Shown: positions 1 through 64,000 of the stretch, in pieces
How positions within the stretch are numbered: the stretch's first letter is position 1
Layout: each line of letters starts with the position of its first letter
Assembly: GCF_001692325.1 (NCBI RefSeq)
Contig: NZ_LXKN01000001.1
Span: 620,001 to 684,000 of the forward strand
Origin: Rhizobium sp. AC27/96
GTDB taxonomy: Bacteria > Pseudomonadota > Alphaproteobacteria > Rhizobiales > Rhizobiaceae
Reading direction: 5' to 3'
Length of the DNA: 64,000 nt
Notes under the pieces: generated by a model
Seen by the model: the letters and a program-made list of their open reading frames with translations, nothing else
What the model was told of the DNA's origin: nothing
Database searches by the model: none
Program-made: the position numbers and the translations under genes

Positions 1-279
1 GCCGTCAGGTCCGACGGTGCCCCAGACTTTATGCGGCGCGCTTGCCGCCAGCGTCAGAAGCGAGTGCTCGCCGCCGCGCAGGTAGATATAGATGCCGATC
101 GGGTTATCGGCGTCGTCGCCCGGAGCGGATGCGACCAGCAAAGCGAGATCGGGCTTGCCGTCCTTGTTCCAATCGCCGATCGCCGCATCGATGATACGGT
201 CTGGCGCAATGGCGTCTTCGGCCTGGGCCGTAGTTGCGAGCAAGGCTAGAGTGAAGGCAGCATAAGCCAGTGATTTCAT
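1..279 (-). CDS. Secreted FG-GAP/VCBS-like repeat protein, N-terminal part
   Basis: Reading on the minus strand from ATG at 277-279 and open to the left edge, so only the first 93 residues are present. It begins with a signal peptide (MKSLAYAAFTLALLATTAQA, cleavage near residue 20). A segment reading AIGDWNKDGKPDLALLV follows, which looks like the calcium-binding loop (DxNxDGxxD) of an FG-GAP/VCBS repeat. Such repeats form beta-propeller surfaces in periplasmic or extracellular proteins. The rest of the protein and its function lie outside the window. It is divergent from the small peptide gene at 431. Confidence 0.7.
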   Translation of the reverse strand, partial: MKSLAYAAFTLALLATTAQAEDAIAPDRIIDAAIGDWNKDGKPDLALLVASAPGDDADNPIGIYIYLRGGEHSLLTLAASAPHKVWGTVGPDG

Positions 280-382
280 GGTGATCTCCCCTTCATTCCT
301 GCATAGCCTCGGCTTGTCCGCGCGTCCATTGGCAAGCCAAAAAGTCAGGCAATGAAATTTATTGATGTATCTATTGACTCTC

Positions 383-397
383 GAACAAAAATAGAAC
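383..397 (+). promoter_or_regulatory. LexA box (SOS operator) upstream of the 28-aa peptide
   Basis: The sequence GAAC-AAAAATA-GAAC is a perfect match to the alphaproteobacterial LexA operator, GAAC-N7-GAAC (read GTTC-N7-GTTC on the other strand). A TTGACT hexamer usable as a -35 element lies at 374-379, four bases before it, so LexA bound here would cover the promoter spacer. I find no convincing -10 hexamer. The operator ends 33 bases before the ATG at 431. The spacer sequence is almost the same as that of the dinB operator at 8173-8187. Confidence 0.8.
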
Positions 398-430
398 AAA
401 AAAGAAACATAACGAGTAAGGAGCGCGTAA

Positions 431-517
431 ATGACCGATATCATTCGAGACGTTGCAGCATTCACCTCCATCGTGATGTTTGTCGCCAGCTTTTCCCTCA
501 TCATGATGGCGATGTGA
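431..517 (+). CDS. 28-aa SOS-controlled membrane peptide (SidA-like in design)
   Basis: ATG at 431 and TGA at 515-517 encode 28 residues: a short polar N-terminus (MTDIIRD) and one hydrophobic segment covering about residues 8-28. This is a single-pass inner-membrane peptide. A good Shine-Dalgarno (AAGGAG, 418-423) sits 7 bases before the ATG, and a rho-independent-like hairpin follows at 539-565, so it has its own transcription unit. The LexA box at 383-397 predicts induction by DNA damage. Known biology: Caulobacter SidA is a 29-residue SOS-induced inner-membrane peptide that blocks division through FtsW. Here the resemblance is in size, topology and control only, and sequence homology is not shown. 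It is too short for most gene callers. Confidence 0.7.
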   Translation: MTDIIRDVAAFTSIVMFVASFSLIMMAM

Positions 518-538
518 GTTTTATCTCTGTATGCACAT

Positions 539-565
539 GTTGCTCCCCGATTTGATGGGAGCAAC
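539..565 (+). terminator. Hairpin terminator after the 28-aa peptide gene
   Basis: Perfect 9-bp inverted repeat GTTGCTCCC / GGGAGCAAC with a 9-base loop, followed by TTCTGG. The U-tract is poor, but the hairpin sits between the peptide gene and dnaE and would separate the two. Confidence 0.5.
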
Positions 566-633
566 TTCTGGACTTTGTCGTCCGCAATGCCGAAGATATC
601 GCTGATTCATTTGGGCATGCGGAAGGGTACAAA

Positions 634-4131
<3,498 letters not shown>

Positions 4132-4181
4132 AGCGCGTCGCGATCCTTGAGCATCGCTCGTCGCGCTTGAGACCTTGATGC

Positions 4182-5453
4182 TCAGCCCTTTTTACCAAGG
4201 GCACCGTTGTTGGTGATGGTGATGAAGTCGGTCTCGTTGCCGGTTTCCGGTCCTATGCCCGTGTCCGAGATCGTCAGCGACGAACCCTGCGTCAGCAGGT
4301 CCTCGATGCGATGACGTGCCTCATCGGGAATGCTGATACGGCCGAGCGCCTGCCCGGCGGCATCGAGCGATTGCGACTGGGCCTCGCTCGTAATCCCCAG
4401 CCGTTTCTTGGTCTGCTTGCTGAGGTCTTCTTCCAGCGTCATGCCGAACCAGTCGGCCTTGCCGCTGATACGGTCGATCGCATTGGCGGTGAAGAAGTGG
4501 ACGCCCAGCGCTTCCTCCGGCTCTGCAATATTCGCCGGAGCCTCGAAGAGCGGCTTGAAATTCTGGCGGACCATGATCGCACCGTTCGGCGGTTCGCCCT
4601 TGCCGGCGGCGGCATAGACCGCCTTCATCAAGGCCGGGCTGACAAGTCCACCCACCGTCTTGATATCATGCGTCTTCTTGAAATCGTCGATTGCCTGCAC
4701 GGTCGCCGGACCGAGCATGCCGTCCGGCGTGCCGGCCATGAAGCCCATGCCATTCAACAGGCCCTGGAGATCGCGGACATTCTCGCGCAATCCCCGCCGG
4801 GTGATCAGAATGCTGAGTGGCGCCTGGTTTACCGGGGGAGCAACAACTGCTTGCGCGGTCGGAATTTGGATCGAGCTGACATCGTTCGTCGCGACCTGCA
4901 GCGGTTGCGCCTGCGGCAGGAAGCTTGCCGTCATCGGGCGCAATTCGATGCCGGAAAACAGAGCCGGGGGAGGTGCCGCCTGCGGCTGGAACAGCATCGA
5001 ATTCTGAAAGGGCTGAGGCACCAGCGGCTGGTCGGCAATGACGACGTGTACGCCGCGCTCCGTCATCTGGTAAAGCGCCTTGGCAAAAGCCTTGGGCATG
5101 CGCACGCAGCCATGAGACGCCGGATAATTCGGAACCGAGTTGGATTCATGCAGCGCGATGCCCGACCAGGTCAGCCGTTGCATGAAGGGCATGGGCGCGG
5201 CCGAATAGAGATTGGACTCGTGATAGACCTTCTTCTCCAGGATTGAGAAGATGCCGCTCGGCGTCGTATGGCCGCGCTTGCCGGTCGAAACCTTCGATGT
5301 CGCCACCACCTGGTCGCCATCATAGACGGCAAGCGATTGCCTGTCCTTCGACACCACGATCTGCAGGGTGCGGGCATCCGATGCGGCAAGGCTAGGATGG
5401 GAAAGGGCCGTAGCTGAAAGCAGCCCAAGCCCAAGCAGGAAAAATGGCTTCAT
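4182..5453 (-). CDS. L,D-transpeptidase (YkuD family) with peptidoglycan-binding domain
   Basis: 423 aa from ATG at 5453; a TTG four codons upstream is possible but has no better ribosome site. A signal peptide (MKPFFLLGLGLLSATALSHPSLAA) is followed by the YkuD catalytic domain (about residues 28-150) with H114-G-C116-V-R, the signature holding the catalytic cysteine. A Pro/Gln/Ala-rich linker and a PG_binding_1 domain (about 230-290, NVRDLQGLLNGMGF...DGMLGPATVQAI) follow. Such enzymes form 3-3 peptide cross-links in peptidoglycan or attach outer-membrane proteins to it. Rhizobiales carry many of these enzymes, and L,D cross-links are used in their polar growth. The next gene, also on the minus strand, is another cell-wall enzyme, though no operon is evident. 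Confidence 0.93.
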   Translation of the reverse strand: MKPFFLLGLGLLSATALSHPSLAASDARTLQIVVSKDRQSLAVYDGDQVVATSKVSTGKRGHTTPSGIFSILEKKVYHESNLYSAAPMPFMQRLTWSGIALHESNSVPNYPASHGCVRMPKAFAKALYQMTERGVHVVIADQPLVPQPFQNSMLFQPQAAPPPALFSGIELRPMTASFLPQAQPLQVATNDVSSIQIPTAQAVVAPPVNQAPLSILITRRGLRENVRDLQGLLNGMGFMAGTPDGMLGPATVQAIDDFKKTHDIKTVGGLVSPALMKAVYAAAGKGEPPNGAIMVRQNFKPLFEAPANIAEPEEALGVHFFTANAIDRISGKADWFGMTLEEDLSKQTKKRLGITSEAQSQSLDAAGQALGRISIPDEARHRIEDLLTQGSSLTISDTGIGPETGNETDFITITNNGALGKKG

Positions 5454-5588
5454 GGACACAACCAAAACGCAATACTCGTAGCGGCGAAGGTTAGACTTCG
5501 AAGTTTAAGGAAGACTTGCCGAAAGTGAATGCTTCTATCAGCACGTCGAGAATCAATGCTTCTGGATGCGAGAGACACTGGCAGAAAT

Positions 5589-5619
5589 GCAAAAGCAGGG
5601 TGGTGAACCCTGCTTTTGC
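5589..5619 (-). terminator. Rho-independent terminator after the GH25 gene
   Basis: A perfect 12-bp stem (GCAAAAGCAGGG / CCCTGCTTTTGC) with a 7-base loop, 29 bases past the stop of the minus-strand muramidase gene. The stem is flanked by A/T runs. Confidence 0.75.
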
Positions 5620-5647
5620 TGCAATCCATCAGTGGAAAGTGGATGTG

Positions 5648-6685
5648 TCAGCGTACGCTGGACGCCACCCAGTTATGCCATTCTTCCGCGCTGCCATGGA
5701 AGGCATTCAGGTCGATCCTACCGTCGACGCCATGCGAGACGCCGGAGCCGGAATATTGCCAGAACAGCCAGTTCCGGCCCGGATAGACCTTGGAAGGATG
5801 AGCGGCGACGGAGCGCAGCCAGAAAGGATAGTTGAGCAATTCACCGCGCAGGTTGTCGCGATAGAAATCCGGAGCGGTATAGACGATGGGGCGCTGGCCG
5901 TAATGTCTTTCCAGCTTGTCCATGAAGACCTGCATCTTCGCCAGAACCTGTTCGCGCGACGGCCGCCGCTTGCAGCTGGATTCGCCGTTCCATTCCACGT
6001 CAATCACCGGCGGCAGGGCGCCAGCCTCCCTTGGAACGTTGCGGATGAACCAATCGGCCTGCTCGCCGGCGGTCCGGCACCAATAGAAGAAGTGATAGGC
6101 ACCATGCTTCAGGCCGGCTTGCTGGGCAGCACGCCAGTTCTTCTTGAACATCGGATCGAGATGATCGCCGCCATCGGTCGCCTTGATGTAAACGAAATTG
6201 GCACCCTGGGTGCGCAGCGTGTTCCAGTCGATGTCACCCTGCCAGCGGGAAACGTCGACGCCATGCACAGCCAGCTTCCTTGGTGAAGTCGTGCCGAAGT
6301 TGATCGGCTTGGCGTCGCGGAACTGGTGGGAATAGATCTGCATCGGCTGCTGCCGCATGGCGCGGGGCATCGGGTTTGCCGGCGAAAGCATGGCGAGCGG
6401 CCGTTGCAGCGGCATGGGAACGTCATCTCGACCCTGGTCGGATGGCAGGAACCCTTCCGGCCGGGGATCGGCAGGCAACGATGTTGCCAGCGCCTGCTGC
6501 CGCTCGACGCGCGAGACGGTTTCTCCGATTTCGACCGTCGGCACCGGCGTGCCGCTCTTTGCTATGGAGCTGGTCATTTCCTTGGAAGGCGCGCTTGACT
6601 GCGCGGCTTCGCGCTCGCCTCTGGCGGCGCAGCCCGATATCGTCAGGCAGGCAAGAAGGATGGTCGATACAGCCGATAGACGCAT
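5648..6685 (-). CDS. Glycoside hydrolase family 25 muramidase, lipoprotein
   Basis: 345 aa from ATG at 6685; an upstream GTG at 6706 is in frame but less likely. The first 19 residues end in the lipobox TISGC, so the protein is probably lipidated at Cys19. A Pro-rich linker of about 110 residues precedes the GH25 barrel, which shows HGVDVSRWQGDIDW at the first strand, YIKATDGGDHLD, GAYHFFYW and the catalytic-end motif PPVIDVEWNG. GH25 enzymes cleave the MurNAc-GlcNAc bond of peptidoglycan. A bacterial chromosomal copy is probably for wall remodelling rather than lysis of other cells. A strong terminator follows. Confidence 0.92.
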   Translation of the reverse strand: MRLSAVSTILLACLTISGCAARGEREAAQSSAPSKEMTSSIAKSGTPVPTVEIGETVSRVERQQALATSLPADPRPEGFLPSDQGRDDVPMPLQRPLAMLSPANPMPRAMRQQPMQIYSHQFRDAKPINFGTTSPRKLAVHGVDVSRWQGDIDWNTLRTQGANFVYIKATDGGDHLDPMFKKNWRAAQQAGLKHGAYHFFYWCRTAGEQADWFIRNVPREAGALPPVIDVEWNGESSCKRRPSREQVLAKMQVFMDKLERHYGQRPIVYTAPDFYRDNLRGELLNYPFWLRSVAAHPSKVYPGRNWLFWQYSGSGVSHGVDGRIDLNAFHGSAEEWHNWVASSVR

Positions 6686-6875
6686 AGGAACCCGTACGCA
6701 AAACACAATCGACAGCCCAACAAAGCTGCCCGGAAGTTACAGAGATCGAGTCCTAATAGAAATTTACCAAGAAAGATTGAATCCGAGCTATTCGCGACGA
6801 AGAATCGCACGCACGAGGCAATTATTCGTGAGGATTCAGAATATCACTGATCGGTGACTATATAATAAGATATTG

Positions 6876-8165
6876 TTATTTATCGCGTTTTCCGCCGAAT
6901 GTGTAACCGGTCTCGACGGTCTTGTTGCCGAATTTTTCTCGGAGCTTGTCCATGGCCGCCTCGGCTGCGGCGCGGCGTGTAGCCTGCTCGTCGATCAAAT
7001 CGGGTGGATCGGCGCGTCCGGCATCGCCAAGATCGGTGACGCCGATGCCGATGAGACGGAACTTCGTACCGTCCGTTTCCGGCTCGAGCAGGCGCAAGCC
7101 GGTGCGAAAGATTCGGTCAGCGAGCTGCGTCGGGTCTTCGAGGCGGCGGTTGCGCGTCCGGCTCTTGAAATCTGATGTTTTCAGCTTCAGCACGACGGTC
7201 TGGCCGGCGATACCGCTGCGCTTCAGACGGCGCGAAACCTTCTCCGACAGATCGCGCAGGATCGGCACGAGATCATCGTAGCGGGAGATGTCTTCGAAGA
7301 AGGTGGTTTCGGCCGACACGCTTTTCGCGGCTTCATTCGGATGCACCGTGCGGTCGTCGATGCCGCGCGACAGGCGGGAAAGCCGCTGGCCGATGACACC
7401 GTAGCGGCGCATGAGGTCGCTTTCATCCATGCCCTGCAATTGGCCGATGGTGCGAATGCCGTCGCTTTCCAGCGTCGCCGCGAAGGCCTTGCCGACGCCC
7501 CAGATGGTTGTCACCGGGCGGGGCTCCAGAAACGAAACGGCCTCCTCACGGCCGATGACGGAGAAGCCGCGGGGCTTCTGCAGATCAGAGGCGACCTTGG
7601 CGAGGAACTTGCAGTAGGAGAGGCCGATGGAGATGGTGATGCCGATCTCCTGCTCCACGCGCCGCGCGAATTTCGCCAGGATACGGGCCGGCGGATCATG
7701 ATGAAGCCGCTGCGTGCCGTCGAGTTCCAGAAAAGCCTCGTCGATCGAAAGCGGCTGCACCAAGGGCGTCAGATCCTGCATCATGGTGCGGATCTCCCGG
7801 CCGACTCGCACGTATTTCTCCATGTTCGGACGGATCACCACCGCCTGCGGACACGCCTCCAGGGCCTTGAACATCGGCATGGCGGAGCGAACGCCGTGAA
7901 TGCGGGCGATATAGCAGGCGGTGGAGACGACGCCGCGCTTGCCGCCGCCGACAATCAGCGGCTTGTCGGCCAATTCCGGATTGTCCCGTTTTTCGATCGA
8001 GGCATAGAAGGCGTCGCAATCGATATGGGCCAGCGTCAGCCCATAGAGCTCGCGGTGATAGACGAGGCGAGGGCTGCCGCAGGCCCGGCAACGCGTACGC
8101 ACGGCGGATTGCTCGCTCAAGCAATCGCGACAGAAACCGGAAATCTTGTCGAGCGTACTGGTCAT
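6876..8165 (-). CDS. dinB: DNA polymerase IV with N-terminal zinc-finger extension
   Basis: 429 aa from ATG at 8165. This start is chosen because the LexA box (8173-8187) and the probable transcription start lie just upstream; in-frame starts further up would fall within or before the operator. The N-terminus has C12-x2-C15 and C26-x2-C29, a likely zinc ribbon absent from E. coli DinB. Then come the Y-family palm ([14 protein letters not shown]), the second catalytic motif [10 protein letters not shown], helix-hairpin-helix ([13 protein letters not shown]) and a little finger. Pol IV does error-prone bypass of lesions. An obvious beta-clamp peptide is not seen at the very C-terminus. It is transcribed divergently from the GNAT gene at 8247. 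Confidence 0.95.
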
Positions 8166-8172
8166 CGAATGA

Positions 8173-8187
8173 GAACAAAAATTGAAC
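8173..8187 (-). promoter_or_regulatory. LexA box (SOS operator) of dinB
   Basis: GAAC-AAAAATT-GAAC on the plus strand, a perfect GTTC-N7-GTTC operator read toward dinB. It starts at about the predicted transcription start and ends 7 bases before the dinB ATG, so bound LexA would block initiation. It differs from the operator at 383-397 at one spacer base. Confidence 0.88.
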
Positions 8188-8193
8188 ATTGCC

Positions 8194-8222
8194 ACTTTAT
8201 GTTTTAAGTTTGCGAGTCTCAA
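8194..8222 (-). promoter_or_regulatory. Predicted sigma70 promoter of dinB
   Basis: On the minus strand, TTGAGA (8217-8222) and TAAAGT (8194-8199) are separated by exactly 17 bases. Transcription would start near 8187, at the edge of the LexA box, giving a leader of about 20 nt. Confidence 0.6.
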
Positions 8223-8246
8223 GCGGGAAAACAGGGAGGTGGTGGA

Positions 8247-8825
8247 GTGGAAAATTTACGCGTGCAGCCTCTGACATGGGATCGCTGGGACGATTTCGAG
8301 GTGTTGTTCGGACCAAGCGGCGCCTGCTACGGTTGCTGGTGCACGCATTTCCGAATTCCGACATCGCAGCGCAAGACGATGGACGGAGACGCCAAGAAGC
8401 GCTTCATTCAGGACCGCGTCGCGGCGGGACCGCCACCTGGCCTCCTCGGCTATGCCGGCGAGCGCCCGGTTGCCTGGGTGCAGGTCGGGCCCCGCCTGGA
8501 GCTGCCGCAATGGAATTCGCCGAAGACGGTCTCCCGGCCGCTCGATCCGGCCGACGCCGAGGATAGCTCGGTTTGGGCGGTGAGCTGTTTCTTCATGAAT
8601 TCGCGCGATCGCGGCAAGGGGTACAGCCATCGCATGCTGTCGGAGGCCATAAATTTCGCCAGGGCTTCAGGTGCGCGTCTGCTGGAGGGCTGTCCGATCG
8701 AACGCACGAAGCAGTCGAAATCCGTGGGCCTCTATGTCGGCTCGCAGCGCATATTCGAGGCGGCTGGATTCTCGGAGGTCGCCAAACGCAAGGACGGGCG
8801 CCCCCTGATGCGCCTCGTCCTTTGA
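8247..8825 (+). CDS. GNAT-family N-acetyltransferase
   Basis: 192 aa with a GTG start at 8247, supported by the strong ribosome site AGGGAGG just upstream. The acetyl-CoA-binding core is visible as [18 protein letters not shown] (about 112-129, the R/Q-x-x-G-x-G/A motif in the form RGKGYS), followed by [15 protein letters not shown] and [15 protein letters not shown], which ends the fold. An unusual CYGCWC cluster lies near residue 30. The substrate cannot be named. The gene is divergent from dinB and its start region overlaps the upstream part of the dinB promoter zone, but I see no sign that it shares the LexA control. Confidence 0.85.
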
Positions 8826-8841
8826 TATCGGGTCGATGGTT

Positions 8842-9489
8842 TCAGCCGCCGATGTGAGCCCTGAGCAATGGTGCCGCCTGGCTCCATTCGTTTGCTTCAG
8901 GAATGCCGGCCGGCGCTGCCGGCGCCATACGATGGACGATGGAATCAGGCTTCAGATTGATCAGGAGGCAGTCCGGAACATGTTCGCCAACCGAATGCAG
9001 ATTGTGCGCCATGTCGTCGACGAAGACGACCGGCAATGCGCGCCTTGCATGCAGCGACCGGACGATCGGCCCTTTCGGCTGCAGCGATGCAAGCAATGGA
9101 TAGTCAAGTCCGAGCCGGTCGAGAAGGCGGCGCCGTTGAGCCCAGTATTGCGGCGGCATGGCCGTCAGGAAAACGATGTCGGCATCCTTGGAAAAGTCGC
9201 CAAGCGTATCGACGACAAGATCAAGGGGCGTCTGCCATTGCTCCTGCGCTTCGAAGAAGGCCTCGATCAGCCGGTGGACGTCCTTTTCCTCCAGCGCCGT
9301 TCCGTTGGCCCTGGAGATGATGTTGCCGGTGAGCCTGAAGGATCGCGGCAGGAACTCATGGCCTTCACCGTCGAGGAAGGTCAGGAAAGGTGCGAAGAAA
9401 TGCAAAACGACATCGTCGACATCACAGACGATCAGCGGCCGATCCTGGAGACGGATATGCGATGTATCGAATTCGAGCGGTGCATCCAT
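8842..9489 (-). CDS. HAD-superfamily hydrolase-like protein
   Basis: 215 aa from ATG at 9489, with GGAGAA upstream inside the end of the preceding gene. HAD motifs are present: motif I DVDDVVLHFF (D-x-D), motif II as FLTAMP, and motif IV as VVFVDD. The second Asp is kept, so phosphatase activity is possible. The start is only 2 bases past the stop of the DUF3572 gene, so the two are probably translated together. The substrate is unknown. It is convergent with the GNAT gene at 8247. Confidence 0.8.
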   Translation of the reverse strand: MDAPLEFDTSHIRLQDRPLIVCDVDDVVLHFFAPFLTFLDGEGHEFLPRSFRLTGNIISRANGTALEEKDVHRLIEAFFEAQEQWQTPLDLVVDTLGDFSKDADIVFLTAMPPQYWAQRRRLLDRLGLDYPLLASLQPKGPIVRSLHARRALPVVFVDDMAHNLHSVGEHVPDCLLINLKPDSIVHRMAPAAPAGIPEANEWSQAAPLLRAHIGG

Positions 9490-9491
9490 GA

Positions 9492-9800
9492 TCAATATTC
9501 TCCGGAGGCCAGGCCGGGCGGCGAGAAATGCGCCGATGCAGCAGCGACCGCCTCCGGCGGAATGCCGTTGGCTTCGCAAAAGGCCAGCAATGTCGGTTCG
9601 TGGTTCATCAGGAAGTCCAGCATGCCCGCGAGAAAGGCGGGTTCGTTGATGGCGTTGCGCACCTGCGCCGGTTCAACTCCGGTCAGGGCCAGAAAGCGGC
9701 TGAACATATCCGGTTCGTTCGCCAGCCAGCCGAGTACGGCAATGGCTGTCTCTTGCGGCTCAGCCGCATTCTTCTTCGGGTTCTTGAAGTTACTTTGCAT
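9492..9800 (-). CDS. DUF3572 family protein
   Basis: 102 aa, probably cytosolic, with no signal or membrane segment. The sequence ETAIAVLGWLANEPDMFSRFLALTGVEP, and PAFLAGMLDFLMNHEPTLLAFCE further on, match the DUF3572 family found in Rhizobiales, whose function is not known. It is the first gene of a two-gene unit with the HAD protein and is divergent from divK, sharing a 131-base intergenic region. Confidence 0.85.
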   Translation of the reverse strand: MQSNFKNPKKNAAEPQETAIAVLGWLANEPDMFSRFLALTGVEPAQVRNAINEPAFLAGMLDFLMNHEPTLLAFCEANGIPPEAVAAASAHFSPPGLASGEY

Positions 9801-9858
9801 TTTGAAGGGTGAGTTACCTATTTTTCAACCAAATCCCGGTAGTATGCGATTCAAGTAT

Positions 9859-9888
9859 TTGTGGAATCGGTTCCTCGCGACCCTATAT
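9859..9888 (+). promoter_or_regulatory. Predicted promoter of divK-pleD
   Basis: TTGTGG (9859-9864) and CTATAT (9883-9888) with an 18-base spacer, 44 bases before the divK ATG. It fits the alphaproteobacterial housekeeping pattern. No full TTAA-N7-TTAA CtrA site is seen here. Confidence 0.45.
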
Positions 9889-9931
9889 TTCGAGAGAATG
9901 GATGCAATACCGGATGCAGGGACATCTCTCC

Positions 9932-10303
9932 ATGCCTAAACAGGTAATGATTGTAGAAGACAATGAGCTGAATATGAAGCTCTTTCGCGATCTGATCGAG
10001 GCGTCCGGTTATACGACGATCCAGACCCGAAACGGTATGGAAGCGCTTGATCTTGCTCGTAAACATCGCCCAGATCTCATTCTGATGGACATCCAGCTTC
10101 CGGAGGTTTCCGGGCTGGAGGTGACAAAATGGCTGAAGGAGGATGATGATCTGCATGTCATTCCCGTCATCGCGGTCACGGCCTTTGCCATGAAGGGTGA
10201 TGAGGAGCGCATTCGCCAGGGCGGATGCGAAGCCTATGTCTCGAAGCCGATTTCCGTGCCGAAATTCATCGAGACCATTAAAACTTATCTGGGCGACGCC
10301 TGA
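9932..10303 (+). CDS. divK: Cell-cycle response regulator DivK
   Basis: Single-domain response regulator of 123 aa starting at [16 protein letters not shown]. Residues E9-D10 form the acidic pocket, D53 is the phospho-acceptor (LILMD53IQLP), and KPIS holds the conserved lysine. There is no output domain. Known role: in Caulobacter and rhizobia DivK, phosphorylated by DivJ and dephosphorylated by PleC, feeds into CckA and so controls CtrA, polarity and division. pleD follows 14 bases downstream, the same order as in Caulobacter. An upstream in-frame start at 9809 is rejected because the preceding residues do not belong to the family. Confidence 0.97.
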
Positions 10304-10317
10304 CGTAGGAAGAACGA

Positions 10318-11691
10318 ATGACCGCCCGCATCCTGGTAGTCGACGATATCCCGGCAAATGTGAAGCTTCTGGAAGCGCGGTTGCTGGCTGAATATTTCGA
10401 GGTGCTGACCGCCGAAGATGGTTTGCAGGCGCTCGCCATCTGCGCGCGTGCCCAGGTCGATCTTATTCTCCTCGACATCATGATGCCCGGCATGGATGGA
10501 TTCGAGGTGTGTGAGCGCCTGAAGTCCGATCCCCGCACCGCTCATATTCCCGTAGTCATGGTCACCGCACTCGATCAGCCGACCGACCGGGTGCGCGGCC
10601 TGAAGGCCGGCGCTGACGATTTTCTGACCAAGCCGGTCAACGATTTGCAGCTTATTTCCCGCGTCAAGAGCCTGTTGCGCCTGAAGACACTGAGCGACGA
10701 ACTGTCCATGCGCAACGAAACGGCGCGCAATTTCGGCATCGATGATCTGCTGCGTGCCGGCGATGGCCGCGCCGAAGAAACCGGACAAGTGCTCCTGGTG
10801 GACGGCCGCGCCAACTCGCAGGAACGCATCATCCGCACGCTCAAGCCGATCGCGGAAGTCGTCGCCATGTCCGATCCGCAGGCGGCCTTGTTCGAGGCGG
10901 CGGAACGGCCGTTCGAACTGGTCATCGTCAACTCGAATTTTGATGATTACGATCCGCTGCGGCTCTGCTCGCAGCTTCGCTCGCTGGAGCGTACGCGCTT
11001 CCTGCCGGTGCTATTGGTGACAGAGCAGGGGGCAGACGACATGATCGTCCGTGCCCTCGATCTCGGCGTCAATGATTATATCGTCCGCCCGGTCGATCCG
11101 AACGAGCTGGTGGCCCGCTGCCTGACGCAGATACGCCGCAAGCGCTATAATGATCGCCTCCGCGCCAGCGTGCAGCAGACCATCGAACTTGCCGTCACCG
11201 ACGCACTCACCGGCCTGAACAACAGGCGGTACCTGGACAATCACCTGAAGATTCTTTTCGATCGGTCGCTGGCCCGGGCCCGCCCGCTCTCTGTTCTCAT
11301 CGCCGATATCGATCGCTTCAAACTAGTCAACGACACCTACGGTCATGATGCCGGTGACGAAGTGCTCAAGGAGTTCGCTTCCCGTATCCGCTCGACGGTA
11401 CGCGGTGCCGATCTGGCTTGCCGCTACGGCGGCGAGGAATTCGTTGTCGTCATGCCGGATACGACCGCCGACATTGCCGCCGCCGTCGCAGAGCGCCTGC
11501 GCGCTGCGGTAGAAAATATGCCGGTCAAGCTGCGGGATGCAGGTGCCACACTTAACATCACGGCTTCCTTCGGTATCTCGTCCCGTTTGGAGACAATCGA
11601 GACACCGGAACAGTTGATGAAGCAGGCCGATCTTGCTCTTTATGAGGCAAAAAGGGCGGGGCGCAACAGAGTCGTCGCTTCGGCCGCCTGA
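10318..11691 (+). CDS. pleD: Diguanylate cyclase response regulator PleD
   Basis: 457 aa: receiver domain 1 with phospho-acceptor D53 (LLD53IMMP), a degenerate receiver 2 (about 155-270) and a GGDEF domain. The active site reads GGEEF at 371-375. The product-inhibition I-site RGAD (362-365) lies five residues before it, so feedback control by c-di-GMP is expected. In receiver 2 the Asp position is Asn (VIVNSNF) and the switch lysine is Arg (VRP), so it is only an adaptor, as in Caulobacter PleD. It makes c-di-GMP at the pole during the swarmer-to-sessile change. It is co-transcribed with divK. Confidence 0.97.
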   Translation: MTARILVVDDIPANVKLLEARLLAEYFEVLTAEDGLQALAICARAQVDLILLDIMMPGMDGFEVCERLKSDPRTAHIPVVMVTALDQPTDRVRGLKAGADDFLTKPVNDLQLISRVKSLLRLKTLSDELSMRNETARNFGIDDLLRAGDGRAEETGQVLLVDGRANSQERIIRTLKPIAEVVAMSDPQAALFEAAERPFELVIVNSNFDDYDPLRLCSQLRSLERTRFLPVLLVTEQGADDMIVRALDLGVNDYIVRPVDPNELVARCLTQIRRKRYNDRLRASVQQTIELAVTDALTGLNNRRYLDNHLKILFDRSLARARPLSVLIADIDRFKLVNDTYGHDAGDEVLKEFASRIRSTVRGADLACRYGGEEFVVVMPDTTADIAAAVAERLRAAVENMPVKLRDAGATLNITASFGISSRLETIETPEQLMKQADLALYEAKRAGRNRVVASAA

Positions 11692-12184
11692 CCGGAAATA
11701 GGCCATAATAGGGTTGGTTTTCCCATGAATATTGGGGACTTGCCGAGACGTAGAATGAAGATTAATTATTTTTAATCTTCTGATGAGGGCGACTGGAGCG
11801 CAGATCTTGCGTGGCGTTGAGCCTCGTGTTTTTACTTCAGAATTGAAAGAGAAACTGCATTTCGTCCCTGTTTTGTGACAAAGTCAGTTAGGTTGCTCTA
11901 TAGTCATGATTTCCTGCCGACTTTCGAGGAAAGAGGCCGAAAAGAGACTAAATTTCATTTGAAAAGCATTATCGCGCATAGATATGCTTAGATGGCTGTA
12001 TTTAGATTTTGTCTCAAATACGAAGGTTGTTGGTTTTTTCTTGGAGGATATTCAATTTTGATTTGTTAATTCTATGGGAAATTTCTGTCGGTGGTGACGT
12101 GAATTTTAACCATCCCAGCAGACGGGTATTTTTCATCATTAAGAATTTGTTGATTTTCTTTTGATTTCGCGCGAATTTAGTCCC
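11692..12184. other. AT-rich intergenic region after pleD
   Basis: No credible gene. It holds an AT-rich perfect hairpin at 11758-11779 (AAGATTAA / TTAATCTT, 6-base loop) that may end the pleD transcript. The base composition is clearly more AT-rich than the flanking genes. A TTGATT hexamer at 12150-12155 with GAATTT 17 bases on may be the promoter of the RNA candidate that follows. Confidence 0.5.
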
Positions 12185-12370
12185 GTACAGAGACAGCCCA
12201 TAAGGGTTTCCAGATACCCCATGATGCTCAGGTCCGCCGCATCTCCTGGGTCGTGGGGTCGGTCGGCTGGCATGCAAATTACAACGGTTCCTCGTGCCGT
12301 TTTGCAGGCTAGCCGGCCCCCGAATTCAAAACGCCGCTCTTCGATTTTCGAAGGCGGCGTTTTTCTTTTT
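12185..12370 (+). ncRNA. Structured small RNA candidate
   Basis: Three stem-loops in series with a terminator and no reading frame. Stem 1: ACCCCA (12216-12221) pairs with TGGGGT (12254-12259), enclosing CTCAGG/CCTGGG. Stem 2: CGGCT (12264-12268) pairs with AGCCG (12311-12315), TGCAAA with TTTGCA, and AACGG with CCGTT, closing the loop TTCCTCGTG, which contains an anti-Shine-Dalgarno-like CCUC. Stem 3 is a strong terminator with an 11-base T-rich tail. The 5' end is a guess from a weak promoter at 12150-12178. The layout (about 150-190 nt, hairpins, terminator) is that of rhizobial trans-acting sRNAs such as the alpha-r families, but I cannot assign a family by eye. Confidence 0.5.
12328..12370 (+). 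terminator. Rho-independent terminator of the sRNA candidate
   Basis: AACGCCGC-t-CTTCG pairs with CGAAG-GCGGCGTT around a 5-base loop, with one bulged T, and is followed by TTTTTCTTTTT. This is one of the best plus-strand terminators in the window, and no plus-strand gene lies just before it. Confidence 0.8.
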
Positions 12371-12453
12371 GGAGATGCTGACGGTGCATTTTCAAATCAT
12401 GTCGGGCGGCAAAACGCGATCGGATTTTTACGGGAACGACACTCCGAAAACGA

Positions 12454-12484
12454 AAAAGGCGCAAGCCCGGAGGCTGCGCCTTTT
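12454..12484 (-). terminator. Terminator of rpmG
   Basis: AAAAGGCGCA / TGCGCCTTTT with an inner AGCC/GGCT stem, followed on the minus strand by TTTTTCGTTTT. It lies 22 bases past the rpmG stop. Confidence 0.85.
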
Positions 12485-12505
12485 GTAACCTGAAGTTTAG
12501 GAAAC

Positions 12506-12673
12506 TTACTTGATCTTCGTTTCCTTGAACTCGACATGCTTCTTAGCAACCGGGTCGTACTTCGTCTTCGTCATCTTGTCCGTCATCGTACGGCTGTTCT
12601 TCGTCGTGACGTAGAAGAAACCAGTGTCGGCCGTCGACAGCAGCTTGATCTTGATTGTGGTAGCCTTGGCCAT
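12506..12673 (-). CDS. rpmG: 50S ribosomal protein L33
   Basis: 55 aa starting [18 protein letters not shown], the standard L33 length and sequence. It lacks the CxxC pairs, so it is the zinc-independent form. A ribosome site (AGGACG) precedes ATG at 12673. It is a single gene with its own terminator and is next to pleD, as in other rhizobia. Confidence 0.98.
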
Positions 12674-12769
12674 AGTCGTCCTGCCTTTAATAAAAATGAA
12701 CGCCGTGGACGGCCAGTGCGGTGGTCCACGGCGAATTCTGGCGCGAAAATACAAATCGCGCCCGAAAAG

Positions 12770-13954
12770 TCAACCTCTGTTGCCCATGAAAAGCAGTCGT
12801 ATCCCCGAAAGCAGGACATAAAGGCCGAAGAAAAAGGCCACAGCCCAGGCAAAGCCACTGGGATTGACCAAATCCATGGCAGTGCCGATCGTCGGCGGCC
12901 CGAGAACCATGCCGATCGCATAGCAGAAAACGAAGGCCGCGTTGGCGGCCACAAGGTCTGCGCCGGTCAGCCGTGTACCCAGGTGGCTGAGGCCGACAGT
13001 GTACATGCCGGAAACGCAACCGCCCCAGAAGAGCAGGATGACGGCGAGGATAATCCAGTTCGACGACAGGGATGGCAGCAACAGCGCGCCAACCAGGCCG
13101 ATGGTGGCCATGATCGACAGCAATGGCCGCTTGTCGCGCATGCGGTCGGCCAGCAGCCCGAGCGGGATCTGAAACACGAAATTGCCGATACCCATGACGG
13201 TCAGCAGCAATGCGGCCTGCGATTCGTTGAAGCCCAGGCGGGTGGCATAGCTGGTAAACAGCGACCCGCCGCCAACGGTCACGGCGCCGAACACGAACAC
13301 GGCCGCAGTGGCCGTCGGCACCAGGAAGATATAGCGGACGAAATGCAGTTCGGGCTTCTCGTCAACAACGGGACTTTCGTTGCGGGCGATGAAGATCGGG
13401 ATCGCTGCCGCCAGAATGATGCAGGCGCCAATGAGGAAGGGCATGAGGCCTTCGCTGCCGACAAGCGAGAAGAGCAGGGGGCCGGCCGCAAAGCCAAGCG
13501 AGAACACCGTGGAATAGAGGCCGAGTACGAAACCGCGCTTTGATGGTGGCGAGGCCGCATTGATCCAGAATTCCGACAGGATGAAGAGGGTGGTCGTCGA
13601 GCCGTGGAACAGGATGCGCAGGGGGAACCACAGAAGCAGGTTATCCGCGTAATAAAAGCCCAACGAGCTCAGAGCGGAAAGTATGACCGCCCAGATCATC
13701 GTCTGCACGACGCCGAAGCGATGCGCGAGCTTGGTGGTGATGATAGCCGCGAGCATGGCCGCTATGCCCATCATCGCCGTGTTGAGGCCGATCAGGCTTG
13801 AGGAGACGCCGCGCTTCTCCAGAATGATGCTCAGCAGCGGCAGGCCCAGGCCAATGGCAATGCCCACGGCGGATACGGACGCGATGGCGGCGACGAGCGA
13901 AGGCCAGTGAATTTCTTCGACATGGCCGGCCTTGCCGTTCGTCGGTTCAAGCAT
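12770..13954 (-). CDS. MFS transporter
   Basis: 394 aa from ATG at 13954 (MLEPTNGKAGHVEE), with AGGGA upstream. About 12 membrane helices are visible: the first half ends near residue 190, followed by a hydrophilic loop (RNESPVVDEKPELHF) and the second half. The loop between helices 2 and 3 (KLAHRFGVV) and GLLADRMRDKRP in the second half are the usual MFS positions for the D-R/K-x-G-R/K-R/K motif. The overall look is that of YcaD-type or sugar-efflux-like permeases. The substrate is unknown. It is a single minus-strand gene between DUF983 and rpmG. Confidence 0.88.
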   Translation of the reverse strand: MLEPTNGKAGHVEEIHWPSLVAAIASVSAVGIAIGLGLPLLSIILEKRGVSSSLIGLNTAMMGIAAMLAAIITTKLAHRFGVVQTMIWAVILSALSSLGFYYADNLLLWFPLRILFHGSTTTLFILSEFWINAASPPSKRGFVLGLYSTVFSLGFAAGPLLFSLVGSEGLMPFLIGACIILAAAIPIFIARNESPVVDEKPELHFVRYIFLVPTATAAVFVFGAVTVGGGSLFTSYATRLGFNESQAALLLTVMGIGNFVFQIPLGLLADRMRDKRPLLSIMATIGLVGALLLPSLSSNWIILAVILLFWGGCVSGMYTVGLSHLGTRLTGADLVAANAAFVFCYAIGMVLGPPTIGTAMDLVNPSGFAWAVAFFFGLYVLLSGIRLLFMGNRG

Positions 13955-14260
13955 AAACTGATCCCTGGAGCATGAGGCAGGCGAATCGATGACGATACGC
14001 AACATAGAAAGGCACGGCTCGGCCAAATTCAGGTGACGGGTCGGCTTTCATGAGATCGGTCATATCCCCCAGAATGATCCTTTCGATGCCCGGCATGTTC
14101 AGACAAGAAAAGCGGTTCATGTCAAGCCGTTGCCGCCGAAGCAGCGTGCGCGAATCACGAATATCCGGGAAATCGATCATGGTTCTAGCTGGGGGAGAGC
14201 AATAACGTGAAACAACCGCGGTCTCCCGAGCAGACCGATGTGACAGGCTTGCGGGCATGG

Positions 14261-14716
14261 TCACGACCGCTCGTTTCCCTGATCCCATTCGTCCGGGCTG
14301 TCGTCGTGGCCGCCGAAGCCATGCATGCGCAGCGCCCATTGCAGGCCGATCACGCCACCCTTGATGGGCTGTATGATCGCAAGGGCCGCTATGACCGTGA
14401 TCGGCGCCCAGATGGCAAGATGGACCCACATGGGCAGATTGAAGGCCATGTCCGTCATCATGTAGCCGCCGACGATGATGTGGCCGAGAACGAAGATCAC
14501 CAGGTAAGGCGGCAGATCATCGGCTCGTTGATGGAAGATCTCTTCGCCGCAAACCGCACAATTGTCGACTGGCTTCAGGAAGGTGCGAAAGAGTTTGCCC
14601 GTCCCGCAGCGCGGGCAGCGGTTGAGCATGCCGCGGGAAATCGACCGGGCGACCGGGCGCTCGCTTTCGTCGGTGCCGCCGTAGCGGATGGGGGAATCGG
14701 ATGGGCTGCCCGTCAT
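14261..14716 (-). CDS. DUF983 zinc-ribbon membrane protein
   Basis: 151 aa. A zinc ribbon (CPRCGTGKLFR ... CAVCGEE) is followed by two hydrophobic helices (about 70-90 and 98-118). This is the arrangement of DUF983, an alphaproteobacterial family of unknown function sometimes found next to cytochrome oxidase genes; no such genes are here. It starts 33 bases after rnr and is likely its downstream partner in an operon. Confidence 0.88.
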   Translation of the reverse strand: MTGSPSDSPIRYGGTDESERPVARSISRGMLNRCPRCGTGKLFRTFLKPVDNCAVCGEEIFHQRADDLPPYLVIFVLGHIIVGGYMMTDMAFNLPMWVHLAIWAPITVIAALAIIQPIKGGVIGLQWALRMHGFGGHDDSPDEWDQGNERS

Positions 14717-14748
14717 GAATGCTCTTCCTTACTGCCGGCAGCCAGCTT

Positions 14749-17127
14749 TTATCGGCGGCCGCGCGGTGGTCTCGTGCCCGGCGTCTTGCGCGCCTGGTTC
14801 TGATTGCGACGGGTCGCCTTGTGGAAAGAGCGTACCGCCGTCGGCAACGACCGTCCGTCACTCAGCATCTCGAAGCGCAGGGCACCTGCAAGCGGTACGG
14901 CTTCCACCAGCCGCACGGTCACCTCGTCGCCAAGGCGATAGCCGAGCCCGGTCTTTTCTCCCGTCAGCGCCTGATGTGCCTCATCATAGATGAAGTAGTC
15001 GGTGCCGAGCGTAGATATAGGGATGAAACCATCCGCTCCATAGTCGGGCAGGGTAACAAAAAGTCCCGACTTGGTAACACCGCCGACGCGCGCCTCGAAT
15101 TCCGCGCCGACCTTGCCGGCCAGATGATGGGCGATGAGCCGGTCGACAGTTTCGCGTTCGGCGGCCATGGCGCGACGCTCGAAGGTCGAGATCTCGGCGG
15201 CGATGTCATCGAGCACCGCTTCCTCATCCGGCGTGATGCCGCCTTCACCGAAGCCGAGCGAGCCGACGAGCGCGCGATGCACGATCAGATCCGCATAGCG
15301 GCGGATCGGCGAGGTGAAATGGGCGTACTTCATCAGGTTCAGGCCGAAGTGCCCGATATTGTCGGGGCTGTAGATTGCCTGGCTCTGTGAGCGCAGCACC
15401 ATCTCGTTGACCATGGTTTGATGCGGCGTACCCTCGGCCTTCGCCAGAATGCCGTTAAAGCTGTTGGCCCGGACATTGCCGCCCTTGGCGAGCACTATGT
15501 CGAGGGTCTTGAGGAATTCGCGCAGCACTTCCTGCTTGGCGAGCGTCGGACCGTCATGGATGCGGTAGATGAGTACCTGCTTCCTCTTTTCCAGCGTCTC
15601 GGCGGCAGCGACGTTCGCCTGGATCATCATTTCTTCGATCAGCTTGTGTGCATCGAGGCGTGGCGGCACGAAGACGCGGTCGACTGTGCCATCCTCCTTC
15701 AAAAGGATCTTGCGCTCGGGCATGTCGAGTTCCAGCGGCTGACGCCGCTCGCGGCCCTTCTTCATGATCTCATAGGCGTGCCACAGCGGCTTCAGGATCG
15801 GCTCCAGCATCGGCCCGGTCTTGTCATCGGGCTGGCCGTCGATGGCGGCCTGCGCCTGCTGATAGGAAAGCTTGGCGGCACTCTTCATCATGATGCGATG
15901 GAAGGTATGGCCTGCCTTGCGGCCTTCCCTGGAGAAGATCATCCGGACGGCGAGGGCGGGGCGGTCGACGCCTTCCTTCAGCGAGCAAAGATCGTTGGAG
16001 ATGCGCTCAGGCAGCATCGGGACGACCCGGTCGGGGAAATACACGGAGTTGCCGCGCTTCAGAGCCTCGCGGTCGAGCGACGAATGGGGGCGTACATACC
16101 AGGAGACGTCGGCAATGGCGACAGTGACAACAACGCCATCGGGATTGTCGGGCGATGGGTCCATCTCGGCATAGACGGCATCGTCATGGTCCTTGGCGTC
16201 GGCCGGATCAATGGTGATCAGCGGCAGGCTGCGCCAGTCCTCGCGATGCGACATCGTCGCGGGCTTGGCCGCATCGGCCTCGGCGATCACGGCGGCCGGG
16301 AAGACATGCGGAATGCCATGGGCATGAATGGCGATCATCGAGATCGCCTTTTCGGAAGCGACGGAGCCAACGACCGAGAGAACCTTGGCGCGCGGCAGGC
16401 CGAAACGGCCAAGACGGGCGACTTCGACCTCGACGAGATCACCATCCTTGGCGTCGCCGGTATAGTCCGGATCGATCACCATTTCTTCGCCGCGCCGCTC
16501 GATCGGCATCAGCCGACCGCCGCCGCCCGGCGTCTCGCGGAAGACGCCCATGCTGGCGCCCTTGCGCTTGTCGATAACCTTGATGATGCGTGCCGTATAG
16601 GCCGGGCCGCCACGATCCACCGCCGCAAAGATCTTGGCGAGAACGCGGTCGCCCATGCCGGCGACCGGCGCCTTGCCCTTGCCATTGCGGCCGGCTGGTG
16701 AGGAGGACTGCTTGATCATCACGGCCGGTGCCACGCCGTTCTCATCAGCCCAATCGGCCGGGCGGCCGATCAATCCGCCATCCTTGTCGCGGGTCGTGAT
16801 ATCGAGAACGGTGATCGGCGGCAGCGCGCCCGGGCGGATGAGCGACTTGCGGCTCTTCTGAACCATCCCGTCTTCTTCGAGCTCTCGCAGCAAGCTCTTC
16901 AGCGCGATGCGGCTTTCACCCTTCAGGCCGAAGGCCTTTGCAAGTTCACGCTTGGAAGCCTGCTCGGGATGTTCTGCAATGAAACGAAGAATGACTTCGC
17001 GCGGCGGCAGGGTGCCGTGCACGATCGCCATCATCGGCTCGGTGTCGCCGCTGGCCTTACCGGCGCGGCCGGGCTTGCCGGAACGACGTTCCGACGATGG
17101 ATTCCTGCCGCGCGGTTCTCTGCTCAC
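14749..17127 (-). CDS. rnr: Ribonuclease R
   Basis: 792 aa with a GTG start at 17127 that overlaps the topA stop (GTGA), so translation is coupled. The order is a Ser/Arg-rich start, winged helix (about 30-90, REVILRFIAEHPEQASKRELAKAF), cold-shock-like domains, the RNB catalytic domain with DPADAKDHDDAVYAE holding the metal-binding aspartates, a C-terminal S1 domain (GAEFEARVGGVTKSGLFVTL) and a basic tail. It degrades structured RNA 3'-to-5', including rRNA and tmRNA-tagged messages. Its coupling to topA puts RNA decay and topology control on one message. Confidence 0.96.
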   Translation of the reverse strand: MSREPRGRNPSSERRSGKPGRAGKASGDTEPMMAIVHGTLPPREVILRFIAEHPEQASKRELAKAFGLKGESRIALKSLLRELEEDGMVQKSRKSLIRPGALPPITVLDITTRDKDGGLIGRPADWADENGVAPAVMIKQSSSPAGRNGKGKAPVAGMGDRVLAKIFAAVDRGGPAYTARIIKVIDKRKGASMGVFRETPGGGGRLMPIERRGEEMVIDPDYTGDAKDGDLVEVEVARLGRFGLPRAKVLSVVGSVASEKAISMIAIHAHGIPHVFPAAVIAEADAAKPATMSHREDWRSLPLITIDPADAKDHDDAVYAEMDPSPDNPDGVVVTVAIADVSWYVRPHSSLDREALKRGNSVYFPDRVVPMLPERISNDLCSLKEGVDRPALAVRMIFSREGRKAGHTFHRIMMKSAAKLSYQQAQAAIDGQPDDKTGPMLEPILKPLWHAYEIMKKGRERRQPLELDMPERKILLKEDGTVDRVFVPPRLDAHKLIEEMMIQANVAAAETLEKRKQVLIYRIHDGPTLAKQEVLREFLKTLDIVLAKGGNVRANSFNGILAKAEGTPHQTMVNEMVLRSQSQAIYSPDNIGHFGLNLMKYAHFTSPIRRYADLIVHRALVGSLGFGEGGITPDEEAVLDDIAAEISTFERRAMAAERETVDRLIAHHLAGKVGAEFEARVGGVTKSGLFVTLPDYGADGFIPISTLGTDYFIYDEAHQALTGEKTGLGYRLGDEVTVRLVEAVPLAGALRFEMLSDGRSLPTAVRSFHKATRRNQNQARKTPGTRPPRGRR

Positions 17128-19796
17128 TCTGCACTCTTCTTTTTCGCTGCCGTCTTGGCCGCGGGCTTCTTTGCAGCAGCCTTCGGCTTGGCGGTCGTCT
17201 TTGTCGCTTTTGCGCCGGCTGCCGCGGTCTTTGCCTTGGCGGGAGCCTTTTTCGTTGTAGTGCCGCTCTTGCCGGCTTTCGCAACGATCAGAGCGAGGGC
17301 CTCCTCGACTGTGATCGCCTGCGGGTCGGTGCCCTTCGGCAGGGTGGCGTTGACTTTGCCCCAGTTGACATAGGGGCCGTATTTCCCGTCACGAACGGTG
17401 ATAGAGCCGCCGCCGTCCGGATGGGCGCCGAGATCCTTCAGTGCTGCCGGCGTGCCGCCGCGTGCTCCGCCACCCTTGCTCTGCTTTTCGGCAAGCAAGG
17501 TCACGGCGCGGTTCAGGCCGACGGTGAACACGTCTTCGACGGTCTCGAGGTTGGCATAGCTGCCGTCATGCAGCAGGAAGGGACCGTAACGTCCGATGCC
17601 GGACGAGATCATCTTGCCGCTTTCCGGATGCTTGCCGATATCGCGGGGCAGCGAGATCAACGCCATCGCCTTCTCGTAGTCGATATCCTCAGGCTTCCAG
17701 CCCTTCGGCAGCGACGAGCGCTTGGCCTCCTTGCCATCGCCGCGCTGGATATAAGGTCCGAATCGGCCTGAGCGCAGTGTCAGCTCTTCGCCGGTAACCG
17801 GATCCTGGCCGAGTACCTTCGGTTCATTCAGCCCTGTGGATTCTGCTTCCGCACCGCCTTCCGAAGAAAGCTGGCGCGTATAGTTGCATTCCGGATAGTT
17901 TGAGCAGCCGACGAAGGCGCCGTATTTGCCGAGCTTCAGCGACAGGTTGCCCGTGCCGCAGACCTGGCAGATGCGTGGATCGCTGCCGTCTTCGCGCTTC
18001 GGGAAGACCAGCGGCGCCAGCGCCTCGTTGAGAGCGTCGAGCACATTGGTGACGCGCAACTCCTTGGTGTCCTCGATCTGGGCGAAGAAATCGCGCCAGA
18101 AATCGCGCAGAACGTCCTTCCAGTTCAGCTCGCCGGCGGAAATGCGGTCGAGCTTTTCTTCGAGATCGGCGGTGAAGTCGTATTCGACGTATTTGGTGAA
18201 GAAGCTTTCGAGGAAAGCGGTCACCAGCCGGCCCTTGGCTTGCGGCACCAGCTTGCGCTTGTCGATCGTGACATAGTCGCGGTCGCGCAGCGTCGCCAGC
18301 GTCGCCGCATAGGTCGACGGGCGGCCGATGCCCAGCTCTTCCATCTTCTTGATCAGCGATGCTTCCGAATAGCGCGGCGGCGGTTCGGTGAAGTGCTGGG
18401 TCGAATTGATCTTCTGCTTGGCGAGATTTTCGCGGGCATTGATCTCCGGCAGACGACCATCTTCGTCGTCGGCATCGTCGCTCTGCTCGCCGTCTTCCTT
18501 CTGGTCGGTATAGGCGGCGATGAAGCCGTCGAAGCGGATCACCGAGCCGACGGCGCGCAGTCCGGCCTTCTCGCCAGCCTTATCAGCCAGAATCTCGACG
18601 GTGGTGCGCTCGATCTCTGCCGAGGCCATCTGGCTGGCAATGCCGCGCTTCCAGATCAGGTCATACAATCTCAGCTGGTCGGCATCGAGGTATTTGCGGA
18701 CGTGGTCGGGCGTGCGATCGAAGCCGGTCGGGCGGATCGCTTCATGCGCTTCCTGCGCGTTCTTAGCCTTGGTCGAATAGAAGCGTGCCTTTTCCGGCAG
18801 GTAGCGGTTGCCGAATTGGTCGGCGATTGCGACGCGAGCCGCATCGATCGCTTCCGGCGCCATCTGCACGCCGTCGGTACGCATATAGGTGATGAGACCG
18901 ACCGTCTCGCCGCCGATGTCGACGCCTTCATAAAGCTTCTGCGCTACCTGCATGGTGCGCGAAGCGGAGAAGCCGAGCTTGGAGGAGGCGGCCTGCTGCA
19001 AGGTGGAGGTGGTGAAAGGCGGGCTCGGATTGCGTCTGACGGGCTTTGCCTCGACGGTGTCGACGACATAGGTCGCACCTTCCAGCAATGCCTTCAGCTT
19101 GCCGGCTTCTTCGCCGTTGCCGATTGCGCGTGGCTGCAGACGCTTGCCACCGGCGGATACGAGACGAGCTTCGAATTCGTCGCCGCGCGGCGTCTTCAGG
19201 ATCGCCGAGAGGTTCCAGTATTCTTCCGAGATGAAGCGCTCGATCTCGGATTCACGATCGCAAACCAGGCGAAGTGCGACGGACTGCACGCGGCCGGCCG
19301 AACGGGCGCCGGGCAGCTTGCGCCACAGCACCGGCGACAGATTGAAGCCGACGAGATAATCAAGCGCACGGCGGGCGAGGTAGGCATCGACCAGCGGCAC
19401 GTCGATGTCGCGCGGGTCGGCCATCGCGTCAAGCACGGCCTTCTTGGTGATGGCGTTGAAGACGACGCGCTTGACGGGCTTGCCGTTGATGACACGCTTC
19501 TTGTTGAGCAGGTCGAGCACATGCCAGGAAATCGCTTCACCTTCGCGATCCGGGTCGGTCGCGAGGAACAGGGCGTCGGAGGATTTCACCGCATCGGCGA
19601 TGTCCTTCATGCGCTTTTGCGAAGCGCCATCGACTTCCCAGAGCATTTCGAAATCCTGGTCCGGCAGTACCGAACCGTCTTTGGCGGGCAGGTCACGCAC
19701 ATGGCCGAAGGAGGCAAGAACCTTATATCCGGGTCCCAGATATTTGTTGATTGTCTTAGCCTTGGCAGGCGATTCCACCACTACAACGTTCATCAT
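17124..19796 (-). CDS. topA: DNA topoisomerase I
   Basis: 890 aa from ATG at 19796; the next codon is also ATG, so 19793 is equally possible. The Toprim domain starts with VVVESPAKAKTINKYLG and has DPDREGEAISWH. The catalytic tyrosine lies in TYMRTDGVQM. A C4 zinc finger (CQVCGTGNLSLK...CSNYPEC) is followed by further topo-C repeats and a Lys/Ala/Pro-rich tail of about 50 residues, typical of alphaproteobacterial TopA. It relaxes negative supercoils behind RNA polymerase. It is upstream of rnr with a 4-base overlap. Confidence 0.97.
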   Translation of the reverse strand: MMNVVVVESPAKAKTINKYLGPGYKVLASFGHVRDLPAKDGSVLPDQDFEMLWEVDGASQKRMKDIADAVKSSDALFLATDPDREGEAISWHVLDLLNKKRVINGKPVKRVVFNAITKKAVLDAMADPRDIDVPLVDAYLARRALDYLVGFNLSPVLWRKLPGARSAGRVQSVALRLVCDRESEIERFISEEYWNLSAILKTPRGDEFEARLVSAGGKRLQPRAIGNGEEAGKLKALLEGATYVVDTVEAKPVRRNPSPPFTTSTLQQAASSKLGFSASRTMQVAQKLYEGVDIGGETVGLITYMRTDGVQMAPEAIDAARVAIADQFGNRYLPEKARFYSTKAKNAQEAHEAIRPTGFDRTPDHVRKYLDADQLRLYDLIWKRGIASQMASAEIERTTVEILADKAGEKAGLRAVGSVIRFDGFIAAYTDQKEDGEQSDDADDEDGRLPEINARENLAKQKINSTQHFTEPPPRYSEASLIKKMEELGIGRPSTYAATLATLRDRDYVTIDKRKLVPQAKGRLVTAFLESFFTKYVEYDFTADLEEKLDRISAGELNWKDVLRDFWRDFFAQIEDTKELRVTNVLDALNEALAPLVFPKREDGSDPRICQVCGTGNLSLKLGKYGAFVGCSNYPECNYTRQLSSEGGAEAESTGLNEPKVLGQDPVTGEELTLRSGRFGPYIQRGDGKEAKRSSLPKGWKPEDIDYEKAMALISLPRDIGKHPESGKMISSGIGRYGPFLLHDGSYANLETVEDVFTVGLNRAVTLLAEKQSKGGGARGGTPAALKDLGAHPDGGGSITVRDGKYGPYVNWGKVNATLPKGTDPQAITVEEALALIVAKAGKSGTTTKKAPAKAKTAAAGAKATKTTAKPKAAAKKPAAKTAAKKKSAE

Positions 19797-19968
19797 CAAG
19801 TCTCTGAATACGAGGTCGTGCCGAAACAAGGCACTGGAGAAGCCGGGCTTTTCCGTCTTCCCGGCCTTCCGACATGGACAGGGAATTCGTCGCGGTCAAG
19901 AGGCGAAGTCGATTTTTGCCACCGACGCAGCGATGCGAAGCTTAGAATTGGTATGCGTGTCACAGTTT

Positions 19969-21117
19969 TCAATCCAGCATGGAGATCGACACCAGCCCGC
20001 CGGGGTGGCGGTGCAGTCGTCCAGCCATGTCCAGCTCGAGAAGGACAGAGTGAACAGCGGATACCGGTAGGCCGGTATGCCTGACGATGTCGTCGATCTC
20101 GACCGGTGTCGGCCCGAGTGCGTCGACGATGTAGTCACGCTCGGCATCGTCGGGCGGCACGGAGAGCGGCTTGCTCCGTTCGATCGGAGCTTCGACAGGG
20201 CGCGGGCGGAAGAGATCCGGCTCGGCCAGCGGCCGCAAGGCGTCGACGATATCGCCCGGGGTGGTCACGATCATCGCGCCGTCCTTCAACAGACCGTTGG
20301 TGCCCTCGCAGCGCGGGTCGAGCGGCGAACCCGGAACGGCAAAGACCAGCCGGCCAAATTCGCCGGCAAGACGCGCGGTGATCAGCGAGCCTGAGCGGGT
20401 CGCGGCCTCGACGATGACGACACCGAGCGAAATGCCCGATATCAGCCGGTTACGGCGCGGGAAGTCGCGTGCCCGCGGCTCCCATCCGAACGGCATCTCG
20501 CTGACGGCAAGCCCGTTTCCATTCCATATGTCGTTGAGAAGGCCAATATTCTCCGGCGGGTAGGGCTGATCAAGACCGCCGGCCATCGCGGCGATGGTCC
20601 CCGTTTCGAGGCTGGCGCGATGGGCGGCCGTATCAATACCACGCGCAAGCCCGGAGACGACGGCATAACCGGCCTCGCCGCAGGCGCGGGCGATCATGGC
20701 AGTGAACTTTGCCCCGCTGATCGAGGCATTGCGCGAGCCGACGATGCCGATAGAAGGTCGCGTCGCCGCCGGGATATTACCTTTGACCGTCAGGAGAGGC
20801 GGCGCCCCGTCGATCTCCCTTAGCGCCGGCGGATAATCCGGCTCGCCGATGCCCACGAAGCGTGCGCCGAAGCGATGTACAGCTTCCAGCTCGCGCAGAG
20901 CGTCTCGCTCGTCGGCAATGCGGATCGCTCGCGTCGAGCCGCCGCGCTGGGAAAGTTCCGGCAGCATCGCAAGTGCTGCTTCTGCCGAGCCATAATGATT
21001 GATGAGATCGCGAAAGGTGGATGGTCCGACATTGTCGGAGCGGATCAGCCTGAGCCAGGCAATCCTTTGTTTTTCGGTCAGCGCAACTCCGGTCCGTCTT
21101 GCGCTGCCTGCGTCCAT
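19969..21117 (-). CDS. dprA: DNA-processing protein DprA
   Basis: 382 aa from ATG at 21117, which shares one base with the plsY stop (TAATG). An N-terminal SAM-like region is followed by the extended Rossmann fold (GIVGSRNASISG ... VVSGLARGIDTAAH ... PRRNRLISG ... GSLITARLAGE) and a C-terminal winged helix (about 310-380). DprA loads RecA on incoming single-stranded DNA in transformation. It is also conserved in bacteria not known to be competent, where its role is unclear. An upstream in-frame extension is rejected because it lies inside plsY. Confidence 0.96.
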   Translation of the reverse strand: MDAGSARRTGVALTEKQRIAWLRLIRSDNVGPSTFRDLINHYGSAEAALAMLPELSQRGGSTRAIRIADERDALRELEAVHRFGARFVGIGEPDYPPALREIDGAPPLLTVKGNIPAATRPSIGIVGSRNASISGAKFTAMIARACGEAGYAVVSGLARGIDTAAHRASLETGTIAAMAGGLDQPYPPENIGLLNDIWNGNGLAVSEMPFGWEPRARDFPRRNRLISGISLGVVIVEAATRSGSLITARLAGEFGRLVFAVPGSPLDPRCEGTNGLLKDGAMIVTTPGDIVDALRPLAEPDLFRPRPVEAPIERSKPLSVPPDDAERDYIVDALGPTPVEIDDIVRHTGLPVSAVHSVLLELDMAGRLHRHPGGLVSISMLD

Positions 21118-21734
21118 TATCCCTTTGCTCCGATCTTGCCTTCCGTTCCGGCGGTCAGCCTGATGATATTGGCCCTGTGCTTGTACCAGGAGATGACCGT
21201 CATCAACGCCATGACGGCGGCGATCTTGTCGACGCCCAATATCCACAATACAACCGGGATGACAAGGGTTGCAACCAATGCGGAAAGCGAGGAATAACGG
21301 GTGGTGAAGGCAATGACCAGCCAGACGATGGCGAAGATCAGGGCCATCAGCGGCGCCAGACCGAGCAGGATGCCGAGATAGGTCGCAACGCCCTTGCCGC
21401 CCTTGAAGCCGATCCAGACCGGGAAGATGTGGCCGATGAAGGCCGCGAAGCCGGCAAGCACACCGGCATCCTCACCAAAGAAATGGGCTGTTATCAGAAC
21501 GGCGGCTGTGCCCTTGAAGGCATCGAGCAGCAGCGTCGCAGCCGCAAGCCACTTGTTACCGGTGCGAAGGACGTTTGTCGCGCCGATATTGCCCGAGCCG
21601 ATATTGCGGACGTCGCCGAGGCCAGCCATGCGCGTCAGCAACAGGCCGAAGGGGATGGAGCCGAGCAGGTAGCCGATGACGATGGCTGCCAGCAATGTCT
21701 GCGGGGTGAGCTGCCAAGTCCAGAAATCCGCCAT
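21117..21734 (-). CDS. plsY: Acyl-phosphate:glycerol-3-phosphate acyltransferase
   Basis: 205 aa, integral membrane, with about six hydrophobic helices. It carries the PlsY motifs [13 protein letters not shown] (glycerol-phosphate/acyl-phosphate site) and [10 protein letters not shown]. It makes lysophosphatidic acid from acyl-phosphate, the first step of phospholipid synthesis, at the inner membrane. ATG at 21734 has GGAGAA upstream. It is in the minus-strand unit pyrB-pyrC'-plsY-dprA, 32 bases after pyrC'. Confidence 0.97.
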
Positions 21735-21766
21735 CACGTCTTGTTCTCCGTAAACCCGGGCTTGCC

Positions 21767-23056
21767 CTAGAGGCTGTGAACCAGCTTGCCGGCGACATAA
21801 GTCGCAACCGCCCGGCCGCTCATTCTCGCATCTTCGAAAGGTGTATTTTTCGAGCGCGACAAAAGCATGTCTTTTGCGACAAGCCAAGGCTCGTCAAGAT
21901 CGATCAGGGTAATATCTGCCTTGGCACCGGGCTTCAGCGTGCCGGCATCGAGACCGAAGATCTGGGCGGGCCGTGTCGACAGCGCATCGATGAGCCGCAT
22001 CAGGCTGACCTGGCCGCTATGATAGAGCCGAAGGGCGGCGGCAAGCAGCGTTTCCAGCCCGACAGCGCCGTCCTCGGCCTCGCCGAAGGGCAGGCGCTTG
22101 GTATCCACATCCTGCGGGTCGTGCGAGGAGACGATGATGTCGATCGTGCCGTCCGCCAACGCCTCGATCATGCCCGTGCGGTCGTCCTCGGAACGAAGCG
22201 GCGGGTAGACTTTAAAGAACGTCCGGTATTCGCCGATGTCGTTCTCGTTCAGTGCGAGGTTGTTGATCGAGATGCCGCAGGTGACCTTGGCGCCACGCGA
22301 GCGGGCAAGGCGGATGGCCTCAGCCGATTCCGGCACGGAGATCATGGCTGCGTGGTAATGGCTGCGGGTCAGTGCCGCGATACGCAGATCGCGCTCCAGC
22401 GGGATAAGCTCGGCTTCCCTAGGGATGCCCGAAAGCCCGAGCCAGCTCGCCAGCAATCCCTCATGCATGACGCCGTTGGCGCCGAGATACTTGTCGCGGG
22501 TCTCGCAGGAAATAACCGCGCCGAATTCGCGCGCATAGGTCATCAACCGCCGCAGGACCTGCGTGTCATAGACGGCGGAATGCGCATCGGTGAAGGCGAC
22601 GGCCCCAGCTGCCCGAAGCAGGCCGATTTCCGTCATCTCTTCGCCGGCAAGGCCCTTGGTGAGGGCTGCAGCCGGATAGACATTGACGACCGCCGTATCA
22701 CGCGCCGTCTTCTTGACGAATTCGACCAGGGCGATGTCGTCGATGACGGGATGGGTATCCGGCATCATGATGAAGGAGGTAACGCCGCCGGCCGCTGCCG
22801 CACGGCTTGCAGACGCGATCGTTTCGCGATGCTCGCCGCCGGGCTCGCCGACATGCACGCGAGCATCGACCAGGCCGGGCACGGCGACGAGGCCGGTGCA
22901 ATCCCGTACCGTCGCGCCCTTGGGTGTCGCATGGCCTTTCAAGCCCTTGCCGGCGAAAATGATGATGCCATCCTCGACGACAATCGCGCCGACCTCATCG
23001 AGATTGCGGGAGGGGTCGATGATGCGGACATTCTGCAGGACGATCGAGTTGCTCAT
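21767..23056 (-). CDS. pyrC: Dihydroorotase-like protein PyrC', probably non-catalytic
   Basis: 429 aa with the full class I dihydroorotase fold, but most metal ligands are lost. The HxH motif reads D64-A-R66-V-H68 instead of D-x-H-x-H. The HVST-type histidine is Met (YHAAMIS), the HxED-type histidine is Cys (ISCETRD), and the last DHAPH motif reads SSHDPQ. The start codon overlaps the pyrB stop (ATGA). Known biology: in Pseudomonas and relatives an inactive PyrC' is a structural partner needed for aspartate transcarbamoylase assembly, encoded right after pyrB. The same role is the best inference here. The catalytic PyrC must be elsewhere. Confidence 0.93.
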
Positions 23057-24009
23057 GCGCCTGCTCCCTCGCTGCGAGGCCCCTGGTTCTGGGAGATGAG
23101 CAGCGTCTCCATGACCGCCATGCGCACGGCGACGCCCATTTCCACCTGTTCGGCAATGACGCTCTGTGGACCGTCGGCGACTTCGGAGGCGATCTCGACC
23201 CCGCGGTTCATCGGGCCTGGATGCATGACAAGCGCATCCTCCTTGGCGGCTTTCAGCGTTTCCGCGTCGAGCCCGTAGAAATGATAGTATTCACGCACCG
23301 ACGGCACGAAGGCGCCGGACATGCGCTCTCGTTGCAACCGCAGCATCATGACAACATCGGCGTCCTTCAGGCCTTCCTTCATCGAATGGAAGACCTCGGC
23401 GCCCATGTCGGCAATGCCGGTGGGCAGAAGCGTGGCAGGAGCGACGACGCGGACGCGGGCGCCCATGGCGTTCAGAAGCAGGATGTTTGAGCGGGCGACG
23501 CGCGAATGAAGCACATCTCCGCAGATGGCGACGATGATGCGCGAAAGCTTGCCCTTGGTGCGGCGGATCGTCAGCGCGTCGAGCAGCGCCTGCGTCGGAT
23601 GTTCGTGCTGGCCGTCGCCGGCATTGACCACCGAGCAGGAGACCTTCTGGGCCAGCAATGCGGCAGCGCCGGCACTCGAATGGCGGATGACAAGTACGTC
23701 TGGCCGCATGGCGTTCAGCGTCATCGCCGTATCGATCAGCGTTTCGCCTTTTTTCACCGAGGAATTGCCAACCGACATGTTCATGACATCGGCGCCGAGC
23801 CGTTTTCCGGCCAGCTCGAAGGAGGATTGCGTGCGGGTCGAGGCTTCGAAGAAGAGGTTGATTTGCGTGAGACCGCGAAGCGTCGACGTCTTCTTCTCGC
23901 GCTGGCGGCTTATCTTGACGGCCTCGTCGGCCCTGTCGAGAAGATAGGTGATATCCTGCTCGGTAAGACCCTTGATGCCGATGAGGTGGCGGTGGGGAAA
24001 GAAGACCAT
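23053..24009 (-). CDS. pyrB: Aspartate carbamoyltransferase catalytic subunit
   Basis: 318 aa. Carbamoyl-phosphate binding is shown by [12 protein letters not shown] (STRT), with HPTQALLD, then the aspartate loop region [10 protein letters not shown] and the C-terminal MHPGPMNRG. It makes N-carbamoyl-L-aspartate, the first committed step of pyrimidine synthesis. ATG at 24009 has AGGG upstream. No pyrI regulatory subunit is present; the next gene is the inactive pyrC', with which it should form a dodecameric complex as in Pseudomonas. First gene of the pyrB-pyrC'-plsY-dprA unit. Confidence 0.97.
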
Positions 24010-24195
24010 GGACCTGCCCTCTGAATGTCGTCAGGGGGTCTATAGAGAGGGAGCGCCAAAGGGGCAAGCGCGCGTATGCGATGAGCCTGCTTGTTCCCCA
24101 TGCAATTTCGCCCGAATGCCGTTACAGCAGCTATGCTGTTGGGAGACAAAACTTCCGGTTTCCTTTTGCAACCCTCTTGCTCTAAAAAGCGATTC

Positions 24196-25854
24196 ATGAC
24201 CCAACAGACCCGGACTGACGACCCATTTGCCGACTTGAACCAGCCGAGCCTCTGGTCCGGCATCAATGCCTATCGTTCCGATCCGCTCATCGTTGATCTG
24301 ACCTCCGGTCTGCCACGCTCGGTCCGCGAAGATCTGGAGCAGCTCGGCCGCTTCGTCACCTCTCACGAGGCGCAGGAACTGGCGCGTATGGCGAACCAGG
24401 GCACGCCGCAGCTGCGCACCCATGGTCCGCGGGGCGAGCGTCTCGATGTCGTCGAATTCCATCCGGCCTGGCACGCGCTGATGCGCCGTTCCATGGCGTC
24501 GGGCCTGCATTCCTCGATCTGGGATGCGCAGGCGGACCCCGAGGCAAAGGGGCAGTCGCACAAGGTCCGCGCCGCGCGCTTCTATTTGACGGCGCAGCTC
24601 GAATGCGGCCATCTCTGCCCGCTGACGATGACCAGCGCCTCCGTGGCCGCCATGATGGCGTCGCCCGCCGTCCAAAAGGACTGGGCGCCAAAAATCCTGT
24701 CGCGCAAATATGATTCTTCCAACAAGCCCGCCATGCAGAAGACCGCCGTCACCATCGGCATGGGCATGACGGAGAAGCAGGGCGGCACCGATGTGCGCGC
24801 CAACAAGACCAGCGCCGAAAAGGTGAGCGACGGCATCTACCGGCTTTCGGGCCATAAATGGTTCATGTCGGCGCCGATGAGCGATGCCTTCATCATGCTC
24901 GCCCAGACCAAGGAGGGCCTTGGCTGCTTCCTCGTCCCGAGGCTGCTCGAGGATGGCTCGGCCAACGGCCTGCAGTTCCAGCGGCTGAAGGACAAGCTCG
25001 GCAATCGCTCGAACGCTTCCTCCGAAGTCGAGTTCCACGATACCTTCGGCTTCCTGCTCGGAACGCCCGATGCCGGCATCCGCACGATCCTCGACATGGT
25101 GACGCTGACGCGGCTTGACTGCGCGTTGGCCTCGGCCGGCATCATGCGCGCTTCGCTGGCCGAGGCGGTGCATCATGCGCGCGGCCGCAGCGTCTTCGGC
25201 AAGATGCTGGTCAACCAGCCGATCATGACGCGCGTGCTCGCCGACATGGCGCTCGACGTCGCGGCGGCAACGGCGCTCGCCTTCCGCCTGGCCGAGGCCT
25301 TCGACAAGGCAAGCGGCAACAGCGAGGACGCGGCCTATGCCCGCGTCATGACGCCGGTCGCCAAATATTGGTGCTGCAAGATCGCTCCGGCGCTCATCTA
25401 TGAAGCCATGGAGTGCATTGGCGGCAGCGGCTATATCGAGGAGCGCCCGATCGCCCGTCATTACCGCGAAGCACCAGTCAACGCGATCTGGGAAGGCTCC
25501 GGCAATGTCATGGCGCTCGACGTTCTACGCGTGTTGAACCGCGGCAAGGACCTGTTCGAAACCGTGTTCGCCGGCCTTGCCCGCGATCTCGGACCTGCCG
25601 GCAAGAAGACCATCGAAGTTTTGCGGGCAGCCATGGCGCTTTGCGAACAGGATGAGGGCGCTGCCCGCTTGCTGGTCGAACAAATGGCGCTTGCTGCCGG
25701 GGCGGCCGAACTCTATCGCCTCGGAGCGGGCAAGATCGCCGATGCCTTCATCGAAACCCGCCTTGCCGGCGGCTGGCGCTCCACCTATGGCATGCTCGAT
25801 GCGCGGTTCGATGCCGGCTACATCGTCGACCTCCTCTATCCGCCAGCCACCTAG
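24196..25854 (+). CDS. aidB: AidB-type acyl-CoA dehydrogenase
   Basis: 552 aa, close to E. coli AidB (541). Signature parts include GMGMTEKQGGTDVRAN, LSGHKWFMSAPMSDA, RLKDKLGNRSNASSEVEF, GRSVFGKMLVNQPIM and PVNAIWEGSGNVMALDVLRVLN, all in AidB order, with a flavin-binding acyl-CoA dehydrogenase core and the AidB-specific C-terminal domain. E. coli AidB is induced with Ada, binds FAD and DNA and limits alkylation damage; dehydrogenase activity is weak. ATG at 24196 (MTQQTRTDD) is the family start; longer upstream in-frame starts are not. No Ada-like operator was recognised. It is divergent from pyrB. Confidence 0.93.
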   Translation: MTQQTRTDDPFADLNQPSLWSGINAYRSDPLIVDLTSGLPRSVREDLEQLGRFVTSHEAQELARMANQGTPQLRTHGPRGERLDVVEFHPAWHALMRRSMASGLHSSIWDAQADPEAKGQSHKVRAARFYLTAQLECGHLCPLTMTSASVAAMMASPAVQKDWAPKILSRKYDSSNKPAMQKTAVTIGMGMTEKQGGTDVRANKTSAEKVSDGIYRLSGHKWFMSAPMSDAFIMLAQTKEGLGCFLVPRLLEDGSANGLQFQRLKDKLGNRSNASSEVEFHDTFGFLLGTPDAGIRTILDMVTLTRLDCALASAGIMRASLAEAVHHARGRSVFGKMLVNQPIMTRVLADMALDVAAATALAFRLAEAFDKASGNSEDAAYARVMTPVAKYWCCKIAPALIYEAMECIGGSGYIEERPIARHYREAPVNAIWEGSGNVMALDVLRVLNRGKDLFETVFAGLARDLGPAGKKTIEVLRAAMALCEQDEGAARLLVEQMALAAGAAELYRLGAGKIADAFIETRLAGGWRSTYGMLDARFDAGYIVDLLYPPAT

Positions 25855-25876
25855 AATTTGCGCCGGCGATTGCCGC

Positions 25877-25905
25877 GATACCAATATGTATTATATATTG
25901 GTATC
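25877..25905 (+). promoter_or_regulatory. Palindromic operator/promoter of parDE
   Basis: Perfect 11-bp inverted repeat GATACCAATAT / ATATTGGTATC around a 7-base AT-rich centre, 17 bases before the parD ATG. Its place and symmetry fit a binding site for the ribbon-helix-helix ParD dimer, giving autorepression. The AT core can also serve as the -10 region. Confidence 0.75.
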
Positions 25906-25922
25906 GACAAGGGAGTTTTTAC

Positions 25923-26168
25923 ATGGCCCGCAACACATCAGTTTCGCTCGGTGATCATTTCAGCGACTTCATCGATGCCCAGGTGCAGACGGGCCGCTAC
26001 GGCTCCGCCAGCGATGTTGTCCGCGCTGGCCTGCGGCTGCTCGAAGAGCACGAGGCAAAGGTCCGGGCTCTTCAAGAGGCGTTGATTGCCGGCGAGGAAT
26101 CCGGAAAACCTGCCCCCTTCGATAATGCTGCATTCCTGAAGCGGATGCGTGCCACATATGGCGAATAG
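25923..26168 (+). CDS. parD: Type II antitoxin, ParD family
   Basis: 81 aa. The N-terminal ribbon-helix-helix (NTSVSLGDHFSDFIDAQVQTGRYGSASDVVRAGLRLLEEHE) is typical of ParD/CopG antitoxins, and the C-terminal part (about 50-81) would wrap around the toxin. AGGGAG lies 6-11 bases before the ATG. The stop overlaps the parE start by 11 bases, so the pair is translationally coupled. A perfect palindrome upstream should be its own operator. In a chromosomal core region it may be for stress response or just a selfish module. Confidence 0.93.
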   Translation: MARNTSVSLGDHFSDFIDAQVQTGRYGSASDVVRAGLRLLEEHEAKVRALQEALIAGEESGKPAPFDNAAFLKRMRATYGE

Positions 26169-26457
26169 GCCTGGTCGCTACGGTCTATCGCCCTTGGCGG
26201 AGGCCGACCTTGAAGATGTCTGGCGATATACGGTCGAAAACTGGTCTGCGAAGCAAGCGGAAGCCTACCATGCCGAAATCGTCGAAGTTTTCGAGGGTTT
26301 GGCGTCGGGTCTGAAAGTCGGGCGTCGGGCCGACATTCGTGAAGGCTATTTCAAATATGCCGTCGGCTCGCATGTGATTTACTATCTTCTATCCGATGCC
26401 GAGATGATTGTGATTCGTGTGTTGCATCGGCGAATGGATGTCAGCCGGCACCTCTGA
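26158..26457 (+). CDS. parE: Type II toxin, RelE/ParE family
   Basis: 99 aa from ATG at 26158 (MANRPGRYGLSPLAEADL). The fold is the ParE/RelE type: LSPLAEADLEDVWRYTVENWSAKQAEAYHAEI, GRRADIREGYFKYAVGSHVIYYLL and VIRVLHRRMDVSRHL at the C-terminus, the region that in ParE proteins contacts the target. ParE toxins poison DNA gyrase, and ParD counters this. RelE-like mRNase activity is less likely because the closest resemblance is to ParE. No frame damage is seen, so the module looks intact. Confidence 0.93.
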   Translation: MANRPGRYGLSPLAEADLEDVWRYTVENWSAKQAEAYHAEIVEVFEGLASGLKVGRRADIREGYFKYAVGSHVIYYLLSDAEMIVIRVLHRRMDVSRHL

Positions 26458-26515
26458 AGAGGTGTTCGGATCTGAACAATTTGGCTTGGTATCATATTCG
26501 CTTGCAGGGGCTCCC

Positions 26516-27133
26516 ATGATTAATCTCCGACCCGTCCAACCCGGCGACATTGACCAGCTCTATGCGATCTCGCTGAAGACGGGCGATGCCGGCAAGGATG
26601 CGACGCCGCTTCACCGCGACGGACGTTTGATCGGGCACATCTATTCGGCGCCCTATGCCACGCTTCTTCCCCAACTGGTCTTCGTTGCCGAGGATGGCGA
26701 GGGTGTCTTTGGCTATATTTCCGGCGCCTTCGATACGGTCGCTTTCGAAGACCGGCTTGAGCGCGAATGGTGGCCGGGCTTGCGCCGGCAATATGCCGCT
26801 CCGTCGGGAGATCCGACGCTTTGGGATGCCGACCAGCGGCGCATATCGGCCATCTATCGTCCGAACCGGGTGCCCACCTTCCTCACAGATCGCTTTCCGG
26901 CGCATATTCATATGAATCTGCTGCCGAGGGCGCAGGGGAAGGGCATCGGCACGGCTTTGCTCGATCGCTGGATCGAGAATGCCCGCGCCAACGGCGTCAA
27001 GGGCATTCACCTTGGCGCCAATTCCGGCAATCATGGCGCCATCCGCTTCTGGTCGTCGCGGGGCTTCGTGCCGGTGGAGTTGCCGGCGGATATCGCGTCG
27101 GAAACCACCGTGTGGTTTGGCCAGCCTGTCTAA
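26516..27133 (+). CDS. GNAT-family N-acetyltransferase
   Basis: 205 aa from ATG at 26516 with AGGGG upstream. It starts INLRPVQPGDIDQLYAIS, and the acetyl-CoA loop is RAQGKGIGTALLDRWIENA (about 140-158), followed by GVKGIHLGANSGNHGAIRFWSSRGF. The form is that of GCN5-like acetyltransferases that act on small molecules. The substrate is unknown. It lies 58 bases after parE on the same strand, but that gap and the separate ribosome site suggest chance proximity rather than an operon. Confidence 0.87.
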   Translation: MINLRPVQPGDIDQLYAISLKTGDAGKDATPLHRDGRLIGHIYSAPYATLLPQLVFVAEDGEGVFGYISGAFDTVAFEDRLEREWWPGLRRQYAAPSGDPTLWDADQRRISAIYRPNRVPTFLTDRFPAHIHMNLLPRAQGKGIGTALLDRWIENARANGVKGIHLGANSGNHGAIRFWSSRGFVPVELPADIASETTVWFGQPV

Positions 27134-27205
27134 ATCTGTGGATTTGCAGGCCCAGGCGATATTGCCGCCCACAGCTTTGTTGTCCGTATCGATGCGGCTT
27201 GCTAC

Positions 27206-27219
27206 TCACCGCTCGGTGA
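27206..27219 (+). promoter_or_regulatory. Palindromic operator candidate of the TetR gene
   Basis: TCACCG-CT-CGGTGA, a perfect 6+6 palindrome, 18 bases before the tetR-family ATG. Its position fits autorepression by the TetR protein. Confidence 0.5.
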
Positions 27220-27237
27220 CAGATTGGAGCTGAGTCG

Positions 27238-27894
27238 ATGGCCGTTGCAAACGCAGCCGTTAAAATACCGTTGGAAACGCCCGTTGCGGAAAAGCGGGTG
27301 CGCAACCGCGCCGCGACCGAGCAGGCGATCCTCGACGCCGCCAAGCGGCTTCTGGCGGAGGAGGGGTTCCAGAATTTCGGCATCAATGCGGTGGCGCGCG
27401 GTGCCGGCTGCGACAAGCAGCTGATCTACCGCTATTATGGCGGCCTGAACGGCCTTGTGGAAGCGATCGGCACGGATCTCGGAGACTGGGTGAAGGACCG
27501 CATTCCCGACGACACCGGCGGCATGTTCCTTCTGACCTATGGCGATCTGATGGAGCGCCTTGCTCTGCTATTTCTCGACGCCCTGCGCGCCGACCCGCTG
27601 ATGCGCCGCATTGTCGCCTGGGAAGTCTCGGAAAACAGCGAGCAGGTCCGCCGGCTGTCCGAAGCTCGATCCAAGGCGCTTGCTGGCTGGATCGAGCGCA
27701 TGCGCGGCTCGCTGACACCGCCAAAGGGCGTCGATGCGCAGGCGGTCAACGCCATGATCTTCGCGGCCATCCAGCATCTTGTCCTGTCGGCAGCGGTCAG
27801 CGACCAATGCGCCGGTCTTCCTTTGAAAAACGCCAAGGATTGGGAGAAGGCGGCAGCCTCCTTGAAGCGGATCGTACGCGGCGTTTACGGCTGA
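27238..27894 (+). CDS. TetR-family transcriptional regulator
   Basis: 218 aa. The N-terminal helix-turn-helix occupies about residues 22-70 (NRAATEQAILDAAKRLLAEEGFQNFGINAVARGAGCDKQLIYRYYGG). The ligand-binding domain (about 80-215) is all-helical. GGAG lies just before the ATG. A palindrome at 27206-27219 is a likely own operator. No obvious target gene (efflux pump or enzyme) sits next to it. The flanking genes are a GNAT upstream and small membrane proteins downstream, so its target and effector cannot be named. Confidence 0.92.
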   Translation: MAVANAAVKIPLETPVAEKRVRNRAATEQAILDAAKRLLAEEGFQNFGINAVARGAGCDKQLIYRYYGGLNGLVEAIGTDLGDWVKDRIPDDTGGMFLLTYGDLMERLALLFLDALRADPLMRRIVAWEVSENSEQVRRLSEARSKALAGWIERMRGSLTPPKGVDAQAVNAMIFAAIQHLVLSAAVSDQCAGLPLKNAKDWEKAAASLKRIVRGVYG

Positions 27895-27943
27895 TGCCGG
27901 GGCCTGTTCGGAAGATATCCACAAGCCCGCCGCGCTGTTAACC

Positions 27944-27958
27944 TTAACAAATGGTTTA
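27944..27958 (+). promoter_or_regulatory. Possible CtrA box
   Basis: TTAA-CAAATGG-TTTA, one mismatch from the CtrA full site TTAA-N7-TTAA. A TTAACC half-site precedes it by a few bases, and two more GTTAAC half-sites lie further on, before the small membrane protein gene at 28025. A cluster of half-sites in a GC-rich genome is notable, but short motifs like this occur by chance. Confidence 0.25.
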
Positions 27959-28024
27959 CGTTGCACCCCAGCGGTTAACTCGTCACTGTGAAGAGACCGA
28001 TTGTTAACCATCAAGCGTGCAGCC

Positions 28025-28198
28025 ATGGGGTTGAGACCCGCAAAATTAGTGTTTCTTGTCGCGGCGATGATGTTCTTCGCCGTGCTCGCACTAGATATAA
28101 CCTGGCCCGCGGTGGTTCTGAGCGCCATGGCGCTGTCGAACTGGTTCGTCCTTTCGGCTGGCACGACGCAATTCCAGCGTCGAAGGGGTACCGCATGA
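28025..28198 (+). CDS. Small two-helix membrane protein, unknown
   Basis: 57 aa from ATG at 28025; a TTG at 28001 is possible. It has two hydrophobic stretches (about 7-23, KLVFLVAAMMFFAVLAL, and 25-44) and a basic end (QRRRGTA). The stop overlaps the start of the next gene (ATGA), so the two are translationally coupled. No family is recognised. The coupling to a DUF6105 gene is the main reason to believe it is real. Confidence 0.6.
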   Translation: MGLRPAKLVFLVAAMMFFAVLALDITWPAVVLSAMALSNWFVLSAGTTQFQRRRGTA

Positions 28199-28527
28199 AG
28201 TGGTTGTTGATTTGCTGGGCTGGGCCGGTCTCGTTTCTCGGGGCATGGTATTATCTGTCGTACTACGACATGAGCTTCGGCATATTCATGCTGACACGGC
28301 AGATGCATGACCTGGTGTTCGATATCTACGGCAAGATCCTCGGCATCCCGCCGGAAACCATTCCGCCGCTGGTCGCGCGCGCCATCGCCTTCGACAGTCT
28401 GCTTGTCTTCGCGATCTTCGGCTTTCGCCGCCGCGCCGCCATCATTGCCTGGTGGAAGCGCCGTCAGGCGTCGAGATCGGGCAGGGTGGCCCTGCCGAGC
28501 GCCGACAACCTGTCCAACGCTCCCTGA
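28195..28527 (+). CDS. DUF6105 family membrane protein
   Basis: 110 aa starting [29 protein letters not shown]. There is one N-terminal membrane segment (about 3-22) and a second near 62-80 ([17 protein letters not shown]), followed by a basic stretch ([14 protein letters not shown]). The sequence matches the DUF6105 family of Rhizobiales, which has no known function. It starts inside the stop of the 57-aa gene. Its 3' end overlaps the 3' end of ruvX on the other strand by 64 bases. Confidence 0.75.
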
Positions 28528-28958
28528 AGAATAAAGCTCGCCGCCGCCGAGTCGATGCGCTCGGCCCGCTTGGCGCGCGAGACGTCCATCTCCAGAAGCG
28601 CCCGTTCGGCAGCGACGGTCGAAAGACGCTCGTCCCAGAAGACGAAGGGCAGGGCGGTCTTGTCGGCCATGCTGCGCACGAAGGCGCGGGTGGCCTGGAC
28701 GCGCGGCCCCGAAGAACCATCCATATTGACGGGCAGGCCGATGATGAAGGCGGCGACCTTCTCCTTCTCTGCAAAGGCAAGCAGGGTCTGGGCGTCCTGG
28801 GTGAACTTGACCCGCTTGATCACCGGGCGCGGCGTGGCGAAACGCCGGCCGAGATCGGACATGGCCAGCCCGATCGTCTTGGTGCCGAGATCGAGGCCGG
28901 CGACTGCCTGGCCGGGCAGAAGCATCATGGCCAGGTCTTCGATGGTCAGCGTCGTCAT
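28464..28958 (-). CDS. ruvX: Holliday junction resolvase-like protein RuvX/YqgF
   Basis: 164 aa from ATG at 28958, with AGGAGC upstream. It has the RNase H-like fold with [18 protein letters not shown] (first Asp), [27 protein letters not shown] (acidic) and a final [10 protein letters not shown]. Family members are linked to pre-16S rRNA 5' maturation and, by fold, to junction resolution; the essential role is rRNA processing. The 3' end overlaps the convergent DUF6105 gene. Confidence 0.95.
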
Positions 28959-29075
28959 CGGGGTCTTGCTCCTGTCAAAACAAATTGAAGTCAAAGCCGC
29001 TTTTCTTTGTCGCGGTTTGAGATATCTCCTAGACACCAGCCTTCCATTTCAAATCAAGTCATAAGGATAAATCCC

Positions 29076-29786
29076 ATGAAGATCACTTGGCTCGGCCATG
29101 CCGCTTTTCGTATCGAAACGGCGAAGGCGAAAATACTGATCGATCCTTTCCTGACCTATAATCCTTCCTTTGCCGCCGCCGGCCTCAACATCAAGGATGC
29201 CGCCGAAGGCGTAACCCATATCCTTTTGACGCACGGCCATGCCGACCACGTCGGCGATACGGTTCAGATCGCAAAGGACACCGGCGCCGTGGTTCTCGCC
29301 AACGCCGATCTCGCCTCCTGGCTCGGCACGAAGGGCGTCGAGAAGCTGGAAATGGGCAATACCGGCGGCACCGTCAGCCTCGGCGGCTTCTCGGCCACCT
29401 TTACCAATGCGCTGCATTCTTCCGCCCAGATCACCGAAGATGGCGTTTCCCACGCGCTCGGCAACCCGAACGGCCTGATGCTGCACTTTGAAGATGAAGC
29501 ATCGCTCTTCCACATGGGCGATACCGACATCTTCTCGGATATGGCCCTGATCAACGAACTGCATCAACCCGATATCGGCATCCTGCCGATTGGCGACCGC
29601 TTTACCATGGGCGGTGCCGTGGCCGCACTCGCCTGCCAGCGCTTCTTCAACTTCAAGACCGCCATCCCCTGCCACTATGGCAGCTTCCCCTTCATCGACC
29701 AGACCGCGGAAAAGTTCGTTGTCGGCATGGAAGGCTCGAAGACGTCGGTTGCCGCACCGAAGGTGGGCGAGAGCGTTTCTGCCTGA
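29076..29786 (+). CDS. UPF0173 metal-dependent hydrolase (metallo-beta-lactamase fold)
   Basis: 236 aa from ATG at 29076 with AAGGAT upstream. Metal-binding motifs of the beta-lactamase fold are clear: [12 protein letters not shown] (HxHxDH), a later TNALHSS and [10 protein letters not shown], and IPCHYGSFP at the end. This is the compact UPF0173/UlaG-like form. Its substrate is not known. It is directly before gatC (69 bases), an arrangement that may allow read-through. Confidence 0.93.
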
Positions 29787-29854
29787 CGATACCCGTTGCG
29801 TATGGCGGGCATGGTCTTTATAGCGAGTGAGAAAAATCCTATCCGGAGAATGCC

Positions 29855-30142
29855 ATGTCCGTCGATCTCGCCACTGTCAAACGCGTCGCCCATCTTGCCC
29901 GCATCGCCGTCAATGAAGACGAAGCGCAGCGGATGATGGGCGAGCTGAACGGCATTCTGGGCTTCGTCGAGCAGCTCTCCGAAGTGAATGTCGATGGCGT
30001 CGAGGCGATGACCTCGGTGACGCCGATGGCAATGAAGAAGCGCACGGATGAAGTCACCGACGGCAACAAGGCCGCCGACATCGTTGCCAACGCGCCGAAT
30101 ACCGATCAGAATTTCTTCCTGGTGCCCAAAGTCGTAGAATAG
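29855..30142 (+). CDS. gatC: Asp-tRNA(Asn)/Glu-tRNA(Gln) amidotransferase subunit C
   Basis: 95 aa, standard length. [34 protein letters not shown] and the C-terminal [12 protein letters not shown] fit GatC, the small belt-like subunit that stabilises GatA-GatB. CGGAGA precedes the ATG. gatA follows after 58 bases. The presence of GatCAB means at least one of Gln-tRNA or Asn-tRNA is made by transamidation in this organism. Confidence 0.97.
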
Positions 30143-30200
30143 CGGTTCCTTTCGAGCCTTTCCGACCCGTTGCCCAATTCCAGATCTGAAGCGAAACAAA

Positions 30201-31682
30201 ATGAGCGAACTGACCAGCCTGACCATTGCCGAAGCCCGCGACAAGCTGCGCGCCAAGCAGATTACCGCCACCGAACTGACCGAAGCCTATATTTCGGCGA
30301 TCGACGCGGCCAACGGTCAGATCAATGCTTATATCAAGGTGACGCCGGAAAAGGCGCTAGACATGGCCAAGGCTTCGGACGCACGCCTCGCAGCCGGCAA
30401 GGCCGGCGCGCTTGAAGGCATTCCGCTCGGGATCAAGGACCTGTTCGGCACCGAAGGCATCCACACCCAGGCCTGCAGCCACATCCTCGACGGTTTCCAG
30501 CCGCGCTATGAGTCGACTGTCACACAGAACCTCTGGAACGACGGCGCCGTCATGCTCGGCAAGCTCAACATGGATGAGTTCGCCATGGGCTCGTCCAACG
30601 AGAGCTCCTATTACGGCCCGGTCATCAACCCCTGGCGCGCCGAAGGCTCGAACCAGCAGCTCGTTCCGGGCGGCTCGTCCGGCGGTTCGGCCGCCGCCGT
30701 TGCAGCGCATCTTTGCGCCGGCGCCACCGCCACCGATACAGGCGGCTCCATCCGCCAGCCAGCCGCCTTCACCGGCACCGTCGGTATCAAGCCGACTTAC
30801 GGCCGCTGCTCGCGCTGGGGCATCGTCGCCTTCGCCTCGTCGCTCGACCAGGCCGGCCCGATCGCCCGCGACGTGCGCGACGCCGCCATCCTCCTGAAGT
30901 CGATGGCAAGCGTCGATGCCAAGGACACGACCTCTGTCGACTTGGCCGTGCCGGACTATGAGGCCTCGCTCGGTCAGTCGCTGAAGGGCATGAAGATCGG
31001 TATCCCCAACGAATATCGCGTCGATGGCATGCCGGAAGAGATCGAAAAGCTCTGGCAGCAGGGCATTGCCTGGCTGAAGGACGCCGGCGCCGAGATCGTC
31101 AACATCTCGCTGCCGCACACCAAATATGCGCTGCCGGCCTACTACATCGTCGCGCCGGCCGAAGCCTCATCGAACCTTGCCCGCTATGACGGCGTCCGCT
31201 ACGGCCTGCGCGTCGACGGCAAGGATATCGTCGACATGTACGAGAAGACGCGCGCTGCCGGTTTCGGCCAGGAAGTGAAGCGCCGCATCATGATCGGCAC
31301 CTATGTTCTGTCGGCCGGCTATTACGACGCCTATTACCTGCGCGCCCAGAAGGTCCGCACGCTGATCAAGCGCGATTTCGAGCTTGCCTTCAACGCCGGC
31401 GTCGACGCGATCCTCACGCCCGCCACGCCGTCCTCGGCCTTCGGCATCGCCGACGAGGACCTCGCGTCCGATCCGGTGAAGATGTACCTCAACGACATCT
31501 TCACGGTGACGGTCAACATGGCCGGTCTCCCCGGCATCGCCGTCCCCGCCGGCCTCGACCCGAAGGGCCTGCCGCTCGGCCTGCAGCTTATCGGCAAGCC
31601 GTTCGACGAAGAAACCCTCTTCAAGACTGCCCATGTCATCGAGCAGGCCGCCGGCAAGTTCACGCCGGCGAAGTGGTGGTAA
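30201..31682 (+). CDS. gatA: Asp-tRNA(Asn)/Glu-tRNA(Gln) amidotransferase subunit A
   Basis: 493 aa, full length. Amidase-signature motifs: [10 protein letters not shown] with the catalytic lysine, and [16 protein letters not shown] with [12 protein letters not shown], which give the Ser-cisSer-Lys triad. It releases ammonia from glutamine and passes it to GatB. It is in an operon with gatC, followed by a terminator at 31758-31792. gatB is not adjacent; it starts at 35122. Confidence 0.98.
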
Positions 31683-31757
31683 GCCGAAGATCCCCAACGG
31701 TACGAATGGCCTGATGAACGATCTCGTCAAGCTTCGCGACGTTTGACATCACTTATC

Positions 31758-31792
31758 AAAAGGGCTGTCCGGAAATCCGGGCGGCCCTTTTT
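31758..31792 (+). terminator. Rho-independent terminator after gatA
   Basis: AAAAGGGC ... GCCCTTTTT outer stem with an inner TCCGG/CCGG(G) stem and a T-run, 75 bases past the gatA stop. Confidence 0.85.
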
Positions 31793-31904
31793 GCACATGC
31801 CAATATTCCGCCCACGCGCCATCACACTTTGGACCGAAATACGATCATAAATTGCAGCGAGCCGCTTGGTCTCATCCACTGCAACCGAATCGGAAGGTCT
31901 CTTC

Positions 31905-33905
31905 ATGCTCAAGCAAGTCACGGCGATCCTGCTCCTCAGCGTGTCATCTCCAGCGATTGTGCTGGCGGCCGACAATGGGGCCATTCGATCCATCACTCTG
32001 TCCTCGGGCGGTCTGGCCCAGGTTTCGCGAGCGGCCGATATCAATAGCGATGGCATGATCCGGATCGAGGTGCCGCTCGATCAGGTCGACGACATCCTGA
32101 AGAGCCTTGTGGTCAATGGGGCCGCGGGTTCAGTGGCCGGCATGTCGCTGGCAGGGCCGCAGCCCTTGCAAGAGACATTCAAGGGCCTGCCATTCAGTCT
32201 GGAAGCGCTCTCCTCCGTGCCGTCGCTTCTGACATCGATGCAGGGCGCCAAGGTGGCGGTTACCAGCGGTGGCAAGACCGTTGAAGGAAGCATCCTCGGC
32301 ATAGAGGCCAGGAAGGCCGACGAGAAGACATCGACTTATCTGCTGACCGTCATCGACAAGGATGGCGCGGTGGAGACGCTGGCGCTCGGCCAGGATGCGT
32401 CCGTCCGCTTTGACGATCCCGATACGAGGGCAAAGCTCGCCAAGGCGACGGCAGCCATTGCCCGCGGCAAGAACGATCGCACCCGCGCCATCGATATCAA
32501 GGTGAATGGCGTGAAGAACAGCGGTGATATCGGTCTCACCTATGTCGTTCCGTCACCGATCTGGAAAACGGCCTACAAGGTCGTCATCGATGGAAATAAC
32601 AAGGCGCGCCTGCAGGCGTGGACGGTGCTGGAAAATGCCAGCGGCGAGGATTGGAAGGGCATCAAGCTGACGCTGACCTCGGCCGAACCGGTGACGCTGA
32701 AGCAGGGCCTGCACCAGCTTTATTGGCGAGAGCGGCAGGAAGTGCCTGTCAACACGGCGTCGAACAACGTCCCCGATCCGGACAGCGGCGATCTCTCCAA
32801 CAGGCGGCGGCTGGCATCCAGCGCCGCGGCGCCCGCACCCGCCGGGGCAATGCATTATGATGCCAAAAGAATGGCGGATGCACAGGCCTATGCGACCGAC
32901 GAGTTGGCGCGGCCGGCAGAACCGATGCAAGTCGCCACCGGAAATCCAACAGCGGCAACCGAAAGCGATATTTCCGCCACCTTCGAGCTTCCGGGAACCT
33001 ACGATCTCGCCAATGGCGATACCTTGTCGGTGCCGATCAAGGATGCGGATGTGGAGGCCGACATGGTGGACATGTATCGGGCCGGCAGCGCCTTTCGCAA
33101 TCCCATCGCCGCCGTAATGCTGAAGAACACCACCGGGGTCAGCTTGCCGGCGGGAATTCTGACCCTCTACGACAGTAAAACCGGCTATATCGGCGATTCC
33201 CAGCTGTCGGCGCTGCCCAAGGACGACACGCGCCTCGCCAGCTTTGCCACCGATCGCAAGGTATCGATCAGCGAACAGCAGACGCCGACCGAGGAAATCG
33301 CCTCGCTGAAGGTTTCCGATGGCGTTATGAATGCCACCGTTAGATATCGCCAGACGACGACATACATCGTGTCCGGTGCGCTTGATGGCGAACGGACCGT
33401 TATCATCGAGCACCCGATCCGGGACGGCTGGTCGTTCTCTTCGGCTGAGAGTTTCGGCAAGACTGCAACGCATCAACGGCTCAAGGTGGTCGTGCCGGCT
33501 GGCACGGAAAAGACGCTGACGGCAGTCGACGAGCAGCTTCAGAGCAACAGCTATGCCCTGGTCGATGTTGAACCGGACATGCTGCTCGGATGGTCGGCCT
33601 CGACACAGGACAAGGCACTCACGGACAAGCTCGCAAACCTGGCAGACGCGCGCAAAAGGCAGGTTGCGATCCAGAACGAACTGGCGAGCCTCGACAGCGA
33701 AATCGAGAAAACCATCAACGATCAGGAACGGATAAGGCGCAATCTCGGCGCCGTGCCCGACAATAGCGATCTGAAGAAGCGCTATTTGAAGGCTCTGGCG
33801 GATAGCGAGGACCAGATTGCCTCGATGAACGAAAGGCGCGATACCGTGCAGCAGGAAAGCGATCGCCGCGGCGACAAGGTGACTGACATCATCAGAACAT
33901 TCTGA
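31905..33905 (+). CDS. DUF4139 domain-containing periplasmic protein
   Basis: 666 aa from ATG at 31905 (GGAAGG upstream). A signal peptide (MLKQVTAILLLSVSSPAIVLA) is followed by an N-terminal beta-rich domain and the DUF4139 region (about 215-560), recognisable from SPIWKTAYKVVI, LQAWTVLENASGEDWKGIKLTLTS and the later IEHPIRDGW. Residues about 575-650 form a coiled coil (RKRQVAIQNELASLDSEIEKTI...). The function of the family is unknown. It is a stand-alone gene between terminators, placed between gatA and gatB. Confidence 0.85.
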   Translation: MLKQVTAILLLSVSSPAIVLAADNGAIRSITLSSGGLAQVSRAADINSDGMIRIEVPLDQVDDILKSLVVNGAAGSVAGMSLAGPQPLQETFKGLPFSLEALSSVPSLLTSMQGAKVAVTSGGKTVEGSILGIEARKADEKTSTYLLTVIDKDGAVETLALGQDASVRFDDPDTRAKLAKATAAIARGKNDRTRAIDIKVNGVKNSGDIGLTYVVPSPIWKTAYKVVIDGNNKARLQAWTVLENASGEDWKGIKLTLTSAEPVTLKQGLHQLYWRERQEVPVNTASNNVPDPDSGDLSNRRRLASSAAAPAPAGAMHYDAKRMADAQAYATDELARPAEPMQVATGNPTAATESDISATFELPGTYDLANGDTLSVPIKDADVEADMVDMYRAGSAFRNPIAAVMLKNTTGVSLPAGILTLYDSKTGYIGDSQLSALPKDDTRLASFATDRKVSISEQQTPTEEIASLKVSDGVMNATVRYRQTTTYIVSGALDGERTVIIEHPIRDGWSFSSAESFGKTATHQRLKVVVPAGTEKTLTAVDEQLQSNSYALVDVEPDMLLGWSASTQDKALTDKLANLADARKRQVAIQNELASLDSEIEKTINDQERIRRNLGAVPDNSDLKKRYLKALADSEDQIASMNERRDTVQQESDRRGDKVTDIIRTF

Positions 33906-33931
33906 TCGCCACGTCGGCAGCGCCTATTGGA

Positions 33932-33957
33932 GAGAGCCGCCTCATCGGGCGGCTCTC
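33932..33957 (+). terminator. Hairpin after the DUF4139 gene
   Basis: Perfect 10-bp stem GAGAGCCGCC / GGCGGCTCTC with a 6-base loop, 26 bases past the stop and followed by GTCCTTGCTC. It may also end the convergent yjhX-like gene. Confidence 0.65.
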
Positions 33958-33966
33958 GTCCTTGCT

Positions 33967-34224
33967 CTATCGATTATCCAGCTGCGCCCTCACCAGCTTT
34001 AGCCCCTTTTCCGTGATCCGGTAGGGTTGACCGTCGGTGGACCGGATGGCCTTCAGCCGTCTGAGCCTGCGAAAGAGGTCAATCCCGAAATCGGGATAGA
34101 GCCAGCCGTCGCGCGTGTAGCAACTGGCGGTCTCGATCTTCTTCTTTTCGGTGCGTTCGAGTTCGATGCGGCCGCCCTGAGCGAGCAGGTGGAGAATGCG
34201 CTGTTCCGCGCGAGAAATATCCAT
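33967..34224 (-). CDS. YjhX family toxin (UPF0386)
   Basis: 85 aa, the usual YjhX length. MDISRAEQRILHLLAQGGRI, then ASCYTRDGWLYPDFGIDLFRRLRRLKAI and PYRITEKGLKLVRAQLDNR. The form is a small winged-helix-like protein. E. coli YjhX is described as the toxin of a pair with YjhQ, a GNAT acetyltransferase antitoxin. Here no GNAT lies next to it in the same orientation, but one starts at 34525 divergently. Whether they form a pair is open. Confidence 0.85.
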   Translation of the reverse strand: MDISRAEQRILHLLAQGGRIELERTEKKKIETASCYTRDGWLYPDFGIDLFRRLRRLKAIRSTDGQPYRITEKGLKLVRAQLDNR

Positions 34225-34524
34225 TGGAGTCAGAATCCGTAATGCGCCATGGGGCGCAACAAAACGATCCGAAGCTTCCCTGGAGGGAAGTCGGGGCTTC
34301 GTTTTTCAGGCCTGGCACGCAAGCGAACTTGCGAGCGAGGCCTTTACCGGGTCTGACAAAAGGTGGACATAAAAACTCCGTCGAGGCGCCGTGTTTAAAA
34401 CAGGTTGCGCCCGGCAGTCAAGCGCAACCGTATCTGCAGTATGAAATGCGATGTGCAACCGCGAATCTCGCCGCTGGAAAAAGCCACGCTCCGGTGCTTT
34501 ACTACCGGAAATGGCGGGGGCTTG
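34225..34524. other. Intergenic region rich in hairpins
   Basis: No gene between the divergent yjhX-like and GNAT genes. Hairpins in order: GCGCC/GGGCGC (about 34239-34252); GAAGC-TTCCCT/AGGGAA-GCTTC followed by GTTTTTC (about 34271-34307), which looks like a plus-strand terminator; CGCAAG-CGAA-CTTGCG; and GGTTGCGC (34403-34410) / GCGCAACC (34422-34429). A short untranslated RNA or attenuator is possible. Confidence 0.4.
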
Positions 34525-35034
34525 ATGATCCATATTCGCAATGCCCATGAGGGTGAAACCGAGGTATTGGCGAGTATAGGCGTGCGCTCCTGGCAGAAGG
34601 CCATGGGCGCGATCGGAGGCTCGGGTGAGCTTCTGGAGAACGCCAGCGACGCCTTTGCCAATTTCACCCGCAATATGTGGCTGACGATCACGATCATCGA
34701 ACTGAATGCGGAAGTTGTCGGCTGGGCGGCGCGTGAGGCGCTCGATGAGACCATCTCCGATTTCTGGATCGATCCCGGGTTTCTTCGTCAGGGATTGGGT
34801 TCGGCGCTGCTGGCACGCATCGAGCAGGATGTGCGCGAGCAGGGACTGGAAAAGATCTCCCTGCACACGCACGCCGGCAATGCCGACGCGATCGGCTTCT
34901 TCAAGGCGCACGGCTACGAGATCCGCTGGCTGTCGATCGTCTATTCGCCGAAGCTCGATAGCGACGTTCCGACGATTGGACTTTCGAAAGCGCTGGTCGA
35001 GGGCGGCGACGGCGCCTATGGTCCCGGCATATAG
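34525..35034 (+). CDS. GNAT-family N-acetyltransferase
   Basis: 169 aa from ATG at 34525 with GGGGG upstream. IHIRNAHEGETEVLASIGVRSW opens the fold. The CoA loop is GFLRQGLGSALLARIEQ (about 86-102), then LEKISLHTHAGNADAIGFFKAHGYE. The form is RimI/YjhQ-like. Divergent from the yjhX-like toxin, it is a candidate partner by analogy with E. coli YjhQ-YjhX, though orientation differs. It precedes gatB by 87 bases on the same strand. Confidence 0.87.
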   Translation: MIHIRNAHEGETEVLASIGVRSWQKAMGAIGGSGELLENASDAFANFTRNMWLTITIIELNAEVVGWAAREALDETISDFWIDPGFLRQGLGSALLARIEQDVREQGLEKISLHTHAGNADAIGFFKAHGYEIRWLSIVYSPKLDSDVPTIGLSKALVEGGDGAYGPGI

Positions 35035-35121
35035 CGCGCCGGCAGTGCCGAAAGCCTTGCGCCATCCCGCCAATTGCTCTACCTCACAAAGTTCAGAAGA
35101 ACAGCATTTCAAGAGCTTCCC

Positions 35122-36627
35122 ATGACCCTTGTCGACGTCCGCACGCCAGATCCGAAACGCTTCATTCCCGGTGCCACCGGCGATTGGGAAATCGTTATCG
35201 GCATGGAAGTCCATGCCCAGGTGTTGAGCAATTCCAAGCTCTTCTCCGGCGCCTCGACCGAGTTCGGCAAGCCGCAGAATTCCAACGTGTCGCTGGTCGA
35301 TGCCGCCATGCCCGGCATGCTGCCCGTCATCAACGAGGAATGCGTCGCGCAGGCCGTGCGCACCGGTCTCGGCCTGAAGGCGCAGATCAACAATCGTTCG
35401 ATCTTCGACCGCAAGAACTATTTCTATCCCGACCTGCCGCAAGGCTATCAGATCTCGCAGTTCAAGGACCCGATCGTCGGCGAGGGCAAGATCGTCATCT
35501 CGCTCGGCCCGGACCGTCAGGGCCAGTTCGAAGATATCGAGATCGGCATCGAGCGCCTGCATCTGGAACAGGATGCTGGCAAGTCGCTGCACGATCAGCA
35601 TGCCACCATGTCCTATGTGGATCTCAACCGCTCCGGCGTCGCGCTGATGGAAATCGTCTCCAAGCCGGATATCCGCTCGTCGGACGAGGCGAAGGCCTAT
35701 ATGACGAAGCTGCGCTCGATCGTGCGCTATCTCGGCACCTGCGACGGCAACATGGACGAGGGCTCCATGCGCGCCGACGTCAACGTCTCCGTGCGCCGTC
35801 CCGGCGGCGAATTCGGCACGCGCTGCGAAATCAAGAACGTCAACTCCATCCGCTTCATCGGTCAGGCGATCGAATACGAAGCACGCCGGCAGATCGGCAT
35901 TCTGGAGGATGGCGGCAAGATCGATCAGGAAACCCGCCTGTTCGATCCCAACAAGGGCGAGACCCGGTCCCTGCGCACCAAGGAAGATGCGCATGATTAC
36001 CGCTATTTCCCCGATCCGGATCTGCTGCCGCTCGAATTCGATGACGCCTTCGTTGCAGAGCTAGCCAAGCATCTGCCTGAGCTGCCCGACGACAAGAAAG
36101 AGCGCTTCGTTCGTGAGCTCGGCCTTTCGATCTACGACGCTTCCGTGCTCGTCTCGGAAAAGGCGATCGCCGATTATTTCGAAGCGGTCGCTGCCGGCCG
36201 TGACGGCAAGGCTGCTGCAAACTGGGTGATCAACGACTTGCTGGGCGCTCTGAACAGAATCGGCAAAGACATTGAAGAGACTCCGGTTTCGCCCGCTCAG
36301 CTCGGTGCGATCATCGACCTCATCAAGGCCGAGACCATCTCCGGCAAGATCGCCAAGGATCTGTTCGAGATCATCCTCACCGAGGGTGGCGATCCCGCCG
36401 AGATTGTCGAGACCCGCGGCATGAAGCAGGTGACCGACACCGGCGCCATCGAAAAGGCCGTCGACGAGATCATTGCCGCCAACCCGGATCAGGTTGCCAA
36501 GGTCAAGGCAAAGCCGACCCTTGCCGGCTGGTTCGTCGGCCAGGTGATGAAGTCCACGGGCGGCAAGGCAAACCCGCAGGCCGTGCAGGCACTGGTCAAG
36601 GCCAAGCTCGGCATCGAAGAGGAATAG
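35122..36627 (+). CDS. gatB: Asp-tRNA(Asn)/Glu-tRNA(Gln) amidotransferase subunit B
   Basis: 501 aa. The cradle domain has [57 protein letters not shown] and [12 protein letters not shown]. The C-terminal GatB/YqeY domain (about 355-500) binds tRNA. GatB phosphorylates the misacylated Glu or Asp using ATP and then amidates it. ATG at 35122 is the family start ([17 protein letters not shown]). The following GNAT gene starts 3 bases past the stop, so it is probably translationally coupled. Confidence 0.98.
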
Positions 36628-36630
36628 CGG

Positions 36631-37131
36631 GTGTTCTTCGTCCGCACCGCCGGCGAGCAGGATCTGGAAAAGGTCCGTGCTCTGCTGCGCGAAACCTGGC
36701 ATGCGACCTACGACCATATCTATGGGGCCGACAAGGTCAGCGAGTTGCATGCCTCCTGGCACTCTCTGGCATCGCTGAAGGCGCGGTTGGCTAAGAAGAA
36801 CGCCGAATTCCTCGTCGCCGACGACGGCAGGGCAATTGGCGGCATGGGTTATGCCGCCATGTCCACGGAAATGACCAAGACGGTCATGCTGCACATGCTC
36901 TATGTCGGCCCGCGCTACCAGCGCCAAGGCGTCGGCCGCGACATCTTCGCCGAGCTGGAAACTTGTTTTCCTGACGCAGAAATCATGCGCCTGGAAGTCG
37001 ATCCGCAAAACGAACCGGCGATCGCCTTCTACAAGGCGCATGGTTTTGTCGAAGTTGGCCGCACTGACAATAACGGGCCGGGGCAATCGGGCATACCGAC
37101 GCTGGTGTTTGAGAAGCCGCTGGCTACCTAG
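36631..37131 (+). CDS. GNAT-family N-acetyltransferase, coupled to gatB
   Basis: 166 aa with a GTG start at 36631, 3 bases past the gatB stop; this tight spacing decides the start. Typical parts: RTAGEQDLEKVRALLRETWHATYDHIYG, MLYVGPRYQRQGVGRDIFAELE (CoA loop, about 88-109) and RLEVDPQNEPAIAFYKAHGFVEVGR. No specific substrate can be given; its coupling to gatB suggests a role in translation or protein modification, which is inference only. Confidence 0.88.
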   Translation: MFFVRTAGEQDLEKVRALLRETWHATYDHIYGADKVSELHASWHSLASLKARLAKKNAEFLVADDGRAIGGMGYAAMSTEMTKTVMLHMLYVGPRYQRQGVGRDIFAELETCFPDAEIMRLEVDPQNEPAIAFYKAHGFVEVGRTDNNGPGQSGIPTLVFEKPLAT

Positions 37132-37179
37132 CAGCCTGTTGGTTTTGAAGCTTTTTGGTCAATGGCCAGCGTTTGGTGC

Positions 37180-37824
37180 CTAGGCCGCATCTTCAGTCTT
37201 CTCTGTCTTCGTATATCGTGCATGGAATTTTGCCATCAGCTCCAGAAGCCCCTGCTTTCCGTAAGTCAGATCCGAAATCACGATACAAACGTGCTGTATA
37301 TCCTCCGCCCCTTGGCGGATATGGCGCCTTGAGCCGCGCAGCTGTCCAATTACGCGATACCCTGGAGCTAACCGCAGCCAGACGTGTCGGTTTGGCTGGC
37401 TCCAACTGAGTGACTCAACACCGACAATCGCACCTTCGGATAGGACTATCGCAACGACTATCACGCAAAAGCCTAGAAGCATGGCGCCTAATATTATGCC
37501 TAGGCTTTTGCGGGGCGTGGGGACGTCGATTTTCTCGATGTCGGCCCAACGGATGAAATCTGACCCTAACCGCGTGTCCTTGATACCTTCAGGTGAGATG
37601 ACCAAAATCGCCGCTCGCGCTCGAAAAATAAGCTTATGCAATGTCACGAAAGCGCCGCACGCGGTTAGCAAGGCAAGCGATATCCAAGCCATGCTTGTGA
37701 TTATGTCGCTTCTTGAAAGATAGGCTATAAAAGCAATCAATATCGTCAAAAATATATATGTAGCCGCCTTATATCCCAGCGCAGAATTGTCGTATTCGAT
37801 TGTATACGTTTCGCTGGTCGACAT
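37180..37824 (-). CDS. Membrane protein with PH-like domain (STM3941-like)
   Basis: 214 aa. Two hydrophobic segments (about 22-58, TYIFLTILIAFIAYLS and MAWISLALLTACGAFVTL), then a beta-rich region with ILVISPEGIKDTRLGSDFIRWADIEKI, a pattern of PH-like membrane proteins annotated as the STM3941 family, and a further hydrophobic stretch (LGIILGAMLLGFCVIVVAIVL). Function unknown. The first part of the gene is more AT-rich than its surroundings, which suggests acquisition, and it ends in a charged tail (TKTEKTEDAA). Confidence 0.6.
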   Translation of the reverse strand: MSTSETYTIEYDNSALGYKAATYIFLTILIAFIAYLSRSDIITSMAWISLALLTACGAFVTLHKLIFRARAAILVISPEGIKDTRLGSDFIRWADIEKIDVPTPRKSLGIILGAMLLGFCVIVVAIVLSEGAIVGVESLSWSQPNRHVWLRLAPGYRVIGQLRGSRRHIRQGAEDIQHVCIVISDLTYGKQGLLELMAKFHARYTKTEKTEDAA

Positions 37825-37871
37825 GATTGCTTTTCAGTTCCTCCACGGAACAAAGACGTAGGTACGATATA

Positions 37872-38339
37872 TTGCCCTCACAAGAACTACTTATCCGCGA
37901 AGCGAAAGAATTCGATCTTCCCTCTTTGATCGACCTCTTTGCCGCCGACACCATGGGCGGGCACGGCGATACCGCTGATCCTTCCGTCTATGACGATTAT
38001 CTCAGCGCCTTTCGCGCTGTCGCCTCATCTTCCGGCCAGACGCTCTACGCGGCCGAACTTGCCGGCGAGATCGTCGGCACCTTCCAGACGATCGTCGTCA
38101 CTTCGTTGCATGCTCGGGGATCGTCCGCGATGATTATCGAGTCGGTACAGACGCGGTCGGATATGCGCGGGCAGGGGATAGGTGCTGCGATGATCAATTT
38201 CTGCATCGACGAGGCAAAAAGCCGCGGCATGCGGCTGGTGCAGCTAACCTCGAATGCTCAGCGCAAGGATGCTCACCGTTTCTATGAGAGACTGGGCTTC
38301 AAGCCGACCCATCTCGGTTTCAAGATGGCATTGAAATGA
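37872..38339 (+). CDS. GNAT-family N-acetyltransferase
   Basis: 155 aa from a TTG at 37872, chosen because TAGG lies upstream and the GNAT fold starts right after it (ELLIREAKEFDLPSLI). A longer TTG start at 37827 would overlap the upstream control region of the divergent gene. The CoA loop is VQTRSDMRGQGIGAAMINFCIDEA, then RLVQLTSNAQRKDAHRFYERLGFKPTHLGFKM, which is typical of the aminoglycoside-like/AAC(3)-I or diamine-type GNATs. Substrate unknown. It is the last of five GNAT genes in the window. Confidence 0.82.
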   Translation: MPSQELLIREAKEFDLPSLIDLFAADTMGGHGDTADPSVYDDYLSAFRAVASSSGQTLYAAELAGEIVGTFQTIVVTSLHARGSSAMIIESVQTRSDMRGQGIGAAMINFCIDEAKSRGMRLVQLTSNAQRKDAHRFYERLGFKPTHLGFKMALK

Positions 38340-38444
38340 CCGTGTTTCCTGCCGGAATCACTGGACAAGCCGATCTCGTGGCGGCATAAGCAAGCTATCG
38401 AATTCTGGTATCGCTCGCCCCTCAGCGGGTATCGAGGAAAAGAC

Positions 38445-38843
38445 ATGTGGAATTTCATCGTACAAACCTTCACCTGGTGGAATGGTCAGACAATGGGTAC
38501 GCGGTTCGCGACCTGGCGTTTCGGCAAGCGCGTTGGCGAGGATGAATTCGGCAATGTCTATTACGAAGGCGGCATGTCCTCCTATGGTCTCCAGAAGCGT
38601 TGGGTAATCTACAAGGGTTATGCGGAAGCTTCGGCGATTCCTCCGGGCTGGCACGGCTGGATGCATCACCGCACCGACGTTCCTCCGACCAAGGAAAACT
38701 ACGTCGCCAAGGAATGGCAGAAAGAGCACCGCGCCAACCAGACCGGCACTCCGCAAGCCTATCGTCCGCCGGGTTCGCTGGCTGTTGCCGGCGAGCGTCC
38801 GCGCGTGACGGGCGATTACGACGCCTGGACCCCGGGCAACTGA
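38445..38843 (+). CDS. NDUFA12-family NADH:ubiquinone oxidoreductase accessory protein
   Basis: 132 aa. The family pattern is strong: TWRFGKRVGEDEFGNVYYEG, RWVIYKGYAEASAIPPGWHGWMHHRTDVPPT and a C-terminal PPGSLAVAGERPRVTGDYDAWTPG. It is homologous to mitochondrial complex I subunit B17.2/NDUFA12, which in alphaproteobacteria is encoded away from the nuo operon. It should sit on the peripheral arm of complex I. It precedes a DUF2155 gene and aat as in relatives. Confidence 0.96.
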   Translation: MWNFIVQTFTWWNGQTMGTRFATWRFGKRVGEDEFGNVYYEGGMSSYGLQKRWVIYKGYAEASAIPPGWHGWMHHRTDVPPTKENYVAKEWQKEHRANQTGTPQAYRPPGSLAVAGERPRVTGDYDAWTPGN

Positions 38844-38947
38844 GCATAGCGAGCCGGCTCGTCCTTTGGCCACAATTGGCCGTTAGGCGCGAGAGATGCC
38901 GGCTCTTGCTCGGCGCTTTGACCGAGACCAAGCGGAGAGTGGCGGAT

Positions 38948-39388
38948 ATGACGTTTTTCACGCGGAGCGCTTCTTTGCGTGCAATAGCGGGAGCAGGCCT
39001 TGCTCTCCTGGCCGGCATCCTGTCCGCTCCATCAGCCGAAGCGGCACGCATTGCCAATCCCGTCGCCGTTTTCTCCGGCCTCGACAAGATCACCGGTCGC
39101 ATCACCACCTTTGACGTCTATATCAACGAAACAGTGCAGTTCGGCGCATTGCAGGTGACGCCGCGTGCCTGCTATTCGCGCGATGATACGGAACAGCAGA
39201 AGGTGGATGGTTTCGTCGAGGTTGATGAGATCACGCTTGATCGCCGTATCCGCCGCATCTTCACCGGCTGGATGTTTGCCGACAGCCCAGGCCTCAATGC
39301 TGTGGAGCATCCGATCTACGACGTGTGGCTGAAAGAGTGCAAACAGAAGTCCGACGTCCCGGCGCCGGATACTGCCGGCGCAAAATAA
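38948..39388 (+). CDS. DUF2155 domain-containing secreted protein
   Basis: 146 aa from ATG at 38948. A signal peptide (about 1-32, ends APSAEAAR) is followed by a single domain with ANPVAVFSGLDKITGRITTFDVYINETVQFGALQVTPRACYSR and a C-terminal HPIYDVWLKECK. Two cysteines remain after the signal, allowing a disulfide. DUF2155 proteins are alphaproteobacterial, periplasmic and of unknown function, found beside NDUFA12 and aat. A strong terminator follows. Confidence 0.88.
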   Translation: MTFFTRSASLRAIAGAGLALLAGILSAPSAEAARIANPVAVFSGLDKITGRITTFDVYINETVQFGALQVTPRACYSRDDTEQQKVDGFVEVDEITLDRRIRRIFTGWMFADSPGLNAVEHPIYDVWLKECKQKSDVPAPDTAGAK

Positions 39389-39422
39389 TCAACCTGCCGA
39401 GAATTCATGGCTAAGATGGCTA

Positions 39423-39449
39423 GCCCGCGGGAGCATGGCTCCCGCGGGC
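39423..39449 (+). terminator. Bidirectional terminator between DUF2155 and DUF1062 genes
   Basis: Perfect 12-bp stem GCCCGCGGGAGC / GCTCCCGCGGGC with a 3-base loop, followed by ATTTTAT. It sits between two convergent genes. Confidence 0.85.
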
Positions 39450-39455
39450 ATTTTA

Positions 39456-40124
39456 TCATTCAGCCTGCGGATTTGTGGCCGCTTCGGCGATAGCGTCACG
39501 ATCCCCGTCATCGGATAGATCGATGACAATGCGCATTCCGGCCTTGATGCTATGGCGCAGGGCGTCGTCGCGGCCCGAATGCACTTTCAGTTTGCCTTCG
39601 TCATGCAGGGTCTGAAGCCTCCTTCTCGAGATAGCGAGTTCGGATGCAAGCAATCGGTCGAGGCGAAGGCTTGAGGCGCACTCCGCCGCAAGCTCGATCT
39701 CAAGCATGGTCCAGCCGCTTCGGCGCTGGATCACCTCTTTCCGAACAACGGCATCCGCCGACCAGTCGATGCGCTGTGCGTTTCGCTTCAGTCCATCGAC
39801 ATCGAATTCCTGGAGCCGCACCCAGTCCGGATCGCTGTCCTGCAGGGCGGCCAGTGTCGATTGACTTAGGTCACGCACGTTCCGCCGCTCGAAGAGCGTT
39901 CGGTTCCAGGTCTTGTCGCAATCGGTGCATTTGTAGATGAGCCAGGCATCAAGCTTTCTGCCATTGGCATTGAGCCGGACCTTGCCGCTTGATCTGAAGG
40001 GTTTCAAACATCCGCAACCGCTGCAGGCGATCCATGGTTGGGGCGCGGTCTGGGGAGAAATGGTCCATCGGACCCGAAGAATATTGCATATACCGTCTTG
40101 GTCTTCCGTCAGGAAGTTCACCAA
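39456..40124 (-). CDS. DUF1062 domain-containing protein
   Basis: 222 aa if read from TTG at 40124; the start is uncertain, as no ATG lies before the conserved part and no ribosome site is clear. A zinc-ribbon-like pattern (ACSGCGCLKPF ... YKCTDCDKTWNRT) is followed by a helical middle and a C-terminal part (LRLDRLLASELAISRRRLQTLHDEGKLKV...) resembling an S4 RNA-binding module, as in DUF1062 proteins. The family is thought to bind RNA or be regulatory but has no proven role. Convergent with DUF2155. Confidence 0.8.
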   Translation of the reverse strand: MVNFLTEDQDGICNILRVRWTISPQTAPQPWIACSGCGCLKPFRSSGKVRLNANGRKLDAWLIYKCTDCDKTWNRTLFERRNVRDLSQSTLAALQDSDPDWVRLQEFDVDGLKRNAQRIDWSADAVVRKEVIQRRSGWTMLEIELAAECASSLRLDRLLASELAISRRRLQTLHDEGKLKVHSGRDDALRHSIKAGMRIVIDLSDDGDRDAIAEAATNPQAE

Positions 40125-40426
40125 GCTGGCGGCAGGACAAGCCCTTTACGGGCACGGTGTGGCGATGTTGCGGGACGGCTGAAGAGCTGAGACAGCAATG
40201 GCTGCGCTAGGCGCGTTTTGACAATGCCAAACCGGTCTCAGGCCACCACCCGATGAACATGATCGCGCATAGGCAGCGCTGGGCTACCCATGCACAGGGT
40301 GAAACTGGATGAGACCGGTATTTACGACGGCAAAGCGGAACCTCTACGCACCAACGCTCTTCGCGTTGAGCGATAGCAAATAACAACCGTAGTTTGAAGC
40401 CCCGAAAGCTTCAGGCGGGGATTGTT
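40125..40426. other. Intergenic region with a distant inverted repeat
   Basis: No gene seen. It contains the inverted repeat ACCGGTCTCA (40231-40240) / TGAGACCGGT (40310-40319) with 69 bases between. A CCCCG/CGGGG hairpin near 40400-40421 lies just past the DUF2167 gene and may be its terminator on the minus strand. Confidence 0.4.
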
Positions 40427-41386
40427 TCAGGCGTCGGTGTTTCTCTTGCGACGAAACATGCCGAGAACCTTGCGGCCAGCGGCAACCACACCCGCCAAGA
40501 CGACGATCAGTCCCTTCTTGAGCGCGAGAAGGGCGACGCCAAAACTCTTGAAGAAGCCCAGAACGATGGCAAGGAAGCCAAGCTTCGCCGCAATCTTCAC
40601 GCCGGCGCCTGCTGCAATCATCCCCGCCATGCTGTAGGCGGCGATCTTGTCGCCATTGACGAAATCGGCATAGCGCTTGCCGCTGTCATACTGCACGGTG
40701 TTGATGACGCTCGGAATGGCGGTGTTGATTTCCTGCAGCTGATCGAGCCCGGCAACGAAATCGAGTTCCGTCACGCCCTCGCGCCCGAGAACGCGGACGG
40801 AGTAGTTGAGCGTATGCTCCCCGTTCTGATCCTTGCCGAAGATCAGATCGCGCGCCCAGTGCAGGGCGTGCGTTGCCTTGTCGTAATGCGGCGGCTCCGC
40901 CCAGCCGACAAGCGTGATCGGGTCATAGCCCTGCTGCTCGCGTTCCGGGTTTGCCTCCTTGATGGCATCCTGGATCTGCTTCAGCACCTCGTTATAATCA
41001 GTCGAGGCGGCATCGTCGTCGGAGACGTAACCACTCTTATCATAGTCGATGACCGCACCCCATGAATGCGGATCGGTCGGCGGATATTTGGCTGGAAAGA
41101 TCATGCCGAGCGTGGTGCCGGCGGCACTCTCCGGATTGCCCCAGAGCTGCACCAGTACCTTCTTCGTATCGACGGGATTGAGATAGTAGAACTGATCCGA
41201 AATGTTCAGCGTCGCATCTGCGGCTGAGAGCTTGATCGCGCCCTGCTGAAAGTTCAGCTGTTTCAGCACTGTGGCTGCAGGCCCTGTCGGAGGCTCGGCA
41301 CCGAACATGTCGTGGAAGGATTTGGCATCGGCCTGCGTTGCGGCTGCCAAAGCGGCGAGAACGGCGATTGCAAGATAATTTTTCAA
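40427..41386 (-). CDS. DUF2167 domain-containing membrane protein
   Basis: 319 aa from TTG at 41386, chosen because GGGGGTAG lies upstream and a clean signal peptide follows (KNYLAIAVLAALAAATQADA). The periplasmic domain (about 35-240) has WGAVIDYDKSGYVSDDDA and the conserved LVGWAEPPHYDKATHALHWARDL of DUF2167. It ends with membrane segments (about 245-300) and a basic tail (RRKRNTDA). The function is unknown. It stands between aat and the DUF1062 gene with its own upstream region. Confidence 0.88.
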   Translation of the reverse strand: MKNYLAIAVLAALAAATQADAKSFHDMFGAEPPTGPAATVLKQLNFQQGAIKLSAADATLNISDQFYYLNPVDTKKVLVQLWGNPESAAGTTLGMIFPAKYPPTDPHSWGAVIDYDKSGYVSDDDAASTDYNEVLKQIQDAIKEANPEREQQGYDPITLVGWAEPPHYDKATHALHWARDLIFGKDQNGEHTLNYSVRVLGREGVTELDFVAGLDQLQEINTAIPSVINTVQYDSGKRYADFVNGDKIAAYSMAGMIAAGAGVKIAAKLGFLAIVLGFFKSFGVALLALKKGLIVVLAGVVAAGRKVLGMFRRKRNTDA

Positions 41387-41456
41387 TGTACTACCCCCGG
41401 CTGTCGAAACCAACTTAGGGCATTCTTGATTAGAATCAATTCATTGACGGAAAAAT

Positions 41457-42080
41457 TCAGTCGTTTGCAAAGCTTAAGTTGGGCGATTCCATCGCCTTCT
41501 CGAGCATCTTTGAGTAGTCGTCCTTCGGCACATCGATCGCGCCGAATGTCTTCAAATGCTCGGTGGTGAACTGGGTGTCGAGCAGGGTGAAGCCGCGTTG
41601 CCGCAAGCGCTCGACCAGATAGACAAGGCAGATCTTGGAAGCGTCCGTGCGGCGGGAGAACATGCTCTCGCCGAAGAACGCCGAGCCGAGCGAGACACCG
41701 TAAAGGCCGCCGACCAGCTTGTCGCCCTCCCAGGCCTCGACAGAATGCGCATGGCCGATGTGGTGCAGCGTCATATAGAGGGAACGGATCGTCTGGTTGA
41801 TCCAGGTGCTGGGCCGGCCGCTGGTCTGCTCGGCACAGGCTAGGATGACGCCGCCGAAGTCCGTGTTGAAGCGGATGTCGAAAGGCTGCTGGCGGATCGT
41901 CTTGGCAAGGCTTTTGGAGACATGAAAGCCATCGAGCGGCAAGACGCCGCGAACTTCCGGCTCGACCCAGAATATCTCCGGGTCATCAGCCGATTCCGCC
42001 ATGGGGAAGAGCCCGATGGAGTAGGCGCGCAGCAAAATCTCCGGGGTAACGCCGGGATGTCTGCTGCGCGTACCAGGCAC
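41457..42080 (-). CDS. aat: Leucyl/phenylalanyl-tRNA-protein transferase
   Basis: 207 aa with a GTG start at 42080, 3 bases past the accC stop. Family motifs: [68 protein letters not shown] and [16 protein letters not shown]. It adds Leu or Phe to N-terminal Arg/Lys of proteins, making them N-degrons for ClpS-ClpAP. Coupling to accBC is the common alphaproteobacterial arrangement. Confidence 0.96.
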
Positions 42081-42083
42081 GGC

Positions 42084-43436
42084 CTAGGCCGATGTCTTGG
42101 CTAGGTAGTCTTCCAGCCAGTGGATATCATAGTCGCCATTGGCGATATCCTGGTTGGAAACCAGATCCTGGAACAGCGGCAGGGTGGTCTTGATGCCGTC
42201 GACGACGAATTCGTCGAGCGCGCGGCGCAGGCGCATCATGCATTCGACGCGGGTGCGGCCATGCACGATCAGCTTGCCGATCAGGCTGTCGTAGTAGGGC
42301 GGGATCTTGTAGCCCTGATAGGCGCCCGAATCGATACGCACGCCAAGCCCACCCGGCGCATGGAAATGCGTGATGGTGCCGGGGGAGGGAACGAAGGTAC
42401 GGGCGTCTTCCGCATTGATGCGGCATTCGATGGCGTGGCCATGGAAATGCACTTCATCCTGCGTCACCGAAAGGCCGCCGCCGGAGGCGACGCGGATCTG
42501 TTCGTGCACGAGATCAATGCCGGTGATGGCTTCCGTAACCGGATGCTCGACCTGCAGGCGGGTGTTCATTTCGATGAAATAGAACTCGCCGTTCTCGTAG
42601 AGGAACTCGATCGTGCCGGCGCCGCGATACTTCAGCTTCTTCATGGCGTCGGCGCAGATCTGGCCGATCTTCATGCGCTGTTCGACGTTGAGCGCTGGAG
42701 AGTTGGCTTCTTCCCAGACCTTCTGGTGACGGCGCTGCAGCGAGCAGTCGCGTTCGCCCAGATGGACGGCATTTCCTTCGCCATCGCCGAACACCTGAAC
42801 CTCGATGTGGCGCGGCTTGCCGAGGTATTTTTCCATGTAGACGGAATCATTGCCGAAGGCGGCGCCGGCTTCGGTGCGTGCCGTCGACCATGCTTCGACC
42901 AGGTCCGCTTCCGTGCGCGCCACCTTCATGCCGCGGCCGCCGCCGCCAGCCGTCGCCTTGATGAGCACGGGATAGCCGATCTCGCGCGCCGTCTTCAGCG
43001 CGTCGGCCTCGGTCTTCACTTCGCCGTCTGAACCGGGAACGACCGGGATGCCGAGCTGCAATGCAGTGGTCTTGGCCGTGATCTTGTCGCCCATGATGCG
43101 GATATGATCCGCCGTGGGGCCGATGAAGGTGATGCCATGCGCATCGAGAATATCGGCGAACTTGGCATTTTCCGAAAGGAAACCATAGCCGGGATGCACG
43201 GCATCGGCGCCTGTGATCTCACAGGCGGCAACGATCTGGTGGATGTTGAGATAGCTTTCGCGCGACGGCGGCGGGCCGATGCAAACGCTCTCATCCGCAA
43301 GCCGTACATGCATCGCATCGGCATCGGCGGTGGAATGCACCGCGACGCTGGCAATGCCGAGTTCCTTGCAGGCGCGCAGCACCCGCAGGGCGATCTCTCC
43401 GCGATTGGCTATGAGAATCTTCGAAATCATTGGCAT
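42084..43436 (-). CDS. accC: Acetyl-CoA carboxylase biotin carboxylase subunit
   Basis: 450 aa. ATG at 43436 is preferred since GAG lies 7 bases upstream; ATG at 43430 ([12 protein letters not shown]) is the usual family start. Biotin carboxylase motifs: [31 protein letters not shown] (ATP-grasp), [16 protein letters not shown] (catalytic) and IECRINAED. It carboxylates the biotin on AccB using bicarbonate and ATP, the first half of malonyl-CoA synthesis. Only 4 bases separate it from accB. Confidence 0.98.
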
Positions 43437-43440
43437 GGGC

Positions 43441-43914
43441 TTACTCGATGACAACAAGAGGTTCGCCGTATTCGACCGGGCGTCCGTCCTGAACGACGAT
43501 CTCGGTCACCGTGCCGGACTTGGGCGCAGGGATCTGGTTCATCGTCTTCATGGCTTCGATGATCAGCAACGTCTGGCCTTCCTTGACCACGGAGCCGACC
43601 TGGATGAAGGCGGCCGAGCCCGGTGCCGGCGCCAGATAGGCGGTGCCGACCATGGGTGCGCTGACGAGGTTGTCAGGATTGCGCGTCTTGCCTGCAGGTG
43701 CGGCTGCGGCAGCCGGTGCGGTAGCGGCGGCAGGAGCGGCAAACGCTGCGGGAGCCCCGACGGGCGCCTGAACATATTGCACGTTGCCGGCGCGGGACAC
43801 GCGGATGCGCAGATCTTCCTGCTCGACTTCGATCTCGGTGAGATCCGTGTCGTTGAGAATATTGGCGAGATCGCGGATCAGCGCCTGGTCGATACCCGAT
43901 TTCTTTTCAGCCAT
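43441..43914 (-). CDS. accB: Acetyl-CoA carboxylase biotin carboxyl carrier protein
   Basis: 157 aa. A conserved N-terminal helix is followed by an Ala/Pro-rich flexible linker (about 50-76) and the biotinyl domain with EAMK123TMN, whose lysine carries biotin. It is upstream of accC and downstream of aroQ on the minus strand; the operon reads aroQ-accB-accC-aat. Confidence 0.98.
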
Positions 43915-43938
43915 TGGATTTCTTGCCCTGTATTTTTG

Positions 43939-44376
43939 TTATTGGGTGATGGATTTCAGCGCATGAAGCGCCAGGATGTAACTATAAGGTCCGAAACCGC
44001 AGATCATGCCCTTGGCAGCGGGCGCGATCATCGATTTGTGCCGGAATTCTTCGCGGGCGTGGATATTGGAGATATGAACCTCCACCACGGGAACCGAAAT
44101 GGCGCGGATTGCATCATGCAGCGCGATCGACGTGTGACCGTAGGCGCCGGGATTGATCGCAACGCCGGCGGCAGTATCTCCTGCCTCATGCATCCAGTCG
44201 ACCAGCGCGCCTTCGTGATTGCTCTGGCGAAAATCGATGGTGAAGCCCAGGCTTTCGCCGGCGGATTTACAGTCTGCCTCGATATCCTTCAGCGTCTTGC
44301 CGCCATAGATGCCCGGCTCGCGCTTGCCGAGAGCGTTCAAATTGGGTCCGTTGAGGACAAAAATAGTTTGCGCCAT
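43939..44376 (-). CDS. aroQ: Type II 3-dehydroquinate dehydratase
   Basis: 145 aa, the usual type II length. NGPNLNALGKREPGIYG holds the catalytic tyrosine and arginine, INPGAYGHTSIAL holds the histidine partner region, and VEVHISNIHAREEFRHKS follows. It converts 3-dehydroquinate to 3-dehydroshikimate in aromatic amino acid synthesis. It leads the operon, 24 bases before accB. Confidence 0.98.
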   Translation of the reverse strand: MAQTIFVLNGPNLNALGKREPGIYGGKTLKDIEADCKSAGESLGFTIDFRQSNHEGALVDWMHEAGDTAAGVAINPGAYGHTSIALHDAIRAISVPVVEVHISNIHAREEFRHKSMIAPAAKGMICGFGPYSYILALHALKSITQ

Positions 44377-44492
44377 CAGTGGTTCCGTCTAAGTGCAGCG
44401 CAACCTATAGACTCCCAAGGCCTTATAGGAAAGCCCCGCAGCGAAGGTTGCGCGTCTCTAGATGTGGAAACGCCGCGATTTTGGCGATTTTG

Positions 44493-44527
44493 GGCCCCAT
44501 CGAAATCGGTGCGGTTTCGATGGGGCC
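44493..44527 (-). terminator. Terminator of the DsbA-like gene
   Basis: Perfect 13-bp stem GGCCCCATCGAAA / TTTCGATGGGGCC with a 9-base loop, 33 bases past the stop of the minus-strand gene at 44561 and before the aroQ upstream region. Confidence 0.8.
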
Positions 44528-44560
44528 TCAAAAGGACTACACGACGCGGGGATAGGGTTC

Positions 44561-45328
44561 TCAGCAGCTGGTCTTGCCGCAGCTGCGGACGTTGGCAATC
44601 TTCTGCTGGATGGCTTCGAGCCCGATGGCGCCCGAAATCGTTTCATTGCCAATGACATAGGCCGGCGTACCCGTGACGTTCAGATCGGTCGCGAGCTGAT
44701 AGGTCGCCTTGATCATGTCGTTGTTTGGGCTCTTGGCCATTTCCGCGCGGATGGCCGCTTCGGTGACGCCGAGGGAGGTGGCAACCTCGATGGCGCTGTC
44801 TTCAGTCGCACGACCATCGCTTCCGAGCAGCGTATGGTGGAACTGGGCATATTTTTCGGGTGCGAGCTTGCGGAAGGCATCTGAAACCCGCGATGCGGCG
44901 ACCGAATCTGCCCCGAGGATCGGGAATTCCTTCAGGACGAAACGCACGTCCTTGTCCTGCTTCAGCAAGGTGTCCATATCCCCCAGCGCATGCCGGCAAT
45001 AGGTGCAGTTGTAATCGAAGAACTCGACCACGGTGATACTGCCCTTCGGATTGCCGATCGCGATGTCATTTTTGGAGTTGAAAATGGCGTCCTTGTTCTG
45101 GGCAATCAGCTGGGCCGACTGAGTGAGGCGGGCCTCGTCCTGCTTCTTCTCAAGTGCCGCCTGCGCATCCAGCAGGACTTCCGGATGTTCGACGAGGTAT
45201 TCCTTGATGAACTCCCCGATTTCCTTCTTCTGCTGATCGTCCAGTGCGGCAGCGGGCTGGATTGCGGCGAAGGATGCTGTAAGGGCAATCGCCGAAACCG
45301 TCAGCAGGCTTTTGAAAGAAAAGGTCAT
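44561..45328 (-). CDS. DsbA-family periplasmic thiol:disulfide protein
   Basis: 255 aa. A signal peptide (about 1-28, ends AAALD) is followed by an N-terminal helical region (KEIGEFIKEYLVEHPEVLLDAQAALEKK) typical of ScsC/Com1-like trimeric DsbA proteins. The thioredoxin fold has the active site FFDYNCTYCRHAL and the cis-Pro loop NVTGTPAYVIGN. A second cysteine pair (SCGKTSC) lies at the C-terminus. It is likely a disulfide oxidase or isomerase in the periplasm. A single gene with its own terminator. Confidence 0.93.
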   Translation of the reverse strand: MTFSFKSLLTVSAIALTASFAAIQPAAALDDQQKKEIGEFIKEYLVEHPEVLLDAQAALEKKQDEARLTQSAQLIAQNKDAIFNSKNDIAIGNPKGSITVVEFFDYNCTYCRHALGDMDTLLKQDKDVRFVLKEFPILGADSVAASRVSDAFRKLAPEKYAQFHHTLLGSDGRATEDSAIEVATSLGVTEAAIRAEMAKSPNNDMIKATYQLATDLNVTGTPAYVIGNETISGAIGLEAIQQKIANVRSCGKTSC

Positions 45329-45510
45329 TGGGTCCTCGTTTGGATCTATGCGGAGACTTCATTTTCAGATGCGGCATAGCACCGTCGGGTTAACATCCGC
45401 AAATATGCATGGGCAATTTACGGCGCATGCTTATTTCCAGAAACAGGAATTTTCGCGGCAAAGCCGCAATCGCAGGATTGTGAACGGCCGGATATTGCGG
45501 CAAATGTCGC

Positions 45511-46698
45511 ATGGCAATCCGATCCGAGAGAGAATTGATCTTGTTTTCCCTATCCAAGCGTAGCGACGTCGAACCTTTCCATGCCATGGATGTGCTGGCC
45601 GAGGCGACGCTACGGCGTCAGGCCGGGCATCCCGTCATCTCCATGGCTGTCGGCCAGCCGTCTCACCCGACGCCCCAGGCGGCGCTTGAAGCGGCGCGCG
45701 CAGCGCTTGGTCACGGCCGCATCGGCTATACGGATTCGCTCGGCACGCTGGCACTGAGGCAGGCGCTCTCCGCGCACTACAAGACGCGTCACGGCTTGTC
45801 GATCGACCCCAAGCGCATCGCCATCACCACGGGCTCGTCGGCGGGCTTCAATCTGGCCTTCCTCACCCTGTTCGATGCCGGCGATTGCGTTGCCATCGCC
45901 CGTCCGGGATATCCCGCCTATCGCAATATCCTAGCCGCATTGGGGCTCGATGTTGTGGAAGTGCCGGTGAGCGAGGAAACGCAATTCACGCTGACGCCGG
46001 AAAGCCTTGAGGCTGCGCAGATCGCCAGCGGCAAGCGGCTGAAGGGCGTGTTGCTTGCCAGCCCCGCCAATCCTACGGGGACGGTGACGGGCAGGGCGGC
46101 GCTGAAGGCACTCGCCGATTATTGTGCGGATCGTTCCATCGCCTTCATCTCCGACGAGATCTATCACGGGCTCACTTTTGTCGGCGACGAGACAAGCGCT
46201 CTGGAACTGACCGACGAAGCAATCATCATCAACTCCTTTTCGAAATATTACTGCATGACCGGCTGGCGCATCGGCTGGATGGTGTTGCCGGAGCGACTCG
46301 TGCGCCCCATCGAACGTGTCGCCCAAAGCCTCTACATCTCTGCGCCGGAACTTTCCCAGATCGCCGCCGAAGCAGCCCTTGGCGCGGGGGAGGAGCTGGA
46401 CACCTATCGCGAAAGCTATGGCCGCAACCGCGATTTCCTGATGCGCCGCCTGCCGGAGATCGGCTTTCGAATTGCCTCGCCAATGGATGGCGCTTTCTAC
46501 GCCTATGTCGATGTCAGCCGATTCACCAATGACAGCATGGCCTTCGCCCGCAAGATGCTGGCGGAAATCAATGTTGCCGCCACGCCAGGCCTCGATTTCG
46601 ACCCGCTCGAAGGGCATCGCGCCATACGCTTCTCCTACGCCGGCTCGAATGCCGAGATCGAGGAAGCGACCGAACGCATGGCGGCGTGGCTGAAATAG
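45511..46698 (+). CDS. PLP-dependent class I/II aminotransferase
   Basis: 395 aa from ATG at 45511. A TTG at 45541, with GAGAGAG before it, is another possible start giving 385 aa. Fold-type I features: ISMAVGQPSHPTP, GYTDSLGTLALRQAL, ASPANPTGT (binds PLP/substrate), ISDEIYHGLTF, and the PLP-lysine in SFSKYYCMTGWRIGW (Lys 245). The C-terminus has RFSYAGSNAEIEEA. Related enzymes act on aspartate, alanine or aromatic amino acids; this one is not assigned. A bidirectional terminator follows. Confidence 0.92.
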   Translation: MAIRSERELILFSLSKRSDVEPFHAMDVLAEATLRRQAGHPVISMAVGQPSHPTPQAALEAARAALGHGRIGYTDSLGTLALRQALSAHYKTRHGLSIDPKRIAITTGSSAGFNLAFLTLFDAGDCVAIARPGYPAYRNILAALGLDVVEVPVSEETQFTLTPESLEAAQIASGKRLKGVLLASPANPTGTVTGRAALKALADYCADRSIAFISDEIYHGLTFVGDETSALELTDEAIIINSFSKYYCMTGWRIGWMVLPERLVRPIERVAQSLYISAPELSQIAAEAALGAGEELDTYRESYGRNRDFLMRRLPEIGFRIASPMDGAFYAYVDVSRFTNDSMAFARKMLAEINVAATPGLDFDPLEGHRAIRFSYAGSNAEIEEATERMAAWLK

Positions 46699-46880
46699 AA
46701 TCCGCGATCAACGACTTATCACGGGTTTTGAAGATCCGCTTGTAAGGACTTGAATCAAACTGTGAGGCAACGGGCTTGCCTCTTTGGGCTAAACGCCGCC
46801 GCCACTCTTCAGAGTGGGTGTGGCGAGCATTGTGGCCGAGTTTGGAAGATCAGCGTCGCTCTTATTGTTTTTCAAAACAA

Positions 46881-46910
46881 AAAACCGGCCGTGTCGCCAC
46901 GGCCGGTTTT
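46881..46910. terminator. Bidirectional terminator between aminotransferase gene and rne
   Basis: Stem AAAACCGGCCGTG / CACGGCCGGTTTT, 13 bp with a 4-base loop and T-runs on both sides. It serves convergent genes on both strands. Confidence 0.88.
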
Positions 46911-46937
46911 CTATTTATTCTCTCCAAACAGCAGTGT

Positions 46938-49808
46938 TCAGAAGAAGCCGCGGCGCTGCCACCAGCCGGCCTTTTTCGGCTTGGTCGGATCGCTGTCGCC
47001 ATCGCCGCCCTCATTGGTGCGGGTGGATTTGACCACCGGCTCGGAGGAGGAAACGTTGGACTCGCGGTTGGCGCGTGCCGGCTTGGCCTGTTCCTCGACA
47101 GCGGCCGGTTCCGCGGCGCTATCAAGGGCTTCGGTGATCTCGGCAACCGTCTCGGTTTCGACGTCGGCCGCAGGAGCTTCCTCCACGATCGGCGTCTCGA
47201 CAGGCGAGGCCTCGACGGCTTTGGGCTTGCGGCGGCTGCGGCCCTTGGCAGGCTTCACATCCTCGGTAACGGTGGCTGCCGTCTCGACGGCTGCCATGGC
47301 CGGCTGAGCTTCGACGGCAGCTTCGGCTTCGGAGACGGCAATTTCAGCGACCGTTACAGTCGTTTCGCTCTCATTGTCACCCTGGGCTTCAATCGCTTCG
47401 GCCGAGTCGGACTCGCCGTTTGCAGCCTGTTCGCCACCTTCGTTTTCACGGTTGCGGCGGCCGCCGCGCTTGCCGCGACGACGGCGCTTGCGCTTCTGCT
47501 GTGCATCGTCATCATCGGAGGATGCGGCGGCGTCAGCATTGACGTCATCTTCGTCCTCGTCGCCTTCTTCTCCGTCCTCGGCGGCATCGCTCACTGAGGT
47601 ATCGTCGGAGCCAGAGGCAGTCTGGGCGTCGTTTCCACGTCCGCGACGACGACGGCGACGCTTGCGCTTGCGGCCGTTTTCATTGTTTTCGGAGCGGGCA
47701 GCCGGCTGCTGTTCGGTGGCTGCAGCCTTTTCTTCCAGCTCTTCGTCTTCTTCCTCGTCGGCCTCGATAACGATATCGTCGTCATCGTCCTCGGGGATTG
47801 CGGCGAAGTTGAACAGGCTTTCGATCTTGACCGGATTGGCTACCGGCTCGCCGCGATCGATCGCGAAGTGCTGGGTACCAACGGAATTGTCGGCACCGAT
47901 GATGATGGCGACGCCGAAGCGGGTTTCGTAATCGACGATCGTCTGGCGCTTGTGGTTCAGCAGGTACAGCGCAATGTCGGGCGTCGTGCGCACGGTGATG
48001 TCGTGCGTCGTGTTCTTGAGGAGATATTCCTCGATGCCGCGCAGGACATGCAGCGCTACGGACGACTGCGAGCGCACATGGCCGGTTCCACCGCAATGCG
48101 AGCAGATCTGCGTGGTGCTTTCGAGAACCGATGCGCGGATGCGCTGGCGCGACATTTCCAGCAGGCCGAAATGCGAGATGCGGCCGACCTGGATGCGGGC
48201 GCGATCGTTCTTAAGGCATTCCTTCAGCTTCTTCTCGACGGCGCGGTTGTTGCGCTTTTCTTCCATGTCGATGAAGTCGATGACGATCAGGCCGGCAAGG
48301 TCGCGCAGTCGAAGCTGGCGGGCCACTTCATCGGCGGCTTCGAGGTTCGTCTGGAGCGCGGTATCCTCGATCGAATGTTCGCGGGTCGAGCGGCCGGAGT
48401 TGACGTCGATCGAAACCAGCGCTTCCGTCTGGTTCATGATGAGGTAACCGCCGGATTTCAGCGTCACCTGCGGCTGCAGCATGCGGTCGAGCTGCGCTTC
48501 GATGCCGGAGCGCGAGAAGATCGGATGGATATCGCGATAGGGCTGAACCACCTTGGCGTGGCTCGGCATCAGCATCTTCATGAAGTCTTTCGCTTCACGA
48601 TAGCCTTCCTCGCCGGACACGATGACTTCACCGATATCCTTGTTGTAGAGGTCGCGGATCGAGCGCTTGATCAGGCTGCCTTCTTCATAGACGAGGCAGG
48701 GAGCGGTCGACGCCAGTGTCAGCGTGCGGACGTTTTCCCACAGGCGCATCAGATATTCGAAGTCGCGCTTGACCTCGACCTTGGTGCGGTTGGCACCGGC
48801 GGTGCGCAGGATTACGCCCATGCCCTGCGGCACTTCGAGCAGCTTGGCGATTTCCTTCAGGCGCTTGCGGTCCTGCGGATTGGTGATCTTGCGGGAAATG
48901 CCGCCGCCGCGCGCCGTGTTCGGCATCAGAACCGAGTAGCGGCCTGCGAGCGAGAGATAGGTTGTCAGCGCCGCACCCTTGTTGCCGCGCTCTTCCTTGG
49001 CCACCTGCACCAGCAGGATCTGCCGGCGCTTGATGACTTCCTGAATGCGGTACTGCTTGCGTGGCTTGCGCTGCACGCGGTCCGGAACCTCTTCCATCGC
49101 GTCTTCGGCGCCGACGGACTCAATCACTTCCTCTTCATGGTCGTGATCATCATCGTCGTCGTCATCGTGGCGGCGCTTGGAAAGATCGACGCCTTCCGAG
49201 ATCGAATCGGTTTCAACCATCGCGGCCATTTCGCCGGACGGGCCTTCTTCGTCTTCGCTTGGTGCGTCGACCTTGGCCTCGGCAACGGGCGCTTCGTCGG
49301 CGGCGACTGCCTTTTTGCGACTGCGGCGTGGCTTGGCGGCCTTCTTGGCCGGAGCTTCAGCGGCCGGTGCGGCTGCCTCGACGGCAGGGGCCTCTTCAGC
49401 GGCGTCCGCCGGTGCTGCAGCCTCTTCGCGCTCCTTGGCGATGATGCCGATATCGGGCTGTTCTTGCTGCGAGAGATCGAGCGCGGTTTCCACATGCTCG
49501 ACATCGTCGTCGCGACGATGTTCCTCGGCTTCCGCCCTCAGAAGCGCCTGCCGGTCGGCGAGGGGGATCTGATAGTAGTCGGGGTGAATTTCGGCAAAGG
49601 CCAGGAAGCCGTGCCGGTTGCCGCCGTAATCAACGAAAGCAGCCTGCAGCGAGGGCTCGACCCTGGTTACTTTTGCAAGATAGATGTTGCCGCGTATCTG
49701 CTTCTTGTGCTGGGACTCGAAGTCAAATTCTTCTATGCGGTTCCCGCGAACGACAACGACGCGCGTCTCTTCCTCGTGAGACGCATCGATAAGCATTTTG
49801 TCTGCCAT
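46938..49808 (-). CDS. rne: Ribonuclease E/G family protein
   Basis: 956 aa from ATG at 49808 (MADKMLIDASHEEETR), with GAGGAG upstream. The S1 domain is interrupted by a large acidic, Ala/Pro-rich insertion (about residues 80-240), a feature of alphaproteobacterial RNase E. The catalytic half has DFIDMEEKRNNRAVEKKL (DNase I-like, Mg-binding) and the zinc-link ICSHCGGTG. The C-terminal half (about 680-956) is disordered, with alternating acidic and Arg-rich stretches (KRKRRRRRRGRG) that bind RNA and degradosome partners. It starts mRNA decay and processes rRNA and tRNA. Confidence 0.97.
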   Translation of the reverse strand: MADKMLIDASHEEETRVVVVRGNRIEEFDFESQHKKQIRGNIYLAKVTRVEPSLQAAFVDYGGNRHGFLAFAEIHPDYYQIPLADRQALLRAEAEEHRRDDDVEHVETALDLSQQEQPDIGIIAKEREEAAAPADAAEEAPAVEAAAPAAEAPAKKAAKPRRSRKKAVAADEAPVAEAKVDAPSEDEEGPSGEMAAMVETDSISEGVDLSKRRHDDDDDDDHDHEEEVIESVGAEDAMEEVPDRVQRKPRKQYRIQEVIKRRQILLVQVAKEERGNKGAALTTYLSLAGRYSVLMPNTARGGGISRKITNPQDRKRLKEIAKLLEVPQGMGVILRTAGANRTKVEVKRDFEYLMRLWENVRTLTLASTAPCLVYEEGSLIKRSIRDLYNKDIGEVIVSGEEGYREAKDFMKMLMPSHAKVVQPYRDIHPIFSRSGIEAQLDRMLQPQVTLKSGGYLIMNQTEALVSIDVNSGRSTREHSIEDTALQTNLEAADEVARQLRLRDLAGLIVIDFIDMEEKRNNRAVEKKLKECLKNDRARIQVGRISHFGLLEMSRQRIRASVLESTTQICSHCGGTGHVRSQSSVALHVLRGIEEYLLKNTTHDITVRTTPDIALYLLNHKRQTIVDYETRFGVAIIIGADNSVGTQHFAIDRGEPVANPVKIESLFNFAAIPEDDDDDIVIEADEEEDEELEEKAAATEQQPAARSENNENGRKRKRRRRRRGRGNDAQTASGSDDTSVSDAAEDGEEGDEDEDDVNADAAASSDDDDAQQKRKRRRRGKRGGRRNRENEGGEQAANGESDSAEAIEAQGDNESETTVTVAEIAVSEAEAAVEAQPAMAAVETAATVTEDVKPAKGRSRRKPKAVEASPVETPIVEEAPAADVETETVAEITEALDSAAEPAAVEEQAKPARANRESNVSSSEPVVKSTRTNEGGDGDSDPTKPKKAGWWQRRGFF

Positions 49809-50434
49809 GAAAGCTGTGCTCCTCGGCGCCGGCAACCGGAAGGGAGCCTGCCTGTCACATGGACAAACGGGATATGTTCCAACTTTGCTGCACCGGATAA
49901 TGAAAGTCGCGATTGGTTATTCGGCGGTGACAGCATCCAGACGGCAGCCGGGGCGTTACTTCCCTGGGGTCTGTTGACTTTGTGAAAAAGCTGCTGCGGT
50001 AACATCCGTAACCAAGCGAGATCGACTATGCCTTAGACCCACAAGCGGGGTCCGATGAATGTGCTCTCTAAAGAGCGTTTGGTGGCTCTCCACCGATGAA
50101 TTTCCCGTCTGAAACCGGAAATCCAGATATCCACTATTTCGAATAGAAGCACTGCAGACGTCGGATGAATGCCGCTTATGGCGCCTGGTACTCGAGGCGG
50201 CTGCCGTTGCGACGACTCTATCCCGTCAACACTTCTACCCTAATGTGCGTTGTATGTTTTATCTGTCACAATAGCAAGGGAAAAGCCAAGTATGCCATAA
50301 TATTGATGGATTCGTCGGATGATGAGAGCACGAGAGAGTGTCTGCTGATTCTCTTCGAGGCACATCGTCAGATGGCATCCATCACGTAACCTGGTTCCCG
50401 TCATTGGGGCTTCAAAAACAACGTCGGAACCGAT
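49809..50434. other. Long intergenic region between rne and the amidase gene
   Basis: 626 bases between divergent genes with no coding sequence I trust. RNase E genes often carry a long autoregulatory 5' untranslated region, so part of it may be rne leader. A TTGACT hexamer at 49974-49979 points toward the amidase gene but lacks a good -10. A small hairpin GCTCT-CTAA-AGAGC lies near 50063-50076, and AT-rich DNA at about 50240-50310 could hold the amidase promoter. Confidence 0.4.
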
Positions 50435-51703
50435 ATGGGGCGCGTTGGATACTTGTCAAAGGGATTGCGGCATGTGGCGGAGATCGGTGTGAAGGCTTTG
50501 CGACTTGCGGCGGCGGCCTTCGGCTTGATGGCGCTGGCGGTGTTTGCGCCACTCGCGCCTTCCATGGCTGCCGACGGCTCTCTACTCGCCTATGGCGCCC
50601 GCATAGCAGGTGACGATGCCCGCACGCGCATCGTCATAGACACGGATCGCGCGCCGACCTTCACCGTGCATTATCTCGACAATCCGGTCCGCATCGTGGT
50701 CGACCTGCCGGCAACGGCTTTCGGCTTTCCGGCCGCTGATCTCAAGCCGACCGGTCTCTTCAAGGATATTCGCTACGGTACGATGGACGCCGATAGCGCC
50801 CGCATCGTGCTGACGGCGAAGAAGCCCGTGAAGCTGGTCATGGCCAAGGCGCAGGCTGACGAGAACGGCAAGGGACATCGCCTTGTGCTCGATGCCGAAA
50901 TGCTGCCGGCAGACCAATTCACTGAACTGGTCAAGCAACAGAGCTGGACGAGCGACGATACCGCACGGGATGTCGGTGCGGTCGAGCCGACGCAGAAAGC
51001 CGATCCGAACACCTTTCTCGTGGCTGTCGATGCCGGCCATGGCGGTATCGACGCCGGCGCGACCGGCACGGATGGCGTGACGCAGGAAAAAGACATTACA
51101 TTGGCATTCGCCAAGATGTTTGCCGACAAGCTGAATGCTCAACCGGGCATCAAGGCTTTCCTGACGCGCGACAAAGACCAGTATCTGTCACTTTCGGAGC
51201 GGGTGACGATCGCCCGGCAGAACAGAGCCTCACTTTTTATTTCCTTGCATGCCGATACGCTCAAGCAGAAGGATATTCGCGGCGCGACGGTCTATACGAT
51301 CTCGGACAAGGCGTCGGACAGGCTTGCCGGCGAAGTGGCCGATCGCGAAAACAATTCCGATCAGATCGCGGGCACCGAGACCAAGACGCAGCCGGCTGCC
51401 GTTACCGACATTCTGATGGATCTTACCCGTCGCGAGACGCAGGCCTTCTCCATTTCCTTGGCCCAGGATGTCTTGTCGTCGTTTACCGGCCAGATCTCCA
51501 TGATCAACAATCCGCATCGCCACGCGGGCTTTCAGGTCCTGACGGCACCGGATGTACCTTCCATTCTGCTTGAACTGGGCTTCCTCTCCAACAAGGAAGA
51601 TGAAAAACTCCTGCTCAATGAGGATTGGCGGCAGAAAGTCGCCGACCGGCTGACGGAAGCTGTCAAGCAGTATCGCGTATCGATCATCGCAAATGGCGGT
51701 TAA
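50435..51703 (+). CDS. amiC: N-acetylmuramoyl-L-alanine amidase with AMIN domain
   Basis: 422 aa. A signal peptide (about 1-46, ends PSMAAD) precedes an AMIN domain (about 50-150) that binds peptidoglycan or directs the enzyme to the septum, then the amidase_3 domain (about 193-415) with VAVDAGHGGIDAGA, zinc-binding ISLHADTL and LLELGFLSN. It cleaves the bond between MurNAc and the stem peptide, splitting the septum at division. It is upstream of PBP1a on the same strand, with 260 bases between. Confidence 0.93.
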   Translation: MGRVGYLSKGLRHVAEIGVKALRLAAAAFGLMALAVFAPLAPSMAADGSLLAYGARIAGDDARTRIVIDTDRAPTFTVHYLDNPVRIVVDLPATAFGFPAADLKPTGLFKDIRYGTMDADSARIVLTAKKPVKLVMAKAQADENGKGHRLVLDAEMLPADQFTELVKQQSWTSDDTARDVGAVEPTQKADPNTFLVAVDAGHGGIDAGATGTDGVTQEKDITLAFAKMFADKLNAQPGIKAFLTRDKDQYLSLSERVTIARQNRASLFISLHADTLKQKDIRGATVYTISDKASDRLAGEVADRENNSDQIAGTETKTQPAAVTDILMDLTRRETQAFSISLAQDVLSSFTGQISMINNPHRHAGFQVLTAPDVPSILLELGFLSNKEDEKLLLNEDWRQKVADRLTEAVKQYRVSIIANGG

Positions 51704-51963
51704 GGGGCTTCAAGCCAAGCGTCAGCCGTGGCTTCCATGTAACAGCGGTGAACTTTAGAATTGGATGAAATTGGGAATAGAGGAGGCAAGCCCTATTTTG
51801 CTCACATTCCCGCCTTTACAGCAAAGTATCATTCACGAGCGGATGGTGCACGGCTTTGTCTAGTTGCCGTCTTGCATTAACGCCGTGAGCGTGCAAAACG
51901 CCCGTGGTTATGCGATGATATCGCAGTCGTGCCGCATGAAGAACAAGCACCGGTAGTATCATA

Positions 51964-54423
51964 ATGATCAGACTGATTGGATATTTCTTTGGGCTAGGCT
52001 GCCTCCTGTTTCTGGGCGCGGCGGCTGCGGCGGCGATCTATTTGAGCGTCGTCTCCAAGGAACTTCCCGACTACGAGGTGCTTGCGAAATACGCGCCGCC
52101 CGTGACGACTCGCATTCACGCCGGCAACGGCGCGCTGATGAAGGAATATTCTCGGGAAAACCGGCTTTTCGTACCGATCCAGGCCATTCCTGATCGCGTC
52201 AAGGCTGCGTTCCTCTCGGCCGAAGACAAGAATTTCTACAACCATCCGGGCGTCGATGTCGGCGGTCTGATGCGCGCCGTGGCCGTGAACCTGCAGAACA
52301 TCGGTTCGGGCCGGCGCTTCGTCGGTGCATCCACCATCACGCAGCAGGTCGCCAAGAACTTCCTGCTATCGGCCGACCAGACGTTCGACCGCAAGATCAA
52401 GGAAGCGATTCTCTCCTTCCGCATCGAGCAGGCCTATAGCAAGGACAAGATCCTCGAGCTTTATCTCAACGAGATCTATTTCGGACTGAATTCCTACGGC
52501 ATTGCCGGCGCGTCGCTCACCTATTTCGGCAAGTCCGTCAATGAGCTCAGCATTGCCGAATCGGCCTATCTTGCATCGCTCCCGAAGGGGCCCGCCAACT
52601 ACAATCCGTTCCGCCGTCCCGAGGCTGCGCTCACCCGCCGCAATTGGGTGATCGACCGCATGGTCGAGAATGGCTATGTCAGCCAGAGCGACGGCGAGGA
52701 AGCCAAGAAGCAGCCGCTCGGCGTCGTGCCGCCGAAGAGCGGCCCATCGCTGTTTGCCTCGGATTATTTCGCCGAGGAAGTCCGCCGCCAGCTGATCGAT
52801 CAGTATGGCGAGAAGACCCTTTACGAAGGTGGCCTCTCGGTTCGCACCTCGCTCGATCCGCAGATGCAGCTGGAAGCGCGCAAGGCCTTGCAGGATGGTC
52901 TCGTCGATTATGACGAGCGCCGCGGCTATCGTGGCCCCGTAAAGCAGATCACGACCTCCCAGGATTGGGGTGCCGAGCTTGCCAAGGTGCCAAGCTTGAG
53001 CGACGTGCCGGAATGGCAGGTCGCCGTGGTGCTGTCCGTATCCGATCAGGCTGTCGACATTGGCCTGCAGCCGAGCGTCGATGCCGGCGGCAAGGTTTCG
53101 ACCGACCGCAAGCGCGGCACGATTGCCGCAGCCGACATGCGCTGGGCCTTCCGTTCGGCCGGCGGTAAGGCAGTGAAATCACCGACCGGCGTGCTGAGCC
53201 CGGGCGATGTCATCTTCGCGCAGAAGACCGGTAGCGCCGATTCCAGCAGCTATCGCCTGCGCCAGCCGCCGAAAGTGCAGGGCGGCCTGGTGGTCATGGA
53301 CCCGCATACCGGGCGCGTGCTCGCCATGGTCGGCGGCTTCTCCTATGCGCAATCCGAGTTCAATCGCGCGACCCAGGCAAAGCGCCAGCCGGGCTCGTCC
53401 TTCAAGCCCTTCGTCTACGCTGCCGCGATGGACAACGGCTATACGCCGGCCTCAGTCATTCTGGACGATCCCTTGCAGATCACGCTGAGCAATGGCGATG
53501 TCTGGAAGCCGACGAACTACGAAGGCGAGGGCGGTGGTGTGCATACGCTGCGCTTCGCCATCGAACATTCGCGCAACCTGATGACGGTTCGCCTCGCAGC
53601 CGACATGGGCATGCCCCTGGTCGCCGAATATGCCGAGCGCTTCGGGATCTACGACCGCATGAACCCGGTTCTCGCCATGTCGCTCGGTGCCGGCGAAACG
53701 ACGGTGCTGCGCATGGTTTCGGCCTATTCGGTCATCGCCAATGGCGGCAAGCAGATCAAGCCGACGCTGATCGACCGCATTCAGGACCGCTACGGCAAGA
53801 CCATCTTCAAGCATGAGGAGCGCGTCTGCGACAGCTGCAATGTCAGCGCCTGGCAGAACCAGGATGAACCCGTGATCGCGGATAATCGCGAGCAAGTGCT
53901 CGATCCGATGACGGCCTATCAGGTCACCTCGATGATGCAGGGCGTCGTCATCCGCGGTACGGCGGCCGGCAAGATCAAGCTCAACACCGATGTCGCCGGC
54001 AAGACCGGCACGACCAACGATGAAAAGGATTCCTGGTTCGTTGGCTTCACGCCGAGCCTCGTCGCCGGGCTGTATGTCGGTTACGACACTCCCGCCACGC
54101 TCGGCAGGGGTGGCACCGGCAGCGGGCTCGCCGCGCCGATCTTCAATGAATTCATGCAGGCTGCCACGAAGGACGAAGCGCCGGAAAAATTCCAGGTGCC
54201 GCCGGGAATGACGATGATGGCAGTCAACCGCGCCACGGGCATGGCGGCGGAACCGGGCGATCCGAGCGCCATTATGGAAGCCTTCAAGCCCGGCACCGGT
54301 CCGGCCACCACCTTGACGGTCATCGGCGGCGGAGAGGCAGCGCAGGTCGCTCCAGAAGAAATTCTGCGGACGTCGCCGCAGGCAAACCAGGCCGTTACCT
54401 CGGGAGCCGGCGGCCTCTTCTGA
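51964..54423 (+). CDS. mrcA: Penicillin-binding protein 1A
   Basis: 819 aa, class A PBP. An N-terminal membrane helix (about 5-29) is followed by the GT51 transglycosylase (AEDKNFYNHPGVD, GASTITQQVAKNFLL) and an OB-like linker. The transpeptidase has SSFK with the nucleophile at Ser478, a HSRN (SxN) motif and KTGTTN. It polymerises and cross-links peptidoglycan at the inner membrane. In Rhizobiales PBP1a is the main polar-growth synthase. There is no strong ribosome site just before ATG at 51964, but it begins the conserved N-terminal helix. Confidence 0.96.
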   Translation: MIRLIGYFFGLGCLLFLGAAAAAAIYLSVVSKELPDYEVLAKYAPPVTTRIHAGNGALMKEYSRENRLFVPIQAIPDRVKAAFLSAEDKNFYNHPGVDVGGLMRAVAVNLQNIGSGRRFVGASTITQQVAKNFLLSADQTFDRKIKEAILSFRIEQAYSKDKILELYLNEIYFGLNSYGIAGASLTYFGKSVNELSIAESAYLASLPKGPANYNPFRRPEAALTRRNWVIDRMVENGYVSQSDGEEAKKQPLGVVPPKSGPSLFASDYFAEEVRRQLIDQYGEKTLYEGGLSVRTSLDPQMQLEARKALQDGLVDYDERRGYRGPVKQITTSQDWGAELAKVPSLSDVPEWQVAVVLSVSDQAVDIGLQPSVDAGGKVSTDRKRGTIAAADMRWAFRSAGGKAVKSPTGVLSPGDVIFAQKTGSADSSSYRLRQPPKVQGGLVVMDPHTGRVLAMVGGFSYAQSEFNRATQAKRQPGSSFKPFVYAAAMDNGYTPASVILDDPLQITLSNGDVWKPTNYEGEGGGVHTLRFAIEHSRNLMTVRLAADMGMPLVAEYAERFGIYDRMNPVLAMSLGAGETTVLRMVSAYSVIANGGKQIKPTLIDRIQDRYGKTIFKHEERVCDSCNVSAWQNQDEPVIADNREQVLDPMTAYQVTSMMQGVVIRGTAAGKIKLNTDVAGKTGTTNDEKDSWFVGFTPSLVAGLYVGYDTPATLGRGGTGSGLAAPIFNEFMQAATKDEAPEKFQVPPGMTMMAVNRATGMAAEPGDPSAIMEAFKPGTGPATTLTVIGGGEAAQVAPEEILRTSPQANQAVTSGAGGLF

Positions 54424-54549
54424 GGCCATCCTATTTGTCGGATCGCCATGCCGCGGGGCTTTACACCAGCGGCATGTATATCTATGTCACCAGCACTCTT
54501 TGAATTGGATAGCCGCCTGTCGTGAGCGGTGAAATGAAGAAGCAGGATC

Positions 54550-55681
54550 ATGAGAGCCGAAATCGAGAAAATTGTCGACGAAACCAAGCAGGCTATCACC
54601 CTGCTGAGGAGGCATCTTTGACTGGGATCAGGCGGTAAGGCGACTGGACTGGTTGAATAACAAGTCAGAGGATCCGACCCTCTGGAACGACGCTGCCGAA
54701 GCACAGAAACTGATGCGCGAGCGCCAGCAGCTTGATGATGGCATCAGCGGCGTACGTGCCCTCGAGCAGCAGCTTACAGATAATGTCGAGCTGATCGAAC
54801 TTGGTGAGGAAGAGGGCGATGCCGATGTCGTCCGCGACGCCGAAGAGGCTCTCAAGGGTCTGAAGACGGAAGCTGCGCGCAGGCAGGTCGAGGCGATGCT
54901 CTCGGGCGAGGCCGATTCCAATGACACCTATGTCGAAGTCCATTCGGGCGCAGGCGGTACCGAGAGCCAGGACTGGGCGAACATGCTGTTGCGCATGTAC
55001 ACCCGCTGGGCCGAACGTCAGCGCTTCAAGGTGGAACTGCTCGAAGTTCATGACGGGGAAGAAGCCGGCATCAAGTCGGCAACGCTTCTGGTCAAGGGCC
55101 ACAATGCCTATGGCTGGATGAAGACCGAATCGGGCGTGCACCGCCTCGTTCGCATCTCTCCCTATGACAGCAATGCGCGTCGTCACACGTCCTTCTCGTC
55201 GATCTGGGTCTACCCGGTCGTCGACGACTCGATCCAGATCGATATCAACGAAGGCGATTGCCGCATCGACACCTATCGCTCGTCGGGCGCCGGTGGACAG
55301 CACGTCAATACCACCGACTCGGCAGTGCGCATCACACATATCCCGACCGGTATCGTCGTGCAGTGCCAGCAGGAGCGCTCTCAGCACAAGAACCGGGCCA
55401 AGGCCTGGGACATGCTGCGCGCCCGCATGTACGAAGCAGAGTTGAAGAAGCGGGAAGAGGCTGCCAATGCCGAGGCCGCGTCAAAGACGGATATCGGCTG
55501 GGGTCACCAGATCCGCTCCTACGTCCTCCAGCCTTATCAGCTGGTCAAGGACCTGCGAACCGGCGTTGCCAGCACCGCGCCGAGCGATGTGCTGGACGGC
55601 GATCTCAACGAATTCATGGAAGCCGCCCTTGCGCATCGCATCAGCGGCGCGGCGGATGCCGTTGTCGACGACGTCGATTGA
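54550..55681 (+). CDS. prfB: Peptide chain release factor 2 (programmed +1 frameshift)
   Basis: Made by joining 54550-54618 and 54620-55681: ATG at 54550 gives 23 codons ending CTT, then in-frame TGA (54619-54621). A +1 slip gives Asp and the rest of RF2, 376 aa in all. The catalytic GGQ is present ([24 protein letters not shown]), and the stop-codon recognition tripeptide is SPY (55157-55165) where E. coli has SPF. RF2 reads UGA and UAA, so it limits its own synthesis. It follows mrcA by 126 bases and has its own terminator. Confidence 0.97.
54607..54622 (+). other. prfB programmed +1 frameshift site
   Basis: AGGAGG-CAT-CTT-TGA-C: an internal Shine-Dalgarno (AGGAGG, 54607-54612) three bases before CTT-TGA-C. 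This is the canonical RF2 arrangement (E. coli AGGGGGTATCTTTGAC), in which low RF2 lets the ribosome shift forward at CTT. Confidence 0.95.
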
Positions 55682-55704
55682 GTTCAGATAGATCCGAACA
55701 AGCA

Positions 55705-55729
55705 AAAGCCCCGGTAACGGGGCTTTTTT
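55705..55729 (+). terminator. Terminator of prfB, also usable by nadK
   Basis: AAAGCCCCG-gtaa-CGGGGCTTTTTT: 9-bp stem, tetraloop and T-run, 23 bases past prfB and before the convergent nadK stop. Confidence 0.9.
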
Positions 55730-55750
55730 CATGTCGGCATTCGTCAGCAT

Positions 55751-56524
55751 TCAATCGGAGAATTGTTCCGCCAGTATCCGCTCGGACCAGGAGCGATCCG
55801 GATCGGAAAGAATGCGCGCGGTCGTGTCCTCTGTCTGGGCGATCCGGACGCTGAGGACCGATTTGACCTCGGCATTGTCGGCAACGGCGTTGACCGGCCG
55901 CTTTTCCGGCTCCAGTACGGTGATTTCGATCGATACCTTGTTCGGCAACAGGGCACCACGCCAGCGGCGCGGGCGAAACGCACTGACGGGCGTCATGGCC
56001 AGCAGCGGCGCTTCCAGCGGCAGAATGGGGCCGTGGGCGGAGAGATTATAGGCTGTGGAGCCAGCGGGCGTCGTGACCATCAGCCCGTCGCAGATCAACT
56101 CCGGCAGGCGAACATGCCCATCGATCTCGACCTTGAGCTTTGCTGCCTGGTAGGACTGGCGAAACAGCGAGACCTCGTTGATGGCGAGCGCGACCGAGGT
56201 GGTGCCGTCGTCGTTGCGCGTGCTCATCTGCAGCGGATGAAAGGCATTTTCGACAGCCGCGTCAATGCGTTCCGCCAGGCAATCGGTTCGGTAGTCGTTC
56301 ATCAGAAAGCCGATGGAGCCGCGATTCATCCCATAGACGCGCTTGCCGGAATTCATCGTCTTGTGCAGCGTCTGCAGCATGAAGCCATCGCCGCCGAGCG
56401 CCACGACGATATCGGCCTCCTGCTGCGGCGTCTGGCCATAGAGGCGAATCAGTTCCGCCTGAGCCTCCTGGGCTTCCGGAGCAGGCGAGGCGAGAAAACA
56501 AACAGACTGAAAATGACGCGACAT
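55751..56524 (-). CDS. nadK: NAD kinase
   Basis: 257 aa, short NadK form of alphaproteobacteria. The motif VVALGGDGFML (GGDG), then GMNRGSIGFLMN, NEVSLFR and the conserved GLMVTTPAGSTAYNLSAHGPIL. It phosphorylates NAD to NADP using ATP. ATG at 56524 begins MSRHFQSVCFLAS. It is convergent with prfB and divergent from tRNA-Thr. Confidence 0.96.
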   Translation of the reverse strand: MSRHFQSVCFLASPAPEAQEAQAELIRLYGQTPQQEADIVVALGGDGFMLQTLHKTMNSGKRVYGMNRGSIGFLMNDYRTDCLAERIDAAVENAFHPLQMSTRNDDGTTSVALAINEVSLFRQSYQAAKLKVEIDGHVRLPELICDGLMVTTPAGSTAYNLSAHGPILPLEAPLLAMTPVSAFRPRRWRGALLPNKVSIEITVLEPEKRPVNAVADNAEVKSVLSVRIAQTEDTTARILSDPDRSWSERILAEQFSD

Positions 56525-56691
56525 GCAATGTCCCTTTAATCATCGTACTAGGTAGTCATATTCCCCCTATGCGACAAGACGTTTTGCAAAGACTGGTAAA
56601 TCTCCGATCGCTGCCACGTACCGGAACCTGAGGAAAGCGACCGATTTTCCCTTTACAGGATTTCAAAATCTGCTAGTTGGCATGCCGATGT

Positions 56692-56767
<76 letters not shown>

Positions 56768-56983
56768 TCATCATCACGCGTTTGTTGCGGTTCCTCCATT
56801 CCAGTTTGCAGATCATTTGGTGTCCGCGCCCACGCGAACGCTGATGGCATCGATTTTTTCAGGAATATGCTGGTGATGTTAATGTCGGTATGGAAAACCG
56901 GCGGCATCAGCCTAATATGTCAGTGCAGACGCCTTCCGGCCGTTTGCCATCATCTTCAACATGCCACCGCTCCTTGGAAAGAC

Positions 56984-57253
56984 ATGACCATCAAGCCGAA
57001 GAAGCCCAAACTCGAACATTCCGAGCTCTCAGGTGAGTTTACCGATGACGATGTCACCGTTCTGGTCGATATCTTTCGCGCCGCTGGCACCAATGACGAC
57101 TGGCGGATGGAAGTCATCACGCCCGAGGAAGATCTGATCGAATGGGAAGAGCCCTTCGCGACAGACCGGGAAGCCTTCGACGAATTCCTCGCGACGATTG
57201 CGCGCGATGGTATCAGGTCGTTCTTTGACGAAGCGGATCCGGCAGTTCACTGA
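56984..57253 (+). CDS. Small acidic conserved protein, unknown
   Basis: 89 aa from ATG at 56984 (MTIKPKKPKLEHSELSGEF), with GGAAAG upstream. It is soluble and acidic (DDDVTVLVDIFRAAGTNDDWRMEVITPEEDLIEWEEPF...), with no motif I recognise. Coding-like sequence with balanced composition supports it. Starts at 56867 or earlier add a Cys-rich stretch unlike the rest. Confidence 0.65.
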   Translation: MTIKPKKPKLEHSELSGEFTDDDVTVLVDIFRAAGTNDDWRMEVITPEEDLIEWEEPFATDREAFDEFLATIARDGIRSFFDEADPAVH

Positions 57254-57405
57254 GCCTCCTTCGGCTTTTCCGTCGATGTCATCGTTACGGCACCGCGCCG
57301 TTTGCCGCCGGCGTATCGCCCGGCCGCAGGCGACAATGCAGCTTCATTTACAAGGCGCAAAATAGGCATACACTTCTCCGGCCAATGGCGGGCGAGGATA
57401 TGGTC

Positions 57406-57699
57406 ATGCACAGGATATCGAGGCATGTCGTCTTGGGATTGCCGCTTGTTGTGATCGCGGTGATTGCGAGCGTGTCGGCTTTGGCCGGCGAGAACTGCTA
57501 CTGCAAGAATACGGATGGAAAGCAGCATGCGGTCGGCGAGGTCGCTTGCATGACCGTGGGTGGCAAAAGCTATCTCGCGCAATGCGAGATGAACCTCAAT
57601 GTCACCTCCTGGTCGAAGTTGCAGGAAGGGTGTCCGGTCACGCGGAGCGCGTTCAGGCCGCAATCGGTGTGGCGCCCTCAGCTGATCGCTATACGCTGA
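57406..57699 (+). CDS. Small secreted cysteine-containing protein, unknown
   Basis: 97 aa from ATG at 57406, chosen because GAGG lies 8 bases upstream; ATG at 57400 is too close. A signal peptide (MHRISRHVVLGLPLVVIAVIASVSALAG) is followed by a short domain with five cysteines (ENCYCKNTDGKQHAVGEVAC ... AQCEMNLNVTSW ... GCPVTR). This pattern implies disulfides in the periplasm. No family is recognised with certainty. A terminator-like hairpin follows at 57772. Confidence 0.7.
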   Translation: MHRISRHVVLGLPLVVIAVIASVSALAGENCYCKNTDGKQHAVGEVACMTVGGKSYLAQCEMNLNVTSWSKLQEGCPVTRSAFRPQSVWRPQLIAIR

Positions 57700-57771
57700 A
57701 CCTCACGGCCTACTGGCTGCGACAGACGGGTTTACTGAGCCCTATCTGCCATTCCTCGGAGGGCTGACCCG

Positions 57772-57806
57772 ATATCTGGCTCGCGAGGTGAGCAGATATA
57801 TTTTTC
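57772..57806 (+). terminator. Terminator-like hairpin
   Basis: ATATCTG / CAGATAT outer stem with an inner CTC/GAG pairing, followed by ATTTTT, 73 bases past the secreted-protein gene. Confidence 0.6.
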
Positions 57807-57915
57807 GATGGTTGCATTTTTCGCGTCTAACCACGAAGAGTGCTACAGCTTCCGCGTGATTTGATTAATCTTTTTCGAAGATATTGGCGCCATCGTTTGC
57901 CGGTCAGCGCCAATC

Positions 57916-59409
57916 ATGAGCCACGAAGCCCAATATAACCCCACCTACCTTCAAGACCATATATCCGCTGCTACGCCCGCGACGGGCGCGGAACCGGAAT
58001 CCGCCAAGCTTCCCCTGGTCGTAGACCTGGATGGAACCTTGGTGCGTTCGGACCTTTTTCTTGAGAGCATCTTTGATGCGATTGCCAGAAGCGGCCGGAT
58101 GGCATTGTTGCCCGGAGCCTATTCAAGGGCAGGCTTGAAATCGCATTTTGCCGGTTTGTCGAAGATCGACTACGGCAAGCTCCCCTTTAACGAGCGGGTA
58201 TTGGCCTTGATCGTGGCCGCAAAGGATCAGGGCAGAAAGGTCTATCTTGCCACCGCTGCCAACCGTGTACACGCCGAGGAAGTGGTGAAGCATTTGCCGG
58301 TTCTCTTCGACGGCATCTTCGCTTCAGATGATCAGGTCAATCTCAAAGGAGAGCGAAAGGCACAGGCACTTCTCGCCGCATTCGGCGGGAAAGGCTTCGA
58401 CTATGTCGGCAACAGTGAAGATGACTTCCGTGTGTGGCCGCACGCTCGCCAGGTAATCAGCACGGGCTTGTCCAAAAGGCAGAAGGCCCGTTTGGATGGA
58501 TGTCATGACGACCATCTGTGTCTCACCTCCAGAAACTGGGAGTATGCGTCCCTGATCAGGGCGATGCGCCCGCATCAATATGCGAAGAATGGTCTGATAT
58601 TCGTTCCATTATTGACATCGCACGAATTCACACCGGCCGCTTTCCTGTCGGCCCTGCTGGCTTTCCTCGCCTTTTGTCTGTGCGCTTCCGGCGTCTACCT
58701 TCTGAACGACCTGCTTGATCTGCAGGCGGACCGCGGTCATCCGACTAAGCGTCTCAGGCCCTTCGCCGCCGGGCAGCTCCCCCTGACGCTCGGTCTCGCG
58801 CTGGTACCGCTTTTGACGATTTCCGCCTTTGCGATTGCGTCCTTGCTGCCGTTGCAATTCCCATTGCTGCTGATGATCTATCTTGCCGGAACGGCGCTAT
58901 ATTCGTTCTCGTTAAAGAAAATGATGATCGTCGACGTCGTTGTGTTGGCGATTCTCTACACAATCCGCATTTTTGCCGGCGCGGCGGCAATCAATGTCGT
59001 CGTTTCCGAATGGCTGTTCACGTTCTCTCTGATGATCTTCGCGGCGCTCGCCTTGATAAAGAGACACATCGAGCTCGCCGCCAGATTGGACAAGGGGCTC
59101 GCGGACCCCAGCAATCGCGACTACAAACTTGCCGACCTTCCCATTATTGCCGCTCTGGCGGCGGCGGCCGGAATGAATTCAATCACCGTTCTTGCCTTGT
59201 ATGTGTCATCGCCGGAAGTCGCCAGACTATACTCGCATCCGCATGTGCTTTGGGGGCTTTGCCCGCTTTTCCTATATTGGACCAGCCGCACGCTGATGCT
59301 GGCCCACCGCCGTCTCATGGACGACGATCCGATTACCTTCGCTCTGCGCGATCGCCGGAGCTGGATTGTCGGGCTGATATCGATTGCGCTCATATTTGCC
59401 GCACGGTGA
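57916..59409 (+). CDS. HAD-UbiA fusion: polyprenyl-phosphate transferase-like protein
   Basis: 497 aa with two parts. Residues about 30-210 are a HAD phosphatase domain: motif I VVDLDGTLV, motif II LATAA, lysine in NLKGERKAQ, motif IV YVGNSEDD. Residues about 210-497 are a UbiA-type membrane prenyltransferase with about eight helices, whose first Asp-rich motif reads NDLLDLQADRGHPTKRLRP. The NDxxDxxxDxxHPxKxxRP form is that of decaprenyl-phosphate phosphoribosyltransferases (Rv3806c type) more than of quinone-synthesis UbiA, so it may transfer a sugar phosphate to polyprenyl phosphate and then dephosphorylate it. Fused proteins of this type occur with polyprenyl-arabinose pathways. The next gene is probably its partner. 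Confidence 0.85.
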   Translation: MSHEAQYNPTYLQDHISAATPATGAEPESAKLPLVVDLDGTLVRSDLFLESIFDAIARSGRMALLPGAYSRAGLKSHFAGLSKIDYGKLPFNERVLALIVAAKDQGRKVYLATAANRVHAEEVVKHLPVLFDGIFASDDQVNLKGERKAQALLAAFGGKGFDYVGNSEDDFRVWPHARQVISTGLSKRQKARLDGCHDDHLCLTSRNWEYASLIRAMRPHQYAKNGLIFVPLLTSHEFTPAAFLSALLAFLAFCLCASGVYLLNDLLDLQADRGHPTKRLRPFAAGQLPLTLGLALVPLLTISAFAIASLLPLQFPLLLMIYLAGTALYSFSLKKMMIVDVVVLAILYTIRIFAGAAAINVVVSEWLFTFSLMIFAALALIKRHIELAARLDKGLADPSNRDYKLADLPIIAALAAAAGMNSITVLALYVSSPEVARLYSHPHVLWGLCPLFLYWTSRTLMLAHRRLMDDDPITFALRDRRSWIVGLISIALIFAAR

Positions 59410-59415
59410 CGGAAG

Positions 59416-61101
59416 ATGATGTCTGACACCGTGAAGCAGCAATCTCGCGCCTATTCATCGGTGCTTGATATTTCGCCCCATCTTACAGTGATCGCCGCGA
59501 CGGTTTTGAGTTTCCTCCGAACGGGCTATATGCCGGTCGACGAAAACAATATCTATCACGTGCCGATACTGCTGCGTTCCTTCGACCTGCCGCAATTTGC
59601 AGACGACGCTTTCATTCAGTCTCTGCGAAATTTCGCATCCGGTTTCTGGATCGTGTTTTCCGGCGCCGGCAACCTTGTCGACGCGAAGCTTTTCCTCGCC
59701 ACATGGCTCGTCATCACTCACTTCGCGTTCCTTGCCGCGGCACTCCATTTTGCCAGGAGCCTGGGCTTCAGTGATCGCAGGCTCCTGAATATCTATCTTC
59801 TGATCCTCTCTGTCGCCGGACCCCTTGTCGGGATAACCGTCGGCGGCGGCGGCATCATGCTGCATTATTTTACGCATTCCGAGCTTGCGAATGCTTTTGT
59901 CCTGTTCGGGTTTTCATATGCCATTCGAGGGAGCCATGGGCATGCCGCGGTTGCGACGGCGATTACCTTCTTCCTGAACGCTTTCATGGCCGTTTGGATG
60001 ATCTTGCCTCTATGTTTCCTGGCGATTTACCAAATCCAAACCGGGATGATTTCATTTCGTGCGCTGGTGGTTCGGGGAGCCGCTGGATCGCTGTTGGGCG
60101 CGATTTTTCTGTTGCCGCCGCTCATCAACGTATTTTCGAACCGGCAGTTGCTCACGGTTCCGAGCTTTTCTTTCCGCCAGTTTCTCTGGGATTTTTATCC
60201 CTTCCATTTTTTTCTTCAGAGCAATAGTGGGCTGCACCTGGCGAATCTGCTTTGCGCGGTAGCAGTCATTTTCGTGATCTGCAGGTATCTGGGCAATCAA
60301 ATGACGCCCCTCCGCCTCCTGACTGGAGGCATGATTGCCGTTCTCCTGATCGGCACAATCGTTCCGTTGCTTACGGACTCAAGGATGATCCTGAATCTCC
60401 ACCTGATTCGCAGCGCGGTGGTGATCATCTTTCTCTTCGCCATCGCCGCGGCATTGCTGGTTGCGAAATGGATTACGGCGCCGGAAAATGCGTCATCGGC
60501 GCTCTTCGGATGGGCCATCTGCGTGGCATTGATGCCATTGCAATTGGGCGCGGTGATGGTTCTCGTTCTATTGCTGTTCTATCGTGTTCTTGCGGCTGGA
60601 GCATTGGCGCCTCAGGGATCCGCATCGAATGGGCCAAGGCTATTTCTTTGCTTTGCCCCAATCATGGCATTTTTCGTCTTCCACAATCTCTATGACCACT
60701 ACAGTGATCAGCTAAGGAAGGTTGCCAGCGAGGCGCAATGGGAGCGGGTAGGTGCCTGGGCCAAAAAGGCGCTTCCTGCGGAGGCCACCTTCATGATCAT
60801 GCCTGATCACAATGCCACCGGAGCCGCGCTTGGTTTTGGATATACATCGGAGCGGCGGCAGATATTCGCCTACAAATATGGCGCGGCAGTTCTATGGTTG
60901 CCCGCATATTTTACCGTTTGGGAGCGTAACATGACGCGGCGCGAGGTGCTCGAAACGCCGAAGGACAAACTCAGTTACGTAGCCGGCAGTGGCGCCGATT
61001 ATCTGGGGACCGAGTGTGATCCGGCCCTTGGCAACCCCGTCCATCAGGATGGTGACAGCTGTCTCTACGCGATAGCATCGCCAGTCGGCCAGGTCCGATA
61101 G
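59416..61101 (+). CDS. Polytopic membrane protein, GT-C glycosyltransferase-like
   Basis: 561 aa with about 12 membrane helices and a C-terminal soluble tail (about 455-561). A D-E-N triplet (PVDENNIYHVPILL) after the first helix resembles the acidic site in the first loop of GT-C glycosyltransferases, which use polyprenyl-phosphate sugars. No family is recognised with certainty. It starts 6 bases past the HAD-UbiA gene, and the second ATG at 59419 is possible. The pairing suggests that it uses the polyprenyl-linked sugar made by its neighbour; this is inference. Confidence 0.75.
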   Translation: MMSDTVKQQSRAYSSVLDISPHLTVIAATVLSFLRTGYMPVDENNIYHVPILLRSFDLPQFADDAFIQSLRNFASGFWIVFSGAGNLVDAKLFLATWLVITHFAFLAAALHFARSLGFSDRRLLNIYLLILSVAGPLVGITVGGGGIMLHYFTHSELANAFVLFGFSYAIRGSHGHAAVATAITFFLNAFMAVWMILPLCFLAIYQIQTGMISFRALVVRGAAGSLLGAIFLLPPLINVFSNRQLLTVPSFSFRQFLWDFYPFHFFLQSNSGLHLANLLCAVAVIFVICRYLGNQMTPLRLLTGGMIAVLLIGTIVPLLTDSRMILNLHLIRSAVVIIFLFAIAAALLVAKWITAPENASSALFGWAICVALMPLQLGAVMVLVLLLFYRVLAAGALAPQGSASNGPRLFLCFAPIMAFFVFHNLYDHYSDQLRKVASEAQWERVGAWAKKALPAEATFMIMPDHNATGAALGFGYTSERRQIFAYKYGAAVLWLPAYFTVWERNMTRREVLETPKDKLSYVAGSGADYLGTECDPALGNPVHQDGDSCLYAIASPVGQVR

Positions 61102-61109
61102 GGCAAGTC

Positions 61110-61130
61110 CGCCAGGGATTATCCCTGGCG
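61110..61130 (+). terminator. Hairpin after the membrane protein gene
   Basis: CGCCAGGGA / TCCCTGGCG, 9-bp stem with a 3-base loop, 8 bases past the stop; the T-run is short (CCTTTAAC). Confidence 0.55.
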
Positions 61131-61173
61131 AGCCTTTAACCGGCTCCAGGAAAGATGCCGCGTTTCCGGAACA

Positions 61174-61875
61174 TCAGCCGCCCTGTTTGCGCACCAGCAA
61201 GAGCGGCTCGCCTTCCTCCTCATCGGACTTCTGAAAACTACCATCCGGCTTCATGTCGAAGGAGAGGGAGGAGCCGTCATTGCCCAGCATCACCAGGCCG
61301 AAGCCCTCCGTGGCCCAGAGCGAAAGCTTGAGGTCGCCGACTTCGCTGGGGCAGTCACCGGCCGGCGACATCTTCGCGGTTCCGTCCGGATCCTTGTCGG
61401 TGGTCAGCGTGACATCGCAGACAGGTTTTCCATCCGGCCGTTGGATGTGCCAGGCTCCGGCGAGGCTTGCAACGGTCGGCACATGGTCGACATCGCCAAG
61501 CGCCGGCAGCAGCCAGGTGGGGTCGCCCGCCTCGCTCTCCCAGGGAGAGCCTTCTTCCTGCTGGAACCGGATAAGCGTCTTTGCCGAGGTATCGACGATG
61601 GTGAGCGACCCGTCATCGGCGAAATTCCATGCGCTTGCCTTGGAGAGTGCGGGCAGGGGTGTTGCACAGGCGTCCGCCCCGGTGATGCCATAGCCGCCGC
61701 CGGTGACCGGGTTGGTATCGAAGGTCAGCCGGCATCCCTTGGCACCGCTTTCAGGTGCCAATAGCCATGCGCCCGCCTGGGCTTTGACAAGTTCGTCATC
61801 GGCAGCGCGTGCCGGTTGACCCATAGCGAGAGCAAGGGCGACGGAAGCCGCCGCTAGACCAAGAACACGGATCAA
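61174..61875 (-). CDS. AprI/Inh-like metalloprotease inhibitor protein
   Basis: 233 aa from TTG at 61875, preferred because GGGGGAA lies 7 bases before it; another TTG at 61890 is possible. A signal peptide (about 1-24, ends ARAADD) is followed by two copies of an Inh-like beta-barrel: AGAWLLAPESGAKGCRLTFDT ... (about 32-120) and LAGAWHIQRPDGKPVCDVTLTTD ... (about 136-225), each with a Cys pair. Inh proteins block serralysin-type metalloproteases in the periplasm. Tandem copies may inhibit two enzymes or act as a scaffold. It lies 40 bases before rlmB's 3' end on the same strand. Confidence 0.82.
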   Translation of the reverse strand: MIRVLGLAAASVALALAMGQPARAADDELVKAQAGAWLLAPESGAKGCRLTFDTNPVTGGGYGITGADACATPLPALSKASAWNFADDGSLTIVDTSAKTLIRFQQEEGSPWESEAGDPTWLLPALGDVDHVPTVASLAGAWHIQRPDGKPVCDVTLTTDKDPDGTAKMSPAGDCPSEVGDLKLSLWATEGFGLVMLGNDGSSLSFDMKPDGSFQKSDEEEGEPLLLVRKQGG

Positions 61876-61915
61876 GGCAAATTCCCCCAAACTGGTCGCG
61901 GCAGCTTCGGTGCCG

Positions 61916-62824
61916 CTAGATTTTCAGATAGGATCGCGCCGCATAAAGCGCGATCGCCGCTGCGTTCGAGACATTGAGCGATTTGATGGCGCCCGGCATG
62001 TCGAGGCGTGCCAGGGCGTTCACGGTTTCCCGCGTCTTCTGGCGCAATCCCTTGCCCTCGGAGCCGAGAACGAGCGCGACCTTACCGCCGCTGAAGGTGC
62101 CTTCAAGCGGCGCCGGCCCTTCCGAATCAAGGCCGATGGTCGTGAAGCCCAGCTGGTGCAGTTCGCCGAGCGCATCGGCGAGATTGGTGATCTGTATATA
62201 AGGTATGAGCTCGAGCGCGCCCGAGGCCGATTTTGCCAGCACGCCTGATTCGGTCGGGCTGTGGCGCTGCGTGGTGATCACGGCGCCTGCATCGAAGGCC
62301 ACGGCCGAGCGCATGATCGCGCCGACATTGTGTGGATCCGTCACCTGATCGAGAACGAGCAGCAGCGGGCTGTCCTTCAGCGCTTCGAGGCGGCGAACGG
62401 GCAGGGGCCGTGTTTCCAGCATCACGCCCTGGTGGATCGCTTCCGGTCCCAGAACCTTGTCGATATCCTGCGGCGAAACGATCTCCACGGGAATGCCGAT
62501 GCCCTCAACAGGGCCGATTTCCAGCCGCACCAGCGCATTCTGTGTCGTCGACAGCTTGATGTTCTTGCGCTCGGGATTGGCAAGAGCGGCGCGAACCGTG
62601 TGCAATCCATAAAGAAGGACCTGGTCCGGCGCGAGTGCCGGCGGCTTCCAATCGTCCGCGCCCGCCCGCTTGCGCTTCTGCGGCGCCGGCGTCGGGATTT
62701 CGCCGCGCTCGCGCTTGGCGTCGCGATGGGCGCGACGCAGGGTGGCATAATGCGTGTCCTTGGCCGACTTGTCGTCGGCGGTGTTGTCTGGGCCGGAGCG
62801 GCCGGAAATTTTATCTTTGCTCAT
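61916..62824 (-). CDS. rlmB: 23S rRNA (guanosine-2251-2'-O)-methyltransferase
   Basis: 302 aa with an N-terminal basic extension of about 65 residues (KDTHYATLRRAHRDAKRERGE...) before the SpoU substrate-binding domain (about 66-140) and the knotted methyltransferase domain with DPHNVGAIMRSA, LVLGSEGKGL and LNVSNAAAIALYAA. It methylates 23S rRNA at G2251. Its place beside tRNA-Tyr and tRNA-Gly is a conserved alphaproteobacterial context that normally leads on to tuf. Confidence 0.95.
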   Translation of the reverse strand: MSKDKISGRSGPDNTADDKSAKDTHYATLRRAHRDAKRERGEIPTPAPQKRKRAGADDWKPPALAPDQVLLYGLHTVRAALANPERKNIKLSTTQNALVRLEIGPVEGIGIPVEIVSPQDIDKVLGPEAIHQGVMLETRPLPVRRLEALKDSPLLLVLDQVTDPHNVGAIMRSAVAFDAGAVITTQRHSPTESGVLAKSASGALELIPYIQITNLADALGELHQLGFTTIGLDSEGPAPLEGTFSGGKVALVLGSEGKGLRQKTRETVNALARLDMPGAIKSLNVSNAAAIALYAARSYLKI

Positions 62825-63021
62825 GCGGCTTTATAACCAGCGCCTTCCCGGGCGCATAGCCTCTTTTGGCGGCAAGCTTTTCCCACAGGCTGAAATCTTT
62901 TCGTCATTTTTGGCAATTCCCTGTGTTGACAGACGGAAATCGTCCGGTCATATACGCGGCGCAGATGACGGCGGCGACGCCAACATCGAGCAACTTGGTC
63001 GCAAGATCCAGTCGGAATACT

Positions 63022-63106
63022 GGAGGGATGCCCGAGTGGTTAAAGGGGACGGACTGTAAATCCGTTGGCTCAGCCTACGTTGGTTCAAATCCAACTCCCT
63101 CCACCA
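63022..63106 (+). tRNA. tRNA-Tyr (anticodon GTA)
   Basis: 85 nt, class II with a long variable arm. Acceptor GGAGGGA / TCCCTCC, anticodon stem ACGGA/TCCGT with loop CTGTAAA, T-arm TTGGTTCAAATCCAA, encoded CCA end. Confidence 0.96.
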
Positions 63107-63132
63107 TTCCGGACCGGATCTTGACCACCCGC

Positions 63133-63206
63133 GCGGGTATAGCTCAATGGTAGAGCAGCAGCCTTCCAAGCTGAATACGCGGGTTCGATTCCCGCTACCC
63201 GCTCCA
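63133..63206 (+). tRNA. tRNA-Gly (anticodon TCC)
   Basis: 74 nt. Acceptor GCGGGTA / TACCCGC, D-arm GCTC...GAGC, anticodon stem CAGCC... with loop CTTCCAA, T-arm CGGGTTCGATTCCCG, encoded CCA. It lies 26 bases after tRNA-Tyr, so the two are probably co-transcribed. Confidence 0.96.
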
Positions 63207-63634
63207 AAGTTTTTAAATCACCTATCTATATGACATGTCACGGCGTGCCAGTCGGCCTTCTTAGTTCGACTTTCCACCTGTTCCCGCGATTCGGCGGCTG
63301 CTCTCCAATCCGTTGCCGCGGCTATACCGGCGGGGGTCTTTGTCGTGGTATGGGTCGCAAGGTCTCGGGCATCCTAAAGTGAGCCCGTCGCATCGACAGT
63401 CTCGGAAGCAGCTCTGGCTCTTTTCAGCGCCTACGGTAAAGGCCCAGCGCAAGCGTTGTGGGGATTATGAAGATGGCGCACCCAACAAGCGCACCCAGAA
63501 AGGGGCCTATGAGATTGTATGTCCAATACAGTTTCATAGTGCCGCTCAAGGTTAACTCATGCCAATCCTGAAAAACGCGCGGCATGAGAGGTTCGCGCAA
63601 GAGTTGACGAAAGGCAAGTTAGTATCGAATAGCG
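63207..63634. other. Region past tRNA-Gly with only one small gene
   Basis: No long gene between tRNA-Gly and the truncated gene at 63635. It holds only the possible 37-aa peptide at 63424-63537. Composition is mixed, and AT content rises toward the right edge. No direct repeat of the tRNA-Gly 3' end is visible within the window. Confidence 0.4.
63424..63537 (-). CDS. 37-aa membrane peptide, unknown
   Basis: ATG at 63537 to TGA at 63424-63426, 37 residues. After a short start (MKLYWTYNLIGPF) there is one hydrophobic helix (LGALVGCAIFIIPTTLALGL) ending in a positive-charge anchor (YRRR). The weak ribosome site TTGAGCGG lies upstream. The amphiphilic design supports a real gene, but it is short and without known relatives. 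Confidence 0.4.
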   Translation of the reverse strand: MKLYWTYNLIGPFLGALVGCAIFIIPTTLALGLYRRR

Positions 63635-64000
63635 CTAATCCGAACCGGCGATTTGTGCTCGATTAAGCCTAGCGGTCGCCGACGCGAGTTGGACGGTAAA
63701 ATTGATTTTTTTTTGCGTCAGTGACGATCGCAGACCTTCGTCTTTGATGTGCGAGATATCTATCGCCTTGAGGAAGAACCCGGTTGCCAACAAAAGCCAC
63801 CGGGTTAAGTCAAAGGTGAAACCGATTACGATTTGCTCATTAGCAAATGGGCCGATCATGGTGAGGCTGTCTGGCGATACAAGTTGCATAAACGGGTCAA
63901 TGTGCGTTCCGTGTCCGCTGAAGAAATCGTATGCTGCCTTGCGGACATTTTCCTGTCTGCCGTCGAGTGCATCTAAAGTTTCTCGGATCTTGACAGGTTT
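63635..64000 (-). CDS. Unknown protein, C-terminal part (5' end beyond window)
   Basis: Open frame from the right edge to a stop at 63635-63637; 121 residues of the C-terminal end are seen. It reads in frame from PVKIRETLDALDGRQ through AAYDFFSGHGTHID (a conserved-looking HGTH patch), PFANEQIVIGFTFDLTRWLLLATGFF and on to INFTVQLASATARLNRA. It looks soluble with one hydrophobic stretch. The sequence is more AT-rich than the core genes. No family is recognised, and its place beside tRNA-Gly hints at horizontally acquired DNA. Confidence 0.6.
   Translation of the reverse strand, partial: KPVKIRETLDALDGRQENVRKAAYDFFSGHGTHIDPFMQLVSPDSLTMIGPFANEQIVIGFTFDLTRWLLLATGFFLKAIDISHIKDEGLRSSLTQKKINFTVQLASATARLNRAQIAGSD

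Follow-up and report, generated by a model that had tools for sequence, protein, structure and literature searches.

Near the left end of the window, which is the whole stretch of 64,000 nucleotides of Rhizobium sp. AC27/96 DNA that was analysed (contig NZ_LXKN01000001.1, positions 620,001 to 684,000), a frame of only 28 codons is placed on the plus strand between a predicted promoter region and dnaE. An earlier note, made from the letters alone, had proposed here an SOS-controlled membrane peptide similar in design to SidA of Caulobacter. The features of the locus are the following:

374..379, plus strand: TTGACT, a -35-like hexamer directly 5′ of the LexA box, predicted promoter element
383..397, plus strand: LexA operator sequence GAACAAAAATAGAAC, a perfect GAAC-N7-GAAC read from the letters
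405..408, plus strand: AAAC, possible degenerate third half-site, 11 bp past the second half-site
418..423, plus strand: AAGGAG, ribosome-binding site, read from the letters, with similar pre-start sequences in relatives
431..517, plus strand: 28 codons and TGA, for a predicted membrane peptide with a single helix, likely ortholog of SidA
539..565, plus strand: hairpin of 9 bp, GTTGCTCCC/GGGAGCAAC, identified by folding, possible transcript end or stabiliser, without a T run
566..599, plus strand: block resembling the genus-conserved TTCTGGAC...ATGCCGA upstream of dnaE, compared by eye over 30 genus loci, possible dnaE promoter
634..4131, plus strand: dnaE, DNA polymerase III alpha subunit, its first 600 residues containing PHP and DNA_pol3_alpha domains

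The operator described in the earlier note was confirmed where it had been placed, 33 bases ahead of the frame (box 383-397, ATG at 431), the strong ribosome site corresponds to the AAGGAG at 418-423, and dnaE, named as the neighbouring gene, starts at 634 on the same strand, 116 nt after the end of the peptide frame. The TTGAC motif was kept at the position that it has in the window in 30 of 30 genus loci, and a generic promoter scan of the window returned no entry at the TTGACT of 374..379. At the position of the AAAC, other loci of the family carry a perfect second box overlapping the first one, and two boxes between -60 and -30 were observed in 20 of the 135 loci.

The window contains four perfect GAAC-N7-GAAC sequences, compared with 1.58 expected, and the 7.3 Mb genome contains 178, compared with 188 for the reversed pattern. 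Since there is no excess over the reversed pattern, the box by itself belongs to the background, and its use as stand-alone evidence was rejected. What is beyond chance is the conserved pairing of the box with the peptide. In 120 of 134 family loci (a set in which three genomes are present twice: L031/L061, L059/L062 and L052/L063), a perfect box was located no more than 60 nt upstream of the start; among 5,677 control windows of equal length (60 nt) from these loci, 29 had one. The box start mostly fell between -47 and -49 among the 135 family loci.

Other perfect boxes were observed in the surrounding DNA. A dinB-like DNA polymerase IV gene (PF00817; window 7266-8187, minus strand, ATG at 8165), used as a yardstick for the box, carries GAACAAAAATTGAAC at 8173-8187, immediately before its ATG. 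About 340 bases before the window start, a gene for a DUF5680 protein (PF18931; L017:980-1515, minus strand) presents GAACAAATAGTGAAC some 57 nt upstream of its start and, going by these sequences, is possibly a second LexA-linked gene, with no function assigned. In plus-strand loci of the window's clade, a perfect box is also found at about -970 from dnaE.

The single hydrophobic helix proposed for the peptide was borne out as a prediction, with a Kyte-Doolittle maximum of 2.24 over a 17-residue span, compared with 2.26 for the L417 peptide of a Caulobacteraceae-like genome. Neither Pfam nor NCBIfam returned a match to the window peptide at E values up to 10, and two protein-database searches returned matches that were nameless or annotated as 'hypothetical protein', the best one for the frame of a same-genus relative being from Rhizobium sp. 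BK196.

Downstream of the stop codon, the claim that the gene has its own terminator hairpin was sustained in part. The hairpin is present, at 539-565 and beyond the piece ending at 517 with which the earlier note dealt, and the segment 537-583 folds with an energy of -19.2 kcal/mol (z -4.2); the terminator was not recovered, since no T run follows the hairpin and a pattern scan of the window had no entry for a strict terminator at the 3′ side of the frame. Stable folds after the stop (z < -1.5) were found in 51 of 130 loci, compared with 17 of 130 control stretches, and this feature is thus not universal.

To follow the locus among relatives, dnaE was searched in 61 genomes; for the peptide, 297 family genomes were searched, and the single 28-residue query matched 147 of them at E <= 1. 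A total of 140 loci were examined and 135 were scored as homologs, 134 of them having exactly 28 codons from ATG to stop and comprising 100 distinct peptides, while L170, with 30 aa and no box, was counted in the 135 and left out of the 134. All 135 chosen starts were ATG, and an additional in-frame start exists further upstream in 36 of the 134; the start was picked for the best fit to the window peptide, so that the constant length of 28 residues is partly a product of construction. The five loci that fell below the score cut (L123, L127, L134, L144 and L162) are homologs as well, being either N-terminally extended, at about 33 residues, or about 25-27 residues long.

The check among relatives that the earlier note had proposed showed the frame and its box to be kept upstream of dnaE. 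In 127 of the 135 loci dnaE follows the peptide on the same strand, at a distance of 79-650 nt. The peptide does not always precede dnaE in cis, the exceptions being found in g97, g51, g92, g96 and g109. Peptide and box occur without dnaE in the stretch examined in seven g97 loci, both g51 loci, one g92 locus, one g96 locus and one of two g109 loci (L174-L178, L181, L182; L389-L392; L394), and in the other g109 locus dnaE is placed 1,730 nt from the peptide. By our reading, a frame resembling an ABC-transporter ATPase still lies upstream of the peptide in L394 and L174.

A profile (A1) was built from 60 of the 134 28-mers, sharing fewer than 24 identities with one another, and presented D7, A9, S13 and F17 in at least 90% of its rows. 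It matched 242 of 294 family genomes and 93 of 109 genera (E <= 0.01), a count that measures spread and is no independent test, since the A1 rows were drawn from the same family. Moreover, selection on the frame was found to be purifying and not neutral, with a pooled dN/dS of 0.113 over 25 distinct sequences in the genus, where the differences at codon positions 1, 2 and 3 numbered 647, 226 and 2933, and with a pN/pS of 0.095 over 10 distinct sequences in the window's clade. Judged from these sequences, 431-517 holds a conserved gene that is subject to purifying selection and is preceded by a perfect LexA-operator sequence.

Outside the family, an order-level search with A1 matched 76 of 297 genomes at E <= 0.1, 12 of them belonging to the family itself, and many of the matches beyond it were weak, with several placed immediately upstream of dnaE. 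Box, peptide and dnaE follow one another in L396-L399, large-genome members of family f35. The profile by itself was too weak across the class, where 13 of 385 genomes were matched, and synteny was therefore used instead. The 89 dnaE loci gathered outside the family comprised 20 of 23 order-level places (G039 and G043, small genomes, and G052, a split match, were left out), 40 class-level places picked on genome size and 29 more. A perfect box within 700 nt upstream was observed in 29 of the 89, and the succession of box, hydrophobic frame of 20-50 residues and dnaE in 22 of these, a few of which may be chance frames (e.g. L259); the hydropathy cut missed a true case, G680. The corresponding control, with 11 permuted motifs, gave 0 of 89 for each.

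A contig search with a piece of DnaE from family f56 found 533 relatives, from which 80 named loci were kept, and the same layout was present in 24 of them (L308-L331), one being the query's own record. These 24 were mostly untyped alphaproteobacterial MAGs, with one titled Rhizomicrobium sp., and we read f56 and the related layout loci as a Rhizomicrobium-like group, to which the search had led and not to Caulobacter. The remaining 56 loci, mostly Rhodobacteraceae by title, had no perfect box within 700 nt upstream of dnaE. One MAG titled Rhizobium sp. Q54 (L327) carries a DnaE and a peptide of the Rhizomicrobium-like type, and its label is probably wrong.

Of 102 genomes tested for the holdfast protein HfaB (NF037935), eight exceeded the cut-off, and the highest score was that of G680 from family f115; in G680, two boxes and then a 29-residue frame lie upstream of dnaE. 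Five of the other seven genomes have the layout (families f172, f61 and f56), and the two from f131 have neither box nor frame in front of dnaE. HfaB alone was rejected as a marker of Caulobacterales, because the Rhizomicrobium-like f56 is positive too, and HfaD (NF037936) was added for that reason; its cut-off was passed by 8 of 11 f115 genomes and by none of 10 from other families, and Caulobacter vibrioides was the only one of 14 control genomes to pass. Family f115, with both HfaB and HfaD, is accordingly classed as Caulobacteraceae-like on these marker proteins.

With the G680 peptide as query, 105 of 119 f115 genomes gave a match at E <= 1, mostly weak and many within long frames. Among the 30 f115 loci returned, box, 29-residue frame and dnaE followed one another in 18 (a longer in-frame start is also present in 11 of these), and 12 had no perfect box within 600 nt upstream. 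The alignment A2, made from 16 of the 18 peptides after two duplicates were left out, is invariant at M1, S13, F17, V18, W19 and M20 and nearly so at R3, R6 and L9. Comparison of A1 with A2 by hhalign gave a probability of 87% and E 3.7e-6, with columns 1-19 placed on columns 1-19 and no gap. The in-register score of the two alignments peaked at offset 0 and was reached in 3 of 20,000 permutations of columns and, when segments were preserved, in 13 of 20,000; with offsets from -3 to 3 included, 20 of 5,000 permutations reached it. The window peptide and L417 are identical at 7 of 28 positions, counted by eye; the rhizobial peptide has two aspartates at its N terminus and is without the invariant W19-M20 of A2. 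This low identity counts against the SidA reading, as do the 12 f115 loci without a perfect box, the lack of box and frame in f131, the few genomes of the class recovered by the profile and the influence of start choice on the lengths. It is considered highly probable that the frame is a real gene, conserved and provided with a LexA box, and that it shares ancestry with the Caulobacteraceae-type peptide.

We take the older number of C. crescentus sidA to be CC1927, adjoining dnaE at CC1926. The dnaE gene is given as CC1926 in one source (PMC1839093), and sidA is listed as CCNA_02004 in another (PMC10769358). Together, the dnaE number and the assumed one would place sidA upstream of dnaE in C. 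crescentus. SidA itself is described as an SOS-induced protein of 29 aa that interacts with FtsW (PMC4211646), and we infer that the f115 29-mers are SidA. The conservation of frame and box over the family, the purifying selection and the ungapped match to the f115 29-mers argue for common descent with SidA, beyond a shared design. The earlier note had called the peptide SidA-like in design; that reading is supported by the profile match to 29-mers at the same place in Caulobacteraceae-like genomes, and may be raised to the statement that the window peptide is likely a SidA ortholog at the same locus.

If so, LexA would repress the peptide gene through the operator and, because the box follows the TTGAC hexamer, would directly block RNA polymerase; it would leave the operator once RecA is activated by DNA damage. 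The peptide would then insert in the inner membrane and hold the FtsW/FtsI/FtsN complex inactive, as SidA does, so that septation would be held back while the DNA is damaged. The contacts of SidA with FtsW and FtsN were reported from two-hybrid assays, and its suppressors were reported in ftsW and ftsI (PMC4211646); in a 2026 model of low confidence, SidA is placed against FtsW at helix 7 (PMC13396833). We infer LexA binding, induction by damage, contact with FtsW and division arrest for the rhizobial peptide, and the full reading, a division checkpoint in which a LexA-controlled rhizobial SidA ortholog in the inner membrane would arrest septation via FtsW, appears quite probable.

Other explanations were weighed against this checkpoint. 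An SOS-regulated membrane peptide of the TisB/DinQ type, perturbing the membrane and leading to dormancy with no block of the divisome, would equally be short, very hydrophobic and preceded by a LexA-box promoter, and we consider it unlikely. TisB has a long regulated leader, and an antisense RNA holds the toxin in check; the rhizobial frame, unlike it, has a short leader and a good ribosome site, and its constant place before dnaE in 127 of 135 loci, the purifying selection and the ungapped match to the Caulobacteraceae-like peptide also speak against a toxin of this kind. DinQ is described as a toxic single-helix peptide of the inner membrane, SOS-regulated and controlled by an antisense RNA (PMC3567139). 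The constant place before dnaE could instead be attributed to a leader peptide or uORF that controls dnaE through translation or through the transcript, the peptide itself being unimportant, and short ORFs in 5′ UTRs of Sinorhizobium meliloti, including sORF25 of dnaE1, have been suggested as uORFs (PMC10117765). Such a role is improbable: amino acids are conserved across the entire frame, and the leader reading is weakened by those loci of g97, g51, g92, g96 and g109 that have kept peptide and box although the stretch examined contains no dnaE. Moreover, dnaE is probably transcribed from its own promoter, and the peptide is thus probably not a mere dnaE leader.

A SidA-homologous membrane peptide under SOS control might also act on something else, such as the machinery of polar growth in the Rhizobiales, which are described as growing from one pole (PMC7327166). 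This unipolar growth, the low identity and the loss of the Trp-Met pair of A2 would fit such a change. The shared locus and layout, for which intermediates were found in further families of the Hyphomicrobiales and in the Rhizomicrobium-like group, speak against it, and a different target is held to be quite unlikely. The checkpoint reading can be extended to the class: SidA would be an ancestral alphaproteobacterial checkpoint, encoded by a fast-diverging peptide gene between a LexA operator and dnaE, traceable from Caulobacterales through the Rhizomicrobium-like group to rhizobia, absent before the dnaE of Rhodobacteraceae, and refitted to the FtsW of the polar-growing Rhizobiales. This wider scenario is moderately probable.

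In the published record, a Ribo-seq study of S. meliloti reports a translated sORF25 in the 5′ UTR of dnaE1, with no function assigned (PMC10117765). From its place, sORF25 is likely the same gene as the rhizobial peptide, and its translation gives indirect support for translation of the latter; LexA, SOS and SidA are absent from the main text of that study. The earlier note knew of no such peptide described in Rhizobium, and this agrees with the openly licensed papers searched, in whose titles and opening abstracts no rhizobial SidA is described and in whose listings and some passages no SOS division inhibitor for rhizobia was found. The rhizobial peptide thus represents a concrete candidate for such an inhibitor, placed before dnaE and without a Pfam or NCBIfam model, and the range of the SidA-type peptide would be far wider than found described. 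If the reading is true, SidA would no longer be the peptide of one genus but a class-wide checkpoint, its contact with FtsW could be traced by co-variation over many genera, and the finding would bear on how division is held during damage in polar-growing bacteria.

Compared with known systems, the rhizobial peptide is closest in plan to SidA of C. crescentus, with 28 versus 29 residues, one predicted membrane helix and a LexA box in front, and it shares with the Caulobacteraceae-like 29-mers the place upstream of dnaE and the ungapped match over residues 1-19. It differs from the SidA-type 29-mers in its identity of about a quarter, its more acidic N terminus and the missing Trp-Met pair, and the rhizobial loci differ from SidA in the two overlapping boxes present in 20 of 135. 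TisB and DinQ of Escherichia coli are likewise short, hydrophobic and SOS-controlled, but are toxins under antisense RNA control. By description, the peptide can also be likened to other small membrane proteins that block a late step of division after DNA damage, namely YneA of Bacillus subtilis, SosA of Staphylococcus aureus, ChiZ of Mycobacterium tuberculosis and DidA of C. crescentus, the last being described as an SOS-independent protein of 71 aa that binds FtsN.
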